Source: Capsulimonadaceae bacterium
GTDB taxonomy: Bacteria; Armatimonadota; Armatimonadia; Armatimonadales; Capsulimonadaceae
Assembly (NCBI GenBank): GCA_031292625.1
Contig: JARLGU010000006.1
Location: forward strand, 62,001 to 126,000
Reading direction: 5' to 3'
DNA length: 64,000 nucleotides
A program made the position numbers and the translations under genes. The notes below the pieces were generated by a model, which saw only the letters and a list, made by a program, of their open reading frames with translations, had not been told where the DNA came from and did not search any database. Positions 1 to 64,000 of this stretch are shown in pieces. Every line of letters starts with the position of its first letter. Position 1 is the stretch's first letter.

Positions 1-230
1 AAGTTCGCGCGGCGATCCGCCGGAGTAAGCCGCACCGGCTCCGTCCAATCGATCAGATCGGCGCTCGTCGAGGTCGCGGTGTAAAGATACGGCGCATCTC
101 CGGGCGCAGCCTCGACAAGGGTAAAGAATAGATGGAACCGACCGTCATGATAAATCGCGGCGGGGTCACGGTACGCGGTCGTCGCGCTGCCGTGAAAGAG
201 GATCGGCGATGTGAGGTTCTTAAACTGCAT
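1..230 (-). CDS. Beta-propeller glycosidase-like protein, N-terminal part (truncated by window edge)
   Basis: The minus strand reads ATG at 230 and stays open to the window edge, giving about 76 residues. Near the N-terminus is YRDPAAIYHDGRFHLFFT, the kind of blade-opening Asp plus D-G-R-F/Y-H-L-F/Y-F pattern seen in five-bladed beta-propeller glycoside hydrolases (GH43/GH32/GH130-like). This suggests a sugar-cleaving or sugar-phosphorolysing enzyme. No signal peptide is visible before the propeller motif, so it is probably cytoplasmic. The exact family cannot be fixed from this fragment. Confidence 0.6.
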   Translation of the reverse strand, partial: MQFKNLTSPILFHGSATTAYRDPAAIYHDGRFHLFFTLVEAAPGDAPYLYTATSTSADLIDWTEPVRLTPADRRAN

Positions 231-356
231 GAACCGGATTTTACCACGACGCCCAAGGCTGCCAGTCGATGAGATGTCTCGCCGGCTTCAAAATGCAGGA
301 AATACGCAACGGCTCCAAGACAAATCAATGATCCCCCAGGCGTTCCACCGGTCGCG

Positions 357-1358
357 TTACGGCGGACCGCCGCCGCCAGGCCCGCCATCAGGACCACCGC
401 CGCCAGAGCCGCCGCCATCCCCCGGGCCCATGCCAGGCATCGGCCCGCCTCCATCATCCGGAGGCCCATCGTCGCCGTCGCCGGAGTCGCCGCCAGCTCC
501 CGACGCGCTCGATGCGAGTCGTCCGGAACCCGAGCCCCCACTGCTTCGCCCGTCCGATCCGGCGGTCTGAGTTCCCGTCGAAGATGGCGAGACTTCGGCA
601 TACGACTCGGATAGCGCAAACAGGGAGTCGTTCAGGTCTTCGGCGCTAACGGATAGCACCCGAAAGCGCGTCACAATCGTCACTTTCCGATTGGACAGCG
701 CGCTCACGTGATCCGTCATGCTAATCTTGCTGATCAACGGAAACTGGCCAAGCGCAATAAGTTTGTCGGCGAGGGGTTCCTGCAGCGCCGAACCAGCGCC
801 TATGAGCTCCGCGAACACGCGGAGCACCGGCTTGCTGAGCGTCGGCAACGCCAGGTTCGGGCTCGTCCAGAGCTCCCCGCTCGCGATCGCCTCCAGCCCT
901 GTTCCGTCGTTCGTCGAAGAGTCGGCGGAACTGCACGCGAGGCTGTAGGAATGCGTCTCAAACCCCGCTGCGCTTCGAACGAAAGGAATATCTGACGGTT
1001 GAAGGGCAAGGACCACGGACGTCGTGGAGAGCCGTTTGCGCTTCGGGCTGTCCACGATTTCGCGCGCATAAAAAGTGTGACGATTCGGGTCGACAACATA
1101 GGCGTGATTGCGCGTCCCGTTCAGCAAAATGCTCGCACCAGAAGGCAGATCGATTCTTGCACGATCCCCCTTGAACCAGAGCGTAAATTCGCGAGACTCC
1201 GAAGCCTTTTTCGCGACGTTCCCGTACTCCATGCTGACGCGCGCAGTCACCTTGAGATCGGCCTGCGCGGGCGGGAGCGCCAGCGTCATTTGGACGACCA
1301 GCAGCGCGGCTGCCAGTCCTATTTCTCCGCGAACCTCGGTGCGACTTAAGAATCTCAT
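357..1358 (-). CDS. Secreted protein with Gly/Ser/Pro-rich C-terminal tail
   Basis: This 333-residue protein starts with a basic stretch and a hydrophobic segment ending in PPAQA-D, a likely Sec signal peptide cleaved near residue 33. The next ~200 residues resemble proteins that report outer-membrane or lipoprotein-sorting-like folds: a short beta-rich opening (FTLWFKGDRARIDLPSG) similar in style to DUF4412/LolA-like domains. The last ~75 residues are almost only Gly, Ser, Asp and Pro (GGGP repeats), a flexible low-complexity tail. Two other genes here (32092-33189 and 2137-2886) have LolA/RseB-like bodies. No catalytic motif is visible. Function unknown; envelope location is inferred. Confidence 0.7.
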   Translation of the reverse strand: MRFLSRTEVRGEIGLAAALLVVQMTLALPPAQADLKVTARVSMEYGNVAKKASESREFTLWFKGDRARIDLPSGASILLNGTRNHAYVVDPNRHTFYAREIVDSPKRKRLSTTSVVLALQPSDIPFVRSAAGFETHSYSLACSSADSSTNDGTGLEAIASGELWTSPNLALPTLSKPVLRVFAELIGAGSALQEPLADKLIALGQFPLISKISMTDHVSALSNRKVTIVTRFRVLSVSAEDLNDSLFALSESYAEVSPSSTGTQTAGSDGRSSGGSGSGRLASSASGAGGDSGDGDDGPPDDGGGPMPGMGPGDGGGSGGGGPDGGPGGGGPP

Positions 1359-1429
1359 TGCCCTATCCAGTCTCGTCTCGATCCTTTCCGCTCTCGGAGC
1401 GCAATACGTGCAGCACGTCCCAACCGCTC

Positions 1430-1948
1430 CTAAAGCGTCCCGAATGTTCCTGTCCCGGTCACGGCATCAAGGTCGTAGCATTTCGGCGAGTGCGCCGGTG
1501 GCCCATACGAACCAACACTCTGGGCGGTCATATGCCGCACTGCAACATTCCCATTTGAGCGCTGCACAAACCGCGTCACGGCGTCAATCAGTACAAAGAT
1601 TTCGATTGGCGTCAGACTGTTGATCTTCCCCACGAACTCTCCCGGCGCGACGTTCCACTCGCGGCAGTATTGCACCGCTCGTTGGCGCGCGGTCATATAG
1701 AAGCGGAGGAGGTAGTCGGCGTCGTTGTATAGATCCGAAGCGATGGAGATCAGGCAGGCGCACTCATCTCCCGAGAACTTCTGCTTAAGCTCGCAGAGGA
1801 TCAGAGAGCGCATTATCATCTGCCCCCGCGTCCCTCGACGCGCCATGACGTCCCCATCGTTGCATAGCAGAGAAGCCTCGATCTCGCCGCTACCCGGATT
1901 GACCGGCTGTCCCCACTCCACGTAAGATGTTTTCACTGCTGGTCTCAT
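1430..1948 (-). CDS. Hypothetical protein, 172 aa
   Basis: The start is placed at ATG 1948 because AGAGGAAA lies 7-8 bases upstream; the reading frame is open further upstream but that part overlaps the terminator and antisense of the next gene. The protein is soluble, with a helical middle (residues ~35-110, including CELKQKF and two Cys in ECACLISIAS) and no signal peptide or membrane segment. I do not recognise the family. It lies between a strong terminator (2062-2110) and the secreted protein at 357-1358, which starts only 71 bases downstream, so the two may be co-transcribed. Confidence 0.55.
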   Translation of the reverse strand: MRPAVKTSYVEWGQPVNPGSGEIEASLLCNDGDVMARRGTRGQMIMRSLILCELKQKFSGDECACLISIASDLYNDADYLLRFYMTARQRAVQYCREWNVAPGEFVGKINSLTPIEIFVLIDAVTRFVQRSNGNVAVRHMTAQSVGSYGPPAHSPKCYDLDAVTGTGTFGTL

Positions 1949-2061
1949 TAATGTTTCCTCTTCGAGCAGGTGCGAACCACGGCCCGTTGCCAGCGTCGAC
2001 CTGCTTACAAACACCATCATAGCGGACAGATCTGTAGATATCGTGAAGGTTTGAAGGCGAA

Positions 2062-2110
2062 CAAAAAAGAGCGCTCCGGCGTCCAGAAATCTCTGAACAC
2101 CGGAGCGCTT
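2062..2110 (-). terminator. Rho-independent terminator after the 2137-2886 gene
   Basis: Perfect 10-bp stem AGCGCTCCGG (2070-2079) pairing with CCGGAGCGCT (2100-2109), followed on the minus strand by CTTTTTT (2063-2069). It ends transcription of the LolA-like gene that stops at 2137. Confidence 0.9.
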
Positions 2111-2136
2111 TCGCCTCCGTAAAGCTCCGTCCCGCC

Positions 2137-2886
2137 CTAAGACGCCGAAATATCGACGTATTCGACGACACCTGCCAGTTTTCCCTCGGGGTTGTAGCAT
2201 TCGGCGCGCGTGGGCATCCAGAAGCCGTTGCCGAGTCTTTGCGGCTTGAGATAGACGATCGTCTCGCGCCGCTCGTTCGTATCGCTCCAAAGCTTCTTCT
2301 GAACCACGTAATGGCGCTCCGAATCGACCCAGATCCGCCAGTGCTGAGGATTGTCAGGCTTTTGGTCGACAAACCGAAGCTGGAAGACCTCGCAGTTGAC
2401 TCCCATAATGGATTCGCGGCCAATAAACTCGGCGTGGACGGTGTCGATATAGTTCTTTGGAAGTACCCCTAAGGCAAACAGCGTCTGACGCTTCGTGACG
2501 TCGCCGGATATGTCGAGCTTGTAATCCTTGCGGAGCAAGCCGCTCCGAACCTGAATCAAACGGTACGTGTTCGTCGTCACTAACGTAACCGTCGTCGGCC
2601 CGACCTGCGTCTTATATTCCAGCCGGTCTGGGGTCGAATAGCTATACGTCGCCTCGTGAACCCGATAGGCATCGCCGTACTCCGCGTTGATCTTCGCTAG
2701 CTGCGCCTGGTCCGCCCAAACGGTGCGCCCGGTCGCGGTAAGCTTCACGATCGACACCGGCATCATATGGTCCGAGAGCGAAGGAATAGCCATCGCCCCC
2801 TTCATCGAACCGGCAAAAGCGCCTAGCAGAATTGCCGCGGCAAAAGCGGATTGCGCCCTTCCCGCGCGTGACATTATCATCTGCAT
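2137..2886 (-). CDS. LolA/outer-membrane-lipoprotein-sorting-like secreted protein
   Basis: A 249-residue protein with a Sec signal peptide (hydrophobic residues ~12-33, cleavage near GAMA-IP). The mature part has the successive beta-strand pattern of LolA/LolB/RseB-like folds: Y-S-T-P-D-R-L-E-Y-K, then a strand around residue 150 (ESIMGVNCEVFQLRF), then W-R-I-W-V-D-S-E-R, the segment that in this family describes a bound lipid-like ligand barrel. Probably periplasmic. It is monocistronic, closed by the terminator at 2062-2110. The next upstream gene is the MFS pump, which ends 92 bases away. Substrate unknown. Confidence 0.7.
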   Translation of the reverse strand: MQMIMSRAGRAQSAFAAAILLGAFAGSMKGAMAIPSLSDHMMPVSIVKLTATGRTVWADQAQLAKINAEYGDAYRVHEATYSYSTPDRLEYKTQVGPTTVTLVTTNTYRLIQVRSGLLRKDYKLDISGDVTKRQTLFALGVLPKNYIDTVHAEFIGRESIMGVNCEVFQLRFVDQKPDNPQHWRIWVDSERHYVVQKKLWSDTNERRETIVYLKPQRLGNGFWMPTRAECYNPEGKLAGVVEYVDISAS

Positions 2887-2978
2887 CTTAAATTCCTAAC
2901 CTTATCCAGAAACCGTGCACCCAGTATTATTGGCAGGTATGGGTCACGACTTAAGCAAATCGTGCGAGCTTGCTTCCA

Positions 2979-4589
2979 TTAGTTCGCTGCCTGCCCCGGT
3001 CCGTCCCCCGGACGCGTCCCCCGTCTCAAAAACAGGATAGCCGGGGCGACCAGCGCCATAAGCACGCCAACCAACAGAAAACCCTCGTTGTAAGCAAGAG
3101 TAGCAGCCTGTACGTTAACGCCGTTATTGACGAAAAGATGGGCGACGGCGGACGCAGAAGGCGTCGAGTAGCCTTTGAGTTCAAAAAATCTTGTAATCGC
3201 GTGCAACCGCGAGCTGTAGAGCTGGCTTGCACTCGTCAAATATCCGACCAGATAGGAGCGGTGATAGGAGGACATGTGAACAACATAAGTGTTCAATATC
3301 GCAATCCCAAAGGAACCGCCAAGCTGGCGCGACAGGTTCAAGAGCGAAGACCCTTGCGCGATATCGGAGCCTCGCAAATTGCTAAAAGCCGCCATGGTGA
3401 TCGGCAGGAACAAGAATCCCAACCCGCACCCGCGTATCATCAACGCCGCCTGCGCATCCCACTGTCCGCTCTGCGACGTCAAGTGCGACAGTTGCCACAT
3501 CCCCAACACCGTCATCAATACCCCGAACGCGATCAAACGCCGAGGATCGACCGGGTTCTTCTTGTTCAACAGCCGGCCGCACAAAAGCATTCCTAGTCCG
3601 CTCACGATACCGCCGGGCAAAAGGGCCATTCCGGTTTCGATCGCCGTGAAATGCAATACCTGCTGAACGAACATCGGATAGAGAAAAGTGCCGCCGTACA
3701 AACTGGTTCCAAGAGCCGTCATGAGCAAGATGCCCATCCTGAGGCTGTTGCTCCTGAGCACGTGCAAGTCGACAACCGGGTGCTTGTTGCGCGGAGACAA
3801 CTCCCACCATACCCATAACGACAGAGTAACCACGGACAGCCACGAGAGCTTAGTGATCGTAGGATCCTCAAACCAATCCCAACGCAGTCCTTCTTCGAGA
3901 ACGTACTGCAGCGAAATCAATCCGACGGTCAGCAGAATGATTCCGATGTAATCGATGACATCCGTGCTCCTCGTGTAAATCGAATCGTCGAGAAAGGAAA
4001 GGACAATGCTGACGGATATCAGCCCGATCGGAACGTTGATGAAAAACACCCATGGCCACGAGTAGTTGTCGGTAATCCAGCCGCCCAAAGCTGGAGCGAC
4101 AGTCGGCGCTGAAATCATCCCGACGCCGAACAGCGCCTGCACGATGGGCATTTCCTTGACGGAAAATATCTCGAAAAGCGTCGCCTGCGCGGTCGAGAGC
4201 AATGCCGCTCCGCCAGCCCCCTGCACAACGCGCCAGAGGACGAGTTCGAGAAGCGTGCGCGACATGCCGCAGAAGAATGAGGCGGTGATGAAAAGGATGA
4301 TCGATCCGGCTAAATACCGTCTGCGGCCAAAACGGTGGGAAAGCCACGCCGTCATCGGAAGAACGACGACATTCGACAGGATATACCCCGTGCTCACCCA
4401 GCCGATTTCGTCGGTGGTCGCCCCGAGGTTGCCCATCATCTGCGGCAGAGCGACATTGACGACCGTGGTATCCAGGACCTCCATCACGGCTGCGGTAACC
4501 AGGCCGATGAGAATGATCCACCGATACGGGTTTAGAATTCGTTCAGGCGCTTGCGGACGCCCTCCAATACTCGCTGCCGCAGTGGCCAT
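2979..4589 (-). CDS. DHA2-family multidrug efflux MFS transporter (EmrB/QacA-like)
   Basis: Inner-membrane proton-driven exporter of the 14-helix DHA2 family. Visible marks are the first helix followed by D-T-T-V-V-N-V-A-L-P (residues ~40-50, the family's helix 1 signature), the motif A-like loop LSHRFGRRR, and the G-W-V-S-T-G-Y substrate-pathway motif. ATG 4589 is preferred over an in-frame TTG at 4610 because GAGAAG precedes it. It is the last gene of tetR-tolC-hlyD-emrB, 192 bases after the fusion protein, and presumably works with those two partners to move drugs or metabolites across both membranes. Substrate unknown. Confidence 0.93.
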   Translation of the reverse strand: MATAAASIGGRPQAPERILNPYRWIILIGLVTAAVMEVLDTTVVNVALPQMMGNLGATTDEIGWVSTGYILSNVVVLPMTAWLSHRFGRRRYLAGSIILFITASFFCGMSRTLLELVLWRVVQGAGGAALLSTAQATLFEIFSVKEMPIVQALFGVGMISAPTVAPALGGWITDNYSWPWVFFINVPIGLISVSIVLSFLDDSIYTRSTDVIDYIGIILLTVGLISLQYVLEEGLRWDWFEDPTITKLSWLSVVTLSLWVWWELSPRNKHPVVDLHVLRSNSLRMGILLMTALGTSLYGGTFLYPMFVQQVLHFTAIETGMALLPGGIVSGLGMLLCGRLLNKKNPVDPRRLIAFGVLMTVLGMWQLSHLTSQSGQWDAQAALMIRGCGLGFLFLPITMAAFSNLRGSDIAQGSSLLNLSRQLGGSFGIAILNTYVVHMSSYHRSYLVGYLTSASQLYSSRLHAITRFFELKGYSTPSASAVAHLFVNNGVNVQAATLAYNEGFLLVGVLMALVAPAILFLRRGTRPGDGPGQAAN

Positions 4590-4781
4590 ATGCTTCTCGA
4601 TCCATGTCAAGCGGTCGCTGTTGCCCTTGACCGTAACCAGTGCAAGCAGTTCGAACGAAAGTCGCTACAACGCCATTCAGGCATAATCTCCGCGACTCTT
4701 CCAATCCCCGCCGCCCCTAAAACAAGCAGGCGGCAGGGTAAGGATCTCATAGTGCGCGTTTGGCTCCATCCTGGCGCGGCG

Positions 4782-6386
4782 CTAATGAGAACTTGTGTCA
4801 ACCGACGCAGTCACGGACATGCCCTGGCGAAGACGCTCAATATCTTCCTGCGTGGCGAGATGCTCGGCGTTCCCCTTGGGCTGCGGGTCGAGCAGGATCT
4901 TGACCGGGATCCTCTGCACGACCTTGGTAAAGTTGCCCGTCGCGTTGTCCGCGGGCAACAGCGCGGTGGCATTGCCGCTGGCCTCGTTAATCGACGAGAC
5001 CTTGCCTCGATAGACGGTTCCTGGGAACGCGTCTACGTCAATGTCAACCGGCTGACCGGGACGCATGTGCTCCACCTGCGTCTCCTTGAAGTTCGCGCTG
5101 ACCCATACTCGCTGCCCGCGCGTCATCGTGAAGAGCGTCTGCCCCGGCTGGATTGCATCGCCGACGTTCGCCCCCTTCTTGACCACGATCCCGTCGGACG
5201 GCGCGGCGATCACCGTGTCGTCGAGCTGAACCTTGGCCTGCGCGGCGGCCTGCTGCGCGGCATACGCCTGGGCGTGGAAGGTATCGATCATCTGCTCGCG
5301 CAGCTTGACCTGCTGCTGACCGGCCTGAGCCAATCCGAGTGCGGCCACGCTTTGCGTCGCCGTATGCTGGCTTGAAACGTACGCGCCTTTTTGGACGGGC
5401 ACCTGCAACAGTCCGGCCCGCGCAACCTGCGTCGCGCTCTGAGCGGCGGCAGCCTGGCTCTTCGCGGCCGCAACCGCGGCCTTCGCGGCGTCGGCATTTG
5501 CCTGGGCCTGTGCAACCGCCTCCTGCGCCTGCCGAGCCTGATCCTGCGCCGCGCCAAGTTGGGCGGCGGCGGTCTGGTCCGCGGCGACCGCGGCGTCATA
5601 CTGCTGCGCGGTCACGGCGCCCACCGCGCCGTTCGAGCCGTAGAGCGAAGCGTACCGAACGGCGTCGCGATGGGCTCGCGTCGCGTTGGCTTGAGCTGCC
5701 GCGACTTGCTGATGCGCGGCCGCTGCGGCGGCCTGCGCCGTTCGGACGGCCGCGAGCGCCGTCGAGTGCTGGGCGCGCGCCGTTTGCACCTGCTGCAACG
5801 CGGCGGCGGCCTGAGCTTGAGCTTGTGCAAGCTGGCTCGATGCCTGCTGCGCCGTCATCTCGGTGCGCCGGCCTTCCTGATCGACCTTGGCATTCTGAGC
5901 CGCGAGCGCCGCTTCGGCTTGGCGGATCTGATCGAGCGTGGTCTCGGCGGTAAATGCCAGGTTCGTTTGCGCCTGCGGAATCTGAGACTCGGCGGCCTTC
6001 CATTGCGCAAGCGCCTGAAGATAAGCCGCGCGAGGGCCGCTGTCATCCAGACGGGCAACGATTTGCCCCTTCTTGACGACATCGCCTTCGTCCACTTCCA
6101 GGTGCGCAAGCGTTCCGGGAACAACCGGGCTCACATTGATCAAGTCGCCCGTAACGTACGCATCGTCAGTTTGCGCATGCGTCTGGCTGTACTGAAAGTA
6201 CCGAAAACCCAGAACTACCGCCGCGACGATCAGGACGACCACGACCACGAGGACGGCGGGTTTCGGTTTGGATTTCTGCTCATCATCGGGTTTGCCGGAT
6301 ACGGGCGATCCTCCGCCCGCCCCGTTGGGCGATGCGCCCGCCTGCGGACTAATCCGCTCGGTTTGGTTATTTTCACTGGCTGCCAT
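4782..6386 (-). CDS. HlyD/EmrA-family membrane fusion protein
   Basis: Periplasmic adaptor of the tripartite pump. Residues 1-40 are a polar cytoplasmic tail, ~44-64 form one Val-rich transmembrane helix, and A-Q-T-D-D-A-Y-V-T-G-D (about 73-83) opens the biotinyl-lipoyl-like half-motif. Residues ~110-385 are an exceptionally long Ala/Gln-rich coiled coil, and the second lipoyl half (APSDGIVVKKGANVGD) follows at ~395. At 534 residues it is longer than E. coli EmrA (~390) because of the hairpin, which fits a long reach to a TolC partner. It starts 62 bases after the tolC gene, with CGGAG before ATG. Confidence 0.93.
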   Translation of the reverse strand: MAASENNQTERISPQAGASPNGAGGGSPVSGKPDDEQKSKPKPAVLVVVVVLIVAAVVLGFRYFQYSQTHAQTDDAYVTGDLINVSPVVPGTLAHLEVDEGDVVKKGQIVARLDDSGPRAAYLQALAQWKAAESQIPQAQTNLAFTAETTLDQIRQAEAALAAQNAKVDQEGRRTEMTAQQASSQLAQAQAQAAAALQQVQTARAQHSTALAAVRTAQAAAAAAHQQVAAAQANATRAHRDAVRYASLYGSNGAVGAVTAQQYDAAVAADQTAAAQLGAAQDQARQAQEAVAQAQANADAAKAAVAAAKSQAAAAQSATQVARAGLLQVPVQKGAYVSSQHTATQSVAALGLAQAGQQQVKLREQMIDTFHAQAYAAQQAAAQAKVQLDDTVIAAPSDGIVVKKGANVGDAIQPGQTLFTMTRGQRVWVSANFKETQVEHMRPGQPVDIDVDAFPGTVYRGKVSSINEASGNATALLPADNATGNFTKVVQRIPVKILLDPQPKGNAEHLATQEDIERLRQGMSVTASVDTSSH

Positions 6387-6448
6387 GTTGTACTCCGTTC
6401 GTTACTTCAAATCGGTGTGCGCGTTTTTAAAACACGGTTGTAATCGCG

Positions 6449-8179
6449 CTAGTTCGTCGGATATTTGTGTGTGCCGTTCAATTCAACGGCGACGCTTCCG
6501 GTCCATTTGCCGGCCTGGCTGCGCGGAAGACCTGAAATGACCCCGCCCGTCTTGCCGCTCGTCACGACTGGCGCGGCGGACGTTGCGGCAGTCCCCGCCG
6601 GCGGCGCTGCGAGCTGACCGGCGCGGGAATTCGTTTGCGAATGCGCTCCGGCATCCGCGGGAAGGTTTGGCGGGGTTGCCGGGAGCGCGACCGGTTCCGA
6701 AATCAAATCGGCGGGCAGAACCGGATTAAGGTTCGGCGTCCCAAGAACGACTTCAAACTGCGCGCGCGCCACAAGGTAGTCGTACACGGCGTTCACCTGG
6801 CTTGTTTCCGCGGCCGTTAGCGCCGCCTGCGCATCCGTCACTTCCAGGTAAAGGCCCACGCCGCCCTCGAACCGGGTTTGCGCGAGGTCTCGCGCCGCCG
6901 ATGCCTGCTGCAGCGCAATGTTCGCGGAATCGATCTGCTGCGCCGCGTTCTGCAGGCTCAGATACGCCTGCCGAACCTGCTTCGCAACATCGGTCTTGTG
7001 CGCCTCATACGTCGTTCGCGCGATCTCCACCGTATCGTTGGCATCGCGGATGCGGTCGTGGGCGATCCCGGAGTCAAAAAGCGGAATGTTGATCACCGCC
7101 CCGACCTCCCGGACCGTCTCGCGAGGGTTCGCGAAGGACACCATATTGTAGGCCTCGCCGCCTGCCGTCAACGTGAGCGTCGGCTCAAGATCGGCCCTGG
7201 CCAGTTTAATCGATTTGCGCGCCGCCTGAATGTTTGTCAGGTCCTGACGCAACTCCGGCCTCGCATCAACGGCCGTCTTTATGCTGGCGGATATATCAAT
7301 CGAATTGATATCACTGAGCGGGGCGTTGAAATACGCTGGGGCGGGAGCAGCCGCTGGAGACGACGCGCTTCCCGCCGAAATTCCATGAGTGCTGACGCCT
7401 TTCGTCACGCCGGGCACGTCAAGAACGGTCGTCGGAGCGTTGAGAGGTCTGCCGACGGCATCGTTGAGGTTGATTCTCGCGAGCGAAAAAGAGTTGTTGA
7501 CCTGCAGAAGAACCTGCTGAGCATTGGCGACCTGCGTATTGGCACGAAGCAGATCAAGCCTCTGCCCTGTTCCCGCCTGGTATTGTTGCGACGCAATCTT
7601 CTGCTGAGCCTGCGCGTTCGCGAGGCTAGCTTCAGCCACCTGAACCTGATGTTGGGCGCGCAGGAGTCCGAAGTACGCCGACTGGGTCGAAAAGACCAGG
7701 CTGTTAAAAACCGCGTCGCGACCAAACCGGTCGGAGAGAGCCTGCAATCTGGCAACATCCGTCTGCGCCTTAATTTGGCCGGTGATGTCAATGGGCAGCG
7801 ATGCGTTGAAGCCATACTCAACGTTGTCCTGCGGGACGACCAGTATGTGCTGGCCGCCAAATTCGATCACCGTAGCCGTATCGAAATGCGTAGCCTGAAT
7901 GCTCGCCCCCGCACGCGGACCGCCAGCGTCCTTGGCAACCTGAATGCGCGACGCATCGCGTTGCAGCGCGCGGTTGGCGATCTGCAGCGCGGAGCTGCTG
8001 TTCAACGCCATCGCAATCGCCTCGGGCAGCGACAACGTCACCGGCCCGGCGGCGCCTCCGGGCTGCTCGATGCCTCCCAGGGCGAGCGTCTGCGCACTCA
8101 GCGACACAGGCAAGGCGCTCGCAACCGCAATGGCCAGTATAGCCGCGAATCGAATGATACCGTTTTGGTAATTTTGCAT
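6449..8179 (-). CDS. TolC-family outer-membrane efflux protein
   Basis: Outer-membrane channel of the efflux system. ATG 8179 is chosen because a signal peptide begins there (hydrophobic residues ~8-28, ending SLSAQ); the frame is open upstream but would overlap tetR. Two OEP repeats follow, each rich in long helices with A-R-x-x-L/I-x-x-A-x-x-A-L/Q patterns, for example residues ~180-290 and ~360-480. The last ~90 residues are an Ala/Pro/Thr-rich tail ending near S-V-A-V-E-L. At 576 residues it is longer than E. coli TolC mainly because of this tail. It lies between tetR and hlyD, 49 bases after tetR. Confidence 0.9.
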   Translation of the reverse strand: MQNYQNGIIRFAAILAIAVASALPVSLSAQTLALGGIEQPGGAAGPVTLSLPEAIAMALNSSSALQIANRALQRDASRIQVAKDAGGPRAGASIQATHFDTATVIEFGGQHILVVPQDNVEYGFNASLPIDITGQIKAQTDVARLQALSDRFGRDAVFNSLVFSTQSAYFGLLRAQHQVQVAEASLANAQAQQKIASQQYQAGTGQRLDLLRANTQVANAQQVLLQVNNSFSLARINLNDAVGRPLNAPTTVLDVPGVTKGVSTHGISAGSASSPAAAPAPAYFNAPLSDINSIDISASIKTAVDARPELRQDLTNIQAARKSIKLARADLEPTLTLTAGGEAYNMVSFANPRETVREVGAVINIPLFDSGIAHDRIRDANDTVEIARTTYEAHKTDVAKQVRQAYLSLQNAAQQIDSANIALQQASAARDLAQTRFEGGVGLYLEVTDAQAALTAAETSQVNAVYDYLVARAQFEVVLGTPNLNPVLPADLISEPVALPATPPNLPADAGAHSQTNSRAGQLAAPPAGTAATSAAPVVTSGKTGGVISGLPRSQAGKWTGSVAVELNGTHKYPTN

Positions 8180-8228
8180 AGTCAAAGTCCGGTTCTTTTC
8201 AATTTTCCTGACCAAATCCGAAAACTGG

Positions 8229-8846
8229 TCACCTATTTTGTTCGTCCGCGACGGGCGCCGCAGGGCGAAACGAACGAAGTCCCATGTCGATGACGAGATC
8301 CAGCTCACTCTCGATGCTGGACCTATCCTCGACGCACGGATACGGCGGCATGAATGCGAGGCTCGCAAGCTTCAGAGACCGGGCCGCGGTGAGACTGTCC
8401 TCGACCGCGAAACGGCCTGCATGGTTGCCTTCTTCGATCACCTCGGCGATCAAGGCAATCTCCTGCATAAAGTAAGGCCGCATCATCTTCGCAAAGCGCG
8501 GTTTGACGGTGGCAATCACCTCAACCGCCTCCGGATACTGCCCGCACCGTGCGTGCGCGGCCATAACCGGATGCTTGATCATCTGGCGGATCCGTTCGCA
8601 AACGGGAAGCTTCCGGTCGCGAGCGGTCAACTCCTGGTCCGCCAGCACGGCCTCCTTGTACTTGGCCACCAGCGCACACGCGATGGCTTCCTTGGAGTCG
8701 AAGTAAAGGTAGACCGTCCCCTTCCCCACCCCCGCATCAGCGGCGATATCGTCGATGGTCATTTTCCGGATGCCATGCCGCCAGAGCCGGTTCTCGGCCG
8801 CATCCAAGATCGCCTGCTTCAAATTTTCTCGCTGGACGCGAGCCAT
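8229..8846 (-). CDS. TetR-family transcriptional regulator of the efflux operon
   Basis: N-terminal helix-turn-helix: residues ~10-55 include I-L-D-A-A-E-N and T-I-D-D-I-A-A-D-A-G-V-G-K-G-T-V-Y-L-Y-F, the typical TetR recognition helix. The C-terminal ~140 residues are the variable ligand-binding domain. ATG 8846 is taken as the start because AAAGGGAA precedes it by about 8 bases, giving 205 aa; an earlier in-frame ATG (8969) would extend into the operator region. It is the first gene of the tetR-tolC-hlyD-emrB operon, and the inverted repeats upstream suggest self-repression. Inducer unknown. Confidence 0.92.
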   Translation of the reverse strand: MARVQRENLKQAILDAAENRLWRHGIRKMTIDDIAADAGVGKGTVYLYFDSKEAIACALVAKYKEAVLADQELTARDRKLPVCERIRQMIKHPVMAAHARCGQYPEAVEVIATVKPRFAKMMRPYFMQEIALIAEVIEEGNHAGRFAVEDSLTAARSLKLASLAFMPPYPCVEDRSSIESELDLVIDMGLRSFRPAAPVADEQNR

Positions 8847-8900
8847 CGCCGATTCCCTTTCGAGATCCCGCATGGCCGGAACGACCGCGCGAGCATTCTG

Positions 8901-8933
8901 AATAATGACCAAATTCGTTCTACAGTCATTATT
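8901..8933. promoter_or_regulatory. Inverted repeat upstream of tetR, probable TetR operator
   Basis: AATAATGAC (8901-8909) and GTCATTATT (8925-8933) are perfect inverted copies with a 15-base spacer, 55 bases upstream of the chosen tetR start. The inner part also matches a 14-mer that recurs inverted at 9003-9016 with one mismatch. TetR regulators commonly bind such palindromes near their own promoter. Confidence 0.55.
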
Positions 8934-9002
8934 ATCCCACGACTGGCGAATTTCTGTACCCCTCTTCATGAAATTTCCGCAAATATTTCTTCCGCCTCGT
9001 AC

Positions 9003-9016
9003 ATGACTGTATAACG
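9003..9016 (+). promoter_or_regulatory. Second, inverted copy of the tetR-upstream 14-mer
   Basis: ATGACTGTATAACG here matches the reverse complement of 8916-8929 (ATGACTGTAGAACG) with one mismatch. The two copies face each other about 73 bases apart between tetR and groES, suggesting a second binding site of the same regulator or a DNA loop. Confidence 0.4.
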
Positions 9017-9060
9017 CTCAAGTAACTTGCGAAAACATCGTAGAATTTTCTTCCCGCGTC

Positions 9061-9089
9061 TTGACAGCCATCCGGGGTGACAGTATAAT
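9061..9089 (+). promoter_or_regulatory. Sigma-70 promoter of groESL
   Basis: TTGACA at 9061-9066 and TATAAT at 9084-9089 are both perfect consensus hexamers with an optimal 17-base spacer. Transcription would begin around 9096, immediately before the CIRCE element. Confidence 0.9.
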
Positions 9090-9099
9090 TCCATTGCAA

Positions 9100-9126
9100 T
9101 TAGCACTCTGAGTCGTCGAGTGCTAA
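9100..9126. promoter_or_regulatory. CIRCE element (HrcA operator) of groESL
   Basis: Perfect TTAGCACTC-N9-GAGTGCTAA, the known HrcA binding site. Its position just after the expected transcription start means HrcA would repress groESL until heat shock. No hrcA gene is in the window. Confidence 0.97.
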
Positions 9127-9173
9127 AATTGGTTTCGATTACTCTCATGACACTCTCGGAGGAGGAGAACCTT

Positions 9174-9467
9174 ATGGCAGTCACTTTCCGGCCTCTCTCG
9201 GACAAAGTGCTCGTTAAGCCCAGCTCGGGCGAAGAGCGCAGCGCCGGCGGCATCTATATCCCGGACTCGGCACAGCAAAAGCCGATCGAAGGCGAAGTCA
9301 TCGCAGTCGGTCCCGGCCGCGTTCTCGAAGATGGAACCCGCGCCGAAGTCGCGCTCAAGGTCGGCGACCGGGTCGTCTACTCGAAGTACGGCGGAACTGA
9401 GCTTAAGCTCGATGGCGACGAGTACATCATTCTCGACGAGAATCAGATTTACGCGGTCCGCGTGTGA
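9174..9467 (+). CDS. groES: Co-chaperonin GroES
   Basis: A 97-residue GroES (Hsp10), the heptameric lid of the GroEL chamber that caps it during ATP-driven folding. The N-terminal F-R-P-L-S-D-K-V-L-V and the mobile loop S-A-G-G-I-Y-I-P, which contacts GroEL, are clear; the C-terminal E-Y-I-I-L-D-E-N-Q-I-Y-A closes the beta barrel. ATG 9174 follows a very strong GGAGGAGGAG ribosome site; the frame is open further upstream but that part overlaps CIRCE. It is the first gene of the heat-shock operon, 27 bases before groEL, under the CIRCE/HrcA control described. Confidence 0.98.
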   Translation: MAVTFRPLSDKVLVKPSSGEERSAGGIYIPDSAQQKPIEGEVIAVGPGRVLEDGTRAEVALKVGDRVVYSKYGGTELKLDGDEYIILDENQIYAVRV

Positions 9468-9479
9468 CCCATTCGCTAG

Positions 9480-11111
<1,632 letters not shown>

Positions 11112-11138
11112 ACCTCGCGCGGCAAGTCCGCAACGCGC

Positions 11139-11172
11139 AGCCCCGGTCGATTCGGCCGGGGCTGTTTGCGTT
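11139..11172 (+). terminator. Terminator after groEL
   Basis: Stem AGCCCCGG (11139-11146) pairs with CCGGGGCT (11156-11163), followed by a T-containing tail (TTTGCGTTTT). It lies 28 bases after the groEL stop. Confidence 0.8.
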
Positions 11173-11304
11173 TTGCCGCACGGCGACTCAGCAAGGGGAC
11201 GACAAAACGTTCACAATCGGGATAATAGAGCCAACGCACCAGCCGCGCGCAACTTTTCGGTGGGCAATGGTGTCCAATCGTTGACTGAAGGAGCGGGAAA
11301 GCCA

Positions 11305-11835
11305 ATGCCACTCACGAATATCATCCTAATGACCCTGGGCACGTGGGAAACCACGAACCTGCTCAACAACCAGGAAGAGGTCGCGGCATCACGCCTGTTT
11401 GTGCATATCGTCTGCGATTCCGAACGCGGAGGGATCCGCGGAGGAAGCGGGATGGAACACTACGTCGTCCCCGATCGCGACGACGCGGCGGCGGCGGCGG
11501 CATCGGACGACGAGAAGTTTCCGCTTTTCCCCGGCCGCTTCGAAGCCGATCTCAACATACCGTCTGGCGCGACGAATCCCGACGGCACGCCCGCCTATTC
11601 TCGCAACCTGGTCGTCGTCGAGAACACCCACCCGGTCGTTAACCAGGACTTCACGCGCGTCTGGTTCCTCAGCGGAAGCGGCGGCAGCGTAACGGACGAC
11701 GACGAGGTAACCGACCAGCTCCTCGAACTCTACATCGAGCTGGACTATCCTCGAAATATCGTGCGAGGGTTTATCCGTCTCTACAAGAAGCCATTGCTCG
11801 GAGGCGATTCCGAGCTGGCCGTCACACTGATGTAA
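11305..11835 (+). CDS. Hypothetical acidic protein, 176 aa
   Basis: ATG 11305 follows GAAGGAG by about 10 bases. The protein is acidic and soluble, with no signal peptide. It opens M-P-L-T-N-I-I-L-M-T-L-G-T-W-E, has an Ala-rich linker next to several Asp residues (~60-70), and its second half has strand-like runs (V-V-V-E-N-T-H-P-V-V, L-L-E-L-Y-I-E-L-D-Y). I recognise no family. The next gene is a Gly-rich membrane protein 49 bases downstream, so co-transcription is possible. Confidence 0.6.
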   Translation: MPLTNIILMTLGTWETTNLLNNQEEVAASRLFVHIVCDSERGGIRGGSGMEHYVVPDRDDAAAAAASDDEKFPLFPGRFEADLNIPSGATNPDGTPAYSRNLVVVENTHPVVNQDFTRVWFLSGSGGSVTDDDEVTDQLLELYIELDYPRNIVRGFIRLYKKPLLGGDSELAVTLM

Positions 11836-11884
11836 TTCATCGCGACTCCATGATCGAGCGCAATACAACGTGAGGATGCCCAAT

Positions 11885-12619
11885 ATGAAAACACTAAGCC
11901 GCGTCGTCGCGGCAATGATCGTTTCGCTGGCGCTTATCGCCGTTCCCGCGAACGCAAGGTTTGGCGGCGGAGGCGGCGGATTTGGCGGCGGCCGCTCGTT
12001 CGGCGGCGGAGGGTTCGGGGGAGGCGGTTTCGGAGGAGGACGATCCTTCGGAGGAGGCAGCTTTGGCGGCGGAGGCTTCGGCGGCAGCTCGCGGCCTCGC
12101 TCCAGCTTTACGTCCCCGATCGCCGCGCCGCCTGCGCCTCGCGCGCCATCGAGCTTCGGCGGGGGAGGAGGAGGATCGTTTGGCTCGCGCGCATCGACCG
12201 CCAGCCCATCGCAGTCCTTCGGGGGCGGTTTCCGCCCCGGCGCGACGACCAGCAGCAACCGTGCCGGGATCAACACCGGCGCGCGCGGAACCTCCACGTT
12301 CACGTCCAACCGTCTTCCACCGCCGCCGGTCCAGACATACAATGGCTATTCGGCGAGCTACCATTATTACGGCGGACGCGCGGTCCCGGTCTACTACACG
12401 CATCCGTGGTCAGGATACAGCTTCTACTGGCTCGCGCCGCATCCGTGGTACTACGCCTGGAATCCGTTCATGCCCGCTTTCTACTTCACGCCGCCATACA
12501 TGTACGGCGGCTACGGATATGTCCCAGGAGGCTTGAGCTGGGGACACGTGCTGCTAACGTTCATTCTCATCGGAGTGGTCTGGTGGGGCGTCAGTTCGAT
12601 GTTCCGAAGGCCCTATTAG
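11885..12619 (+). CDS. Gly-rich membrane-anchored protein with C-terminal TM helix
   Basis: ATG 11885 is favoured because GAGG lies about 8 bases upstream; in-frame GTG 11870 and ATG 11876 are alternatives. A signal peptide (~residues 1-25, ending P-A-N-A) is followed by some 100 residues of FGGGG repeats and a Ser/Pro/Arg-rich linker, then an aromatic block (Y-H-Y-Y-G-G-R, H-P-W-Y-Y-A-W). A single transmembrane helix (L-T-F-I-L-I-G-V-V-W-W-G-V) near the end anchors it. Gly-rich and aromatic domains of this kind are seen in surface or stress-related bacterial proteins; no enzyme motif is visible. Confidence 0.7.
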   Translation: MKTLSRVVAAMIVSLALIAVPANARFGGGGGGFGGGRSFGGGGFGGGGFGGGRSFGGGSFGGGGFGGSSRPRSSFTSPIAAPPAPRAPSSFGGGGGGSFGSRASTASPSQSFGGGFRPGATTSSNRAGINTGARGTSTFTSNRLPPPPVQTYNGYSASYHYYGGRAVPVYYTHPWSGYSFYWLAPHPWYYAWNPFMPAFYFTPPYMYGGYGYVPGGLSWGHVLLTFILIGVVWWGVSSMFRRPY

Positions 12620-12646
12620 TTCGTTCTTGGAGCGTGTGCAAAAATT

Positions 12647-12859
12647 CGAAAGGTCTTTTAAGACGGCTCAGCGGCCGCCGGGGCCGTTTTTGAAAAAGGG
12701 CCGTCACAGCGCTTTGACTGCTTCACGATGTGCGCTGGAATCGGACGATGGCGGCAAAGGGCTGTACGCGTGTTGACGAAGCATCGTAAATCGCCGCCGT
12801 GAACGAGGCGCGAGCAAAAAAATGCCCCGGCGGCACGAGCCGTCCTGAATCTTTCTCGC
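12647..12859. repeat. REPIN-like element A: inverted pair of terminator-type hairpins around one 93-bp-unit copy
   Basis: Left arm 12647-12692 contains a Gly-gene-proximal hairpin (GCGGCCGCCGGGGCCG then TTTTT), a plausible terminator of the 11885-12619 gene. Right arm 12815-12859, read on the minus strand, is a near copy (shared cores GACGGCTC, CGCCGGGGC and TTTTT). Between them, 12753-12814 matches the 93-bp unit of element B (14601-15070). The flanks beyond both arms (TTTATTACAC) also match B, so A and B are copies of one element. No coding capacity is credible. Confidence 0.75.
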
Positions 12860-12892
12860 ACTACGCCAGTTTATTACACGCACTTGTAGAAG

Positions 12893-13060
12893 AGAACCCC
12901 TCTACCCCAGGATGGGGACCCCTTCTCCCCGAAACGGAGAGACAAAGAGGCAAGTATTGGCCCGCGCTCTTCTTTCTCCTCCCGTTTCGGCTCCTCGGCC
13001 TCGCTCGGAGTCCTGAGCCTGTCGAAGGAGAGGAAGGGGCCCCGAAGGGGAAGGTAGGTT
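12893..13060. repeat. GC-rich intergenic repeat, related to 49586-49626
   Basis: TCCTCCCGTTTCGG (from 12978) and GAGGAAGGGGCCC-CGAAG-GGGAAGGT (13030-13055) recur around 49586-49626, where they flank each other directly. Here they are split by an insert of about 40 bases that includes CCTGAGCCTGTCGAAGG (13013-13029), the known widespread CTTCGACAGGCTCAGG-type repeat. Further GC-rich copies of CCCCTTCTCCCC type lie at 12916-12940. Only repeats are seen between 12860 and 13155. Confidence 0.55.
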
Positions 13061-13155
13061 CTGGGCGAAGCCGAATTTGGCTTCGCGCCGTTTTCGCGTC
13101 TATTGACCGGGATCCGGCCGTTGTTCAAGGCGAGAGCGGTCATAATAACTGTGAA

Positions 13156-13674
13156 ATGTCAGAATCAGTTTTTTCAGTGTCCCAGCTTATCGGTTACGTT
13201 GCGTTTATTTGCGGCGTCTTTGCGTTCACTCAAAGGGATGACCGGCGTCTTAAAGTATCCCTTATCGTTCAGAGCCTGGTTTACGGGATCCACTTCTTTC
13301 TTCTCGGCAACCTTGCCGCATGCGCAAGCAACGGCGTCTCCATCGTGAGAAATCTGGCGTCGTTGCGAACGCGCTCCCGCTACGCCGCCGCGGGCTTGTT
13401 CCTGATCGCATTGCTCGCGGGTTACTTCACGGTGCACGGTCCGCTGGGTCTCCTTACGATCGGCGCGGCGTTTATTTCGATTTATGGCATGTTCTGGCTC
13501 GACGGCATCGCACTCCGGATCTGCCTTTTTTGCTGCACCATCTTGTGGCTGACAAACAATATATTGAGCCATTCATATGGCGGCACGGCGCTCGAGTTTA
13601 CGATCGGCGCAACCAACCTTATCACGATTATGCGCATGAAGCGCGACGCGGTCACCGCAGCGGCTGTATCATAA
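13156..13674 (+). CDS. YgjV-family inner-membrane protein
   Basis: ATG 13156 gives 172 residues with five to six hydrophobic helices. The protein begins V-S-Q-L-I-G-Y-V-A-F-I-C-G-V-F-A-F-T-Q-R-D-D-R-R-L-K, the conserved opening of the YgjV family, in which a Gln-Arg/Lys-rich loop follows helix 1, and continues with L-V-Y-G-I-H-F-F-L-L-G. It is an integral membrane protein of unknown role. The ribosome site is poor. It lies just after the repeat region and 19 bases before the dehydrogenase gene, so the two may form one operon. Confidence 0.75.
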   Translation: MSESVFSVSQLIGYVAFICGVFAFTQRDDRRLKVSLIVQSLVYGIHFFLLGNLAACASNGVSIVRNLASLRTRSRYAAAGLFLIALLAGYFTVHGPLGLLTIGAAFISIYGMFWLDGIALRICLFCCTILWLTNNILSHSYGGTALEFTIGATNLITIMRMKRDAVTAAAVS

Positions 13675-13693
13675 CGCAAAAGGAGTAAACACC

Positions 13694-14524
13694 ATGAATG
13701 TCGCAGTCTTAGGTCTCGGGATTATCGGCTCGGCGTGGGCGAAAAACCTGATCGCGGACGGCCACGTCGTTCGGACGTGGAACCGGACTCCGAGGCAGTT
13801 TCCCTGCGAAGTCACGTCGGCCCGCGAGGCCGTCGACGGCGCTGACGTGGTCATCATCGTGGTCGCGGATCCGCCTGCGGTCAGTTCGGTGCTCGACCAA
13901 ATCGAGTCCGTTCTGCATTCCGGGCAAACGGTCGTGCAGTCGAGCACCATTTCCGCGAAGTGGACGATCCGCTTTGCTCAGCGCGTGCAGGCAACGGGCG
14001 CGGACTACATCGACGCCCCGTTCACGGGCAGCAAACCGGCAGCGGAAGCGCGCAAAACCGTGTACTACCTGGGCGGCGACGCCGCAATTATCGCACGCGT
14101 TCGTCCTGTTCTCGAGCCGCTCTCGCAGACTATCCTGCAGGTCGGTCCAATCGGCTTCGCCTCATCGCTTAAGCTGGCAATGAACGTCAATATCGCCGGC
14201 GTCGGCCTCGCGCTCATCGAAAGCCTCGCCATCGCCCGCCGCGCTGGCATCGATGACGACACGTTCTTCGACGCGCTCAAGGCGAACGCATCACGATCCG
14301 GCTTCAGCGACTTCAAGGAGCCGAAACTGCGCGAGCGAGACTACTCTCCACAGTTTTCCGTAAAGCACATGCTCAAGGACCTGCGCCTCGCAAGCGAGAC
14401 CGCCGGAGATTTGCCCCTCGTTGGCGTCCCAACAGCCGTTGAACTGTATGAACGCGGAGCGCAAGCAGGGATGGCGGAAGACGACCTGATCGGTCTGGCG
14501 CGATTGGTGGACCCCAAGGCGTAA
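13694..14524 (+). CDS. Beta-hydroxyacid dehydrogenase (3-hydroxyisobutyrate dehydrogenase family)
   Basis: A 276-residue NAD(P)-dependent oxidoreductase of the 6PGDH/3-hydroxyisobutyrate dehydrogenase family. Residues ~6-12 (G-L-G-I-I-G-S) bind the nucleotide; W-N-R-T-P (~35) suggests NADP use (an Arg after the second strand). The family signature D-A-P-F-T-G-S (~113-119) and the catalytic Lys (S-L-K-L-A-M-N-V, ~158-165) are present. The start follows AAAGGAG, 9 bases upstream. Substrate cannot be assigned; glyoxylate/succinic-semialdehyde reductases share this shape. Confidence 0.9.
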   Translation: MNVAVLGLGIIGSAWAKNLIADGHVVRTWNRTPRQFPCEVTSAREAVDGADVVIIVVADPPAVSSVLDQIESVLHSGQTVVQSSTISAKWTIRFAQRVQATGADYIDAPFTGSKPAAEARKTVYYLGGDAAIIARVRPVLEPLSQTILQVGPIGFASSLKLAMNVNIAGVGLALIESLAIARRAGIDDDTFFDALKANASRSGFSDFKEPKLRERDYSPQFSVKHMLKDLRLASETAGDLPLVGVPTAVELYERGAQAGMAEDDLIGLARLVDPKA

Positions 14525-14600
14525 ACGATCGCGCCTCTTCCACGCGAGGCGGCGCGAATCCGATCACGGTCGGCTTCAACCAAGAGCCCCTCAGAGCGAT

Positions 14601-15070
14601 CGAAAGGTCTTATAAGACGGCTTCCGCGGCCGCCGTGCCCGTTTTGCCGTCACAGCGCATTCACTGCTTCACGATGTGCGCTGGGCAAAGGGCCGTACGC
14701 GAGTTGACGAGGCATCGTAAAGCACCGCCGTGAACGAGGCGCGAGCAAGACCGGTCCGTGACCGGCGGACGATGGCGGCAATAGGCCGTACACGTGTTGA
14801 CGACGCATCGTAAATTACCGCCGTGAACGAGGCGCGCGCAAGACCGGTCCGTGACCGGCGGACGATGGCGGCAAAAGGCCGTACGCGTGTTAACGAGGCA
14901 TCGTAAATCGCCGCTGTGAACGAGGCGCGCGCAAGACCGGTCCGTGACCGGCGGACGCTGGCGGCAAAAGGCCGTACGCGTGTTGACGAAGCATCGTAAA
15001 TCACCGCAGTAAACGAGGCGCGAGCAAAAAAGTGCCCCGGCGGCACGAGCCGTCCTGAATCTTTTTTGCA
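14601..15070. repeat. REPIN-like element B: inverted hairpins enclosing a tandem 93-bp array
   Basis: Left arm 14601-14646 and right arm 15025-15070 are inverted hairpin copies (cores GACGGCT, GCGGCCGCCG and CGCCGGGGCA) matching those of element A. The interior is a tandem array (14684-15024). The left arm sits 77 bases after the dehydrogenase stop and could terminate it. The element ends just before the convergent flavoprotein gene (stop at 15096). Confidence 0.8.
14684..15024. repeat. Tandem array of 93-bp units (three full, one partial)
   Basis: Units start at 14684, 14777, 14870 and 14963, each 93 bases long except the last, which runs into the right arm of the element after GCGAGCAA. 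Units share GGCCGTACRCG, TTGACGARGCATCGTAAA and GTGAACGAGGCGC, and each full unit holds the hairpin CCGGTC-CGT-GACCGG. The copies differ by a few substitutions. Because 93 is a multiple of three, several frames stay open; these are not taken as genes. Confidence 0.9.
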
Positions 15071-15095
15071 ACACGCCGGTTTATTACACACACTT

Positions 15096-16376
15096 TCAGA
15101 GCGCCCCCGCCGCCTCGCCAGCCAGATACCCCGTGCTCCAGGCAGCCTGCAGGTTGTAGCCGCCGACGGGGCCGGCAATATCCAGCACTTCGCCGCAGAA
15201 ATAGAGGCCCTCGACCAATCGGGAGCCCATCGTCTTGGAGTCGACTTCATCGAGCGCGACTCCTCCAGCAACGACCTCGCCGCGCTCGAGCGGAACGGAA
15301 TGCGCTCCGCCAAGCGACCAGCCCTTCACAAAACGGATCAGCCGGTTCAAATCCCTTTGCGCAATGTGCGCCCCGCGCATGTTCGGATCGACGCCGGCAT
15401 CGTCCCAGAACGTGCTCCGCAGCCGCTCGGGCAAATATCCGTCCGCAAACCACCCGATCGTCCTGCGTGGCGAGAGACGGATCTGATCGCGCATAAGCGC
15501 CTGGAGGTGCTCAAACGAATGATCCGGCGCGAGATCGACCTCCAGCATTCCGCCGCCGGGAAGTCCGCCGTCCAGCTTCTCGCCGACTTCGCGTGAGATG
15601 CCGAGCGCGCACGGGCCGGAAATCCCCTTGTGCGTAAACAGGGTATCCCCGCGCCAGTGTGCGTACTCCTTGCCGCCGTCGGACACCCTGGCGCGCAAAA
15701 CGACGTCGCGCAGAGCCACGCCGGACCATTCCGGCCGGGGACGAGCAAGCGTAATGGGAGCCAGCGCGGCCCGCAACGGCACGACCCGGTGCCCGGCATC
15801 ACGCGCCCAGCGCCAGCCGTCGCCGGTCGTTCCGGTCGCCGGATACGATGAGCCTCCCGCCGCGACGATTACGCTGTCCGCTTCCGTAAATAAATCTCCT
15901 CGCTGGACGCCGCGCACCCTCCCTCCGTCGATGACCAGTCGATCAATCGGCGCTTGGGTCACGATAACCACTCGGACCGTCTCGATAAGCCTGGTAAGCG
16001 CCGCGACCACGTCGTGCGCATTGTAGCCGTCCACTGGAAATACCCGGCCGTCGGGACGCGCCAACGTTGCGATCCCGTGCGCGTGCATGATCGCCAGAAA
16101 GTCCGTGTTCGTGAAGCGGTGAAATGCCGGGTTTAGGAACCGCGCCTCGTCGACGCGAAACTGCGCGCGAAGATCGTCCATGCTCCCCGCATGCGTCAGG
16201 TTGCACTTGCCGCCGCCGGAGATCAGGATCTTCATGCCGAGACGCGAGTTCTTCTCGATCATCACGACGCTGGCGCCGCGCGACGCCGCGCGCCAAGCGG
16301 CTATCAATCCGGCCGCGCCGCCGCCGGCGACGATCACGCGCCGCGGCCGGTCTTTATCGAACAGTGTTTCGGTCAA
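15096..16376 (-). CDS. HI0933/YhiN-type flavoprotein (NAD(P)/FAD-dependent oxidoreductase)
   Basis: A 426-residue flavoprotein of the HI0933/BaiN family. The FAD motif G-G-G-A-A-G-L (residues ~17-23) is followed by a glutamate, and the family marker S-G-G-G-K-C-N-L-T lies at ~50-58. A second G-G-x-x-Y-P-A-T-G-T-T-G-D-G-W segment is characteristic. The start is a TTG at 16376 with GGAGAG about 10 bases upstream; longer in-frame starts lack a ribosome site. BaiN acts on unsaturated bile acids and related proteins act on varied substrates, so the reaction is open. It is convergent with element B. Confidence 0.85.
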   Translation of the reverse strand: MTETLFDKDRPRRVIVAGGGAAGLIAAWRAASRGASVVMIEKNSRLGMKILISGGGKCNLTHAGSMDDLRAQFRVDEARFLNPAFHRFTNTDFLAIMHAHGIATLARPDGRVFPVDGYNAHDVVAALTRLIETVRVVIVTQAPIDRLVIDGGRVRGVQRGDLFTEADSVIVAAGGSSYPATGTTGDGWRWARDAGHRVVPLRAALAPITLARPRPEWSGVALRDVVLRARVSDGGKEYAHWRGDTLFTHKGISGPCALGISREVGEKLDGGLPGGGMLEVDLAPDHSFEHLQALMRDQIRLSPRRTIGWFADGYLPERLRSTFWDDAGVDPNMRGAHIAQRDLNRLIRFVKGWSLGGAHSVPLERGEVVAGGVALDEVDSKTMGSRLVEGLYFCGEVLDIAGPVGGYNLQAAWSTGYLAGEAAGAL

Positions 16377-16493
16377 AAGGGAAATCTCTCCAGTCAGAAT
16401 GATTATAGCTTGGACAGCGGCATGTCGATGAATGTACGAAGGCCAGAGTTCGCGATTGCCCGGCGCAACGCAGCAGGTCAAATGCCCGTTTGC

Positions 16494-16554
16494 TTGCGAT
16501 GCGGACGCCCTGTCAGGTACAATCTCCTCAAAACGAGACCGATTTGCGTCGGTC
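16494..16554 (+). promoter_or_regulatory. Weak promoter and leader hairpin of pdxS
   Basis: TTGCGA (16494-16499), 18 bases, TACAAT (16518-16523), then a small hairpin GACCG (16537-16541)/CGGTC (16550-16554). The pair is plausible as the pdxST promoter, but the -35 is poor. Confidence 0.35.
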
Positions 16555-16580
16555 TGCTAGATGATTGGAAGTGATTCTAG

Positions 16581-17474
16581 ATGGCAACGGACGAGCAAAA
16601 GAGCACATGGCGAACCAAAGTTGGCTTCGCTGAACAGTTGAAGGGCGGCGTCATCATGGACGTCGTAACGCCCGAGCATGCGGTTATCGCGCAAGAAGCC
16701 GGAGCCGCGGCGGTAATGGCCCTGGAACGCGTACCGGCCGACATCCGGCGCGACGGCGGCGTGGCGCGCATGTCGGACCCCAAGCTGATTAAGGGCATTA
16801 TGGCCGCCGTGACAATCCCAGTGATGGCCAAAGCTCGTATTGGCCACTTTGTCGAGGCGCAGATTCTCGAAGCCCTCGGCGTCGATTTCGTCGACGAATC
16901 CGAGGTTCTCACCCCGGCCGATGAGTGCTTCCACATTGATAAGCATAAGTTTAAGGTTCCGTTCGTCTGCGGTTGCCGCGATCTCGGCGAAGCGCTCCGG
17001 CGTATCGGCGAAGGGGCGGCGATGATCCGCACCAAGGGCGAAGCGGGCAGCGGCAATGTCGTCGAAGCCGTTCGCCACATGCGGACCGTTCTCGCGGGCG
17101 TCCGCAAGATCGTCTCCCTTCCAGAGGAAGAATTGATGACCGAGGCCAAGAACCTCGGCGCGCCGTACGAATTGGTCGTCGAGCTGCACCGGACCGGCAA
17201 GCTGCCCGTACCGAACTTCAGTGCAGGAGGCATTGCAACGCCGGCCGACGCCGCATTGATGCGCCAGCTTGGCGCGGAGGCCGTCTTCGTGGGCAGCGGG
17301 ATTTTCAAATCCGGCGATCCCAAGCGACGCGCCAAAGCGATTGTCGCCGCAACCACCTACTTCGACAAACCCGATATCCTGGCCGAAATCAGCGAGGACT
17401 TGGGCGAGCCGATGGTCGGCATCGATATTAAAACGCTGTCCGAGCAAGAGCTGCTCGCCACGCGCGGCTGGTAG
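16581..17474 (+). CDS. pdxS: Pyridoxal 5'-phosphate synthase lyase subunit PdxS
   Basis: A 297-residue PdxS (PLP synthase barrel). With ammonia from PdxT it joins ribose 5-phosphate and glyceraldehyde 3-phosphate into PLP (DXP-independent route), in the cytoplasm as a 12-mer. The catalytic Lys84 is in [12 protein letters not shown], and a second Lys lies in [10 protein letters not shown]. The N-terminal [14 protein letters not shown] is conserved. It is followed by pdxT after 15 bases, so it forms one operon. Confidence 0.99.
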
Positions 17475-17489
17475 CCGCCGGCCGAGCCG

Positions 17490-18101
17490 ATGTCAGATCA
17501 AAAACTGCGAATCGCCGTACTCGCCATGCAAGGCGATTTCGAGCGGCATATTCAGCGAATGGTCGAGTTGGGAGCCGAAGCCTTCCCCGCAAGGCTCCCG
17601 GCCGACATCGATGACGCCGATGGGCTGATTATTCCGGGGGGCGAAAGCACCACGATCGGCAAGCTGATCACCCAGTACGGCGTGGATGATGCCATACTGC
17701 GCGCCCACCAGGCCGGAAAGCCAATCTACGGCACCTGCGCGGGCATGATCGTTCTTGCCAAGGAGATCAGCGTGGGGAGCGAAGAGAAGGGCGGCCAACG
17801 AAAGCTGGGCCTGCTCGATATTCGGGTTGCCCGCAACGCCTTCGGCCGCCAGGTAGACTCGTTCGAGACCATGATCGATATCCCTGCCATCACCGGCAAC
17901 GATGGCCCGCCCATTCACGCCGTCTTTATTCGCGCGCCGATCGTCGAGTCGGCCGGCCCGGCCGTCAATGTGCTGGGACGCCACGCAGGAAATATCGTCT
18001 GTGTGCGCCAGGGAACTATTCTGGGCAGCTCGTTTCACCCAGAGTTGACAACCGATGACCGGGTCCACCGGTATTTTCTCTCGATGATCGCTGAAAGGTA
18101 A
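17490..18101 (+). CDS. pdxT: Pyridoxal 5'-phosphate synthase glutaminase subunit PdxT
   Basis: A 203-residue glutamine amidotransferase that supplies ammonia to PdxS. The class I triad is visible: Cys83 in Y-G-T-C-A-G-M, His183 and Glu185 in S-F-H-P-E-L. The G-G-E-S-T-T loop (~50-55) contacts PdxS. Normal length. It starts 15 bases after pdxS, and the beta-propeller gene begins 4 bases after its stop, so the three are co-transcribed. Confidence 0.98.
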   Translation: MSDQKLRIAVLAMQGDFERHIQRMVELGAEAFPARLPADIDDADGLIIPGGESTTIGKLITQYGVDDAILRAHQAGKPIYGTCAGMIVLAKEISVGSEEKGGQRKLGLLDIRVARNAFGRQVDSFETMIDIPAITGNDGPPIHAVFIRAPIVESAGPAVNVLGRHAGNIVCVRQGTILGSSFHPELTTDDRVHRYFLSMIAER

Positions 18102-18105
18102 CGGA

Positions 18106-19266
18106 TTGCTGACGCAGCCTGCCAGGCATCCCGCGCCGCTGCTCGCATTTCTGGCAATTGCGGCGGGCCTGCTGCTCGCCGTTCCCGCGGCGGGCCAGAC
18201 AACCGGAGGCGTCAAACCTGGCTTCTCGCTCGTTTGGCGACGTCCCTCACCGCCTTTACGCGCCCTTGACATCTCACCACAGGGCGCCCGCGTTGCCTTG
18301 CTCACCACCGATGGCAAGATCGCGATTTGGGATGCGCCGTCCGCCAAACCTCTCTGGTCCAAGTTCGGCGTAACCGGCGCGAATGTCGCGCTCAGCGATG
18401 GCGTCGGCTATGCCTTCGTCTACGATGCGCTCAATCCCCTTAACGAAAACGTCACCTTCTTCGATGCCGCAACAGGACGCGTCGTCGCAACCAAGCGCCT
18501 TGACGGCGCAATATGGGGTATGTCCGTCAGCAACAGCGGCGATTTCATGGCGGTCGGGACCGGCGAAGACAGCCTCTATATTTACTCCCTCGATGTCTAC
18601 CCCAGCTACCACCGCGTCAGGCTGCGCGGGGTCTGCAACGGGCTCGATTTCGCGCCCGACGGCAGCTACATCGCGGTCGGCTTATGGAACGCAAGCGGAG
18701 TGGACTACTACGATACGTCCGGCAAACAGATTGCAAGCATTCCCGGCAACACGCTGAAGCGCTTTGAGCCGTTCGTTTCCGACGACAGCAAACTCGTTCT
18801 CGCGCTTCAATACGCAAATCACCAGAAACGCGATCCGGTGCTCACTCTCTGGCGGCGGGACGGGTCGCGGGTGTGGTCGCACGGCTTTGGAGACAACGTC
18901 TCGGGTGTACGCGCGCTTACGTCGAAGGGCGGAGAATTTACGATCGCCTCGTTCTACAAACAGATTGTGCGCGACCGGGTCTGGACCGCCGAGCGCCGTC
19001 TCTGCCTGCTCGATCAAACCGGACAGGAGGCCTACCAGATCGGCGGGCTCTACCTATCGCTCACCCTCGTTTGTCTATCGCCCGACGACTCCGGCTTCGT
19101 GGCCTACGACGGCGACCGCAGCCTCTATCGCTTCGACCGCAGCGGCAATGCCATCAAAACGTGGCCGCTGACCGCTCCGATCCGCGCCTGGGCCGTCACC
19201 CGCGACCGCCGCTACCTGGTCTTGCATACCACGGACAACCAATTGATGCTATTGGAACTCAGGTAG
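18106..19266 (+). CDS. Secreted beta-propeller (WD40/quinoprotein-like) protein
   Basis: A 386-residue protein with a Sec signal peptide (hydrophobic ~10-27, ending P-A-A-G-Q). The rest is a repeat of ~40-residue blades with motifs such as L-D-I-S-P-Q-G-A-R-V-A-L-L-T-T-D-G-K-I-A-I-W-D, F-A-P-D-G-S-Y-I-A-V-G and Y-I-Y-S-L-D, the WD40/PQQ-like propeller pattern. TTG 18106 with AAAGGTAACGGA upstream is the start. It is placed 4 bases after pdxT, so it probably shares the operon by chance of layout rather than function. No enzymatic residues are visible. Confidence 0.85.
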   Translation: MLTQPARHPAPLLAFLAIAAGLLLAVPAAGQTTGGVKPGFSLVWRRPSPPLRALDISPQGARVALLTTDGKIAIWDAPSAKPLWSKFGVTGANVALSDGVGYAFVYDALNPLNENVTFFDAATGRVVATKRLDGAIWGMSVSNSGDFMAVGTGEDSLYIYSLDVYPSYHRVRLRGVCNGLDFAPDGSYIAVGLWNASGVDYYDTSGKQIASIPGNTLKRFEPFVSDDSKLVLALQYANHQKRDPVLTLWRRDGSRVWSHGFGDNVSGVRALTSKGGEFTIASFYKQIVRDRVWTAERRLCLLDQTGQEAYQIGGLYLSLTLVCLSPDDSGFVAYDGDRSLYRFDRSGNAIKTWPLTAPIRAWAVTRDRRYLVLHTTDNQLMLLELR

Positions 19267-19268
19267 AT

Positions 19269-20885
19269 CTAGCGGCCGCCAGACCCACTGATTGAATCGC
19301 CCGGCTTGTGCCGGAAGATGATCAGGTAATCGGATTTGCTGTCTTCTCCGCCAAACTGTCCGAAGTGACGCGTGACCGAAACCGGCTCCAAACCGTAGAG
19401 CCGCGCGTTAAGGGCTGGTTTCATGCGCGACGGAAACCAACTCATGTCGTAGTTGCGCAGCACGACATAATCGGCGCTGTCGATGTCCCGCAAGAACTGA
19501 GCTGGGATCCGGCCGCCGAGCGTGCGCTCATTTGGCGGGACAAAATCCCCCATCAACGAAAATTCCGCCATCTCGTAACCGTGAACGAGCCTTGCCGCAG
19601 GCGCGCAATAAGCAACGTTCGAGTCGACGGTCAACAAGCGCATCGAACCAGCGGCGCGCAGAGGGGCCGCTGCCGCATAGACCCCAGCCGGGGTCGTGCT
19701 GAAGGACGCGCGCTCAACCGGTATCCGCCAGCAAAGCCATACGCCCCCCGCGACGGCCAGCGCGCCCGCCAACGGAAGCGCCGACCGTCGAAACGATCCC
19801 CGGACATTGTCGAAAGCCCACCCCGCCAACACCGCCAGCAGCGGAAGGAGCGGAAACTGATAGACGCTAAACGCCGGTCGCCGGGTCACGTGGATCAACG
19901 TACAGATCAGCCAGGCCGCCGCAAGCGATACGGCAAATGCGTAGACCCTTCGGCGATCGGGCCGCCAGCTTCGAGCTGGCATCATACGCAAGAGCACGAA
20001 GCAAAAAGCGGGGATTACCACAAGGATCGAAGGGATCGACGAATCCGCGAGATCGCGGAAGAAGCTCCAGACGATCAGGGCATGCGAGAAAGATCTGGCA
20101 AACGCCGCGTTCCAGCCGTAGACGCTGAAATAGAACCGCGGCCAATCGGCCAGAGCGTAGTGCAAGACGACGGCGGCCAACAGCCCCAATGCGGTTATCG
20201 CGAACGCCGTGAAGGTCTTCCAAGCGTCGCCGCCGGTCCGCCTTGTCCCGCAAACGGCTAGATAAACGAGCAGAACGACCGGGATCGGCAGCATCGACAG
20301 CCGCGTAAGCGCCGCCGCCGCAAACGCGAGCCCTGCCAGCGCCGCGCAAGCCGGGCGATTGGCGCTCTGGCGATCCGCGGGCGAGCTTCCAACAACCGCA
20401 GCCATCGCCCACAAGCCGAGTCCCGCGCACGCGAAGGCAAGCGGCTCACTGAGAGCCTGGCATCCCTTCGCGGAGACGTTTCCATCCGTTGCGACAAGCG
20501 CCAGCGCTGCAAACGACGCAGCCGGAGACAACAGAATCCACGCAGCGCGCCAGGTCGCTAGAACGCCGAGGAGCGTGAGGACGCAGCTAATCCACCTGCC
20601 GCTCTCGATGCTTTGCGGCATCAATCTCAACAAGGGGCCGTATACATACGGCAAAAGGGGCATCTGGGTGAAAAAGAGGTCGTGATACAGCGCGCGGCCC
20701 GCGATGACCTCGCGGCTGATCAGGCAATAAAAGCCCTCATCGTCGTTCGTCGCGCCAAAATGCGCAAGATACAACGTGAGCGCAGCCAACTTGAGGAACA
20801 CGAGAAGACCGAGCAGAAACCAGAACGGAGGCTGCCTCAGCAATCTTTTGAGCGTCGCCAAGGTCGTGCGGTTCTCCCACCCCAT
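19269..20885 (-). CDS. GT39/ArnT-like membrane glycosyltransferase
   Basis: A 538-residue integral membrane protein with about eleven helices. The first periplasmic loop holds T-N-D-D-E-G (residues ~46-51), the Asp-Glu motif of the PMT/ArnT glycosyltransferase fold (GT39/GT83), which uses a lipid-linked sugar donor. Later helices and a C-terminal non-membrane domain (~400-538) with N-V-A-Y-C-A-P and D-S-A-D-Y-V-V-L-R-N follow. It ends convergently, 2 bases from the propeller gene. Its start lies 15 bases downstream of the pyrD stop, so it may be the tail of the pyrKD operon. Acceptor unknown. Confidence 0.82.
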   Translation of the reverse strand: MGWENRTTLATLKRLLRQPPFWFLLGLLVFLKLAALTLYLAHFGATNDDEGFYCLISREVIAGRALYHDLFFTQMPLLPYVYGPLLRLMPQSIESGRWISCVLTLLGVLATWRAAWILLSPAASFAALALVATDGNVSAKGCQALSEPLAFACAGLGLWAMAAVVGSSPADRQSANRPACAALAGLAFAAAALTRLSMLPIPVVLLVYLAVCGTRRTGGDAWKTFTAFAITALGLLAAVVLHYALADWPRFYFSVYGWNAAFARSFSHALIVWSFFRDLADSSIPSILVVIPAFCFVLLRMMPARSWRPDRRRVYAFAVSLAAAWLICTLIHVTRRPAFSVYQFPLLPLLAVLAGWAFDNVRGSFRRSALPLAGALAVAGGVWLCWRIPVERASFSTTPAGVYAAAAPLRAAGSMRLLTVDSNVAYCAPAARLVHGYEMAEFSLMGDFVPPNERTLGGRIPAQFLRDIDSADYVVLRNYDMSWFPSRMKPALNARLYGLEPVSVTRHFGQFGGEDSKSDYLIIFRHKPGDSISGSGGR

Positions 20886-20900
20886 TTGACGGCCTCGCTC

Positions 20901-21821
20901 CTAGTCGTCGATCGCTTTCACGGCGCCAATTAGTTCGCGGACATCATCGATGCCGTATTCATCCATATAGGCTTCTAGACCGTCCAGCACTCCGAGGGAA
21001 GCGGCCGGATTAACAAACGTCGCCGTCCCAACGGCCACGGCGGTCGCGCCTGCCAGCAGAAACTCGACCGCGTCAATGCCGTTCGTGATGCCGCCCATTC
21101 CGACGATCGGGATGTCCGGAAACGCTTGGTGCGCCTGCCATACCATGCGCAGGGCAACCGGCTTAATGGCGGGTCCGCTCAGTCCTCCGGTCACGTTCGC
21201 CAGCTTGAAGCGCCGCTTCCGCGCATCGATCGCCGTCCCAAGAAGCGTGTTGATCAACGCCAGTCCATCGGTCCCTGCTTCGATCGCGGCGCGCGCAATC
21301 GGCAGGATGCTCGTCACGTTTGGCGAGAGCTTCGTGATCAGAGGCAGCGGAGTCGCCTTGCGGAGCGCGTCGATCAGCTCGAACGTCAACAAAGGGTCCA
21401 CCGAAAAGTCGCAGCCATGCTTGACATTCGGGCACGAAATGTTAATCTCGAGCGCGTCCGCGGCGCCCGCTGCCGTAATGCGCTGGGCAAGATAAACGTA
21501 ATCATCGACGCTGTAGCCCACGAGGTTGACGATTATGGGAACGTTGAAGTGACGCAGAAACGGCGCCTTCTCCGAAATATAGTTGTCGATCCCGCCGTTC
21601 TGCAGGCCGATCGCGTTAAGCAGCCCTGACGGCGTCTCGGTAATCCGCGGCGTTGGGTTGCCGAGGCGCATTTCGCGGCTTGTGGACTTCACCACAACAG
21701 CGCCGAGCCGGTTCAAGTCGATAATGCTTGCCATCTCGACTCCGAAACCGAAAGTGCCGGAGGCTGTCATTACCGGATTGCGCAGATCGAGAGTGCCGAT
21801 CTTTACGGAAAGATGGGTCAT
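20901..21821 (-). CDS. pyrD: Dihydroorotate dehydrogenase B, catalytic subunit
   Basis: A 306-residue type 1B PyrD that oxidises dihydroorotate to orotate in pyrimidine synthesis, with FMN. Residues N-P-V-M-T-A-S-G-T-F-G (~14-24) and the catalytic loop with I-S-C-P-N-V-K (~135-141, Cys base of class 1 enzymes) are present; G-G-I-x-x-x-x-D-A-V-E-F is the FMN phosphate site. ATG 21821 overlaps the pyrK stop (ATGA), the usual arrangement for the B-type pair that passes electrons to NAD+ via PyrK. Confidence 0.97.
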   Translation of the reverse strand: MTHLSVKIGTLDLRNPVMTASGTFGFGVEMASIIDLNRLGAVVVKSTSREMRLGNPTPRITETPSGLLNAIGLQNGGIDNYISEKAPFLRHFNVPIIVNLVGYSVDDYVYLAQRITAAGAADALEINISCPNVKHGCDFSVDPLLTFELIDALRKATPLPLITKLSPNVTSILPIARAAIEAGTDGLALINTLLGTAIDARKRRFKLANVTGGLSGPAIKPVALRMVWQAHQAFPDIPIVGMGGITNGIDAVEFLLAGATAVAVGTATFVNPAASLGVLDGLEAYMDEYGIDDVRELIGAVKAIDD

Positions 21822-22606
21822 TTCCAGACGACCTTTCGAGCGTCGAATACCGGCCCCTCGCAGCAAGCCCGGACGCGAATTCCGTCGGTAGTGTCTACCA
21901 CGCAGCCCATGCAAACGCCAATTCCACATGGCATCGGCGCCTCCAGAGAAACCTGGCAATCGACGCCGGACGCGATGCACATCGCGCCGACCGCTCGCAT
22001 CATGGCATCCGGCCCGCAGCAATAAACCGCAACATCATCGGCCAATATCTCGCTCAAAACGTCCGTCACGCGCCCCTTGACGCCATGCGATCCATCTTCG
22101 GTGGATGGACGAACGTTTACGCCCATTTCCGCCAGCTCATCCTGGCAAAGAAGCCGGTCCTTCGAACGAGCGCCCACGATAAACGTGATTTGCGGCGTCT
22201 GCGCCGCTTGACCGAGAACTTTGCTCAAAAAGACGAGAGGAGGGACGCCATACCCGCCGCCGACCATTACGTGGTGAACACCGGGACGCGGATCGGGCTC
22301 GAAAACGTTTCCGCCAAGCGGCCCTACCAGGTCGATTCGATCACCAGCCCTCTTGTGCGCCATGCCCACGGTCGTCGGTCCCTTCACCTGGTACAACATT
22401 GCGACCAATCCCGTATGGGGATCGGCGTGGTAAATGCTGAACGGCTTTCGGAGGATGCTGCTTGCGGCCTCGGAGGCAAGGACATTTACAAAGTGACCCG
22501 GTCGCGCCAGTTCAGCGAGATCTGGTGCTAGGCAGGTGATGACTCGATGATCCTTGATAACTTCCCGATTGTCGACAACTTGCGCGTCAATGTGCAAAAC
22601 GGACAT
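21818..22606 (-). CDS. pyrK: Dihydroorotate dehydrogenase B electron-transfer subunit
   Basis: A 262-residue FAD and [2Fe-2S] subunit that lets PyrD use NAD+. The R-K-P-F-S-I-Y motif (~52-58) binds FAD, and the iron-sulfur Cys are in P-C-G-I-G-V-C-M-G-C followed by Cys in V-R-A-C-C-E-G-P-V-F (C-X4-C-X2-C spacing). ATG 22606 is chosen (M-S-V-L-H-I-D) although its ribosome site is weak; upstream starts would extend the protein without homology. First gene of the pyrK-pyrD pair; its upstream region is shared with the divergent phosphatase gene. Confidence 0.95.
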   Translation of the reverse strand: MSVLHIDAQVVDNREVIKDHRVITCLAPDLAELARPGHFVNVLASEAASSILRKPFSIYHADPHTGLVAMLYQVKGPTTVGMAHKRAGDRIDLVGPLGGNVFEPDPRPGVHHVMVGGGYGVPPLVFLSKVLGQAAQTPQITFIVGARSKDRLLCQDELAEMGVNVRPSTEDGSHGVKGRVTDVLSEILADDVAVYCCGPDAMMRAVGAMCIASGVDCQVSLEAPMPCGIGVCMGCVVDTTDGIRVRACCEGPVFDARKVVWK

Positions 22607-23027
22607 AGGCTTGGTTACGGCTCTGCGCCCAGGGTTCGGACGCCAATCAGCATCTATTATAGCCGCTAACAATTCCAATTCCGACTCGAAACAAGCGGCG
22701 GGCGCCTTTCATCGCGGGGAAGCCGTGAGACGATGCCCGCCAGCGGCCAGCGCCGGGCAACATTTTCGGCCCATCCGCCGTCCTGGCAACCAATCATGAT
22801 GATACATGCAAAATGAATAAATTGACCCAATACTCGTTAATTGGAGGCTAGATTACACGTTTTTAAATATTCACAAAAAAACTCTACGTAAATCGGGTAA
22901 AAACTCAGTGTACACCCGATTTTCACGCTATAATTGTAGCTACCTTGAGCCTTTGCGTGGTTTGCGAAGTGAAAGCTGAGCGCGGCGACGGAAACGCCCT
23001 GAGCGACGCGCCAGTCTGGGCAGTTGC
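22607..23027. promoter_or_regulatory. Divergent intergenic region between pyrK and the PAS-phosphatase gene
   Basis: AT-rich stretch (22800-22935) in an otherwise GC-rich window, holding the dyad and -10 listed separately. I see no credible gene or RNA in it; short open frames here are out of frame with both neighbours. Confidence 0.5.
22890..22934 (+). promoter_or_regulatory. Dyad and -10 box upstream of the PAS/PP2C gene
   Basis: AAATCGGGT (22890-22898) and ACCCGATTT (22914-22922) are perfect inverted 9-mers with a 15-base spacer. Six bases further on is a consensus TATAAT (22929-22934). There is no good -35 hexamer at the right distance, so a regulator binding the dyad may activate or repress this promoter. 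Confidence 0.6.
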
Positions 23028-25883
23028 ATGGTCGAGATCTCGTATGAGCTAGCTCTGACTATCGTAGAAAGCATTCAAGATCCAACCATCATCGTTAGCC
23101 ATTCTGGCCAAACCGTGGCAATGAACGGCCGCGCGAAGGAACTGCACGGCGTCTCCACCTCGGACGAGGCGAGAGATCTCTTCTATTCGCCATCGTCCCC
23201 ACTCCGAATGGCCGACAAGAACGGCGTCGAGATAGAAAGAAGCTCCTGGCCATACGTGCACGCAGCGTCCGGCAGTTTGTTTCATCCAGTCGAACTCCAC
23301 GCCCAACGAATCGACTCCGGTAAAAGCTGGCAGGCGCGCTACCTTGCATTCAACCTGCCTCACGAAGAGGGCAACGCCACTGGTTGCGTCATTCACGTAA
23401 TGGAGCCGGCAGAATCTTACAATTTGTCTGAGCAACTTCAGCAGGCGACTGCGCTTGAAGCAAGCGAACGAACTCTGCGTCTGTTTGTTGAGCACGCTCC
23501 CGCCGAGATCGCAATGTTCGACAAATTTATGCGTTACATCGCGGTCAGCGAGCGTTGCGCAACGGATTTCCATCTTAACGCAAAGGATTTAATCGGCCGA
23601 TCTCATTACGATGTCTTTCCGGAGATCCCCGAGCGATGGAAGCAGGTACACCAAAGGTGTCTGGCTGGCGCAACGGAAAAATGCGATCAAGACCCTTTTC
23701 CGCGCGCCGACGGCACGCTCGATTGGCTCCGATGGGAGGTTGTTCCGTGGCGCGACTCATCCAATGAAATCGGTGGGTTGATCATCTTCTCGGAGATTGT
23801 GACCGAACGCAAGCGCATCGAAGAGGCTCTGCAAGAAAACGAATCGCTGTTCCGGCTATTGATGGACATGAGTCTCGAAGGAGTCATCCTCGTCGGCGCA
23901 ACCAACTTGGTTCGCTACGCAAATGCTAGAGCGGCCGCCATTCTAGGATACGACTCGTCAAGCGAATTGATCGGAAGATCCATCTTCGACTTCCTGGCCG
24001 ATGAGGCTCGCGACCGCGCGGTTAAGCAGCGCGCCCAACCCGTGCAAACTTCCGTCACCCACGAATACGAAGCCCCCATGTTGCGTAAGGACAAAAGCGA
24101 GGTGTGGGTGCTTGCTCGAGTAACCTTTTCGTGGGATGCAAATGGGACATTCATGGGGTCCAGCTCGATGATCACCGACCTTTCCGCTCAACGAGAAACC
24201 AACCGGGCGCTCAAAACGAGTGAAGCGCGTTACAGAACACTTACCGACACAACAAGCTCCGTCGTCTGGCGAGCGACGGCATCCGGAAAGATTGTCGCGC
24301 CGAATCAACGTTGGACCGAGTTCACGGGGCAAGAGCTTCCGAGCGAGACAATTGACCTCGCTTACGTCCTGAAGGCAATCCATCCCGACGACGTCGCCGA
24401 TGTCGATACGACAACGCGTGCGGCTTTCGCCACAGGCAACCTTTTGCGCAATGAATTCCGCCTCTGGCATGCGCCATCCCAGCAATATCGATACGTCAGA
24501 ATAGCAGGCGTGCCTGTTAGAGACGACGATGGCGAGATCGCCGAGTGGATCGGCACGCTCTCCGATATCGATAGCTATAAACGATCCCAGCTGGCGGACG
24601 CCCTGATGAGTTCGATTGCCGAGAAGGCGCGAGACATTCGCGATCCAAAAGAAGTGGTCGACGCCACGATTAATGCAATTTTAATGCACATAGGAGCCGA
24701 CGGCATTGAGCTCGCCGAAATCAACCAGGACCTAGAGGTCGTGCGGTTTAGCTCTTCCGCCGCCAAGGCGGGACACAAAAAATCGCTTTCTCTCAGCAAC
24801 ATGCCAATCGGCATACGAGGCGATCTCGCTGCCGGCAAGACAGTCGTGGTCAACGATCGTTACGCCGATTCCAGGATTACTCCCGAGGAAGCCTCACGGC
24901 CGCAAAGCCAGTTTCGACGCGCGTTTATCTCGGTGCCGCGGATTGTCGAAGGGAAATGGCTGGCCAGGCTGTCGATCAACTCAAGCACCCCGCGCATATG
25001 GCGTGGGGACGAGATTGCGCTGGCAGAGCGAGTCGCTTACAGCACATGGCTCGCCATTGACAACGCGCGCCTATTCACCAATATGAGTAAGGAGATTGCC
25101 GAACGCCGCCTCGTTCAGAAAGAACTAGCGGCAGCCCTTGCACGCGAACGCAAGATGGTCGACACCCTCCAACGATCGCTCATGCAGATCCCGCAGGAAC
25201 ACGCATTTGCCGGCATCTCGTTTGAAACCCATTATGAGGCCGCCGGATCCGACCTCGAAATAGGCGGCGATTTTCTCGACGCTTTCGCGGTCGATAGTTC
25301 AAGAGTGGCTCTTGTTGTCGGCGATGTTTCCGGCAAGGGATTGGACGCCGCATCGCATACAGCGGAAATGAAGTTTCTCTTCAGAGGCTATCTCAGACAG
25401 GATCTTTCGGCCGCCAGGAGCCTGCGACGAATCAACGAATACCTTTGTCAGTCGCGCGACTTGGACGCGAGCTTGCCAGTCTCGTTCATTTGCATGGCTG
25501 TCGCGGTCATCGATACGCGCTCGGGGGCTGTACAGGTCACGAATGCGGGGGGCGAACCGCCAATCCTCCTGGAACGGTCGGGGCGCTCTCGCGGGATCGC
25601 CGTTAACGGCATGCCTCTCGGGATTCTACCGGAGTTCGAATACCAATCCAACATCATAGACCTGAGTCATGGGGACCGGTTGATTATGTTCACCGACGGC
25701 ATCACCGAAGCACGCCATCCATCAGGGATGTTCGGCCGCGAGGGAGTTCTAAAAGCCGTCGCGAACGCCTCCCGGCGAATGCCGCTCAAGCAACTTACAC
25801 AGCGGATCGTCCAGGCAGCAAAGGACTTCGCCGGCCATCATCTGCAAGACGACGCCTGCCTGCTGGTCGCACGGTGGGATTAA
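23028..25883 (+). CDS. PAS-GAF-PP2C (RsbU-type) serine phosphatase, 951 aa
   Basis: Sensor phosphatase. Residues ~1-130 form a PAS domain (V-E-S-I-Q-D-P-T-I-I-V), ~150-270 another (H-A-P-A-E-I-A-M-F-D-K), ~275-395 a third (M-D-M-S-L-E-G-V-I-L) and ~400-525 a fourth with PAC segments; ~530-690 is a GAF domain. The C-terminal ~720-950 is a SpoIIE/RsbU PP2C domain: D-L-E-I-G-G-D-F-L-D, G-D-V-S-G-K-G-L-D-A and F-T-D-G-I-T-E-A-R hold the metal-binding Asp residues. It probably dephosphorylates an anti-sigma-factor antagonist in response to a ligand or redox signal. No membrane helix. The targets are not in the window. Confidence 0.93.
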   Translation: MVEISYELALTIVESIQDPTIIVSHSGQTVAMNGRAKELHGVSTSDEARDLFYSPSSPLRMADKNGVEIERSSWPYVHAASGSLFHPVELHAQRIDSGKSWQARYLAFNLPHEEGNATGCVIHVMEPAESYNLSEQLQQATALEASERTLRLFVEHAPAEIAMFDKFMRYIAVSERCATDFHLNAKDLIGRSHYDVFPEIPERWKQVHQRCLAGATEKCDQDPFPRADGTLDWLRWEVVPWRDSSNEIGGLIIFSEIVTERKRIEEALQENESLFRLLMDMSLEGVILVGATNLVRYANARAAAILGYDSSSELIGRSIFDFLADEARDRAVKQRAQPVQTSVTHEYEAPMLRKDKSEVWVLARVTFSWDANGTFMGSSSMITDLSAQRETNRALKTSEARYRTLTDTTSSVVWRATASGKIVAPNQRWTEFTGQELPSETIDLAYVLKAIHPDDVADVDTTTRAAFATGNLLRNEFRLWHAPSQQYRYVRIAGVPVRDDDGEIAEWIGTLSDIDSYKRSQLADALMSSIAEKARDIRDPKEVVDATINAILMHIGADGIELAEINQDLEVVRFSSSAAKAGHKKSLSLSNMPIGIRGDLAAGKTVVVNDRYADSRITPEEASRPQSQFRRAFISVPRIVEGKWLARLSINSSTPRIWRGDEIALAERVAYSTWLAIDNARLFTNMSKEIAERRLVQKELAAALARERKMVDTLQRSLMQIPQEHAFAGISFETHYEAAGSDLEIGGDFLDAFAVDSSRVALVVGDVSGKGLDAASHTAEMKFLFRGYLRQDLSAARSLRRINEYLCQSRDLDASLPVSFICMAVAVIDTRSGAVQVTNAGGEPPILLERSGRSRGIAVNGMPLGILPEFEYQSNIIDLSHGDRLIMFTDGITEARHPSGMFGREGVLKAVANASRRMPLKQLTQRIVQAAKDFAGHHLQDDACLLVARWD

Positions 25884-25912
25884 TTGCCGCCCGCCGCGCG
25901 CGGCCGCATTGA

Positions 25913-26839
25913 TTACCGCGCCTCAAGCTCCGCCCGGTAGGGAAGCGATGGCTGCGCCCCCGCGCGCCCGACGCTTAACGCCGCGGCGCGGTTGGCGAAA
26001 TCGATCGCGATCGGCAGCGGTGCGCCCTCGCCCAAGCGTACGGCCAACGCCCCGGTAAAGCAGTCGCCGGCCGCCGTCGTGTCGACGATCTTATCGACGC
26101 GTCGCCCGGGGATGTGTTCGGAGCCGGAATTGTCGAGCACAAAGCAGCCGTCAGCCCCAAGCGTTACGATCACGGCATCGACGCCGCGCGAACGCAACTT
26201 GTCTGCTAAGTCAGCGTACGCCGCTGACGCATCCTCCGCTTTCCACACTCCTCCAACGAGTTGCGCCGCCTCAATCTCGTTTGGCGTCAGGTATGTGATT
26301 AGAGGGAACAAACGAGCCGGAAGCGATTGCGCTGGCGCGGGGTTAAGGATCGTCGGGACACCGTGGCGATGCGCAATTGTCAGCGCCTCTTCGACGACAT
26401 CGAGCGGCGTCTCCAACTGGCAGACAACGACACTCGCCTCTCGTATCGCGTCCGTTGCCGCCCGCACATCGTCAATCGTCAACCGCGCATTTGCCCCGCT
26501 CGCGACGATGATCCGGTTTTGTCCGCTCTCCTGATCCACCAAAATTGCGGCGACGCCACTCGATGCACTCTGATCGATTACGATATAGCGCGTATCGATC
26601 CCGTCCTTCTGAAACCCCTGAATCGATGCGCGCCCCAAATCATCCGCGCCGACTCTTGCGACAAACGTAACATTGCCGCCCAGACGCGCGGCAGCGACAG
26701 CCTGGTTTGCCCCTTTGCCGCCGGCCGCCATGGCAAACATCGCGCCCAAAAGGGTTTCGCCTGCGTCGGGGATGCGTGGGGAACGAAAGATCATATCCGT
26801 GTTGGTCGATCCGACCACTACGATGCGTGAAGCGCTCAT
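25913..26839 (-). CDS. Ribokinase/PfkB-family sugar kinase
   Basis: A 308-residue PfkB kinase, likely ribokinase. The opening V-V-V-G-S-T-N-T-D-M has a D in the sugar site, G-G-K-G-A-N-Q-A-V-A-A-A-R-L-G (~42-56) is the ribokinase signature 1, and D-T-T-A-A-G-D-C-F-T-G-A-L-A (~247-260) holds the catalytic Asp and anion hole. ATG 26839 is chosen because it begins just at the domain; the frame remains open upstream without homology. It is convergent with the phosphatase (29 bases between stops) and divergent from the isomerase gene. The exact sugar is not certain. Confidence 0.9.
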   Translation of the reverse strand: MSASRIVVVGSTNTDMIFRSPRIPDAGETLLGAMFAMAAGGKGANQAVAAARLGGNVTFVARVGADDLGRASIQGFQKDGIDTRYIVIDQSASSGVAAILVDQESGQNRIIVASGANARLTIDDVRAATDAIREASVVVCQLETPLDVVEEALTIAHRHGVPTILNPAPAQSLPARLFPLITYLTPNEIEAAQLVGGVWKAEDASAAYADLADKLRSRGVDAVIVTLGADGCFVLDNSGSEHIPGRRVDKIVDTTAAGDCFTGALAVRLGEGAPLPIAIDFANRAAALSVGRAGAQPSLPYRAELEAR

Positions 26840-27087
26840 ATCAAATCCGATCAGGGGCTCAAAGATGCCGCCATGATAGCACAATCGAAGCCGCCCGGGC
26901 AATACTCCTCCAGTCTTCCGGAAGGCAAAGCGCGCCGCGACAAACGCCAAAGCAATCGTTTCAGCTAAGCAAAACCGAAGAATCCTGTCAGTCCGTCGAA
27001 AATCGGAAGGAAACACGGGGGGCGGCAAGTAAGATTGATTAGAACGAGTCACCAACGTTCGTGACCCCTGAATGTTAGGAGAAAGAA

Positions 27088-27849
27088 ATGGCTAACCTAC
27101 CTGTCGCGGTTCAACTCTATACGATTCGCGACGCATCGTCGGCCGATTTCCCTGCCGCCTTGCGCAAGGTGGCCGAAATCGGCTACAAATTTGTGGAGTT
27201 CGCCGGCTTTAATGGCCTTACCGCGGCGCAACTCAAACCCATTCTTAAAGACCTTGGGCTCGGCGTTGTCGCGGCCCATGTCGGCCTCGACGCCTTCGAG
27301 GGCGACAAGGCGAAGCAGACGTTTGCGGATTACGCCGAAGTCGGCTCCAAGTACGTCGTCGTGCCTTACATCGCTGAGGACAAGCGCAAGGATGCGGACG
27401 GCTACAAGGCCATCGCCAAGCGGCTCAACGAGATTGCCGTACAGGGCAAATCGTACGGCATCAAAGTCGGCTATCACAATCACAACTTCGAGTTCGAGCA
27501 GGTCTTCAATGGCGTTACCGGCGAAGAGATCCTCCTGAACGAAACCGATCCAAACCTGGTCGTCTTCGAGCTCGACACCTACTGGGCGCTCAGAGCCGGA
27601 ACGGACCCGGTCGCGTTCCTTAAGAAGTTCTCCGGACGCTTCGACCTGCTGCACATCAAGGATATGGACCCTGTCGACAAGTCGTTCGCGGAAGTCGGCA
27701 CCGGCCTGCTGCCGCTCGACGCCATTGTCGCGATCGCGCCGTCCATCGGCGCCAAGGCGCTGATCGTCGAGCAAGATGTCTGCAAGCGCAACCCGCTTGA
27801 GTCCATCGAAATCTCGTTCAACAACTTGAAGGCCAAAGGCTACGCCTAA
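27088..27849 (+). CDS. Sugar phosphate isomerase/epimerase (xylose-isomerase-like TIM barrel)
   Basis: A 253-residue AP-endonuclease-2 type TIM barrel. The metal-site residues are suggested by V-E-F-A-G-F (~35), V-A-A-H-V-G-L-D (~55), V-G-Y-H-N-H-N-F-E-F (~126-135), L-D-T-Y-W (~162), H-I-K-D-M (~190) and V-E-Q-D (near 230). These proteins interconvert sugars such as inosose or hydroxypyruvate-related keto-sugars; the exact substrate is unknown. ATG 27088 follows TAGGAGAA. It is divergent from the ribokinase-like gene. Confidence 0.9.
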   Translation: MANLPVAVQLYTIRDASSADFPAALRKVAEIGYKFVEFAGFNGLTAAQLKPILKDLGLGVVAAHVGLDAFEGDKAKQTFADYAEVGSKYVVVPYIAEDKRKDADGYKAIAKRLNEIAVQGKSYGIKVGYHNHNFEFEQVFNGVTGEEILLNETDPNLVVFELDTYWALRAGTDPVAFLKKFSGRFDLLHIKDMDPVDKSFAEVGTGLLPLDAIVAIAPSIGAKALIVEQDVCKRNPLESIEISFNNLKAKGYA

Positions 27850-27875
27850 AGAGCGGCCTCGCGCGTAAACCACGG

Positions 27876-27930
27876 GCCCCGCACGCAGAGATCCGCCAAT
27901 CGGCGGGCCACATGCGGTGCGGGGCTTCTG
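27876..27930 (+). terminator. Terminator after the isomerase gene, overlapping the gpmA promoter
   Basis: GCCCCGCAC (27876-27884) pairs with GTGCGGGGC (27917-27925), followed by TTCTGG and then TATAAT (27932-27937), a plausible gpmA -10. The T-run is weak, so the hairpin may be partly an attenuator or terminator. Confidence 0.6.
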
Positions 27931-27975
27931 GTATAATTTTGCCAAACCCATCTGATCCGACGATAGGGAGTCACT

Positions 27976-28587
27976 ATGCCAAAACTCATTCTCCTTCGCC
28001 ACGGCGAGTCCCAGTGGAATCTCGAAAACAGATTCACCGGCTGGGTCGACGTTCCGCTTTCCCCTAAGGGCGAGCAGGAAGCCAAGCACGCTGGCGAGCT
28101 TCTCAAGAACGTGCCGATCGACGTGCTGTACACATCGGTTCTAACCAGGGCCAAGGAAACGGCGCGAATCGCGCTCGATGTCCGCGGCAAGGGAGATGTT
28201 CCCACTCACCGCGACCAGGCGCTCAACGAACGTCACTACGGCGACCTCCAGGGCCTCAACAAGGCCGAGACCGCCAAGCAGTACGGCGACGAGCAAGTCC
28301 ACATCTGGCGCCGTTCGTATGATGTTCCGCCGCCCAACGGCGAGAGCCTCAAGGACACCGCCGCACGAACGATCCCGTATTTCGAGGCGAACATTTTGCC
28401 CGAGATCAAAGCCGGCAAGAACGTCCTCGTAACCGCGCACGGCAACAGCCTTCGCTCGATCGTGATGTTCCTCGACAAGATGACGCAGGCGCAGGTCCTC
28501 GAGCTGAACATCCCGACCGGATCGCCGCTTGAGTACGACTTCGACAGCGCCGGCAACATCCTCGGCAAGAAGTACCTGACCGACTAA
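27976..28587 (+). CDS. gpmA: 2,3-bisphosphoglycerate-dependent phosphoglycerate mutase
   Basis: Glycolytic enzyme that interconverts 3- and 2-phosphoglycerate. L-R-H-G-E-S (residues 7-12) holds the catalytic His9, N-E-R-H-Y-G-D-L-Q-G-L-N-K (~82-94) is the dPGM signature, and A-H-G-N-S-L-R (near 153) has the second His. At 203 residues it belongs to the short dPGM form (E. coli GpmA has 250). The start follows TAGGGAG. It stands alone between two terminators. Confidence 0.97.
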   Translation: MPKLILLRHGESQWNLENRFTGWVDVPLSPKGEQEAKHAGELLKNVPIDVLYTSVLTRAKETARIALDVRGKGDVPTHRDQALNERHYGDLQGLNKAETAKQYGDEQVHIWRRSYDVPPPNGESLKDTAARTIPYFEANILPEIKAGKNVLVTAHGNSLRSIVMFLDKMTQAQVLELNIPTGSPLEYDFDSAGNILGKKYLTD

Positions 28588-28618
28588 CGAAGACGCACGC
28601 GCGTTGAGCTTCCCTACT

Positions 28619-28658
28619 CCGCCGCCGCGCCCAATAGGGCGTCGCGGCGGTATGTTTT
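28619..28658 (+). terminator. Terminator after gpmA
   Basis: Stem CCGCCGCG...CGCGGCGG, with a CCC/GGG inner part and AATA loop, followed by TATGTTTTT (28651-28659). Confidence 0.85.
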
Positions 28659-28740
28659 TACGTGGGCGGTGCAGGACAATTAACGAAGGATACGGTAATA
28701 TCGAGGAGAAATGCCGGGATGAGCAAGAGGAGCAAAACAC

Positions 28741-29004
28741 GTGGACATCAAGAATATCGCCGAAGCATTGAGCCTCGACAACATCGCCGCGGCGGAATCG
28801 ACGATACACAACGCGGACCTATCGAGCGCAGCCTTTGACAACGTGAATTTGCAAGGCGCGACGTTCAACAATACGAACCTTAGCGGCGCGAAATTTACCG
28901 ATATCAGCTTCAAAAACGCACAGATTAGCGAAAGCTGCCTCGAAGGGCTAACGATCAATGGAGTTGTAATCGCGGATCTGCTCCGTGCCGCGGGCAAGCT
29001 CTAG
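28741..29004 (+). CDS. Small pentapeptide-repeat-like protein, 87 aa
   Basis: GTG 28741 with AGAGGAG 9 bases upstream. Residues ~15-65 show five-residue spacing with A-D-L/A-A-F-D-N-V-N-L-Q-G-A-T-F-N-N-T-N-L-S-G-A-K-F, the pentapeptide-repeat beta-helix pattern (A-D/N-L-x-x). This may form only about two coils. Pentapeptide proteins usually act in protein binding; here the role is unknown. No signal peptide is visible. Confidence 0.75.
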   Translation: MDIKNIAEALSLDNIAAAESTIHNADLSSAAFDNVNLQGATFNNTNLSGAKFTDISFKNAQISESCLEGLTINGVVIADLLRAAGKL

Positions 29005-29177
29005 CGTTGCAGTTCAAAATTATGGGGAGACGAAGCCTGCTCTCCGCAGCGGCTTGGCTACGCGCCGGGCGCCAACGTTCTGTCTGGATCCCGTGATGGG
29101 GACAGCTCTCCGCTTAATGCTCTTCATGATTGCTTCGGGAAGCGTGCGAATGACTTTGCCACGGCGGGAGCGCAGCG

Positions 29178-29215
29178 AGAATGAAGGCCCAAGCGGCCCA
29201 AGCGCTCCTAATTCC
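29178..29215. repeat. Single copy of the REP-like hairpin (copy H)
   Basis: AAGCGGCCC and AGCGCTCCTAATTCC match the cores of the other copies (for example 52041-52065). Hairpin GGCC-CAAGC-GGCC. The rest of 29005-29296 shows no gene. Confidence 0.5.
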
Positions 29216-29296
29216 TTTCCCTAACCACAATCCAGAATAGCGCCCAAGCTCTCGTTCAACGAAGGAACCGCCGCCTCTCGCGTCCAACATTCTCTC

Positions 29297-30298
29297 ATGA
29301 ACAACAAAGTGCTTTTCATCGGCGGGACCGGCGTCATCAGTTCGGCATGCGCACCGGCGGCGGTTAGGAAGGGATTCGATCTGTACTTGCTCCGGCGCGG
29401 GCAATCGACGCGTCCAGCGCCCGAGGAAGCGATCACGCTGACCGGCGACATCCGAGACCCGGAAAGCGTCAAACGCGCGATCGGCGATATGGAGTTCGAC
29501 GCCGTCGTGGACTTTATCGCGTTTACGCCAGAGCACGTCGCCGCCGACATCGAGACCTTCCGAGGACGGACGGGCCAGTACGTGTTCATCAGCTCGGCAT
29601 CCGCCTACCAGACACCGCCCGCGCGCTTGCCGGTCGTCGAATCCACGCCTCTACGCAACCCGTACTGGGAGTATTCACGCAACAAGATCGCGTGCGAAGA
29701 CCTGCTCGTGCGCGAATACCGGGAAAACGGCTTCCCGGCGACCATCGTTCGCCCGTCGCACACCTACGACAAAACATTGTTGCCATTCGATAGCGGCTTC
29801 ACGGCTATCGACCGGATGCGGCGGGGCAAGAAAATCATCGTCCACGGCGACGGCACATCGCTTTGGACGATGACGCACCACAAGGACTTTGCCAAGGCGT
29901 TCACGGGGTTGCTCGCCAATCCGCGCGCAATCGGCGAAGCTTACCACATTACATCGGACGACTACTGGACGTGGGATCAGATCGCCGAGATCTTCGCCGA
30001 CGCCGCCGGAACGGTCGCGGATATCGTCCACGTCCCCTCCGAGGTAATCGCAACGTACGATGCTCGCTGGGGCGCAGGCCTGCTTGGCGACAAAGCGCAC
30101 AGCATGGTGTTCGACAACTCGAAGATCAAAAACCTTGTCCCGGACTTCAAGGCCACGATCCCCTTGCAAGCAGGCGCCAGAGAAGTAATGGACTGGTACG
30201 ACGCCGACCCTGCCAGGGGCAAAGTCGATCCCAGCCGGGATGCGCTGATCGACGCGATTATCGCTGCGCAACAGGGAGCGAGAGCTAAAGCCGGGTAG
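29297..30298 (+). CDS. NAD-dependent epimerase/dehydratase family (extended SDR) protein
   Basis: A 333-residue extended SDR. The Rossmann motif is F-I-G-G-T-G-V-I-S-S (residues 6-15), with I-S-S rather than the usual I-G-R/S-G; Y-S-R-N-K (~118) has the Tyr-x3-Lys catalytic pair. The C-terminal substrate part has Y-H-I-T-S-D-D-Y-W-T-W-D-Q, typical of nucleotide-sugar or sugar-acid SDRs. It is complete. The stop is 9 bases from the convergent GH57 gene's stop. Confidence 0.85.
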   Translation: MNNKVLFIGGTGVISSACAPAAVRKGFDLYLLRRGQSTRPAPEEAITLTGDIRDPESVKRAIGDMEFDAVVDFIAFTPEHVAADIETFRGRTGQYVFISSASAYQTPPARLPVVESTPLRNPYWEYSRNKIACEDLLVREYRENGFPATIVRPSHTYDKTLLPFDSGFTAIDRMRRGKKIIVHGDGTSLWTMTHHKDFAKAFTGLLANPRAIGEAYHITSDDYWTWDQIAEIFADAAGTVADIVHVPSEVIATYDARWGAGLLGDKAHSMVFDNSKIKNLVPDFKATIPLQAGAREVMDWYDADPARGKVDPSRDALIDAIIAAQQGARAKAG

Positions 30299-30307
30299 AT
30301 TTCGCCC

Positions 30308-32014
30308 CTACCCTCCCTGATACGCGGCAAGATCGAGCCAAGGGTAGATGCGGTCGCGCTGCTCGCAATTGGCGAGAGCTTTCCACTGGCTAACCGTCAA
30401 CTCGCGTCCCGACCCGAGTTGCTCGACGAGCATCGAAAGCACCTCGAAGTGGACGCAGTGATCGTTAAAGCGCGCCCAGGCATAATCGACCGCGCCGCCG
30501 GTCGTTACCAAGAACGGCCAATCGGATGAGGTTAGCAGAAGAAGCTCGCGAGCCGCTTGCTGTAAGACGCGCTCAGTCCGCTTTGCGCCGCCGTATTCCC
30601 GGACAAGTCTTGCCATCGTGGCCTCGGCAGCATGCACCCGGGTCCAAATCGCGTCCGTCCCAGGATTGAGCCAGACTCCGTGCCCCCCTCCAGCGCCCCA
30701 CGAGCCTTCCGGAAGAGGCACGGCGCGGCCCGGATTAGGATGCGCGTCCAGATACTCTCCGCACGTCACTCGAGCAATCTCGGGCAGAGCCGCGATGGCC
30801 TTAATTGCCTCGTATAAGAACTCCGCGCCCTCGAACCACCAGTGTCCGAATAACTCGGTGTCGTAGGTCGCGCACACAATGCCATCGCCCTCCGGCGCTT
30901 CGCGAGCCAACGTCGACGCGACCACCGATGCAAAGTGCTGGGCATGGGCGATGACGCGCGAGTTGGCGCGATCCGGCTCATAAAGCTGCTTGTCGTCCCC
31001 TTCCGAAACGCGCCAATACCGCAAGCCCATCGGAACGACGCCTTTGTCCGAGTTTCGCCGATGGAAATCCAGATACCACGGATCAGCCGGATAGCCGACC
31101 TCGCCGCTCCACACTTGCACCCCGGTTGCCGGATCCCTGGAGAAGGCTCGAACCGAGGGCAGCGGAGCGCCAGCCGAGTTCACCAGGTGCGCACGGTACG
31201 GCGACAGCGGGGCCAAGCCCGAATCGCGCGCCGGCAATGGGACGTTCAATGCCCCGGCGCTGGATACGAGGTTCGCGGAAGAGGCGCTGTCTCCCTGACG
31301 CGCCCCGGATTCGGCAAAGAAATACTCGACGCCCCGTGCCGCGAGAAACTCCTCGATGCCCCGCCGCACCGCGCCATTAGAACCCGGGGCGGAGTTCTCG
31401 CCGCGGGGACGATACCCACACTCCGGCAGCCAGTATCCTCGCGGCGACCGGCCAAACCGGCGGCGATAGGCGGAGACGCCCGCATTCACTTGCATCGCGA
31501 TCGTGGCGTCCTCCGCGAAGAGCGGAGAATAGCCGTGCGTCGCGCTTCCACCGATGATCTCGAGGCGGCCCTGCTCCTGCAACGCTCCGAAAGCGGCGAC
31601 GATATCGCAGTTCCAGCGCATGGTGAACTCTCGAAGCTTCTCCAGGTGCCAGTCGCGCCACCATCGAGCCAACTCCGCCATCCGCGTATTCCCAGCCGCA
31701 TCGAACTCCGCGCTATCTCGCGACGCCATGGACGCGCGTTCATCGATAAAGGCCGCGAAGGCAATTTGAAAACGAGGATCGGCAAGCTGCTCCATGAGCA
31801 CGGGGGTCAATCCGAGGGTAATGCAGGGCGAGATGCCGTCCGCAACGAGACGGTGACAAACGTTCAAAAGGGGCAGATAAGATTCGGCCGCGGCTTCGCA
31901 CAACCAATCGCTGCCGTGCGGCGAACGTCCGTGCGACAAAACGTACGGCATGTGCGAATGGAGAGCAAACGTGAACGAACCTGTTGTCATCTGCAAGCCG
32001 TTCACCGTGGGCAT
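30308..32014 (-). CDS. GH57 1,4-alpha-glucan branching enzyme (DUF1957 type)
   Basis: A 568-residue GH57 enzyme that makes alpha-1,6 branches in glycogen-like polymers. The N-terminal F-A-L-H-S-H-M-P-Y-V (~17-26) is the GH57 opening; the catalytic nucleophile Glu is in G-Y-W-L-P-E-C-G-Y (~190-198) and the acid/base region is A-T-Y-D-T-E-L-F-G-H-W-W-F-E-G (~370-384). The ~60-residue insertion near 220-260 and a C-terminal helical domain follow the branching-enzyme type. ATG 32014 has AGGAATAGGG upstream. Length matches the family. Confidence 0.93.
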   Translation of the reverse strand: MPTVNGLQMTTGSFTFALHSHMPYVLSHGRSPHGSDWLCEAAAESYLPLLNVCHRLVADGISPCITLGLTPVLMEQLADPRFQIAFAAFIDERASMASRDSAEFDAAGNTRMAELARWWRDWHLEKLREFTMRWNCDIVAAFGALQEQGRLEIIGGSATHGYSPLFAEDATIAMQVNAGVSAYRRRFGRSPRGYWLPECGYRPRGENSAPGSNGAVRRGIEEFLAARGVEYFFAESGARQGDSASSANLVSSAGALNVPLPARDSGLAPLSPYRAHLVNSAGAPLPSVRAFSRDPATGVQVWSGEVGYPADPWYLDFHRRNSDKGVVPMGLRYWRVSEGDDKQLYEPDRANSRVIAHAQHFASVVASTLAREAPEGDGIVCATYDTELFGHWWFEGAEFLYEAIKAIAALPEIARVTCGEYLDAHPNPGRAVPLPEGSWGAGGGHGVWLNPGTDAIWTRVHAAEATMARLVREYGGAKRTERVLQQAARELLLLTSSDWPFLVTTGGAVDYAWARFNDHCVHFEVLSMLVEQLGSGRELTVSQWKALANCEQRDRIYPWLDLAAYQGG

Positions 32015-32091
32015 ACCCTATTCCTGCGGCCGGCCGCATAGGGAGGCTCGGACGAAGCGTTTGAAAGTCGATCGATGGGCGACGCACGCGG

Positions 32092-33189
32092 TTATCGAAG
32101 GGATTGGAAAACACGCGTCAACTCGACCGTGTCGAGATTGCCCAACAAGACAACCTGAATGCCGCCGCGAAAGCCAGTCAACATGCCCGGCCGGTTGATG
32201 CGGAACTGATCGCGCTTGCGTTCATTTGGCGCGCGAACCTGGTAGAGCGACATCACGGTGATGCCGTTGACATACCGCATTCCGAATGCTTGAGAGCCCT
32301 TATATTGGAATATCTGTCCATTCTCGAACCGGTATCCGGGCGGCAAATAGGCGGGCTCCAGCACATCGAATCCGAGCACCGGGATGACGCCCTCAGGAAC
32401 GTGGCGCAGGCTCTTAATCGGCACCTCCGCCGTGCTTTGCGAGCGTCCGCCTACCGCGGGCGGATCAAACGCGTCAGCAGCGATAACCGGGTTATAGGTG
32501 ATTTGCGTGAAGTAAGAATCCGATGCCGGATTTCCGGTTGGCCCGAAGATCATGATCCGGAGCTGTGCGCCATTCACCGGGTCAATCCAAAACCGGCGAG
32601 TCCCTGGCGCAACGCCGGAACCCGGCGCGGTTGAAGAAACTTGCACGACTGCGGCTCTGCGCCCCGCGACCGTTTCCTCTCCCATGAAGCGGCAGGCGAT
32701 CGCGCGGCGCTTTAAGGAAACCTCCGCCTTTCGGATTTCGGTCCGAAGCCGATCAAGCGCGCTGGGGAGTTGCTGAACTTCGCGCTTCTGCGCAATGTAG
32801 TGCCAAAGAAACTTTCCATTATCGCCGCGGCTTTCGCCGGCGAGGCGGGCAGGACTGTGGTATTCGATGCGGCTGCCCCGTAAGCCATCGTGTATGACGG
32901 TCTGCTCCGAGGAATTAATGGGGCCCGTGTCGTTGTAGATCACCGTCACTTGCTCTCCGCTGTAGGAAAGCTCGCGTTGGGCGCTCAGCATCGTGGCAAC
33001 AAGCTGGTAGGCCTGCGCATCGGGATCTTCGTTTGCGGCAAGTCGAGGAGAGACGACCGAATAGGCGCGATCGGCCATTGATGCTTGGGGACAAACAGAA
33101 GCAACGAGTACAATGCTTCCAACGCCAATTACACATTGCCAACCGCGCCGGTGCGTCCGTAAGCGATGTGACGCACGCTGCGCTACCAT
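32092..33189 (-). CDS. RseB/MucB-like periplasmic regulator with C-terminal extension
   Basis: A 365-residue protein with a signal peptide (~residues 17-38, ending P-Q-A-S-M-A). Residues ~55-250 resemble the RseB/LolA fold: S-Y-S-G-E-Q-V-T-V-I-Y, R-R-F-W-I-D-P-V-N-G; the C-terminal part (L-E-P-A-Y-L-P-P-G-Y) resembles the DUF4367 region of RseB-like proteins. It sits 3 bases after the anti-sigma gene, so it probably controls cleavage of that anti-sigma factor in response to envelope stress, as RseB does for RseA. Confidence 0.8.
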   Translation of the reverse strand: MVAQRASHRLRTHRRGWQCVIGVGSIVLVASVCPQASMADRAYSVVSPRLAANEDPDAQAYQLVATMLSAQRELSYSGEQVTVIYNDTGPINSSEQTVIHDGLRGSRIEYHSPARLAGESRGDNGKFLWHYIAQKREVQQLPSALDRLRTEIRKAEVSLKRRAIACRFMGEETVAGRRAAVVQVSSTAPGSGVAPGTRRFWIDPVNGAQLRIMIFGPTGNPASDSYFTQITYNPVIAADAFDPPAVGGRSQSTAEVPIKSLRHVPEGVIPVLGFDVLEPAYLPPGYRFENGQIFQYKGSQAFGMRYVNGITVMSLYQVRAPNERKRDQFRINRPGMLTGFRGGIQVVLLGNLDTVELTRVFQSLR

Positions 33190-33192
33190 GCC

Positions 33193-33786
33193 CTAGATAT
33201 TACCCGAACCGAGAAGAACTGCGCCTTCTCTTGACAAGGCATCGTCCGTTTGGCGCTGCATGAGCGCCTGAGCCGACGGGTCCGCAAACGGCTGTCCGGC
33301 CAGATAGGACTGCTGCTCGTGCTGGCAGGCCTTAACAAAGCCCGACGTATCGTTCACTGCAACGGCTTTGGGAGCCCGCATCACGGTCCCAGAGGGCGCC
33401 GAAACGATCAAGAAGGCCATCACGCACGCGCCGGCAACTACCGGAGCAGACAAGCGCAACGCACGGCCAATGGCAAAACGATTCGCGCTGAGCGAGCTGC
33501 GGAGCCCGAAAAGAGTGCGCGACACAACGGAGCCGTGGATCGATTCCTCCCGCAGATGGCGAGCCGCTTCGATCCGCAAAGCGAGCGAGGCATCAAAGCG
33601 CTCCGACAATTGCGGCTGACTGGTCGATCGCAAGAGTGAGACCGTGCCCTCCAGCAAGCGGAGATCCTCAGCGCAGGACTGGCACGAACTGACGTGCATC
33701 CGCACAGTCCAAGCGCCTTCCGAATCCAGCGCACCGTCGATAAACTCCGAAAGCATAGGCCGAATGTCTTTACAATTCTTTCGCAT
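33193..33786 (-). CDS. Anti-sigma factor with N-terminal zinc-finger domain (RsiW/RseA-like)
   Basis: A 197-residue membrane protein. The N-terminal zinc-binding anti-sigma domain has Cys5, His31, Cys35 and Cys38 (C-X25-H-X3-C-X2-C). A transmembrane helix lies around residues 113-135, followed by a periplasmic tail (H-E-Q-Q-S-Y-L-A-G). ATG 33786 is chosen; a GTG at 33825 would add 13 residues and has GGAAG upstream. It follows the ECF gene and precedes the RseB-like gene by 3 bases, so it should bind and hold the sigma factor at the membrane. Confidence 0.88.
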   Translation of the reverse strand: MRKNCKDIRPMLSEFIDGALDSEGAWTVRMHVSSCQSCAEDLRLLEGTVSLLRSTSQPQLSERFDASLALRIEAARHLREESIHGSVVSRTLFGLRSSLSANRFAIGRALRLSAPVVAGACVMAFLIVSAPSGTVMRAPKAVAVNDTSGFVKACQHEQQSYLAGQPFADPSAQALMQRQTDDALSREGAVLLGSGNI

Positions 33787-33827
33787 CACATCACCATCCC
33801 AGCGGCAAGATTTGCATGTTGCCACAA

Positions 33828-34436
33828 TCAGGCTTCCAAATATTCGCGCAGCTTTTCACGCATTTGTACCCGTGCATTGAAAAGGCGCGACTTGACCGTT
33901 CCAAGAGGGCAGTCGACAATCTCCGCAATTTCCTCGTACGCCAGCCCCTCAATATCGTGCAAAACGACAACCGACCGCATCTTCTCGGGCAGAGCCTCCA
34001 GCGCGAGCTGGATCTGACCGTCAAGCTCCTGCCTTGCCAAAACACCGTAGGGCTCAAGACGCGTATCCGGCAACTCGCGGCTCGTACGCGCATCGTCCGC
34101 CCCATCGCCGCTTGTTCCCACGCCTTCGTCCAGCGAAACCGGAGCCCCGCCCATTGCGGTGTCCTTGCGAACTCGTTTCCGATGAGCGTCGATACACAGA
34201 TTGCCAGCAATGCGGTAGATCCACGTGTTCAAGCTGGCCTGACTGCGAAAAGATCTCAGCGACAGATAGGTCTTTATGAACACCTCTTGTGTCAGGTCTT
34301 CTGCCTCTTCGCTGTCTCCGACCATCCGCAGGATGTACTGAAAGATCTTTTGCTTGTACCGCAAAACGATCTCGTCGAATGCAGACGCATCGTCATCCTG
34401 ACACCGTGATACAAGTGCGGTGTCTTGTTCGGACAA
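33828..34436 (-). CDS. ECF (RpoE-type) RNA polymerase sigma factor
   Basis: A sigma factor of 202 residues. Region 2 has F-D-E-I-V-L-R-Y-K-Q-K-I-F and Q-E-V-F-I-K-T-Y-L, and A-S-L-N-T-W-I-Y-R-I-A-G-N. Region 4 has L-P-E-K-M-R-S-V-V-V-L-H-D-I-E-G-L-A-Y-E-E-I-A-E-I. A linker of ~35 polar residues separates the two. A TTG at 34436 with AAGGTGA 5 bases upstream is favoured; a GTG at 34484 has no ribosome site. It heads the ECF/anti-sigma/RseB-like operon and presumably responds to envelope stress. Confidence 0.93.
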   Translation of the reverse strand: MSEQDTALVSRCQDDDASAFDEIVLRYKQKIFQYILRMVGDSEEAEDLTQEVFIKTYLSLRSFRSQASLNTWIYRIAGNLCIDAHRKRVRKDTAMGGAPVSLDEGVGTSGDGADDARTSRELPDTRLEPYGVLARQELDGQIQLALEALPEKMRSVVVLHDIEGLAYEEIAEIVDCPLGTVKSRLFNARVQMREKLREYLEA

Positions 34437-34789
34437 ACAAATCACCTTCTGGCCCCGTTTTGTTTGCGGAAATGGTCCTGTCACAATGCCGTAGACGAAA
34501 GATCTGCGAATTTGTTCACGACATGCGGGATCGTTTCCGTCTGTCCTAAAAAAAGAAGGATTTCAGGCACAGTCTGGTTCAATTATACCGTATAAGAACG
34601 GTAGGTACGAGAACGAGAAGGGCCGCATCGATCGCAACAATGAGCCCGATTGCGGCTTAGCCCTGCTACGTTGAAGGTCGAATGAGGTAACATTGTCATA
34701 CGAATAGAGGCCAGCTCAGCGCGGTCTCAAAACGGGTGCATTGACCGATTTCGTTCGCTTCGGTCCAGAACCCGCTCAGGAGCTATTGT
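34437..34789. other. Intergenic region between the ECF operon and the 34790 gene
   Basis: About 350 bases with no gene. I see a short inverted repeat ACCGT-ATAAGA-ACGGT near 34590-34606, which may be part of the ECF operon's promoter or regulation. A gene for the divergent protein starts at 34790. Confidence 0.4.
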
Positions 34790-35509
34790 ATGTATGATTT
34801 CGCGTTCCGAATGCGCTCCAGCAAGTCGTCCGGCACAAAGGACCGGCAGGCCGTGCGGGCGCGGTTGGGTCATCTGGCTTGCGCTATTGGAGCCATTGGG
34901 TTTCTCGCATTTGCCGCCGTACCGGTCAGCGCCGGTACAACGTCGGCCCAGCATCCCGAACAGTCGCTGCTCGGCGTAAAAATCTTCGAGCGGGCGACCC
35001 AGGTGCTTAAGAAGTTCGGCAACCCGACGAAGGTGGAGACCGGGACGACCAGTCCCGCGCCTGCCGTCGGAGTCGCGCCAATCGCGCCGATTGCAACGGG
35101 CGCGCTTCCTCCGCTTCCCACGCCCGGCGGACCGGGCGGCACAGCCCCTGAGTTTGGCGGAGCCCCAGCGGCGCAGCCTGCGCAGGCGAACGGCGCGTCC
35201 GCCGTTCCGCCGTCCCAGGTCATTTACGAATATGCCGGCAAGAACAACATTACGATCGACTTTACGATTTCATCCGACGGTCGCGTGATTCAGATCAGCG
35301 TTTCAGGCGTTAAGGATTCCGGCGTCGTCACCTCGCGCGGCGTCACCCTTGGAACACCGTACACCGCGGTCCTCGCCAAATACGGCTATCCCGAAATCCA
35401 AGATACGGCCAACGCGATATTGACCGCGCGCTACACGGAAAAGTCTCACGTCGCCTTTCAGTTCTACAACAATAAGGTGGTCAGCATCACTGTTGCTGCT
35501 GTAGAATAG
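34790..35509 (+). CDS. Secreted/anchored protein with repeated K-F-G-x-P modules
   Basis: A 239-residue protein with a hydrophobic segment at ~29-48 (a late signal peptide or anchor). Two similar modules, L-G-V-K-I-F-E-R-A-T-Q-V-L-K-K-F-G-N-P (~61-79) and L-G-T-P-Y-T-A-V-L-A-K-Y-G-Y-P (~187-201), flank a Pro/Ala/Gly-rich linker (~85-140) and a beta-rich core (I-T-I-D-F-T-I-S-S-D-G). The modules recall SmpA/OmlA-type or lipoprotein repeats but I cannot place the family. Probably periplasmic. It is followed by a strong terminator. Confidence 0.75.
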   Translation: MYDFAFRMRSSKSSGTKDRQAVRARLGHLACAIGAIGFLAFAAVPVSAGTTSAQHPEQSLLGVKIFERATQVLKKFGNPTKVETGTTSPAPAVGVAPIAPIATGALPPLPTPGGPGGTAPEFGGAPAAQPAQANGASAVPPSQVIYEYAGKNNITIDFTISSDGRVIQISVSGVKDSGVVTSRGVTLGTPYTAVLAKYGYPEIQDTANAILTARYTEKSHVAFQFYNNKVVSITVAAVE

Positions 35510-35527
35510 ACGTACATATCGATCCAT

Positions 35528-35570
35528 CACGGCGGCGGCGGCGAACAAATCGCAGCCGCCGCCGTGTTTG
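35528..35570 (+). terminator. Terminator after the 34790-35509 gene
   Basis: Perfect 12-bp stem CACGGCGGCGGC (35528-35539) with GCCGCCGCCGTG (35555-35566), followed by TTTGTG. Confidence 0.85.
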
Positions 35571-35744
35571 TGAATGCCGCCGGAATGCAATGGCGATGTT
35601 TGAGCCGGCCAACAAGCGCCCCAAACTGAAAAATGGGCGATGCGGAACCCGCCGGCAACCAGAATCCTTGACGAGACCGGCTATAATGAGCCGACAAGGT
35701 GACGGCGGCGCACAGGCGCCAACTCGCCCACGAAGGAGCACCGC

Positions 35745-36911
35745 GTGAAACTTTTCGAGTATCAGGCCAAAAAGCTGCTCGCCAAGTACGGCGTACCGAT
35801 CCCCCGGGGCAGCGTTGCGACAACGCCGGAACAGGCGGAAGAGATTGCGTCGGACCTTGGTCAGGCCGTCGTCCTAAAAGGGCAAGTGCACAGCGGCGGT
35901 CGCGGCAAGGCGGGAGCAGTCAAAATCGCCAAGTCTCCTGAACAAGCCAGGCAGATCGCCGCGGACCTGATTGGCAAGACCCTGTTTTTCGCGCAAGCCG
36001 GCGCTCATTTGCGCGTCGACACCCTGCTTCTCGAAGAGGCCCTGCCGATCAAGCAGGAGATCTACGTTGCGATCACGCAGGATCGCGCTTCGCAGCGGGA
36101 TGTTCTGATTGTTTCGACCATGGGCGGCATGGATATCGAACTCGTCGCACACGAGAACCCGGAAGCGATCAGTAAGACGGTAATCGATCCGCTGCTTGGC
36201 CTGACCGACTACGCAGCGCGGGATGCCCTGTTCGATGCCGGGTTCGAAAAAACGCTCGCCGGCAAGGCCGCCGGTCTCCTGAAGGGACTGTACGCCGCCT
36301 ACGTTGGAACCGACGCGACCCTGGCGGAGATCAATCCGCTGGTGATTACCGAGGAAGGCGCGCTGATCGCCGGGGACGCTAAATGGCTTATCGATGACAA
36401 CGCCATTTTTCGCCAGCCGGAAATCGCGGCGCTTGCGACCGGCGAGGACGACGATCCGATTGAGGTCGAAGCCCGGCGGCGCGGCATTCAGTATGTCCGC
36501 CTCGAAGGCGGAGAAATCGGGATCATCGGCAACGGCGCGGGCCTCGTAATGACCACCATGGATGAAGTGAAGCGCGCGGGCGGGACGCCGGCGGACTTCC
36601 TCGATATCGGCGGCGGCGCAAAGGCCGAAAGCGTCCGATCGAGCCTTGAAATCGTCCTGAGCGACCCAAACGTTAAAGGGGTGCTCTTCAACATTTTTGG
36701 CGGCATAACGCGAGGCGACGAGGTGGCCAAGGGAATTATCGAAGGCCTGTCGACGCTGAACGTCAAAGTGCCGATCGTCGTCAGGCTGTCGGGAACGCGG
36801 GCAGAGGAAGGGGCCGCGCTTCTGGCCGGCGCCAGCATCGTCGCGGCGCAAACAATGCAAGAAGCCGCCCAGCAGGTCGTTGCACTCGCGAACAAAGCGC
36901 GCAAGTCGTAA
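35745..36911 (+). CDS. sucC: Succinyl-CoA synthetase beta subunit
   Basis: A 388-residue ADP/GDP-forming succinyl-CoA ligase beta chain of the TCA cycle. The ATP-grasp domain begins M-K-L-F-E-Y-Q-A-K-K-L-L-A-K-Y-G-V-P, and G-R-G-K-A-G-A-V (~53-60) binds the nucleotide; C-terminal G-G-I-T-R-G-D-E-V-A (~320) and the end V-R-L-S-G-T (~340) contact the alpha subunit. GTG 35745 follows GAAGGAG. It is separated from sucD by a DUF4177 gene. Confidence 0.98.
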   Translation: MKLFEYQAKKLLAKYGVPIPRGSVATTPEQAEEIASDLGQAVVLKGQVHSGGRGKAGAVKIAKSPEQARQIAADLIGKTLFFAQAGAHLRVDTLLLEEALPIKQEIYVAITQDRASQRDVLIVSTMGGMDIELVAHENPEAISKTVIDPLLGLTDYAARDALFDAGFEKTLAGKAAGLLKGLYAAYVGTDATLAEINPLVITEEGALIAGDAKWLIDDNAIFRQPEIAALATGEDDDPIEVEARRRGIQYVRLEGGEIGIIGNGAGLVMTTMDEVKRAGGTPADFLDIGGGAKAESVRSSLEIVLSDPNVKGVLFNIFGGITRGDEVAKGIIEGLSTLNVKVPIVVRLSGTRAEEGAALLAGASIVAAQTMQEAAQQVVALANKARKS

Positions 36912-36978
36912 TTACCGGAGCTCCGGCCCGCCTACGGGACACGCCCGGCGCTATTTTGAAAAGTGGAGGATCATAACA

Positions 36979-37182
36979 ATGAGTGACAAATTTGAATACC
37001 GCGTTATAGTGAGCGCGGACGATGACGATACGGACGAGACGGCTCTGAACGAATTGGGACAAGAAGGCTGGGAATTGATCAGCGCCATTGCCGATGTCCG
37101 GGCCAGCGAAGAAGAGACAGAGGACGAAGAGGACGACAACATCCCGGTCACCGTTTTCTATCTAAAGCGCCGCGTCGCCTAA
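36979..37182 (+). CDS. Small acidic DUF4177-type protein between sucC and sucD
   Basis: A 67-residue soluble protein: F-E-Y-R-V-I-V-S-A at the start, then [14 protein letters not shown] (~24-37), the DUF4177 signature, then an acidic run ([10 protein letters not shown]), and a last strand [11 protein letters not shown] 36979 follows GTGGAGG. The gene lies 67 bases after sucC, with the palindrome CCGGAGCTCCGG (36915-36926) between, and 38 bases before sucD, so all three are one operon. Its role is unknown. Confidence 0.85.
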
Positions 37183-37220
37183 TTAGCGATGTAAGGCTGA
37201 GTCGACACGCAAAACGAACA

Positions 37221-38096
37221 ATGAGCATACTTGTCGATAAGAATACAAAACTCATCGTGCAGGGCATTACCGGCCGTGAAGGAGAATTCCACACGCGCCA
37301 AATGCTCGACTACGGCACCAATGTTGTCGGCGGCGTAACGCCAGGCAAAGGCGGACAGAATGCCATCGACGACCGGGTCCCGGTGTTCGATACGGTCAAG
37401 CAAGCCCGCAAAGCCACGGGCGCGAACGCAACGTGCATCTTCGTGCCCGCCAAGTTCGCGCCTGATGCCGTCCTCGAAGCCGCAGACGCAGGGATCGAAA
37501 CCATTATCTGCATCACCGAGGGGATCGCCATTCACGAAGAAATGGTGTTCGCGAATGTTGTAAAGCTCAAGGGCCTTCGTCTGATCGGCCCCAACTGCCC
37601 GGGTATCCTTACAGTCGGCAAGTGTAAGATCGGCATCATGCCGGGGAATATCTTCAAACCCGGTCCAGTCGGTCTTGTGTCGCGCTCGGGAACCCTTACG
37701 TATGAGGCGGTTGACTTGCTCACCCGCTCTGGCCTCGGGCAGACGACCTGTGTCGGCGTCGGCGGCGATCCGTTCCCCGGAACGCGCTTCATCGACGTAT
37801 TGCCGCTCTTTGAAGCCGATCCGGAAACCGAGGTCGTCGTCATGTGCGGCGAGGTCGGCGGATCGGACGAGGAGATAGCTGCTGAGTTTATCAAGACGAT
37901 GACCAAACCGGTTGTCGGCTTTATCGCAGGATTGACCGCGCCGCCAGGCAAGCGAATGGGACATGCCGGCGCGATCATATCGGGAACTTCAGGTTCACCG
38001 CAAGCAAAGGTTGAGGCCCTAAAAGCCGCGGGCGTCCGCGTGGCCGAAACACCGTCCCAAATTCCCGACCTCGTAAAGGCTGCGCTGCGCGCATAA
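37221..38096 (+). CDS. sucD: Succinyl-CoA synthetase alpha subunit
   Basis: A 291-residue alpha chain that carries the phosphorylated histidine of succinyl-CoA ligase. The N-terminal [13 protein letters not shown] (CoA site) and G-I-x-x-G-x-x-x-x-G are clear; the catalytic His is in G-H-A-G-A-I-I-S-G (~249-257). Normal length. Start ATG 37221 is 38 bases after the DUF4177 gene. Together with sucC it makes a functional enzyme. Confidence 0.98.
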
Positions 38097-38122
38097 GCGT
38101 TCGCGAATGCCTTTGATTGTTC

Positions 38123-38140
38123 CCGGTTCGCAAGAACCGG
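38123..38140 (+). other. Stable hairpin with GCAA tetraloop before mdh
   Basis: CCGGTTC (38123-38129), loop GCAA, GAACCGG (38134-38140). It may be a weak terminator for sucD or a processed leader element; no T-run follows. A TATAAC (about 38167) lies downstream and could be the mdh -10. Confidence 0.5.
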
Positions 38141-38228
38141 CGCCGGAAAGCGAGTGCGCTCCCGGCAAGTATAACACGCATGCCCCGAGTCCGAATGACC
38201 GGATCGGGAGTTTATTCAGGAGAACACG

Positions 38229-39167
38229 ATGGGTCTCAAAGTTAGCATTATTGGAGCCGGCGGTCGCGTAGGCAGCACCGCAGCCTACGCTCTTCAGCTC
38301 GGCGGCGTCGCGCGTGAAGTCGCGCTTATTGACGTCTACATGGCCGATCAGGTCGCAGGCGAAGCACTCGACCTCGTTCATGGCGCGGCGTTCAACGCCC
38401 CGCAGAAGTTCACCGCGGGCGGCTACGAACTGCTCGAAGGCGCTGACGTGATCGTCATCACCTCCGGCCTTCGCCGCAAGCCGGATGAAGAGCGCCTCGC
38501 GCTCGTCAACCGAAACGTCGACATGTTCAAGGGCATCGTCGCCGAGATCAAGAAGCAAAAGATCGGCAAGGACACGATTATCCTCGTCGTCTCGAACCCG
38601 GTCGACGTCCTTACCCACCTGACGATCAAGGAAGCCGGTCTTCCCGAAGGTCAGGTCATCGGTCTTGGCACCGTCCTCGATACGTCCCGCTTCCGCGCCC
38701 TGCTGGCGGAGGAATTTGACGTCGCCGCCACCGACATCGCCGCGAACCTTTACGGCGAGCATGGCGACACGATGTTCCCGGCGTGGAGCTCGGCAACCAT
38801 CCAGGGCGCGCCTCTGGCGGCAATCCCCGGCTTCACGAAGGAGAAGGGCGACGCCATCTACGAGCGCGCCCGCACCTCCGGCGCCGAAGTAATCCGCCGC
38901 AAGGGCGGCGCTGGCTCCGCTGTCGGAATTTCGATCAAGACCGTCGTCGAGGCGATCCTGCTCGACAAGAAGATCGTCCTTCCGGTCTCCACCCTGCAGA
39001 CGGGCCTCAACGGCGTCGCGAACGTCACCCTGTCGGTCCCGACGATCGTCGGCCGCGCCGGCGCAGTCAAGCAGCTGAAGGCGAACCTTTCCGAGAGCGA
39101 ACAGGCCCTTCTGGTCAAGTCCGCCGACCACCTGAAGGAAACCCTCAAGCTGATCGGCCTTGCGTAA
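38229..39167 (+). CDS. mdh: Malate dehydrogenase (LDH-like type)
   Basis: A 312-residue NAD-dependent dehydrogenase of the LDH/MDH fold. G-A-G-G-R-V-G-S (residues ~8-15) binds NAD; S-G-L-R-R-K-P (~79-85) has Arg at the position that marks malate rather than lactate specificity; G-E-H-G-D (~178-182) holds the catalytic His. It follows the sucC-sucD operon, so it supplies the next TCA-cycle steps. RBS CAGGAG 9 bases upstream. The terminator at 39197 ends it. Confidence 0.93.
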   Translation: MGLKVSIIGAGGRVGSTAAYALQLGGVAREVALIDVYMADQVAGEALDLVHGAAFNAPQKFTAGGYELLEGADVIVITSGLRRKPDEERLALVNRNVDMFKGIVAEIKKQKIGKDTIILVVSNPVDVLTHLTIKEAGLPEGQVIGLGTVLDTSRFRALLAEEFDVAATDIAANLYGEHGDTMFPAWSSATIQGAPLAAIPGFTKEKGDAIYERARTSGAEVIRRKGGAGSAVGISIKTVVEAILLDKKIVLPVSTLQTGLNGVANVTLSVPTIVGRAGAVKQLKANLSESEQALLVKSADHLKETLKLIGLA

Positions 39168-39196
39168 GCAAGACCTTTCGCCGAGAGCGAAATTGA

Positions 39197-39230
39197 GGCC
39201 GCAGACGAGAAATCGCCTGCGGCCTTTTCA
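39197..39230 (+). terminator. Terminator after mdh
   Basis: GGCCGCAG (39198-39204 region) pairs with CTGCGGCC (39217-39224), followed by TTTT. Confidence 0.9.
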
Positions 39231-39262
39231 CTTCATTATCTTCGCCACGCTTACACCGCAAA

Positions 39263-39814
39263 TCACCGCTTCCGGCGCTCGCGGGGCCGCCTGCCCAGCT
39301 TAGCCTTCAGCGCATCCCAGACGTTGAAAACGATCGGGCAGAAGCCGACGTTTGAAACCATCGAAATCGAGCGGCTACGAAAATCGCTGTCGCGTAGATA
39401 AGGATAGTCACGGCATGCTTTGGGACGATCCGCGTAGATCGCGCACGCGTTGCCGGATCCAAGGTATACACATGGCAGCCCATTCAGTACACGGTTTCCC
39501 ATGTCGTCAAGATGCGTTCGTTCGCGCTTGAAGCGTCCGGGTGACATCTTCTCCATCGCCGCCAGCCGTCGAATGTCTTCGTCGTCGACTCCCGGCTCAA
39601 GCTCCCTGCAACAACGGCCGCATGACAGACAATCGATCTGCGACCAGACGGTGTCGGTCTCCTCTTGCACGATGGCGTCGAGTTCCTTGTTCGAGAGCTT
39701 GAGGTGATGCTTCAGGAAGTTGCGAAAGCGCCAATCCTCATCCTCGTTATGGCGAGAATAGCGCTCGATTAGGGGAATCGATGTAATGAGTTTGTGGTCC
39801 ATCAGGGCAATCAT
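39263..39814 (-). CDS. YkgJ-type cysteine-cluster protein
   Basis: A 183-residue soluble protein of the YkgJ family, whose Cys cluster binds Fe-S or zinc. Visible: C-L-S-C-G-R-C-C (~62-69), then C at ~115 in L-P-C-V-Y-L, C-A-I-Y-A-D-R-P-K-A-C-R (~124-135), and N-V-G-F-C-P-I. ATG 39814 is chosen for GGGGT upstream; a later ATG at 39802 is possible. It is on the minus strand after mdh (convergent, 96 bases). Function unknown; this family is often an oxidoreductase accessory. Confidence 0.85.
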   Translation of the reverse strand: MIALMDHKLITSIPLIERYSRHNEDEDWRFRNFLKHHLKLSNKELDAIVQEETDTVWSQIDCLSCGRCCRELEPGVDDEDIRRLAAMEKMSPGRFKRERTHLDDMGNRVLNGLPCVYLGSGNACAIYADRPKACRDYPYLRDSDFRSRSISMVSNVGFCPIVFNVWDALKAKLGRRPRERRKR

Positions 39815-39874
39815 ACCCCGATGGACCAGCGAAGAAAAGAGTGGGCATCTTGGTGACATGCGGACAGGCGCGCT

Positions 39875-40083
39875 CAAGATTCAAGAAGCCCTCTTTGGCC
39901 GGGCACGCCATTTTTCTTGGTCGTGCCGCTCCATGTGAGTGGCACTCAGCGTATCACGCTAATGACACGAATCTGCCCGACGCGACGCTCATTGTGAAAT
40001 AAGCTAAACCCTCCGTCGTCCCTTTAAGAAAAATGGCCCTGAGAGCGCCGAAGGACCGGCCGCGGAGGGCTCCTCAATCTTCC
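39875..40083. repeat. REPIN-like doublet (inverted hairpins C and G)
   Basis: Left arm 39875-39920, read on the plus strand, has AAGATTCAAGAAGCCC, GGCCGGGC and CCATTTTTCTT. Right arm 40025-40083, read on the minus strand, has AAGATTGAGGAGCCC and GGCCATTTTTCTT with a larger loop. They enclose about 100 bases of unrelated DNA. The right arm can be the terminator of the rhodanese gene, which ends at 40106. Confidence 0.65.
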
Positions 40084-40105
40084 TGCTAACCAACCGCCCC
40101 ATCGC

Positions 40106-40942
40106 CTATCGCTCGATCGGAGCGCCGACGACCGAGCCCCATTCGGTCCAAGAGCCGTCGTAGTTGCGGACGTCCGGATAGCCCAGAAGGTACTTGAGCA
40201 CGAACCACGTGTGCGACGAGCGCTCGCCAATGCGGCAATAGGCCACAGTTTCCTTGTTCGCGACGACGCCGCGGCCCTCGTAAAGCGCACGCAGCGCGTC
40301 GGCGCTCTTGAAAGTGCCGTCCTCGTTGGCGGCAAGCGCCCACGGAATATTCGCCGCGCCAGGGATGTGACCGCCGCGCTGAGCCGTCTCGGAAAGCCCG
40401 GGCGGGGCGATCACCTTGCCGCTGAATTCGTCAGGCGAACGAACGTCCACCAGGTTGATGCCATTGTTAACGTGTGACGCCACGTAGTCTCGCAGCGCGC
40501 GGATCGACGTATCGGCCTGCGACGCCTGATACCGGGTCGCCGCATAACCAGGGAGCTCCTGCGTGTAAGGCCGCCCCTCCAACTCCCACTTCTTCCGGCC
40601 GCCGTCAACAAGGCGAACGTCCTTGTGTCCGTAAATCTTAAATTGCCAAAACGCCCACGCCGCAAACCAGTTGTTCGCGTCGCCATAAAGCACGACGGTC
40701 GTGTCGTTGCCGATCCCCGCCTTCGACGCCAGGTTCTCGAAAGCATCCTGGCTCAGAATGTCGCGGCGCACCTGGTCGTTCAGATCCGTGTTCCAATTCC
40801 AGCCCACGGCGCCGGAGATATGGCCCTGTTCGTAGAGCGAGAAGTCAACGTCAACCTCCACGAGCCGCACGGAGGGATCGGATCCGTGTTCGGCAACCCA
40901 TTCGGTGCTGACCAAAACTTCGGGATGTGCATATTCCGCCAT
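40106..40942 (-). CDS. Thiosulfate sulfurtransferase (tandem rhodanese, SseA/CysA-like)
   Basis: A 278-residue enzyme with two rhodanese domains: an inactive N-terminal one (~8-125) and a catalytic C-terminal one with Cys236 in [11 protein letters not shown]. The C-R-I-G-E-R loop fits thiosulfate sulfurtransferases rather than 3-mercaptopyruvate enzymes. ATG 40942 is at M-A-E-Y-A-H-P. Twenty-eight bases upstream lies a small zinc-finger gene; both probably form one operon with the promoter at 41238-41267. Confidence 0.95.
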
Positions 40943-40970
40943 AATCGATTCTCCTGTTCGTGGCCGGGCC

Positions 40971-41147
40971 TTACCGGCACTCTTTCGTCTCGGTGGGCGC
41001 CGTGCTGACGCCCTTCGCATCGAGAATATCCTTGCAACTGTGCTTGAGATACTCCGCCTGATCCGTCGACTTGTGGCCGCAGAAGTTACACCAGAGCACA
41101 TCGTCGCGCGCTCTCTCTTTCTCCTGGGCCTCACTTTGTGTTGCCAT
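40971..41147 (-). CDS. Small zinc-finger protein next to the rhodanese gene
   Basis: A 58-residue protein; ATG 41147 has GGAAGGGT about 6 bases upstream. The centre is W-C-N-F-C-G-H-K-S followed by H-S-C-K-D-I-L, a C-X2-C then H-X-C pattern suggesting a zinc ribbon. It lies 28 bases before the rhodanese gene on the same strand. I infer a co-transcribed partner, possibly a sulfur or redox regulator, but the role is unknown. Confidence 0.65.
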
Positions 41148-41237
41148 CGCGCACCCTTCCGCCAAGCGTCCAGTCTGCTTAGAGCGGTCCGGACGCAAGA
41201 CACTTAATGTCTACTTACCATATATGGATATAATTAA

Positions 41238-41267
41238 AATGTACCCTCGCGCACCAAAGAATGTCAA
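41238..41267 (-). promoter_or_regulatory. Promoter of the zinc-finger/rhodanese operon
   Basis: On the minus strand TTGACA (41262-41267), 18 bases, TACATT (41238-41243). Two palindromes follow: CCATATATGG (41218-41227) and AGACACTTAATGTCT (41198-41212), near the expected start, which may bind a regulator. Confidence 0.65.
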
Positions 41268-41439
41268 CCTATTAAGAATCATTTTTGATTGAAGGGTAAC
41301 CAAGGGCGAGAATCTGGGAAAATGCCAAACCGGCAACCAAGGTTGTGCGGCTTTAGAGAGGAGGACGCGCCAAGGGGAGGCGCGAAGAGGCAAAGGAGCC
41401 GGGCGGCACATGCCGCCCTCAACTCCACTGGCTAGAGCC

Positions 41440-41925
41440 CTATTTCACGATCACGCTCGCGCTCACCTTGGCCGAAGCGGGAGGATTGCACGATGTCGCG
41501 TTACACGCCTGATAGTTGAATGAACCGCCCAGCGCGAGCGGGCCGGGCTTGACGGTCTTTGCCAGCGTGAACGGAACCTTGACTGTATTCTTGCCGGCGT
41601 AAACCAGCAGCGGTTTTGGGCTAGCGCTTACCTTGAGCGTTTTGACCGGCGGATAAACCGCCTTGCCGAACGTCACGCCTATTGCAGCGGCCGGGACAAA
41701 CTCGGTGCCAATCAGGTACGGATCGCCTGGCTTGTTGGCGTTGACATGGTAACCGGACGCGATCGTGAATGTCACGGTCAGGACGCCCTTCCCTCCGGCC
41801 AGCGCCGTCGCAGGCGACACTGCCGCGGAAACGATCGCGACACTCGCGGCACGCGCCGGCAGAGCGGCGAATGCGGCCGTCATTGAGATCAGCAGCGCAA
41901 GCGCCGCCAGGAAACCGTTCTTCAT
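41440..41925 (-). CDS. Secreted DsbD-alpha-like domain protein
   Basis: A 161-residue protein with a Sec signal peptide (~1-26, ending P-A-R-A). The mature domain has H-V-N-A-N-K-P-G-D and ends with F-N-Y-Q-A-C-N-A-T-S-C-N-P-P, matching the N-terminal (alpha) domain of DsbD, where two Cys (here C-X4-C) accept electrons. Without the DsbD beta and gamma domains this is a single-domain periplasmic version. ATG 41925 is used; a start at 41943 adds 6 residues. Between this gene and the rhodanese operon (41148-41439) I see only the promoter listed. Confidence 0.85.
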   Translation of the reverse strand: MKNGFLAALALLISMTAAFAALPARAASVAIVSAAVSPATALAGGKGVLTVTFTIASGYHVNANKPGDPYLIGTEFVPAAAIGVTFGKAVYPPVKTLKVSASPKPLLVYAGKNTVKVPFTLAKTVKPGPLALGGSFNYQACNATSCNPPASAKVSASVIVK

Positions 41926-42057
41926 GGATGACTCTCCGGGCATGGATTGCTCGCCGCGCTCAGGCGACGAGCTTGCTGAATTATTATGACCCGAATGGCG
42001 GCGAGCACGGATGGTAGTCGTCGTGAATCCATCATGCGCCCCGTCATGATCCGCGAA

Positions 42058-43059
42058 TCACGCAAGGCGTTCGAGCGCTTCGAGCGTGACCGCATGCTGA
42101 AGCGGCTGTCCCGCGATCATGCGATCCAGTTCGGCGATACAGTAGTCCGCCAGACGGTGCACTTCGTCGTTGATGCCGCCCGCGATATGCGTCGAGAGAT
42201 GCACGTTTGGCAGCTTCGCCAGCCGGGAGTCCGCGCCCGGCGGCTCGGGATCGGTGACGTCAAGCAGTGCGGTAACATCCTTCCGCCGTTCGAGAATGTC
42301 CGCCAGCGCGACCTCATCCACCGTCGCACCTCGGCCGGTGTTAATGAACGTGGCGTTCGGCCGCAAGCGCTCCAAAACCTCGCGGCTAATCAATCGAACG
42401 GTTTTCGGATTGTTGGCAAGGTGATTTGAGACCACATATCCGCGATCGAACGCCTCCGCAAGCGTCTCCACCTTCTCGACGCCCATCTGCGCCGCGCGTT
42501 CGTGCGTCAGGAAGGGGTCGAAGACAATCACTTTGACCTGGAACGGCTTCAAAAGCTCCACGACATGCGTCCCGATTGCCCCGGCGCCCAGAAGCGCCAC
42601 GGTTTCGCCATAGGCCCCAGCGCCGCGGAATGCGCTCCGCTGCGTCTCCCGCCCGCCGTCGTAAGCGGCGACGTTCCGGAAGTAGCCTTTCGTCGCGAGA
42701 ATGATCTGCGCAAGGGTAAACTCAGCAACCGGTATCGCGTTCGCTCGCCAACCGCTTACGACCGTGATCCCGCGAAGCAGGAGCGGCCGCGCGAAGTATT
42801 GGACGCTGCCAGCAGCGTAAAACACGGCTTTCAGGCGGGGCATCAGATCAAGATGCCGCGATTCGAGAGCGGGCATGCTCCAGGTCGAAAAGATCACGTC
42901 CACATCGTGCAGGCAGTCCGGCGCTTCAAGGAGTTGAGCTGGCGAGACGAAATCGGGGAAAAGGTTGGTTCGCCTGGCTATCTCGTCCCGGCGTCCGGCG
43001 CCGTAGACGTAATCGATCATCTCAGGCGTCGCGACAAGGGCGGCATTGAGCGTAGGCAT
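42058..43059 (-). CDS. D-isomer-specific 2-hydroxyacid dehydrogenase
   Basis: A 333-residue NAD-dependent dehydrogenase of the 2-hydroxyacid/phosphoglycerate dehydrogenase family. The nucleotide motif is G-A-G-A-I-G (~154-159); catalytic Arg is in N-T-G-R-G-A (~242-247), the Glu follows in D-P-E-P-P, and the His is in S-T-H-I-A-G (~293-298). A C-terminal regulatory domain is absent. Substrate unknown. It sits next to a LacI regulator (91 bases), which may control it. Confidence 0.9.
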   Translation of the reverse strand: MPTLNAALVATPEMIDYVYGAGRRDEIARRTNLFPDFVSPAQLLEAPDCLHDVDVIFSTWSMPALESRHLDLMPRLKAVFYAAGSVQYFARPLLLRGITVVSGWRANAIPVAEFTLAQIILATKGYFRNVAAYDGGRETQRSAFRGAGAYGETVALLGAGAIGTHVVELLKPFQVKVIVFDPFLTHERAAQMGVEKVETLAEAFDRGYVVSNHLANNPKTVRLISREVLERLRPNATFINTGRGATVDEVALADILERRKDVTALLDVTDPEPPGADSRLAKLPNVHLSTHIAGGINDEVHRLADYCIAELDRMIAGQPLQHAVTLEALERLA

Positions 43060-43150
43060 GCGTCATAAATCCTTACAAGAACGTTATCCTATGTTTCGCC
43101 CGCCCGCGCCCCAATTCCTGCGCCTTCGTCATATTCATCTGATGAATTTA

Positions 43151-44131
43151 CTATCCCGTGGCGCCCTCTTTGAACTCGACTGACAGATGCGTCAGAGGCG
43201 GGATCGCATCTCCGGCAACGCGACGATCGAGAAGGCGAACGGCCTCGCGCGCGACGTCGCGCCATGGAGCGACGACCGTGGTCAATCGCATTTGCGATTC
43301 AGGAGAAAACGGGACGCCGTCGAAACCGATTACGGCCAGCTCCGTGGGAACGCTTATCCCCAAATCCGAGCAATGGCCCAACAAAGATTCCGCCGCGCGG
43401 TCGTGCCAGCAGACGACGGCAGTCGGGCGTTCTGATACCGGCAGCGCCATGTACGCGTCCAGTTCTTCAAATCCAGCGTGATCGGCAAACTCGAGCACGG
43501 CCAATCCAAGCCGCTCAGCCTCGCGAAGAAACGCAGCGTGCCGTTCGAGAGCGGACGCCATCGGGGCATACGCCGTGCAGTAGACAACCCGCCGGTGACC
43601 GCGTTCAGCCAGGTGCTCCGCGATTAGCCTTCCCCCCATCTGCTCATCGAGAGAGACCGACGGAATGCTCGGCACGGGGTCGACGATTGCGACGACCGGA
43701 AGAGACGAGTTGGCAAGCGCCGCGCAGAGAGCGTCATACTCGTACATAAAAACGACAAGCCCGTCGATCTTGCCGTTTGCCAACGCGTTATAGACCGTCA
43801 CCGGATCCGTCCCGCGAAACGTGCCGACAAGAAGAAGGTCCTTCTCGCACTCGTTACACCCCGCGCGAAGCCCTTCCAAGATGTTCGCAATATAGGCGTT
43901 CGGAATCTCGAAGTGGCGGCTGCCCGAGTAGAAGCCATAGATGTCGGTGCGTCCCAGCTTAAGCGATTGCGCCAAATAGTTGGGGCGATAGCCTAGCTCG
44001 TCGACGGCGGAAAGAATCCGCTGTCGCGTCGACTGCGGAATGGAATACTTGGGGTTGCCGCCCAACACCTTGGAGACCGTGCCATGCGTCACGCCCGCTC
44101 GTTTAGCGACCTCGCGAATGGAAACTGTCAC
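43151..44131 (-). CDS. LacI-family transcriptional regulator
   Basis: A 326-residue sugar-responsive repressor. GTG 44131, with AGGAG 7 bases upstream, starts V-S-I-R-E-V-A-K-R-A-G-V-T-H-G-T-V-S-K-V-L (the LacI helix-turn-helix), followed by a hinge (L-G-Y-R-P-N-Y-L-A-Q-S-L) and a periplasmic-binding-type effector domain with G-K-I-D-G-L-V-V-F (~115) and V-I-G-F-D-G-V-P. It lies between the 2-hydroxyacid dehydrogenase and two pseudopilin genes on the same strand. It may bind the CpG-centred palindromes at 45206 and 46347, or the one before the kinase gene at 46552. Confidence 0.93.
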   Translation of the reverse strand: MTVSIREVAKRAGVTHGTVSKVLGGNPKYSIPQSTRQRILSAVDELGYRPNYLAQSLKLGRTDIYGFYSGSRHFEIPNAYIANILEGLRAGCNECEKDLLLVGTFRGTDPVTVYNALANGKIDGLVVFMYEYDALCAALANSSLPVVAIVDPVPSIPSVSLDEQMGGRLIAEHLAERGHRRVVYCTAYAPMASALERHAAFLREAERLGLAVLEFADHAGFEELDAYMALPVSERPTAVVCWHDRAAESLLGHCSDLGISVPTELAVIGFDGVPFSPESQMRLTTVVAPWRDVAREAVRLLDRRVAGDAIPPLTHLSVEFKEGATG

Positions 44132-44280
44132 TTTGCCGCTCCTGCGCCCGCGGTCGCAAGCGATTGCCTCGCCCACCGCGCATAGCTTATTGATATTATA
44201 TCCGCCATTACAGATTATCCCAACGATTCCATGAGCCACCGAGAGGCCTGTCGTCGCACCCCGCACGGCCAGTCCTGATT

Positions 44281-45180
44281 TTAGTGAAAATTGAACGTCG
44301 CAGCGTAGGTCTTTGGTACGCTGCAATTGGTTGGGGTCGCCTGTCCACCCGGGCTATTCTGGCAGTTCGTACCGGCCGACCCGGCAGACACGCTCGATGG
44401 CATGAACCACTTTACATGATTGTCGGACATCAGGAAGTTGGAGCCGCCGTTGTGGAGCCCGGTTACGCCAGTGTAAAAGTACGAAGTTGTCGTGTTCGCA
44501 TCATTCGGGTTGGTATCGCAGCTCGCCCCGCTTGTCCCGCCCAAACAGGCGTTGCCGAGTAAACCGGTCGCATATTTCATACACGTCGCCGACGTCGGAA
44601 GGGTATGCCCGCACGCGCTTATGTTGCTCGTGAGCAGACTCCCTGCATCCAGACCGTATCCGGATGGAGAATAGAGCCAATCCGATGCCGCGACCGAGGC
44701 GTTCGGAGGCAGCGAAAGGTTGACAGCGCCCTGCGCGTTCTTAATCTCGAAAAGAATCACGGTTTGACTCGGAGCCTGCATCTGCGAGATCTCGATCGGA
44801 ACAATAAAGCCGACCGCCGTATATGAGACCAAGTTCGAGTTAATCGCGTAGGAGATATAATCCAGCGGATTAACATCATGTGGACACAAGAACACCCCCG
44901 TGCTCTTCACATAAGGATAGATCATCCCGGCCCAGCCGACGCCCGTTCCGTACGTATCGTGACCGCAGGGAACGTACTCGTCATAATCTTGCTCATATTG
45001 AGTGTAGGCGAGCCCGATCTGCTTCAAATTGGATAGGCACGCAGCGCCCCGGGCCTTCTCGCGGGCTGTCGCGAATACTGGAAACAGAATCGCCGCGAGT
45101 ATCGCAATGATGGCTATTACAACCAAAAGTTCAATCAATGTAAATCCCGTTCGATCCGTCTGAGCGGATGCCTTCATCAT
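44281..45180 (-). CDS. DUF1559-type pseudopilin (prepilin N-terminus)
   Basis: A 299-residue exported protein. The N-terminal [13 protein letters not shown] is a prepilin cleavage site (after G), followed by A-R-E-K-A-R-x-x-A-C-x-x-N-L-K-Q-I-G-L (DUF1559). Near the C-terminus the H-X9-D-G signature appears as [12 protein letters not shown], with Asn in place of Gly. These are type II/IV-like pseudopilins, common in planctomycetes and armatimonads. ATG 45180 follows GGAGG. It has its own promoter and palindrome (45206-45255). Confidence 0.93.
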
Positions 45181-45205
45181 ACATACGCCTCCCACGCTGA
45201 ACAAT

Positions 45206-45255
45206 GAACACGTGTTCCTTTACTAGAGTTTATCAGATGACTAGGCATATGTCAA
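45206..45255 (-). promoter_or_regulatory. Promoter and palindromic operator of the first pseudopilin gene
   Basis: On the minus strand TTGACA (45250-45255), 17 bases, TAAACT (45227-45232), then the 12-bp palindrome GAACACGTGTTC (45206-45217), which begins 9 bases downstream of the -10. The CpG-centred palindrome fits a LacI-type operator. The second pseudopilin gene has the same arrangement. Confidence 0.75.
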
Positions 45256-45415
45256 GAGATTCAAGCAAATAGGGGGACCAAACCTACTTTAAACGCAATG
45301 ACGTTTGCGCTTCCGACGGAACGGAACAAAGGCCGCAGCATGCCAAGGCCCGCACAGCAAACCGGCCCAGGAGGATGATCCCCCTGGGCCGGTCGGCGAC
45401 AATCAACTCGCGCGA

Positions 45416-46315
45416 TCACATATTATCCCAGCTGTTGTGCGCGTCGCCATAACACCAGCCGTCCTGCCGCGCCGGCTCGGTCTTGCCGTTCACGGACGTC
45501 GGACAGTTCGTCTGTCCCAACGGGCCGAGAAATTGCGTAATCGGAAGCCATTTGCAGTGGCCGTCTACGTAGATGACGCACAACCCGTTGTTGTGACGTC
45601 CAACCGGACGGCGGCTGTTGTTCTGATTGTCAGTCGTATAGGCTGTGCTCCCGCTCGTAAAGTTTCCGGGCGGTGTTACCTGATAGTCCACGGGACCAAT
45701 GACGTATCCCTGTTGAAGCCAGTTGAGCGGATTGTCGTTATCCACGGACGTTTCAATATCGGTAGCTGTCGTGCCAGTCTCGCCTGTATACCCAAGCTGA
45801 GCGCCCTCCGCGAAGAGAAACGTCCCGGCCGTATCCGCGATCTGCGAGACCAGGACAGGCGTCCAATCGTAAAGGGTCGAACCGCTCTGCCACGCGAACG
45901 ACGAAAGGTTCATATTCATTCCATATCCGCCGCCGCCGCCGGACACCGTCATTCCTGGCACACATGTCGATCCGGGACATGCGGTGCCATAGGGCCCCCA
46001 TGCAACGTCTGGACATACGAAAACCTGATACGTCTTAAGATAAGGGTACAGCAGGTTAGGCCACCGCACGTAATAATTCGGTGTGGATTGACTGCACCCG
46101 CCTGGAACGAGGCACTCATCATAATCCTGCGTATACTGCGCCGTGGCGAGACCAATCTGCTTCGCGTTGTTCATACAGGCCGTCTGCCGCGCCTTTTCAC
46201 GCGCCGTCGCAAAAACTGGAAACAAAATTGCTGCCAATATCGCAATAATGGCTATTACAACGAGTAATTCAATAAGTGTAAATCCGGCTTCCGTACGCCG
46301 CAAAACAGTCTTCAT
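45416..46315 (-). CDS. DUF1559-type pseudopilin (prepilin N-terminus)
   Basis: A 299-residue paralogue of the neighbouring pseudopilin. Cleavage site [15 protein letters not shown]1559 opening [10 protein letters not shown], and the canonical H-X9-D-G as [12 protein letters not shown]. The central variable part has many Cys and Gly residues. ATG 46315 is 12 bases after GGAGG. It is transcribed from its own promoter (46347-46396), with a similar operator. Its gap to the first gene (45181-45415) holds only that gene's promoter and operator. Confidence 0.93.
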
Positions 46316-46346
46316 CGTAGGCCCGCCTCCCTTGAACAATTTGGAT

Positions 46347-46396
46347 GAAACCGTGTTCCCACATATCAGTGTATCAGGTGTCTCCAAGTCTGTCAA
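46347..46396 (-). promoter_or_regulatory. Promoter and operator of the second pseudopilin gene
   Basis: On the minus strand TTGACA (46391-46396), 17 bases, TACACT (46368-46373), then GAACACGGTTTC-type half-palindrome (46347-46358; plus strand GAAACCGTGTTC) 9 bases downstream, matching the first gene's GAACACGTGTTC in 10 of 12 positions on the plus strand. The paired arrangement suggests one shared regulator. Confidence 0.7.
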
Positions 46397-46523
46397 GAAC
46401 ACTCTTCGCAAATCGGTCCCAATTCCTGCCAACAGTCTCGGGAAAAGCAGTTTACCAAGTCTATCCTTCCACCGCTTACGAGCGTTTAGCCTGCAAATCT
46501 TGGCAGCGCCCTGCACGATATTC

Positions 46524-46569
46524 TTGACATCTCCGGCGTGCGGCAGTATACTGCATAAACGGTTATGCA
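46524..46569 (+). promoter_or_regulatory. Promoter and LacI-type operator of the glucuronate/gluconate operon
   Basis: TTGACA (46524-46529), 17 bases, TATACT (46547-46552), both close to consensus. The palindrome TGCATAAACGGTTATGCA (46552-46569) starts at the end of the -10, CpG-centred, as LacI-family operators are. A LacI gene lies 2.4 kb away on the other strand. The promoter is 83 bases upstream of the kinase start. Confidence 0.7.
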
Positions 46570-46651
46570 AGCTCGCGGCGATCGTCAAGAACCGGCGGGC
46601 AGCAAACGCGCGGGCGCGTCCCCTGGCCCCCCGGGCGACCAGGATAAATAT

Positions 46652-48139
46652 ATGAAACCGAAATCCGTTCTCGCACTCGACATCGGCACGTCCAGCGTGC
46701 GAGCCTCCCTCTTCGACCGCAGGGGCCGCCCCATACCCGGAGCAGACGCCCAAATCTCGTACGATAACGTTACGACCGCCGACGGAGGCGTCTACGTCGA
46801 CGCCGAGACGCTGCTCAATATAAGCGTCACGGTTGCTGCGCGCGCCGCTTCATCGGCGGCAGCCAACGATACGGAGATTGCCGGTGTCGGCATTTCCTGC
46901 TTCTGGCACAGCCTCGTCGGCGCCGGCGCGGACAATCGCGCCATCACTCCCGTTTACTCATGGGCCGATACGCGCTCCGCACGGTACGCCGCCGACCTGC
47001 GCGCGTCGCTCGACGAGGGAGCCTACCACGCGCGGACAGGCTGCGTCTTCCACCCCAGTTATTGGCCCGCGAAACTTCGCTGGCTCGAAGCTGAACACTC
47101 CGCCCTTTTCAGCCGCGTCGTTCGCTGGATGTCTTTTGGCGAATACCTCTTGCTGCGCGTGTTCGGACAGTCCGGATGCAGCCTTTCGATGGCAGCGGGG
47201 ACCGGTCTTTTCGACCCCAACCGCGCCGCCTGGGACCCGGAAAGCTTCACGCTCGCGCCGATCCGCGCCGAGCAGCTCCTGCCTCTCGTCGACCGCACAG
47301 ATCCCGTCGCAAACGCGACGCCTGAATTTGCGCGCGCCCTCGGCTCCCTGGCCGCGTTACCCTGGTTTCCCGCTGTCGGCGACGGCGCTTGTTCCAATAT
47401 TGGCAGCGGAGCGTTTTCTCAAGAGCGGATCGCGATCAATGTCGGAACGTCCGGCGCGATGCGCGTCGCAGTGGAAGCAGGCAGCGTCGATATTCCAGAC
47501 GGCCTCTTCTGTTACCGTATCGACTCAGGCCGCTTTCTTGTCGGAGGCGCTGTTTCTTGTGCGGGAAACGTCCACGCCTGGCAGCAAGAGCAACTGCGCC
47601 TCCCCGATGGAAGCGCAATGTCGCGGTCGCTTGCGGCGATGGCTCCCGATGCGCACGGACTGACCGTCCTCCCATTCTGGGCCGGCGAGCGTTCGCCAGG
47701 CTGGCACACATCCGCGCGGGCGACGATCGCCGGGATGAACCTCAATACGACGTCGCTGGACATCGCTCGCGCCTCTCACGAGGCCGTCGCGTACACATTC
47801 GCCTCGATCCTGGACAGGCTGCGCAGCCGCTTCCCGAACGCACGAGAGATCGTGGCCTCGGGCGGCGCGGTACGACGCAACCCGGCGTGGGTAAAAATCA
47901 TGGCCGATGTCTTCGGCGCGCCCGTGCGGATCAGCGAAATCGCCGAAGCGTCCAGCCGCGGAGCCGCCCTGATGGCGCTGGACGGCGCTGGACTGATCGA
48001 TGGTCTCGGCAACGCACCGGCGTATCTGGGACGCACGTTCGAGCCCGATCCGGCGCACCACGAAGTGTACGAAAAAGCGCGAGAGCGTTACGGGCGGCTT
48101 TACGACATGGTGCTGAACGGGTTTGACGCCGGGGAGTGA
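46652..48139 (+). CDS. FGGY-family carbohydrate kinase, gluconokinase-like
   Basis: A 495-residue FGGY kinase. [10 protein letters not shown] (~7-16) binds phosphate; the sugar-site loop is C-F-W-H-S-L-V-G then Y-S-W-A-D-T-R-S (~103-110). [12 protein letters not shown] and the G-T-S-G-A-M-R-V segment (~268) match gluconate kinases more than xylulokinases. G-E-R-S-P (~350) and [10 protein letters not shown] (~406) are the FGGY signature. ATG 46652 follows AGGATAAAT. It leads the operon with larA, uxaC, uxuB and larEBC and is followed by a REP-like hairpin pair. Gluconate is inferred. Confidence 0.9.
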
Positions 48140-48146
48140 AGAGAAG

Positions 48147-48250
48147 CGAAGAATTTAGGAACGCTCCTTTGCCGCTGGACAATTTTTGGCAAAGGGTTGT
48201 CGTGAGTTTAAGGCGCTTCGCGACGCAGGCAGTCCTGAATCTTTCTCGCA
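48147..48250. repeat. REP-like hairpin pair between the kinase and LarA genes (copy D)
   Basis: Left arm 48147-48190 has AATTTAGGAACGCTCC and GCCGCTGGAC before TTTTTGG, a plausible terminator for the kinase gene. Right arm 48212-48250, read on the minus strand, shares TGCGAGAAAGATTCAGGAC with elements A and B. Sequence is more divergent than in A and B. Confidence 0.6.
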
Positions 48251-48294
48251 ACGCCGACTAATTGGACACCTTCTTAACGAAAAGGAACTGATCA

Positions 48295-49572
48295 ATGACC
48301 ACATCCACCGCGCAGCCCACTGAGGTTGCCTATTTAAGCGACGACGAGGCCCGCGCCAAAATCGCCGAGGCGCTCGCGAAGCTAAACTTGGCCGGCAAGC
48401 GCGTCCTGCTAATCGTGCCGGACTCGACGCGAACCGCGCCGGTCGGCTTGCTGTTCAAGTCGATCCACGCGGAAATCGGCGCTAGCGTCGCGAAGCTCGA
48501 CGTGATGATCGCGCTCGGCACCCATCCGCCGATGAGCGATGAAGCGATCCTGCGCCGCCTGGAGATCACGGCCGAGGAGCGCGCGGGCAAGTACGGCAAG
48601 GTTGCGATGCTCAACCACGACTGGAAGAACGGCAGCGCCTTGACGCGCCTCGGGACAATCTCCGCGGCCGACATTGCCGAGCTTTCCGGCGGACTGTTCT
48701 CGATGGATGTCAACGTCGATGTCAACAGCGCGATCTTCAATTATGACCAGTTGATTATCGTCGGCCCCGTCTTCCCGCACGAAGTCGTCGGCTTCTCCGG
48801 CGGCAACAAGTATCTGTTCCCCGGCATCAGCGGCGCGGAGATCTTGAACTTCTTCCACTGGCTCGGAGCGATTATCACCAGCCCGCGAATAATCGGCCAC
48901 AAGTGGACGCCGGTCCGCAAGGTCGTCGACCGCGCGGCGTCGCTCGTCCCGGTCCCGCGCTTCGCTTTTTGCATGGTCGTCCACCAGCATAAGCTCGCCG
49001 GACTGTACACGGGGACGCCTGAGGAGGCATGGACCGATGCGGCCGACCACAGCGCGCGCGTTCACGTTCTCGTCAAGCCGCATCCCTACAAAACGGTACT
49101 TTCCGCGGCGCCGCTCATGTACGACGAGATCTGGGTCGGAGCAAAATGCATGTACAAGCTCGAGCCCGTGGTCGAAGATGGCGGCGAGTTGATTATCTAC
49201 GCCCCCCACATCGCGCACGTTTCGGTTGTCCACGGCGCGCTGATCGAACGGATCGGCTACCACACCCGCGACTACTTCGTCAAGCAGTGGGACCGTTTCA
49301 AAGACGAACCGTGGGGCGTTCTGGCCCACTCGACCCATGTACGCGGCGTCGGGACCTACGAAAACGGCGTCGAGAAGCCGCGCATTCGAGTGACGCTGGC
49401 AACCGCGATCCCCGAGGATGTCTGCCGGTCGATCAACATGGGCTACCGCGACCCCGCGTCCATCAACGTCGCCGACTACCAAAATCGCGAGGACGAAGGC
49501 GTACTCTACGTCCCCGAAGCCGGAGAAATGCTCTACCGGCTCACCAATCCGCCCGCATGGGCGTCTGAATAA
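48295..49572 (+). CDS. LarA-family nickel-pincer 2-hydroxyacid racemase/epimerase
   Basis: A 425-residue LarA homologue (DUF2088), acting in the cytoplasm. All catalytic positions known from L. plantarum LarA are present: D43 and R46 in P-D-S-T-R (for D72/R75), H77 in G-T-H-P-P-M (for H108), H162 in P-H-E-V-V-G-F (for H174), K172 in G-G-N-K-Y-L-F-P-G, which would carry the pincer cofactor (for K184), and H188 for the nickel ligand H200. The H162-K172-H188 spacing of 10 and 16 residues is identical. Its operon suggests D-mannonate/D-gluconate 2-epimerisation (GntE-type); this is inference. RBS AAAGGAA. Confidence 0.9.
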   Translation: MTTSTAQPTEVAYLSDDEARAKIAEALAKLNLAGKRVLLIVPDSTRTAPVGLLFKSIHAEIGASVAKLDVMIALGTHPPMSDEAILRRLEITAEERAGKYGKVAMLNHDWKNGSALTRLGTISAADIAELSGGLFSMDVNVDVNSAIFNYDQLIIVGPVFPHEVVGFSGGNKYLFPGISGAEILNFFHWLGAIITSPRIIGHKWTPVRKVVDRAASLVPVPRFAFCMVVHQHKLAGLYTGTPEEAWTDAADHSARVHVLVKPHPYKTVLSAAPLMYDEIWVGAKCMYKLEPVVEDGGELIIYAPHIAHVSVVHGALIERIGYHTRDYFVKQWDRFKDEPWGVLAHSTHVRGVGTYENGVEKPRIRVTLATAIPEDVCRSINMGYRDPASINVADYQNREDEGVLYVPEAGEMLYRLTNPPAWASE

Positions 49573-49724
49573 TCGATTCTAGGAGTCCTCCCGTTTCGGG
49601 AGGAAGGGGCCCACGAAGTGGGAAGGTGGGCAGGCTCTAGAAGCTATTTGCCAACGCTAATGGCGTTTGTAATCATACAAGGCAGGTCTCTTAACCCGGT
49701 GACCCGCCTGGGGGCTATACGACA
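49573..49724 (+). other. Intercistronic hairpins between larA and uxaC
   Basis: CCTCCCG (49587-49593)/CGGGAGG (49597-49603) and CCCAC (49610-49614)/GTGGG (49618-49622) are two stacked hairpins. They resemble the 12978-13055 repeat. AACGC-TAATG-GCGTT follows near 49654. They may lower expression of the downstream genes or be part of a repeat. Confidence 0.5.
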
Positions 49725-51146
49725 ATGTCCTTTATACATGACGACTTTCTGCTCGAAACGAAGACGGCGCAACGGCTCTTTCACGAATACGCCGCCAACC
49801 TTCCGATCATTGACTACCACAACCATCTGCCGCCGGCCGATATCGCGCGAAACCGCCGGTTCGCCAACCTTTTCGAGATCTGGCTCGAGGGCGACCACTA
49901 TAAGTGGCGCGCCATGCGAGCCAACGGCTCCGCCGAGCGGTTCTGCACCGGCGATGCCGAGCCTTACGACAAATTCCTTGCGTGGGCGAAGACGATCCCG
50001 CAGACGCTGCGCAACCCGCTCTACCATTGGAGCCATCTGGAACTGAAGCGCTATTTTGGAATCGATGTGCTGCTCAGCGAAAAGACGGCCGATGAAGTCT
50101 GGCGGATCGCGAACGAGAAGTTGGCGCAGCCGGAACTGAGCGTCGAGGGGATTCTGGCGAAGTTCAATGTCGCGGCCCTGTGCACCACCGACGACCCGTC
50201 AGACGACCTGGCGGCACACATTGCAATCGGCAAGTCGGGATTGCGAACGAAAGTCTTCCCGACGTTCCGCCCGGATAAGGCTCTCACGGTTAACAATCCG
50301 GATGCGTTCAACGCCTGGATCAATAAGCTCGCCGCAGCCAGCAACACGGACATTTCGACGCTGCCCGAACTGCTCGACGCGCTGGACAAGCGACACGCCT
50401 TTTTCCACGAAGCCGGATGCCGCCTATCGGACCATGGCCTTTCGGCATGCTACGCAGACTTCCCAAGCGACTTCGAGGCCGCTGCGATCTTCGACCGCGC
50501 ACGCTGGGGCAAGGCAGCCTCGCCCGATGAGCACGCCAAATTCGCCGCGCACCTGATGCTGCATTTCGGCCGTCTGGACGCCAAGCGCGGCTGGACCAAA
50601 CAGCTTCACCTCGGTCCATTGCGCAACAACAACTCCCGCGCGTTCGCCAAGCTCGGCCCTGACACCGGATTCGACTCGATTGGCGATCTCCCGCAGGCGC
50701 AGGCGCTTTCGTCGTACCTTGACCGGCTCGATCAAGAGGGCAACCTGCCGAAGACGATCCTGTACAATATCAACCCGAACGACAACTACACGCTCGCGAC
50801 GATGGCCGGCAATTTCCAGGATGGCGTCATCCCCGGCAAGATTCAATTTGGCGCGGGCTGGTGGCATCTCGACACGAAGTGGGGCATGGAAACGCAAATG
50901 AACGCGCTCTCCAATGTCGGCCTGCTCTCGCGCTTCATCGGCATGCTGACCGACTCCCGATCGTTCATGTCTTTCCCGCGCCACGAGTACTTCCGGCGCG
51001 TACTTTGCAACCTGATCGGCTCCGATGTCGAACGAGGCGAGATCCCCGGCGACGACGAACTTACCGGCAGCCTGATCCGCAATATCTGCTTCGAAAACGC
51101 TAAAAACTATCTCGGTTTCAATCTCTTGGAGGAGACAAGCAAATGA
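49725..51146 (+). CDS. uxaC: Glucuronate isomerase
   Basis: A 473-residue UxaC that converts D-glucuronate to D-fructuronate (and galacturonate to tagaturonate). The amidohydrolase-like metal motif is I-I-D-Y-H-N-H-L (H32 and H34), H-E-A-G-C-R-L-S-D-H-G-L (~226-237) holds further active-site residues, and F-G-A-G-W-W is near 375. It is full length. The stop overlaps the SDR start as ATGA. It fits directly upstream of the mannonate-forming dehydrogenase. Confidence 0.98.
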   Translation: MSFIHDDFLLETKTAQRLFHEYAANLPIIDYHNHLPPADIARNRRFANLFEIWLEGDHYKWRAMRANGSAERFCTGDAEPYDKFLAWAKTIPQTLRNPLYHWSHLELKRYFGIDVLLSEKTADEVWRIANEKLAQPELSVEGILAKFNVAALCTTDDPSDDLAAHIAIGKSGLRTKVFPTFRPDKALTVNNPDAFNAWINKLAAASNTDISTLPELLDALDKRHAFFHEAGCRLSDHGLSACYADFPSDFEAAAIFDRARWGKAASPDEHAKFAAHLMLHFGRLDAKRGWTKQLHLGPLRNNNSRAFAKLGPDTGFDSIGDLPQAQALSSYLDRLDQEGNLPKTILYNINPNDNYTLATMAGNFQDGVIPGKIQFGAGWWHLDTKWGMETQMNALSNVGLLSRFIGMLTDSRSFMSFPRHEYFRRVLCNLIGSDVERGEIPGDDELTGSLIRNICFENAKNYLGFNLLEETSK

Positions 51147-51952
51147 CGAATCTATTCGATCTCAGCGGCGAAACGGCCGTTGTTCTTGGCGGCGCGGGAG
51201 CCCTCGGCGGCGCAAATGCGGAGGCCCTGGCAAAGGCGGGCGCGAAGGTCGCGATCGTCGATCTCAGCGCCGAGCGCGGCGCGGTGCGCGTCAAGGCGAT
51301 CGAGGATGCCGGCGGACAGGCCATTTTCGTGACCGGCAACTCCCTCGAAGCGGCAACCCTGGTCGCCGCCCGCGAGACCATCGAGGCCAAGTTCGGCCCC
51401 GCAACCATCCTGCTCAACGCAGCTGGCGGCAACCACCCCGACGCCATTATCTCGCCAGGGGAGGACGTCTGCAAGCTGCCGATCGAAGCCTGGCAGCACG
51501 TCTTCAACCTCAACCTGGTCGGCGGCGCATTGCTGCCCTGCCAGATCTTTGGCGAGTCGATGCTTAAAGCCGCCAAGGGAAGCATCATCAACATCGCGTC
51601 GATGTCCGGAATTATTCCGCTTTCCCGCGTCGTCGCCTACTCCGCCGCCAAAGCCGCCGTAATCAACCTGACCAAGTTCCTTGCACGCGAGTGGGCCACT
51701 ACCGGCGTCCGCGTGAACTCGATCAGCCCGGGCTTCTTCCCCGCCAAACAGAACGCCGGCCTTCTTTTCAACGAAGACGGCTCCTACACGGATCGCAGCA
51801 AACTGATCATCGGTCACACTCCGATGGGGCGTTTCGGCAATCCCGAAGAGCTCGCCGGCGCGATTATCTGGCTGGCGTCGTCCAAGGCATCGTCGTTCGT
51901 TACCGGCGCAAACATCGCCATTGACGGAGGATTCTCGTCTACGACAATCTAA
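51143..51952 (+). CDS. uxuB: UxuB-like SDR D-mannonate oxidoreductase (fructuronate reductase)
   Basis: A 269-residue short-chain dehydrogenase. The nucleotide motif is G-G-A-G-A-L-G-G (~16-23), N-A-A-G-G-N-H-P (~92-99) is the segment of B. subtilis-type SDR UxuB, and the catalytic Ser153, Tyr166 and Lys170 are in I-A-S-M-S, V-A-Y-S-A-A-K. D40 at the end of strand 2 suggests NAD. It likely reduces fructuronate to D-mannonate. Overlaps uxaC by 4 bases, so the two are translated together. Confidence 0.9.
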   Translation: MTNLFDLSGETAVVLGGAGALGGANAEALAKAGAKVAIVDLSAERGAVRVKAIEDAGGQAIFVTGNSLEAATLVAARETIEAKFGPATILLNAAGGNHPDAIISPGEDVCKLPIEAWQHVFNLNLVGGALLPCQIFGESMLKAAKGSIINIASMSGIIPLSRVVAYSAAKAAVINLTKFLAREWATTGVRVNSISPGFFPAKQNAGLLFNEDGSYTDRSKLIIGHTPMGRFGNPEELAGAIIWLASSKASSFVTGANIAIDGGFSSTTI

Positions 51953-51967
51953 CGGTGTAGGTGATGT

Positions 51968-52118
51968 AGGACTTTCGCTTTGCTCGCGGAAACAAACACT
52001 CAGCGCATCGCTTTCACTCCGCGAAGCGCTAGAAAAATGGCCAAGCGGCCATAGAGCGTTCTTAATCCGTGCCGCTAACGAACAAGATCTTCGTAAACGG
52101 CGAGTAAGCGAAAGTCCT
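51968..52118. repeat. 151-bp element with terminal inverted repeats, containing REP-like hairpin E
   Basis: AGGACTTTCGCTT (51968-51980) and AAGCGAAAGTCCT (52106-52118) are perfect inverted 13-mers; the match extends inward imperfectly to about 20 bases. Inside, 52031-52068 is a REP-like hairpin (TGGCC-AAGC-GGCCA, then TTCTTAATCC), in the orientation whose A-run precedes the hairpin. It could be a MITE-like insertion or a structured leader for larE. Confidence 0.6.
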
Positions 52119-52172
52119 CGCCCCCTATGAGCAGGGCAGGCGATGGAGCGTCGTCCATCGGAAGGATAAGAA

Positions 52173-53051
52173 ATGGCCATATTCGTGCCGGTGGGAGACA
52201 GGCCGGCGAATGAGTTGCCGGTGGATCAAAAAGTAGCCTCCCTGCGCAAGATTCTGCGCGAGATGGGCTCGGTCGTCGTCGGCTACTCAGGCGGCGCGGA
52301 CAGCGCGCTGTTGCTGAAGATTGCTCACGATGAGCTGGGCGACAAAGCGGTCGGCGCGATTGCCGTCTCGGAGTCCTATCCGCGACGCGAACGAGATTCC
52401 GCGCTGGCGCTCGCCAAGGACCTGGGCATCCCGGTCGAAGTAGTCGAAACGCGGGAGATCGAGCGCGAAGAATACGCCGCAAACCCCGCGAACCGCTGCT
52501 ATTACTGCAAGCTCGAACTCTTTTCACACCTGTCACGGATCGCCCGCGACCGCGGCATCCGCTGGCTCGCCTACGGCGCAAACCACGATGACCTTGGCGA
52601 CTACCGGCCGGGGCAGGAAGCCGGCCGCGAAGTGGGCGCACGCGCGCCGCTTATTGAGGCGGGCCTCACGAAGGCCGAGATCCGGCACGTCTCGCACGAG
52701 ATCGGTCTGCCGACCTGGGACAAGCCCGCGATGGCCTGCCTCTCGTCGCGTTTCCCGTATGGCGCGCGCATTACGAAAGAGCTCCTCGCGCGCGTCGAAG
52801 CGGCGGAGGATTTCCTGCGCGCCGACCTTGGTTTCCGCGAAGTGCGCGTACGCCATCATGACACGGTGGCGCGCATCGAAGTGGGCGCGGACGAGGTGGA
52901 CCGGATGCTCAGCCGTGACCTTCGCATGCAGATCACGACCCGGCTCAAGGAGCTTGGCTACCTGCACGTCGCGGTCGATCTGGAAGGCTTTCGCAGCGGC
53001 AGCATGAATGCCGTCCTCACACTCGCACCGGAGCGCACTAATGGACACTGA
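52173..53051 (+). CDS. larE: LarE-type sulfur transferase for nickel-pincer cofactor synthesis
   Basis: A 292-residue PP-loop protein: Y-S-G-G-A-D-S-A (38-45) binds ATP. It activates the P2CMN carboxylates by AMP and supplies sulfur in NPN cofactor synthesis. Cys189 in A-M-A-C-L-S-S-R aligns with the sacrificial Cys176 of L. plantarum LarE, and C109 and C112 (N-R-C-Y-Y-C-K) make a three-Cys set as in the [4Fe-4S] LarE type. The stop overlaps larB by 11 bases. The start ATG 52173 follows GGAAGGAT. Confidence 0.93.
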   Translation: MAIFVPVGDRPANELPVDQKVASLRKILREMGSVVVGYSGGADSALLLKIAHDELGDKAVGAIAVSESYPRRERDSALALAKDLGIPVEVVETREIEREEYAANPANRCYYCKLELFSHLSRIARDRGIRWLAYGANHDDLGDYRPGQEAGREVGARAPLIEAGLTKAEIRHVSHEIGLPTWDKPAMACLSSRFPYGARITKELLARVEAAEDFLRADLGFREVRVRHHDTVARIEVGADEVDRMLSRDLRMQITTRLKELGYLHVAVDLEGFRSGSMNAVLTLAPERTNGH

Positions 53052-53814
53052 TCGACTTGCGACTCTGCTGGCCGAGGTGCGCGACGGTTCCGTCGCAATC
53101 GACGATGCCCTTGACCAGCTAAAGCGCCTGCCCTTCGAGACCGTCGAGGGCCACGCTCGGCTCGATACACACCGCGCCCTTCGGACCGGAGCGGCGGAAG
53201 TCGTCTTCTGCCCGGGCAAGAGCCCGGATCAGGTCGCATCCATCATGAAGCGCCTCGTCGAACTCTCCGGCCGCGCCATGGCAAGCCGGGCAACTCGCGA
53301 GCAATACGACGCCGTCAAGGCCGTGGCGCCAGATGCCGTCTACAACGATCTCGCGCAAATGATCCTGATCGGCGCCCCGATCCCCGCGCCCCACCCCGAT
53401 CGCTATGTCGGCGTGCTCACGGCCGGCACGGCGGATATCCGCGTTGGTGAAGAAGCCGCCCTTGTGCTCGAATGGCAGGGGACGCGTGCGGAACGCCTCT
53501 ACGATGTGGGCGTCGCCGGCCTCCATCGGTTGCTCTCGCAGCTAGACGTTGTCCAGAAGGCGGACGTACTGATCGTCGTCGCGGGAATGGAAGGCGCGCT
53601 CGCCAGCGTCGCCGCCGGACTCGTATCGTGTCCCGTTGTCGCAGTGCCCACCAGCATTGGCTACGGCGCATCGCTCGGAGGCTTCGCGCCGCTGCTGACG
53701 ATGCTCAACTCGTGCGCCGGAGGGATCGCAGTGGTCAACATCGACAACGGATTCGGCGCAGCCCAGTTCGCGCACCGTATCGTCTCCGGGCAAGCGGCCC
53801 GGAGCAAAGATTAG
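53041..53814 (+). CDS. larB: LarB, pyridinium-3,5-biscarboxylic acid mononucleotide synthase
   Basis: A 257-residue LarB that carboxylates and hydrolyses nicotinic acid adenine dinucleotide to the biscarboxylic mononucleotide (P2CMN). The C-terminal ~110-257 is PurE-like: T-A-G-T-A-D-I (~129), M-E-G-A-L-A-S-V (~187), P-T-S-I-G-Y-G (~207) and N-I-D-N-G-F-G-A (~238). ATG 53041 lies 11 bases inside larE. It makes the first cofactor intermediate that LarE then sulfurates. Confidence 0.95.
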   Translation: MDTDRLATLLAEVRDGSVAIDDALDQLKRLPFETVEGHARLDTHRALRTGAAEVVFCPGKSPDQVASIMKRLVELSGRAMASRATREQYDAVKAVAPDAVYNDLAQMILIGAPIPAPHPDRYVGVLTAGTADIRVGEEAALVLEWQGTRAERLYDVGVAGLHRLLSQLDVVQKADVLIVVAGMEGALASVAAGLVSCPVVAVPTSIGYGASLGGFAPLLTMLNSCAGGIAVVNIDNGFGAAQFAHRIVSGQAARSKD

Positions 53815-53867
53815 CAGCCCCAATCCAAGGCGGGCGAGGGAACCAGATGTTTCGCCGCGAACCGGCA

Positions 53868-53909
53868 TAAGAAAAGCGGCCACCCGGCCATAAAGGGATC
53901 TTAAATCCC
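53868..53909. repeat. REP-like hairpin F before larC
   Basis: AAGAAAAGCGGCC-AC-CCGGCCATAAAG then GGGATCTTAAATCCC, matching copy E before larE in core positions (GGCCA, CGGCCATA, TCTTAA). It lies 11 bases before the larC start, so it could affect larC translation. Confidence 0.6.
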
Positions 53910-53919
53910 GGAGCCCGTA

Positions 53920-55119
53920 ATGAAGATAGCCTATTTCGATTGTTTCTCGGGGATCAGCGGCGATATGTCGCTGGCGGCGCTGTTAGCCTGCGGCGCGGAT
54001 GAAGGCTTGCTGCGCGCACGCCTCGATCAGCTTAAGCTGCCCGGCTATGAGCTCGTCGTTCGACGGGTCAAATGCGAGGGGATCGCGGCCGTCGGTGTGG
54101 ACGTCAAGCTCACAGAAACCGATCACGGGCACGGTCGTCACCTCTCGGACATTCGCAAAATGATCGAAGGAGCCAAACTGCCGGAGCGGGCCACAAGTCG
54201 TGCAATCGCCGTATTCGAGAAGCTCGCCGACGCCGAAGCGGGCATACACGGAGCGACGCGCGAAGAGATCCACTTCCACGAAGTGGGTGCAGTCGATTCC
54301 ATCGTCGACATTGTAGGCGCGTGCATTCTTTTGGACATTTTGGACATCGACGTCGTGGCGTGTTCGACTCTGCCATGGAGCACGGGCGCAATCAAGTGCC
54401 AGCATGGCGTCATGCCGGTCCCCGCTCCCGCGACCATCAAGCTGCTGGAAGGCTTCCCAATGCGGCAGACGAATATCGTCGGCGAGCTGATCACGCCAAC
54501 TGGCGCAGCGCTCCTCGCGGCGCTCGCTAGCCCTGCCGTCGCCGGCCGGCCGCCAGCGATGCGCATTGCGGGAAGCGGTTTCGGCGCGGGCAAAAAGCAG
54601 TTTGCCCCCGATACGCCCAACATTCTTCGCGTCATCCTGGGCGAAACCGAAACGGCCGCAGACCGCACACCGAGCTCCGTCGCGGTGATTGAGACGAATC
54701 TCGACGATGTCTCGCCCGAATCCTACGACCTGCTGATGCAGCGGGCGTTTAACGCGGGCGCGCTGGATGTGTTTTTCGTCCCAGCGCAAATGAAGAAGAA
54801 CCGTCCCGGCACCCTCGTCACCGTTCTGTGTCCGCCGGAGCGCGTCGACGCCATCGCGCGGCTGCTCTTCACGGAAGCAGGGACATTCGGCGTGCGCGTT
54901 CGCACGCAGGACCGCATCACGCTCACGCGGCGGTTCGAGAAGGTGGAGACGCCATTCGGCCCGATCACCCTCAAGATCGGCGCACTTGGCGGCGAGGACC
55001 TGGCGACCGCGCCCGAATACGAAGACTGCCGCGCCGCGGCGGTCACGCACGATGTCCCCCTGGCGCGCGTATACGACGCCGCGAGAGCCGCTTCCGCAAC
55101 CCTCGCGGGTAGTGGTTAG
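53920..55119 (+). CDS. larC: LarC, nickel insertion protein for the pincer cofactor
   Basis: A 399-residue LarC (CTP-dependent cyclometallase) that inserts nickel into the sulfurated pincer precursor. The N-terminal D-C-F-S-G-I-S-G-D-M (7-16) and H-F-H-E-V-G-A-V-D-S-I-V-D (~117-129) are conserved; N-L-D-D-V-S-P-E (~251) opens the C-terminal half. In L. plantarum this protein is made from larC1 and larC2 by a programmed frameshift; here it is one frame. The start is preceded by hairpin F and the gene is ended by the terminator at 55153. Confidence 0.95.
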   Translation: MKIAYFDCFSGISGDMSLAALLACGADEGLLRARLDQLKLPGYELVVRRVKCEGIAAVGVDVKLTETDHGHGRHLSDIRKMIEGAKLPERATSRAIAVFEKLADAEAGIHGATREEIHFHEVGAVDSIVDIVGACILLDILDIDVVACSTLPWSTGAIKCQHGVMPVPAPATIKLLEGFPMRQTNIVGELITPTGAALLAALASPAVAGRPPAMRIAGSGFGAGKKQFAPDTPNILRVILGETETAADRTPSSVAVIETNLDDVSPESYDLLMQRAFNAGALDVFFVPAQMKKNRPGTLVTVLCPPERVDAIARLLFTEAGTFGVRVRTQDRITLTRRFEKVETPFGPITLKIGALGGEDLATAPEYEDCRAAAVTHDVPLARVYDAARAASATLAGSG

Positions 55120-55152
55120 GAAGAGTGCGGCGATAACCCAGCGATACAAAAA

Positions 55153-55190
55153 CAGCCCCCTCCGTTGCCGGAGAGGGCCTTGTTTTTTGT
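55153..55190. terminator. Bidirectional terminator between larC and gspD
   Basis: GCCCCCTCCG (55154-55164 region) pairs with CGGAGAGGGC, followed by TTGTTTTTT on the plus strand and TGTTTTTG on the minus strand. It separates two convergent operons. Confidence 0.9.
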
Positions 55191-57809
55191 CTACTTGCCA
55201 GCAGTCGTTGGCGTCGCAGGCGATGGCGGCGCTGCGGACGTTGGTGCAGCCGGTGGCGGCGCGGCCGCAGCGGAAGCCGGCGGTGCTGGCGTTGGCGATG
55301 TTGGCGTCGCAGGCGTCGGCGTAGGCGCTGCGGGCGTTGGCGTCGCAGGCGGCGCTGGAGAAGGCGCAACGGGTCCGGGCGTTGCGGGAACCGCAGGCGC
55401 TGGCGTCGCGACGGGCGCGAGCTGCGCTTGGACGTCAGGCGACGGAGGCGACACTGCAGAGAGCGGCGACGCGGGTTTCGGCGGCTCGGGCGCATAGGGC
55501 GATCTGGTCGCGTTCAGCCCTGACGGCGGCGCGAGCTTGAGAAGATCCTGCGCGGGCTTACTGAGCTCTAGCGACGCGGCCTCGCGCAGCTTGCGAGCAT
55601 CCTCCGGATCGTTCACGACGTGCGGCGTGAGGAAGACGAGAAGTTCCGTCTTGTTCTTGTCCACGTTGTTCGACCGGAAGAGGGTTCCAATCAGCGGTAT
55701 ATCGCCTAGCACCGGCACTTTATACTTCGTCTGATTGATCGAGGTGCTGATTATGCCGCCGAGGACAATCGTCTCGCCATCCTTGACGCTGGCCGTCGTG
55801 TTCGCCTCGCGCTGGTTGACGATCGGAGCGTTCAGCGTTGTATTGTAGCTCTCGATCTCGTTGGCGGACTGGCTGATATCCATGGTCACGTAGCCGTTAG
55901 ACGTAATGCGCGGCGTAACCGTCAGCACAATGCCAACGTCCAGATAGCTGTAACTGTACGACGTGTTGCCGCTGGTATCGATCGTCGTCCCGGTTTGATA
56001 CGGAACGCTCTGGCTCACGTTGATCTGCCCGGAGGCGTTGTTCGTCGTGAAAATACGAGGCGTGCTGAGGACATTGTAGTTGGTGTCTGTTTGTATCGCC
56101 TCAAGCGCCGCGTTATATTGACCCATTGTGAGCGTATAGGACAAGCCGCCGGTCTGCGTGCCAAGGGCGCTCACCGTACTCGTAGTGCCTGTGCCGGAGA
56201 AGAACTTCTGGCCCGCGATCCGCGGAGTCGAGCCGCCGAACGCGACGCCGAAGGTATTCGCCTTGTCCAGGGTCGTCTCGACGATCAGCGTCTCGATCAT
56301 GACTTGTTGCGGCTTGACGTCGAGCTGCTGGAGCAGCCTGGTAAGGATCGGTTTATCGTCTGGCGACGAGTTAACGATGATGCTGTTCGTATCGACGTTC
56401 GGGACAAGGATGACCTCGTTCTGAAGCGATTTGACGTTAATGATGTGCCCTTGCTCATCCATGGCCGTCGTCGCGATGCTGAGCGTCGACGTACCACCCT
56501 GAGACGAGTTTGATGAGCTGCGCGTCGTCGTGCTCGTAAGGCTCGACGGAGAGCTGCTCGATCCGCTTGATGTCGTCTGCTGGATCGAGTTGCCCGACAA
56601 TGATCCGCCGGTCGCGGTACTGTTCGTCCTATTGCCAAGAGCCTGGTTCAACAAGTTGGCGACAACGTCGGCGCGGGCGTTTTGCATCAAATAGACCCAT
56701 GTTGTGCTCTGGTAAGGCGCTGGCTGGTCGAGTTGCAGAATGACCTTCGAAACGCTCGCCAGTATCTCCTCGGTCGCCGTTACGACAATCGAGTTCGAGC
56801 GTACGTCCGCGGCGACGCTTCCGCCAGTCGTGCTCGTCTGCGTGCGGTTGCCGCCGCCGAAAGGAAATCCGCCTTGAACCTGCGTCGTCCGAGTCGAACC
56901 CGTTCCCGCTCTGCCAAGAGGCTGCGTATTCGTCAGCATGTTTTGGACGACGGTTTGCACGTCCGCCGCTCTGGCAAACTGAAGCTTGAAGACGCGAGAC
57001 TGCTGGGCCTGATCGGTCAACTTGTCGACGTCGTCGATCAAGTCGGCGATGCTGTCCTGCTCCTTGATCGGCGCGTACACGATTAACGAGTTGCTGTAAT
57101 CGTCCGATGAGGCCTTAACGAGCGGCAAGGCATTCCTGCTGTTCGCGTTGTTTCCAGTGTTATTGCCAAGGAACTGGCGAGCGAGACCCGCCAAGCCAGC
57201 CAAGCCTCCAGGGCCTCCGCCTGGGCCGCCAGCGCCGCCCTGGAGGTTCAGCCCAGCGAACTGGTCTTGAGTCTGGTTTGCGTAGAGGTCGTTGATCGTC
57301 TTGGCGAGTGACGAGGCGCTCGCGTATTTGAGACGGTAGACCTTCATCTGGGCATTACTGGTTCGCGAGCCATAGCTGCCGGATGTCCCAAACTGCCGGG
57401 CCAAGCTGCTCAAATCCTGAGCGCCCTGGCTCGCCTTGATTACCAGGAAGTTGCCGGTGCGCACGATCTGATAGCTCTTTAGACCGAGCACCGTGCTGAA
57501 CATCGAAAACGCATCGTCAAGCGACTGCGGCTTCGGGCTCTGGAGCGTAATGGCCGACGTAAGCGACGGGTCCTTTACAATCGGAACGCCACTGGCGCTG
57601 CTGAACACGTGAATAATCGCCTCCGCGCTCGCATTGCGGAAATCGAGCTTAACCCTCACTTTGGGGTTTAGGTGGAAGGTCTGCCAGGGCGACGCCGTAG
57701 CAGCCGTCGAAGCCGTCGTCGATGTTCCGAAGAAATCGAACTGGGCATGGGCTGTGGAGGCGAATAGAATCACCCCTGCGATCGTAGCGATAAATCTCAA
57801 TGACTTCAT
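55191..57809 (-). CDS. gspD: Type II secretion / type IV pilus secretin
   Basis: An 872-residue outer-membrane secretin. Signal peptide ~1-23 (ends H-A-Q). N0/N1 domains (~45-130, V-K-L-D-F-R-N-A-S-A), further N domains at ~155-190, ~270-300 and ~375-400 with K-V-Y-R-L-K-Y-A and V-F-K-L-Q-F-A, then the secretin domain (~530-760, V-P-V-L-G-D-I-P-L-I-G-T-L-F). The last ~70 residues are a Pro/Ala/Thr tail absent from most secretins. The gene overlaps the upstream gspC/pilP-like gene by 4 bases. It is the last gene of the operon. Confidence 0.95.
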   Translation of the reverse strand: MKSLRFIATIAGVILFASTAHAQFDFFGTSTTASTAATASPWQTFHLNPKVRVKLDFRNASAEAIIHVFSSASGVPIVKDPSLTSAITLQSPKPQSLDDAFSMFSTVLGLKSYQIVRTGNFLVIKASQGAQDLSSLARQFGTSGSYGSRTSNAQMKVYRLKYASASSLAKTINDLYANQTQDQFAGLNLQGGAGGPGGGPGGLAGLAGLARQFLGNNTGNNANSRNALPLVKASSDDYSNSLIVYAPIKEQDSIADLIDDVDKLTDQAQQSRVFKLQFARAADVQTVVQNMLTNTQPLGRAGTGSTRTTQVQGGFPFGGGNRTQTSTTGGSVAADVRSNSIVVTATEEILASVSKVILQLDQPAPYQSTTWVYLMQNARADVVANLLNQALGNRTNSTATGGSLSGNSIQQTTSSGSSSSPSSLTSTTTRSSSNSSQGGTSTLSIATTAMDEQGHIINVKSLQNEVILVPNVDTNSIIVNSSPDDKPILTRLLQQLDVKPQQVMIETLIVETTLDKANTFGVAFGGSTPRIAGQKFFSGTGTTSTVSALGTQTGGLSYTLTMGQYNAALEAIQTDTNYNVLSTPRIFTTNNASGQINVSQSVPYQTGTTIDTSGNTSYSYSYLDVGIVLTVTPRITSNGYVTMDISQSANEIESYNTTLNAPIVNQREANTTASVKDGETIVLGGIISTSINQTKYKVPVLGDIPLIGTLFRSNNVDKNKTELLVFLTPHVVNDPEDARKLREAASLELSKPAQDLLKLAPPSGLNATRSPYAPEPPKPASPLSAVSPPSPDVQAQLAPVATPAPAVPATPGPVAPSPAPPATPTPAAPTPTPATPTSPTPAPPASAAAAPPPAAPTSAAPPSPATPTTAGK

Positions 57810-58447
57810 TGATCGTTCTGACCTTCCGTAAAGTCTCGTCCGCGCATCCTGCGTCGCAGGATCGCGTACGGACGTTGGTTGCCGCCGGTGGGCAGAGGCG
57901 GCAGCGGTTCGACTCCCGCCGCCGACGGCGTCGTCGAATTCACTCCCGCCCCGTTCGCGGATGCCTGCTTATCGGGTTGCGGCTCTGCAAATCCAAGTGT
58001 CGTTTGTTGACCGAGCGCGTTTTCAAACAGAATGCCATTGTCGGTCATCGAAAGAACCTTCAGCCCGTTCCAGCTTTGGCCCTTCTTCAGAAACACGCTC
58101 TCCTTCGTTGAGCTATTCTCGACCACGGCCGTCTGGTCGCCGTCGACTTCGTTCACTCCCGTCAGAGCCCACCCAGACTTGCCGCCCGCGATGGACGACG
58201 CCGCCTGATCGCCCTCATTAGACTGGCGGACGCCCGGAACGAATGGATCGCGCGCGCCGCCCGCATACCGAGGGAAATGGGCCTTCAAATCCTCATCCGT
58301 GAACCCGTCCTGCCTGACCGCCGCGAGTTTCGTTGAATGAACCGTACGCTTCGTAGCCGTCGGCGTCGACGGATTTAAGTAAATGTAAGCCAGACCTACG
58401 GCCAGGGCAAGTCCCGAATAGATGATCGGGCGTGAGACTTTAGGCAT
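57806..58447 (-). CDS. PilP/GspC-like inner-membrane-to-secretin connector
   Basis: A 213-residue protein with one N-terminal transmembrane helix (~7-24, I-I-Y-S-G-L-A-L-A-V-G-L-A-Y-I-Y), a periplasmic linker, then a small beta domain (~95-150, W-A-L-T-G-V-N-E-V-D-G) similar to the HR domain of GspC or PilP. ATG 58447 follows AAAGGAG. Placed between the PilO/GspM-like and secretin genes, so it should link the inner platform to GspD. Whether it is GspC or PilP is not settled. Confidence 0.75.
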   Translation of the reverse strand: MPKVSRPIIYSGLALAVGLAYIYLNPSTPTATKRTVHSTKLAAVRQDGFTDEDLKAHFPRYAGGARDPFVPGVRQSNEGDQAASSIAGGKSGWALTGVNEVDGDQTAVVENSSTKESVFLKKGQSWNGLKVLSMTDNGILFENALGQQTTLGFAEPQPDKQASANGAGVNSTTPSAAGVEPLPPLPTGGNQRPYAILRRRMRGRDFTEGQNDQ

Positions 58448-59072
58448 GGTGAGCTCCTTTCGGCGGAGCAGCCGGTTCACGAAGCCTGTTGCCTTCAGCC
58501 GCCTTACCGGTCGCAACGGCCTTCCGGGCGTCGGCATCGGCCAAAGCTTGGGTAACGAAATCGCCGGGGACGTACGCCGAGAGGCCAAGCGTCACCGTCA
58601 CATTGTTCGTCGCCTCGCCCGACGCCGACACTTGCATCGAGCGTAGGGCGATCTTGCTGCCTTTTCCATCGAGCACCCTAGCAACCTCGCGAATCTTCGG
58701 GTACGCTCCCGACAGCTGCACGGTATACGGCATCTCGACGATATCGCCTACCACGACGGAGCGCTGCGGCCGGAATGCGCTCAACTTGAGCGAGCGGCTA
58801 ACCGTCGCCTTCGTGAGCACGCCGAGCACATCGGCGGAGACAGTGTCGACGTCGCCCGTCCACAGTCTTGGCCGCGCTGCCTCCAACGCATCGCTGGAAC
58901 GATTCTTGGCGTCGACAATTTGCCACTGCATTTGCCGCCTCTTTGCGGCATGCGAGTTTGACGCCGGATTCGGCGCTAGCCAAAAGAAGGCAAGCGTCCC
59001 AATCATCAAAAGGATCGACGCCAGATTGATCGCGCTCGGCACAATCTCATCTTGTTTTTTGAAGTTGATCAT
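58440..59072 (-). CDS. PilO/GspM-like assembly protein
   Basis: A 210-residue protein with one N-terminal transmembrane helix (~14-33), a coiled region (~40-65), and a periplasmic ferredoxin-like beta domain (L-K-L-S-A-F-R-P-Q-R, ~95-170). This is the topology of PilO/GspM. It overlaps the PilP-like gene by 8 bases and the GspL-like gene by 4. It should form the inner-membrane platform with GspL. Confidence 0.8.
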   Translation of the reverse strand: MINFKKQDEIVPSAINLASILLMIGTLAFFWLAPNPASNSHAAKRRQMQWQIVDAKNRSSDALEAARPRLWTGDVDTVSADVLGVLTKATVSRSLKLSAFRPQRSVVVGDIVEMPYTVQLSGAYPKIREVARVLDGKGSKIALRSMQVSASGEATNNVTVTLGLSAYVPGDFVTQALADADARKAVATGKAAEGNRLREPAAPPKGAHHA

Positions 59073-60376
59073 TGCGTCCCTCCCGTCGCCGTGGAACTGG
59101 TGGACGAACTCAACTTCTTGCCCACTGTCTTGCGGTCTTGCGTCGGAAGCGGCAAGTTGCCAACGGCCGTCGCGCTAACGCTAAACTGCACAACCGGGAT
59201 CTTCCCGATGAGGGCGCTATTTGCGAAAACCAGCTTGACATCCCTGAAGCGCGAACTTGCGCCAAGATTGTCCACGAACTTCGCGACATCGTCCGCATTC
59301 TTCGTCGCACCGCGAATATCGAGCGGCTTGCCGCGTTCCAGCGTCAGCCCGGTAAGCCAAGCGCCAGGCGGCAGAGCATCAGTTACCAAGGCCGCAATAT
59401 CGCTCAGCGGCTGCGCGGGTTTGTATGCGCGGTCGAGCGCCGCGTCAACCGCGATGAGCTTGGCGGCATTCGTAGACTCCGTGTTGACGATAGATTGCGT
59501 CACCGTCATCTGCCTCGTAATCGCCCCCTGCGCCCTCCCCGCCTTAGTCGCCTGGTCCTGGCGTCCCGACCAAACGACCGCAAAGAGCAACAGCGCGGTC
59601 GTCAGTAGGAGGCCGGCCATCCGGTTGCGCGCATCGGCCCGCTTCTTGGCGGCATGCAATCGGTCTTCCGCCAGCTCGAAATAGAACGGCGGCGCCGTAT
59701 GCAACTGGCTGAGGGTTGTATCGAGCCCTGGTTTTGCTCCGGGCAGTTCGACGCTCCCGACGGCGATTGCGGCGATCTCGGGCGCCCTCGCGGAAGCAGC
59801 GGTTCGCTGGACCTCTCCGGCGGCGTTGGCGGATGCCGACGTAACGCGACTGGAGCGAACGATGCCATTCTGAACGACATCAAGCGCCAGACCGGCCGCC
59901 TCTCGCTCGACGACAATCGCATCCGTCAATCCGGCCCGGCTGACGACCGCGGGGGCAGCTAGCGAGATCGGAACGATTCTCGTCGCCCTCAGACCCGCCT
60001 GTTTCAGAGCCGCGCGCAAGTTGCGCAAGTCGTCGGCGCGCATTGCGGCGACCACCGTAAGACAGCCTTCGCTCGTCTGGTCCGCGGTCTGGACAAAGTC
60101 GAACGAAAGCTGATCCGCCGGCAGCGGGAAATACTGGTCGAGTTGCACGCTCAAAATTCGCTGCAGGTCTTCCTGAGCGGCCTTGGGCAACCGCGCGGAT
60201 CGCAAGAAGACTTGCGAACGGCCGATGCCGACAATGGCGCTCCGGTGACCTTCAAGGATCTCGCCGAGATCCGCCAACGACGCTCCTTGCGCAACTTTGC
60301 CTGACCCAGTATTCAGAACGCTCACCCAACCGGGCGTCCATTCAATATGAAGCGGAGTTTCAATCGGTTTGCTCAC
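59069..60376 (-). CDS. GspL-like (PilM-PilN fused) assembly protein
   Basis: A 435-residue protein. The N-terminal ~1-235 resembles the actin-like cytoplasmic domain of PilM/GspL (L-S-V-Q-L-D-Q-Y-F-P-L); one transmembrane helix lies at ~252-270; the C-terminal periplasmic domain (~290-420, L-P-P-G-A-W-L-T-G-L-T-L-E) resembles PilN. A GTG start at 60376 overlaps the gspK stop (GTGA). A longer frame upstream is not credible. This gives the GspL layout in one chain. Confidence 0.82.
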   Translation of the reverse strand: MSKPIETPLHIEWTPGWVSVLNTGSGKVAQGASLADLGEILEGHRSAIVGIGRSQVFLRSARLPKAAQEDLQRILSVQLDQYFPLPADQLSFDFVQTADQTSEGCLTVVAAMRADDLRNLRAALKQAGLRATRIVPISLAAPAVVSRAGLTDAIVVEREAAGLALDVVQNGIVRSSRVTSASANAAGEVQRTAASARAPEIAAIAVGSVELPGAKPGLDTTLSQLHTAPPFYFELAEDRLHAAKKRADARNRMAGLLLTTALLLFAVVWSGRQDQATKAGRAQGAITRQMTVTQSIVNTESTNAAKLIAVDAALDRAYKPAQPLSDIAALVTDALPPGAWLTGLTLERGKPLDIRGATKNADDVAKFVDNLGASSRFRDVKLVFANSALIGKIPVVQFSVSATAVGNLPLPTQDRKTVGKKLSSSTSSTATGGTQ

Positions 60377-61635
60377 TGGCTCTGCTCCCCGAGATCCCCG
60401 GCCTGTAGGTTTGCCGTCGGTTGGGCATCCCAGCCCCACCAGGCGGGCACGCCCGAGGTGTTTAATCTGGTTAAATTCACTACTTGCACCTTCTGGTTCT
60501 GATAGCGGATAACGGCCTCGCAGGCGACTCCATAGGTCCCGCACTCACCGTAAACGCGAGCGATCCAGGTATCGCTGCCGACCGAAAATAGATCGGCAAT
60601 TCGCGCCAACGCCGCACTCGATACTCCGTTGACCGTGGTCAGCGCTCCCAATGTGCTAAACCCGGAACTCTGCTGCTCCACGATCGATCCCGCAATGTCC
60701 TGCTGTACCGTCGGCAGAGTCAGCAGAACCCCCTCCGTCACGGTATTTAAGTTGTACTTGCCGGTCACACGAGCCGTGCTGGCCGTAAACTTCACGTTGT
60801 TCAGAAGCGCTCTCTTGTCCGCCGTCGACAGCCCCGGAACAATCAGCAAGGCCTCGAACGTGCGAAACGGAGCCCGCGCGACAATCCGGTAAGCGCTCGC
60901 GGAAGTGACGCCTGCGCGTATCAAACTCGCCGCGCTGATTGAGCGCGTAGAAACGTTGATCCGAGCCCCTCCGCTCGCGGTCGTGTTCGGCGCGCCGCTG
61001 TCTACGGTCAGGAGAGCCGCAAGCGGCAGCGAAACCCCGTTGGCGTCCGTCGGATATTGGTCCGTCGTCGGCTGAATCGGAGGCGTTTGATAAATCGTCT
61101 CAGCTGTCCAGTTCTTAACGAGCAGCAACTCATCCACGGTATCCAAATTGCCTAACTTCGCGTTGTACGGCTGGTCCAAAGCGTTGTAATAGTCATCTTT
61201 CGCACCGTCGCTCCGCGGCGTCGTTCCCGCGCTGCGCCAGTCGAGCAGGCAGTCAACCTGATCCTGATCCAACGGCAGCGTCATCAATTGCGCCTGCTGC
61301 GCCGTATTCAAATTGATCAGCGAGGCAGCGTCCACGATTTGCAAACGGAAGGTCGAGCCATCATCGAACGCAAATACATCGTCACCCGAGTTGCCAAGCT
61401 TGTACCAATCGTCGGTCTGCTGCACGACGTTAGGAGTGGCGCTCGACAAGACCGCAAGCGCCCGGGCGATCCCCGCGTCCTCCGCGAACTGAGCTCTCTG
61501 ACGGCAAAGAGTGCGTTCCGTGGTCGATAAAGACGCATGCTCGTCCGCCGCCAGGATGGCCATCAGCGCTAGAAGTCCGGCAATCGCCACCAAGGCTTGA
61601 ACCAATATGTAGCCGGCGGACCTCTTTCGCGTCAT
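60373..61635 (-). CDS. gspK: GspK-type minor pseudopilin
   Basis: A 420-residue GspK, the large minor pseudopilin at the pilus tip. The prepilin site is S-A-G-Y-I-L-V-Q-A-L (~7-16), without the usual Glu5, as in other GspK proteins. The globular part has helix-hairpin-helix segments (L-I-N-L-N-T-A-Q-Q-A-Q-L and Y-N-L-N-T-V-T-E-G). It overlaps the GspL-like gene by 4 bases and follows gspJ by 2. Confidence 0.9.
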   Translation of the reverse strand: MTRKRSAGYILVQALVAIAGLLALMAILAADEHASLSTTERTLCRQRAQFAEDAGIARALAVLSSATPNVVQQTDDWYKLGNSGDDVFAFDDGSTFRLQIVDAASLINLNTAQQAQLMTLPLDQDQVDCLLDWRSAGTTPRSDGAKDDYYNALDQPYNAKLGNLDTVDELLLVKNWTAETIYQTPPIQPTTDQYPTDANGVSLPLAALLTVDSGAPNTTASGGARINVSTRSISAASLIRAGVTSASAYRIVARAPFRTFEALLIVPGLSTADKRALLNNVKFTASTARVTGKYNLNTVTEGVLLTLPTVQQDIAGSIVEQQSSGFSTLGALTTVNGVSSAALARIADLFSVGSDTWIARVYGECGTYGVACEAVIRYQNQKVQVVNLTRLNTSGVPAWWGWDAQPTANLQAGDLGEQSQ

Positions 61636-61637
61636 TG

Positions 61638-62435
61638 CTAACTCCCCGTCGTCGTGCTCGAATATGGATCGAGCGAATTGACATCGCTGGCCGGGATCGT
61701 AACGACGAACACGTGAGTCGTTTGATCCGGATCGTCCTTGATCGTATAGCTAATCTGAACCGCCTGAGGCAGCCTCGCGACCCCGGATGTCGTGTCCCAG
61801 GCGCTCTCCCACTGGGTACCGTCGTAAAACTGAAAGCCCATCGACTCGATCGCCGGGTCCAGCACGAACTCCTTGCCTCCCTGCGTCGTGTCCGTATCGC
61901 TTGGCCGCTGTATACGCTCGAACAGGCCCGTCTTATCCCCCGAATCGCCCACCGCGGTGGTCCCGAGAGAAACCTCCGCCAGACCGCCGATCGGTCCGCG
62001 CGCGGTCTGCTGCGTCTCATAATCGTCGTCGCTGTAAAACGTTGACATTGGAATGCCGGCGCCGGTCGTCGTAAACGTCACCCTGTCGCAGCCCAGATCG
62101 GTGCTGGTCCCATTCGTCTCGCTTGTAAAATAGGTTGTCGGCCCGTTCGTGGTGTTTACCGACGCAACGGCTCGTGTTCCGGCCGTCGCAGTCGAGAGCC
62201 GCGCTCCCTCGAACAGCCGCGTCAGTTCTTCCTCCATGTGCGCCGTCGTGTCCGTCTTGGCCAGATCCTGCGTATGACGGCGGTGCATCTGAATTCCGGC
62301 CGTAAACGCATATGTGATTGCGCCTGCAAGGATCGCCGTCATCGCCAACGCCAAAATCAGCTCGACCACGGTAATGCCGGCCTCAGGCCTTCCCGCCGCT
62401 CGCCGCCGCCGCGAGGCATTCGCAACGTCCGTCAT
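61638..62435 (-). CDS. gspJ: GspJ-type minor pseudopilin
   Basis: A 265-residue pseudopilin. The cleavage site E-A-G-I-T-V-V-E-L-I-L-A-L lies at ~18-30 with Glu5. The rest is a beta-rich domain of typical GspJ size (most are near 200, so this is somewhat long). The gene overlaps gspI by 4 bases. Confidence 0.88.
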   Translation of the reverse strand: MTDVANASRRRRAAGRPEAGITVVELILALAMTAILAGAITYAFTAGIQMHRRHTQDLAKTDTTAHMEEELTRLFEGARLSTATAGTRAVASVNTTNGPTTYFTSETNGTSTDLGCDRVTFTTTGAGIPMSTFYSDDDYETQQTARGPIGGLAEVSLGTTAVGDSGDKTGLFERIQRPSDTDTTQGGKEFVLDPAIESMGFQFYDGTQWESAWDTTSGVARLPQAVQISYTIKDDPDQTTHVFVVTIPASDVNSLDPYSSTTTGS

Positions 62436-62887
62436 TGCGTCGTACCTCCCGTCCGGGCAGTGGTCGTCGAGGTGGATGTCGAGGTCAATGTACTTGACGG
62501 TATGTAGACTAGAGTCGAAACCTCCCGCGTCGCATTTCCTTGCGCAACCGTGACAACAATCTGGTCGACATTGGAAACGCTTGTCGCCTCTACATCGGCC
62601 GTCCAGTTGATGTCCTTGTATCCGCGATCGCTAAAATCGCCGGACGTGCCTTCCTGACTCGGATCGGCGAGTATGCGAAGATCGTTCACCTTTTCCGCCG
62701 CCAAACGCTGCAAGAGCACTGCCTGCCGAGCCTTTATGTCAGCCTGACTGAGCGACCGTATGCCTCCAAGCACCGCAACCACGGCTACGGCAACGAGAAC
62801 CGTCGTCACGAGCACTTCAATGATCGTAAAGCCCTGTTGGTTGCGCCGGCGCATCCGGTCTGGTTGTCCTTTCCGATCGCGCATCAT
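62432..62887 (-). CDS. gspI: GspI-type minor pseudopilin
   Basis: A 151-residue pseudopilin. Cleavage site Q-G-F-T-I-I-E-V-L-V-T-T (~17-28) with Glu5. The C-terminal ~20 residues are a Thr/Ser run. ATG 62887 overlaps the gspH stop (ATGA). Confidence 0.88.
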   Translation of the reverse strand: MMRDRKGQPDRMRRRNQQGFTIIEVLVTTVLVAVAVVAVLGGIRSLSQADIKARQAVLLQRLAAEKVNDLRILADPSQEGTSGDFSDRGYKDINWTADVEATSVSNVDQIVVTVAQGNATREVSTLVYIPSSTLTSTSTSTTTARTGGTTQ

Positions 62888-63474
62888 GTGCGTGTTGCAA
62901 GGCTTCCGGCGTCCCACGTGTCCAGGCTCTGATCAGGAACATCTCCCGAAATCCACTGCGATGTGGCGTGGTCGCTGATCACCAGCGACATATGCGCCGC
63001 GCCCTCGCCGAAATCCAACTCGCCTTTATCCGAACTGTCGTCGGGATAGACCATCCACTCCCACGTTCCCTCATTTGACATCGTGCCGTTAATCTCAGCG
63101 TTGCGGATCCTCAGATCGTCGCCGAGCTGGATCTCCTTGATCTGATCCGCCTGGCTGTCCGTCGTCACCGCGCCAGTCGTATCAGGCGTTACGGATTCCT
63201 CGACGAGCGAGCTGCCCGTCGCTCTGATGCGCACCGGCATTCCGAGCGCGACTGCCTGCATCGCGGCGTCGGCGGGCAACCGAGCGATTTGCGCCTCCGT
63301 GTCCGATTCGGCGCGCGAACGCTCGTAAGCGACGACGCGCGGAAGAGCTGCCGCCGCGGCGATCAAGAGGATGGCCATAACCACCGTCATCTCGATCATG
63401 GTCGCCCCAGAACGCTCGCGCCTCAACCGTGCTCCGCGGCGCCCGTCATTGATCGCTCGTGATGTCGGCCGCAT
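62884..63474 (-). CDS. gspH: GspH-type minor pseudopilin
   Basis: A 196-residue pseudopilin. Cleavage site R-S-G-A-T-M-I-E-M-T-V-V (~20-31). The start is ATG 63474, which has GGAGAAGGC before it and overlaps gspG by 29 bases; translational coupling is likely. Confidence 0.88.
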   Translation of the reverse strand: MRPTSRAINDGRRGARLRRERSGATMIEMTVVMAILLIAAAAALPRVVAYERSRAESDTEAQIARLPADAAMQAVALGMPVRIRATGSSLVEESVTPDTTGAVTTDSQADQIKEIQLGDDLRIRNAEINGTMSNEGTWEWMVYPDDSSDKGELDFGEGAAHMSLVISDHATSQWISGDVPDQSLDTWDAGSLATRT

Positions 63475-63880
63475 TGCCTTCTCCACCCGGCTGACCATCG
63501 GCGCCGTAGGACGTGATCAGGAAATCCTGCCCCGAAGGACCGGGCGACTGGTAAACGTAATCGTTGCCCCACGGATCCTTCGATAGGTCCTTGGTAAGAT
63601 ACGGTCCCTTCCAGCGCGGGCAGTCGCTCGGCTGGTTCTGCAGCGCGGACAGCCCCTCTTCCGTCGTCGGGAAGCGGTCGTTGTCGAGGCGGAACTGTTG
63701 CAAGCTGCTCGAAAGCGTTGCGATGTCGCTCTTCGCCGTGGCAACCTTAGCGTCGTCAGCGCGCCCAAGCAGCCTGGGGATGATCAGCGAGGCCAGAATC
63801 GCCAGGATCAAAATAACGACCAGCATCTCGATGAGCGTAAATGCGTGGCGTGCTCGTTGATTTCTATATTTCATCATCAT
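63446..63880 (-). CDS. gspG: Major pseudopilin GspG
   Basis: A 144-residue major pseudopilin. The helix F-T-L-I-E-M-L-V-V-I-L-I-L-A has Glu5 and a hydrophobic N-terminus; the C-terminal calcium-type loop includes D-P-W-G-N-D-Y-V-Y and G-A-D-G-Q-P-G-G-E-G, as in GspG. The residue before the cleavage point is Ala (R-H-A-F-T), not Gly. The start is the first of three ATG codons. It follows gspF by 30 bases. Confidence 0.95.
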   Translation of the reverse strand: MMMKYRNQRARHAFTLIEMLVVILILAILASLIIPRLLGRADDAKVATAKSDIATLSSSLQQFRLDNDRFPTTEEGLSALQNQPSDCPRWKGPYLTKDLSKDPWGNDYVYQSPGPSGQDFLITSYGADGQPGGEGNAADITSDQ

Positions 63881-63910
63881 TTATATGCATCCAAGCCAGG
63901 CCGGGCCTGG

Positions 63911-64000
63911 TTATTTCACCAGGTTCTGCGCCTGGTAGATCGGTAGCAGCACCGAAAGAACGACAAAGCCCACGACGGTTCCCATGCTCAGGACGATGAT
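63911..64000 (-). CDS. gspF: GspF-type inner-membrane platform protein, C-terminal end (window edge)
   Basis: The last 29 residues end V-G-F-V-V-L-S-V-L-L-P-I-Y-Q-A-Q-N-L-V-K and the stop at 63911-63913. This is the typical end of GspF/PilC (a transmembrane helix and P-I-x-x-x-x-x-L). The rest lies past the window edge. Confidence 0.8.
   Translation of the reverse strand: MIVLSMGTVVGFVVLSVLLPIYQAQNLVK

Follow-up and report, generated by a model that had tools for sequence, protein, structure and literature searches.

The window analysed here, a stretch of 64,000 nucleotides from contig JARLGU010000006.1 of the Capsulimonadaceae assembly GCA_031292625.1 (Armatimonadota), carries a gene cluster (46652-55119) in which a LarA homologue lies among genes for uronate use, a sugar kinase and genes for synthesis of the nickel-pincer nucleotide (NPN) cofactor (Table 1). 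Gaps within the cluster reach 220 bases, and uxaC and the short-chain dehydrogenase/reductase (SDR) gene overlap by 4 bases. The arrangement is that of one apparent operon, whose genes would be transcribed together. The kinase has gntK_FGGY (239.9 bits; cut-off 648.6) and XylB (224.6 bits; cut-off 380.3) as its best NCBIfam models, both scoring below their cut-offs, and the gluconate kinase 3GBT as its best PDB match (E=1.2e-52).

Table 1. Features of the cluster and its upstream region (window coordinates).
Feature	Position	Strand	Remarks
Sigma-70-like promoter, TTGACA-17-TATACT	46524-46552	+	Upstream of kinase; agrees with the consensus at 11 of 12 positions, from a consensus scan alone
Perfect 7+7 palindrome, TGCATAAACGGTTATGCA (TGCATAA-acgg-TTATGCA)	46552-46569		Abuts the -10 box; operator-like, consensus match only
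FGGY carbohydrate kinase, probably gluconokinase	46652-48139	+	Start 46652 inferred, ORF opens at 46565; FGGY_N/C
GntE-type LarA homologue, proposed NPN-dependent D-mannonate/D-gluconate 2-epimerase	48295-49572	+	425 aa; 4NAR match, residues, signature
uxaC, glucuronate (uronate) isomerase	49725-51146	+	PF02614, E=2e-199; NF002794, 599 bits (cut-off 387)
SDR-type D-mannonate oxidoreductase (fructuronate reductase)	51143-51952	+	NF006132, 338.1 bits (cut-off 281)
larE, sacrificial sulfur transferase, NPN cofactor synthesis	52173-53051	+	TIGR00268, 323.9 bits (cut-off 150)
larB, NPN cofactor synthesis	53008-53814	+	NF033503, 273.7 bits (cut-off 175)
larC, nickel insertion	53920-55119	+	PF01969, E=6e-138; TIGR00299 and NF052512 over cut-off

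The palindrome upstream of the FGGY kinase is a possible operator. No second exact copy was found in the window or in 129 loci, and classical LacI control of the cluster is accordingly not established. On the opposite strand, the flanking region encodes a D-isomer-specific 2-hydroxyacid dehydrogenase (42058-43059), a LacI-family regulator (43151-44326) about 2.3 kb upstream of the cluster and, between this regulator and the kinase, two genes with prepilin-type N-termini (44281-45204 and 45416-46753).

Sequence searches with the ORF at 48295-49572 returned 4NAR, the structure of GntE2 (LarAH20) from Thermotoga maritima, as the best PDB match (E=5.7e-58, residues 18-416), followed by lactate and malate racemase structures at 2e-07 and weaker, and detected the Pfam domain Lar_N (PF09861, E=7.7e-20), similarities that lie far beyond chance by these scores. 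The fold predicted from the window protein and its relatives alone (mean pLDDT 83.9) likewise has 4NAR as its best match (TM 0.86, rmsd 2.4 Å), whereas LarA structures reach TM values of 0.68-0.73. Sequence identity is about 33-36% to GntE2 and 18% to Lactiplantibacillus plantarum LarA. NF052594 (LarAH18 hexonate epimerase) is the best NCBIfam model (E=3e-54), but its 184.2 bits fall below the cut-off of 500, and the protein is not filed as LarAH18. A tree places it with GntE2 and apart from LarA with a support of 90, although the method was a quick one and the GntE2 and LarA branches are long, so that the exact placing is rough. The protein and its Armatimonadota and Verrucomicrobiota relatives, which share 60-77% identity with it, make up a separate branch.

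Alignment confirms the correspondence given in the preliminary description, in which D43, R46, H77, H162, K172 and H188 match, in the right order, LarA residues D72, R75, H108, H174, K184 and H200; the equivalent GntE2 residues are D38, R41, H73, H154, K164 and H180. The H-K-H spacing of 10 and 16 is, as had been stated, identical to that of L. plantarum LarA. The earlier view that the catalytic set is intact holds for all six residues listed; the list itself omitted K284, which aligns with the remaining catalytic residue, LarA K298, and is likewise present. The NPN-binding set (R46, K172, H188) and the catalytic set (D43, H77, H162, K284) are thus complete, and the active-site residues are invariant in 20 of 20 relatives sharing 61-77% identity. 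Together with the Lar_N domain, the LarA fold and the occurrence of larB, larC and larE in the genome, these residues mark the predicted product of 48295-49572 as a genuine LarA homologue with a full catalytic set.

Desguin and co-workers (PMC7583248) placed the substrate regions of LarA homologues at three sites: the residue pair that follows the catalytic His, the helix that precedes the catalytic Lys, and the beginning of helix 14. Their later list of residues typical of GntE is E, V, A and H (PMC11770544). The window protein carries this signature as E163, V164, A344 and H345, all invariant in the 20 relatives; E163 and V164 align directly with LarA positions 175 and 176, and A344 and H345 correspond to 358 and 359 through alignment with the A-H of GntE2. 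At the first three of these positions L. plantarum LarA has F, F and W, F175 and F176 being replaced here by E and V, and W280 of the window protein corresponds to the tryptophan of groups 18-20. The proposal that the substrate is a six-carbon sugar acid and not lactate thus gains from this GntE signature, from the closeness to GntE2 in both sequence and predicted fold, and from the mannonate oxidoreductase and gluconokinase neighbours found in many relatives.

The H77-H162 stretch is 85 residues long and its counterpart in L. plantarum LarA 66, in agreement with the difference of about 19 residues reported earlier. It is not peculiar to this protein: the corresponding length is 81 in GntE2, 77-78 in the Embleya, Saccharobesus and Catenovulum proteins and 77 in Armatimonadota proteins of another branch, so that every GntE-like row falls between 77 and 85 and true lactate-type rows between 66 and 67. 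As aligned, the longer stretch is a trait common to GntE-type proteins. In the alignment, a block of 13 residues at about 124-137 accounts for most of the extra length; the structure prediction gives it a short helix and then a loop. The preliminary description suggested that the longer loop may fit a larger sugar-acid substrate, but the published substrate-contact residues (E163, V164, the 280-284 helix and A344/H345) fall outside H77-H162. Two other LarA homologues, L127 and L128, from Armatimonadota genomes G046 and G005, carry R-V/I directly behind the catalytic His and W/Y within the substrate helix, but their His-His stretch is of lactate length.

Homologues of the gene are widespread among Verrucomicrobiota and Armatimonadota. 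In the vicinity of the gene in 80 relatives, tblastn with named queries, which detects homologues of those queries only, identified an SDR homologue (identity at least 44%) in 47 cases, a GntK-type gluconokinase in seven, Gnd in six, UxaC in four and an FGGY kinase in three; these counts rest on tblastn because ORF clustering suffered from spurious long reading frames in the GC-rich DNA. Gnd also adjoins more distantly related copies from Armatimonadota; on one short contig, larC and the genes for the SDR and the epimerase are consecutive with gnd. Independent lineages show a concordant picture. On a plasmid of Saccharobesus litoralis (L122:7479-9248), a 589-aa protein annotated merely as gluconokinase is a fusion of GntK with a GntE-like LarA, followed by larE, larB, UxaE, gnd and uxaC; the Catenovulum cluster comprises uxaC, TRAP genes, GntK, the epimerase, larC, larE and larB. 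That gluconokinases of different families take each other's place beside this epimerase indicates that it forms gluconate or 6-phosphogluconate. The Saccharobesus plasmid also encodes a TauE/DsbD/NicO-like membrane protein (L122:10786-11469), a possible nickel transporter for the cofactor, whose gene is flanked by larB and the gene for tagaturonate epimerase.

The preliminary description had noted that the genes around the LarA homologue are uronate and not lactate genes, which is correct for the nearest neighbours but overlooked larE-larB-larC at 52173-55119. Its further judgement that the context is unusual for a LarA homologue is rejected, since uronate genes with a gluconokinase are the published GntE context and the cofactor genes lie in the same cluster.

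Of 241 genomes of the phylum, 19 carry UxaC and 11 of these have the gene, which occurs in 19 of the other 222 (odds ratio 14.7, p=7e-7, uncorrected for kinship). No association in either direction was detected between the gene and full-length UxuA in the same genomes (Fisher p=0.36), and mutual exclusion of UxuA and GntE across the phylum is rejected on this basis. Among 50 gene-carrying genomes, 33 lack a UxuA match, two have a strong full-length match and 15 have divergent relatives only; some genomes, like T. maritima, carry both the gene and UxuA. The proposed replacement of UxuA is thus limited to this genome and many relatives and does not constitute a rule.

The genome measures 5.77 Mb and is 96.4% complete. 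A profile search with a positive T. maritima control gave no PF03786 match, so that the mannonate dehydratase UxuA of the canonical Ashwell glucuronate pathway was not found, although at this completeness it could be missed. Edd was not found either, the sole IlvD/Edd-family protein of the genome being IlvD. Two 6-phosphogluconate dehydrogenases score over cut-off, Gnd and a shorter NAD-type enzyme next to G6PD, and two KDPG aldolase family genes and a KDG-kinase-like gene are also present. An enolase-superfamily sugar-acid dehydratase (L081), a candidate of the ManD type, exceeds the galactonate dehydratase cut-off but not those for ManD and gluconate dehydratase; dehydration of gluconate to KDG by this enzyme could form an alternative branch. 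A second LarA, L086 (G000:C43:115079-118693), is of the lactate/short-chain type, and its nearest match is the broad-spectrum enzyme of Isosphaera pallida (467 bits to 9EID). The larC gene of the cluster gives the sole LarC match in the genome, and both LarAs would therefore depend on this cluster. A single member of the mannitol dehydrogenase family, about 387 aa long (L120, G000:C60:140204-140623), is also encoded in the genome and might be a second fructuronate reductase.

Taken together, homology, residues, gene order and gene presence or absence make it probable that the window protein is a GntE-type enzyme that converts D-mannonate to D-gluconate, is served by cofactor genes of its own cluster and bypasses mannonate dehydratase; substrate, direction, cofactor loading and co-transcription are inferred from these data. 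The assignment to GntE follows the E/V/A/H residues, GntE2 as the closest characterised relative and the grouping of the two in the tree. In the proposed route, UxaC would convert D-glucuronate to D-fructuronate and the SDR would reduce this to D-mannonate, after which the GntE-type enzyme would invert C2 to yield D-gluconate; the FGGY kinase would then form 6-phosphogluconate, which would enter the pentose phosphate pathway through 6-phosphogluconate dehydrogenase, mannonate dehydratase being bypassed. LarB, LarE and LarC would make the nickel-pincer nucleotide bound by the epimerase, with R46, K172 and H188 predicted to hold the cofactor and D43, H77, H162 and K284 predicted to act in catalysis. 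By homology with LarA and GntE2 (PMC7583248), the NPN would transiently take up the C2 hydride of the sugar acid and hand it back on the other face. What counts against this reading is that the NF052594 and gluconokinase cut-offs are missed, that identity to GntE2 is about 33-36%, that the association across the phylum is uncorrected for kinship and the gene is not associated with lack of UxuA, that some genomes carry both, that the published Km is high, that UxuA could have been missed at the given completeness and that the L081 sugar-acid dehydratase is present.

GntE2 is active on D-mannonate, which it turns over in the free form at 197 per s, yet GntE enzymes have high Km values for mannonate, between 9 and 120 mM (PMC7583248). 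Such values would fit a reversed order, in which the kinase phosphorylates D-mannonate and the LarA homologue then epimerises 6-phosphomannonate to 6-phosphogluconate. Extracts of Lactobacillus suebicus behave in this manner, with mannonate phosphorylated first and 6-phosphomannonate then epimerised by an activity without an assigned gene (PMC6978723), and a basic residue lies four positions, or one turn, after the catalytic Lys in all GntE-like rows (K288 here, R in other lineages), where LarA rows have Ala or Gly. The rapid turnover of free mannonate by GntE2 argues against this order, as do the gluconokinase-like character of the kinase genes and the report, cited in PMC6978723, that Escherichia coli GntK does not use mannonate. 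The GntK-LarA fusion fits either sequence of events, and gene content cannot separate the two orders. We regard the reversed order as rather unlikely, and give the same low probability to its extension, namely that the GntE branch including the window protein acts on 6-phosphomannonate, would supply the gene for the orphan L. suebicus 6-phosphomannonate 2-epimerase and has a mannonate kinase as its neighbour.

Still less probable is that another aldonate or aldarate is the substrate, for instance D-altronate, or D-glucarate as suggested for GntE1. The Km of GntE1 for mannonate (120 mM) led its authors to suggest a different native substrate (PMC7583248), and many Verrucomicrobiota loci lack UxaC and a kinase nearby; against this, the adjoining SDR scores over the D-mannonate oxidoreductase cut-off and is the most constant neighbour, and gluconokinase and Gnd recur. 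As for a racemase of lactate or another small hydroxy acid that lies beside uronate genes by chance, membership of the LarA superfamily is compatible with it and the nearby LarB, LarC and LarE would serve any LarA, but the E/V pair in place of F175/F176, the lower identity to LarA (18%) than to GntE2 (33%) and the separate lactate/short-chain LarA of the genome make it highly improbable; a lactate or malate racemase is rejected on substrate residues and distance.

The epimerisation of D-mannonate preferred here places the window protein within a known enzyme class. It shares with GntE2 the fold, the cofactor and catalytic residues, the E after the catalytic His, W280, Y287, K288, the A-H motif, the longer His-His stretch and, as reported for T. 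maritima, the context of uronate and gluconokinase genes; it differs in having V instead of S at position 164, and the genome differs from T. maritima in the missing UxuA and in the presence of larE-larB-larC in the same cluster. With the LarAH18/19/20 groups it has in common the best NCBIfam model and the group signature (EV/S, W, A/V), and is set apart by its score and its own Armatimonadota/Verrucomicrobiota branch. Superfamily membership, NPN-binding and catalytic residues and the H-K-H spacing are what it shares with L. plantarum LarA (5HUQ, lactate racemase), from which it departs in identity, substrate residues and His-His length.

Rodionova 2012, cited in both PMC7583248 and PMC6978723, proposed a hexuronate route via GntE in T. 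maritima. As described in these citing articles, conversion of mannonate to gluconate and 6-phosphogluconate links hexuronates to the pentose phosphate pathway, as it would here, where UxuA and Edd were not found and the steps to 6-phosphogluconate are encoded with the cofactor genes in one cluster. Both the enzyme class and the type of pathway are therefore already published, through the 2012 proposal and the assay in PMC7583248; what is added here is the Armatimonadota/Verrucomicrobiota branch and the self-contained cluster without UxuA.

Automatic annotation would label the product of 48295-49572 a lactate racemase. The analysis instead assigns a nickel-pincer enzyme to a step that Armatimonadota and Verrucomicrobiota, a large group with few cultured members, apparently need in order to use glucuronate. 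The route would connect uronates with pentose phosphates in a redox-neutral way. The cluster would also offer a compact test bed for the physiological substrate of GntE, given its high Km, and for the identity of the orphan 6-phosphomannonate epimerase.
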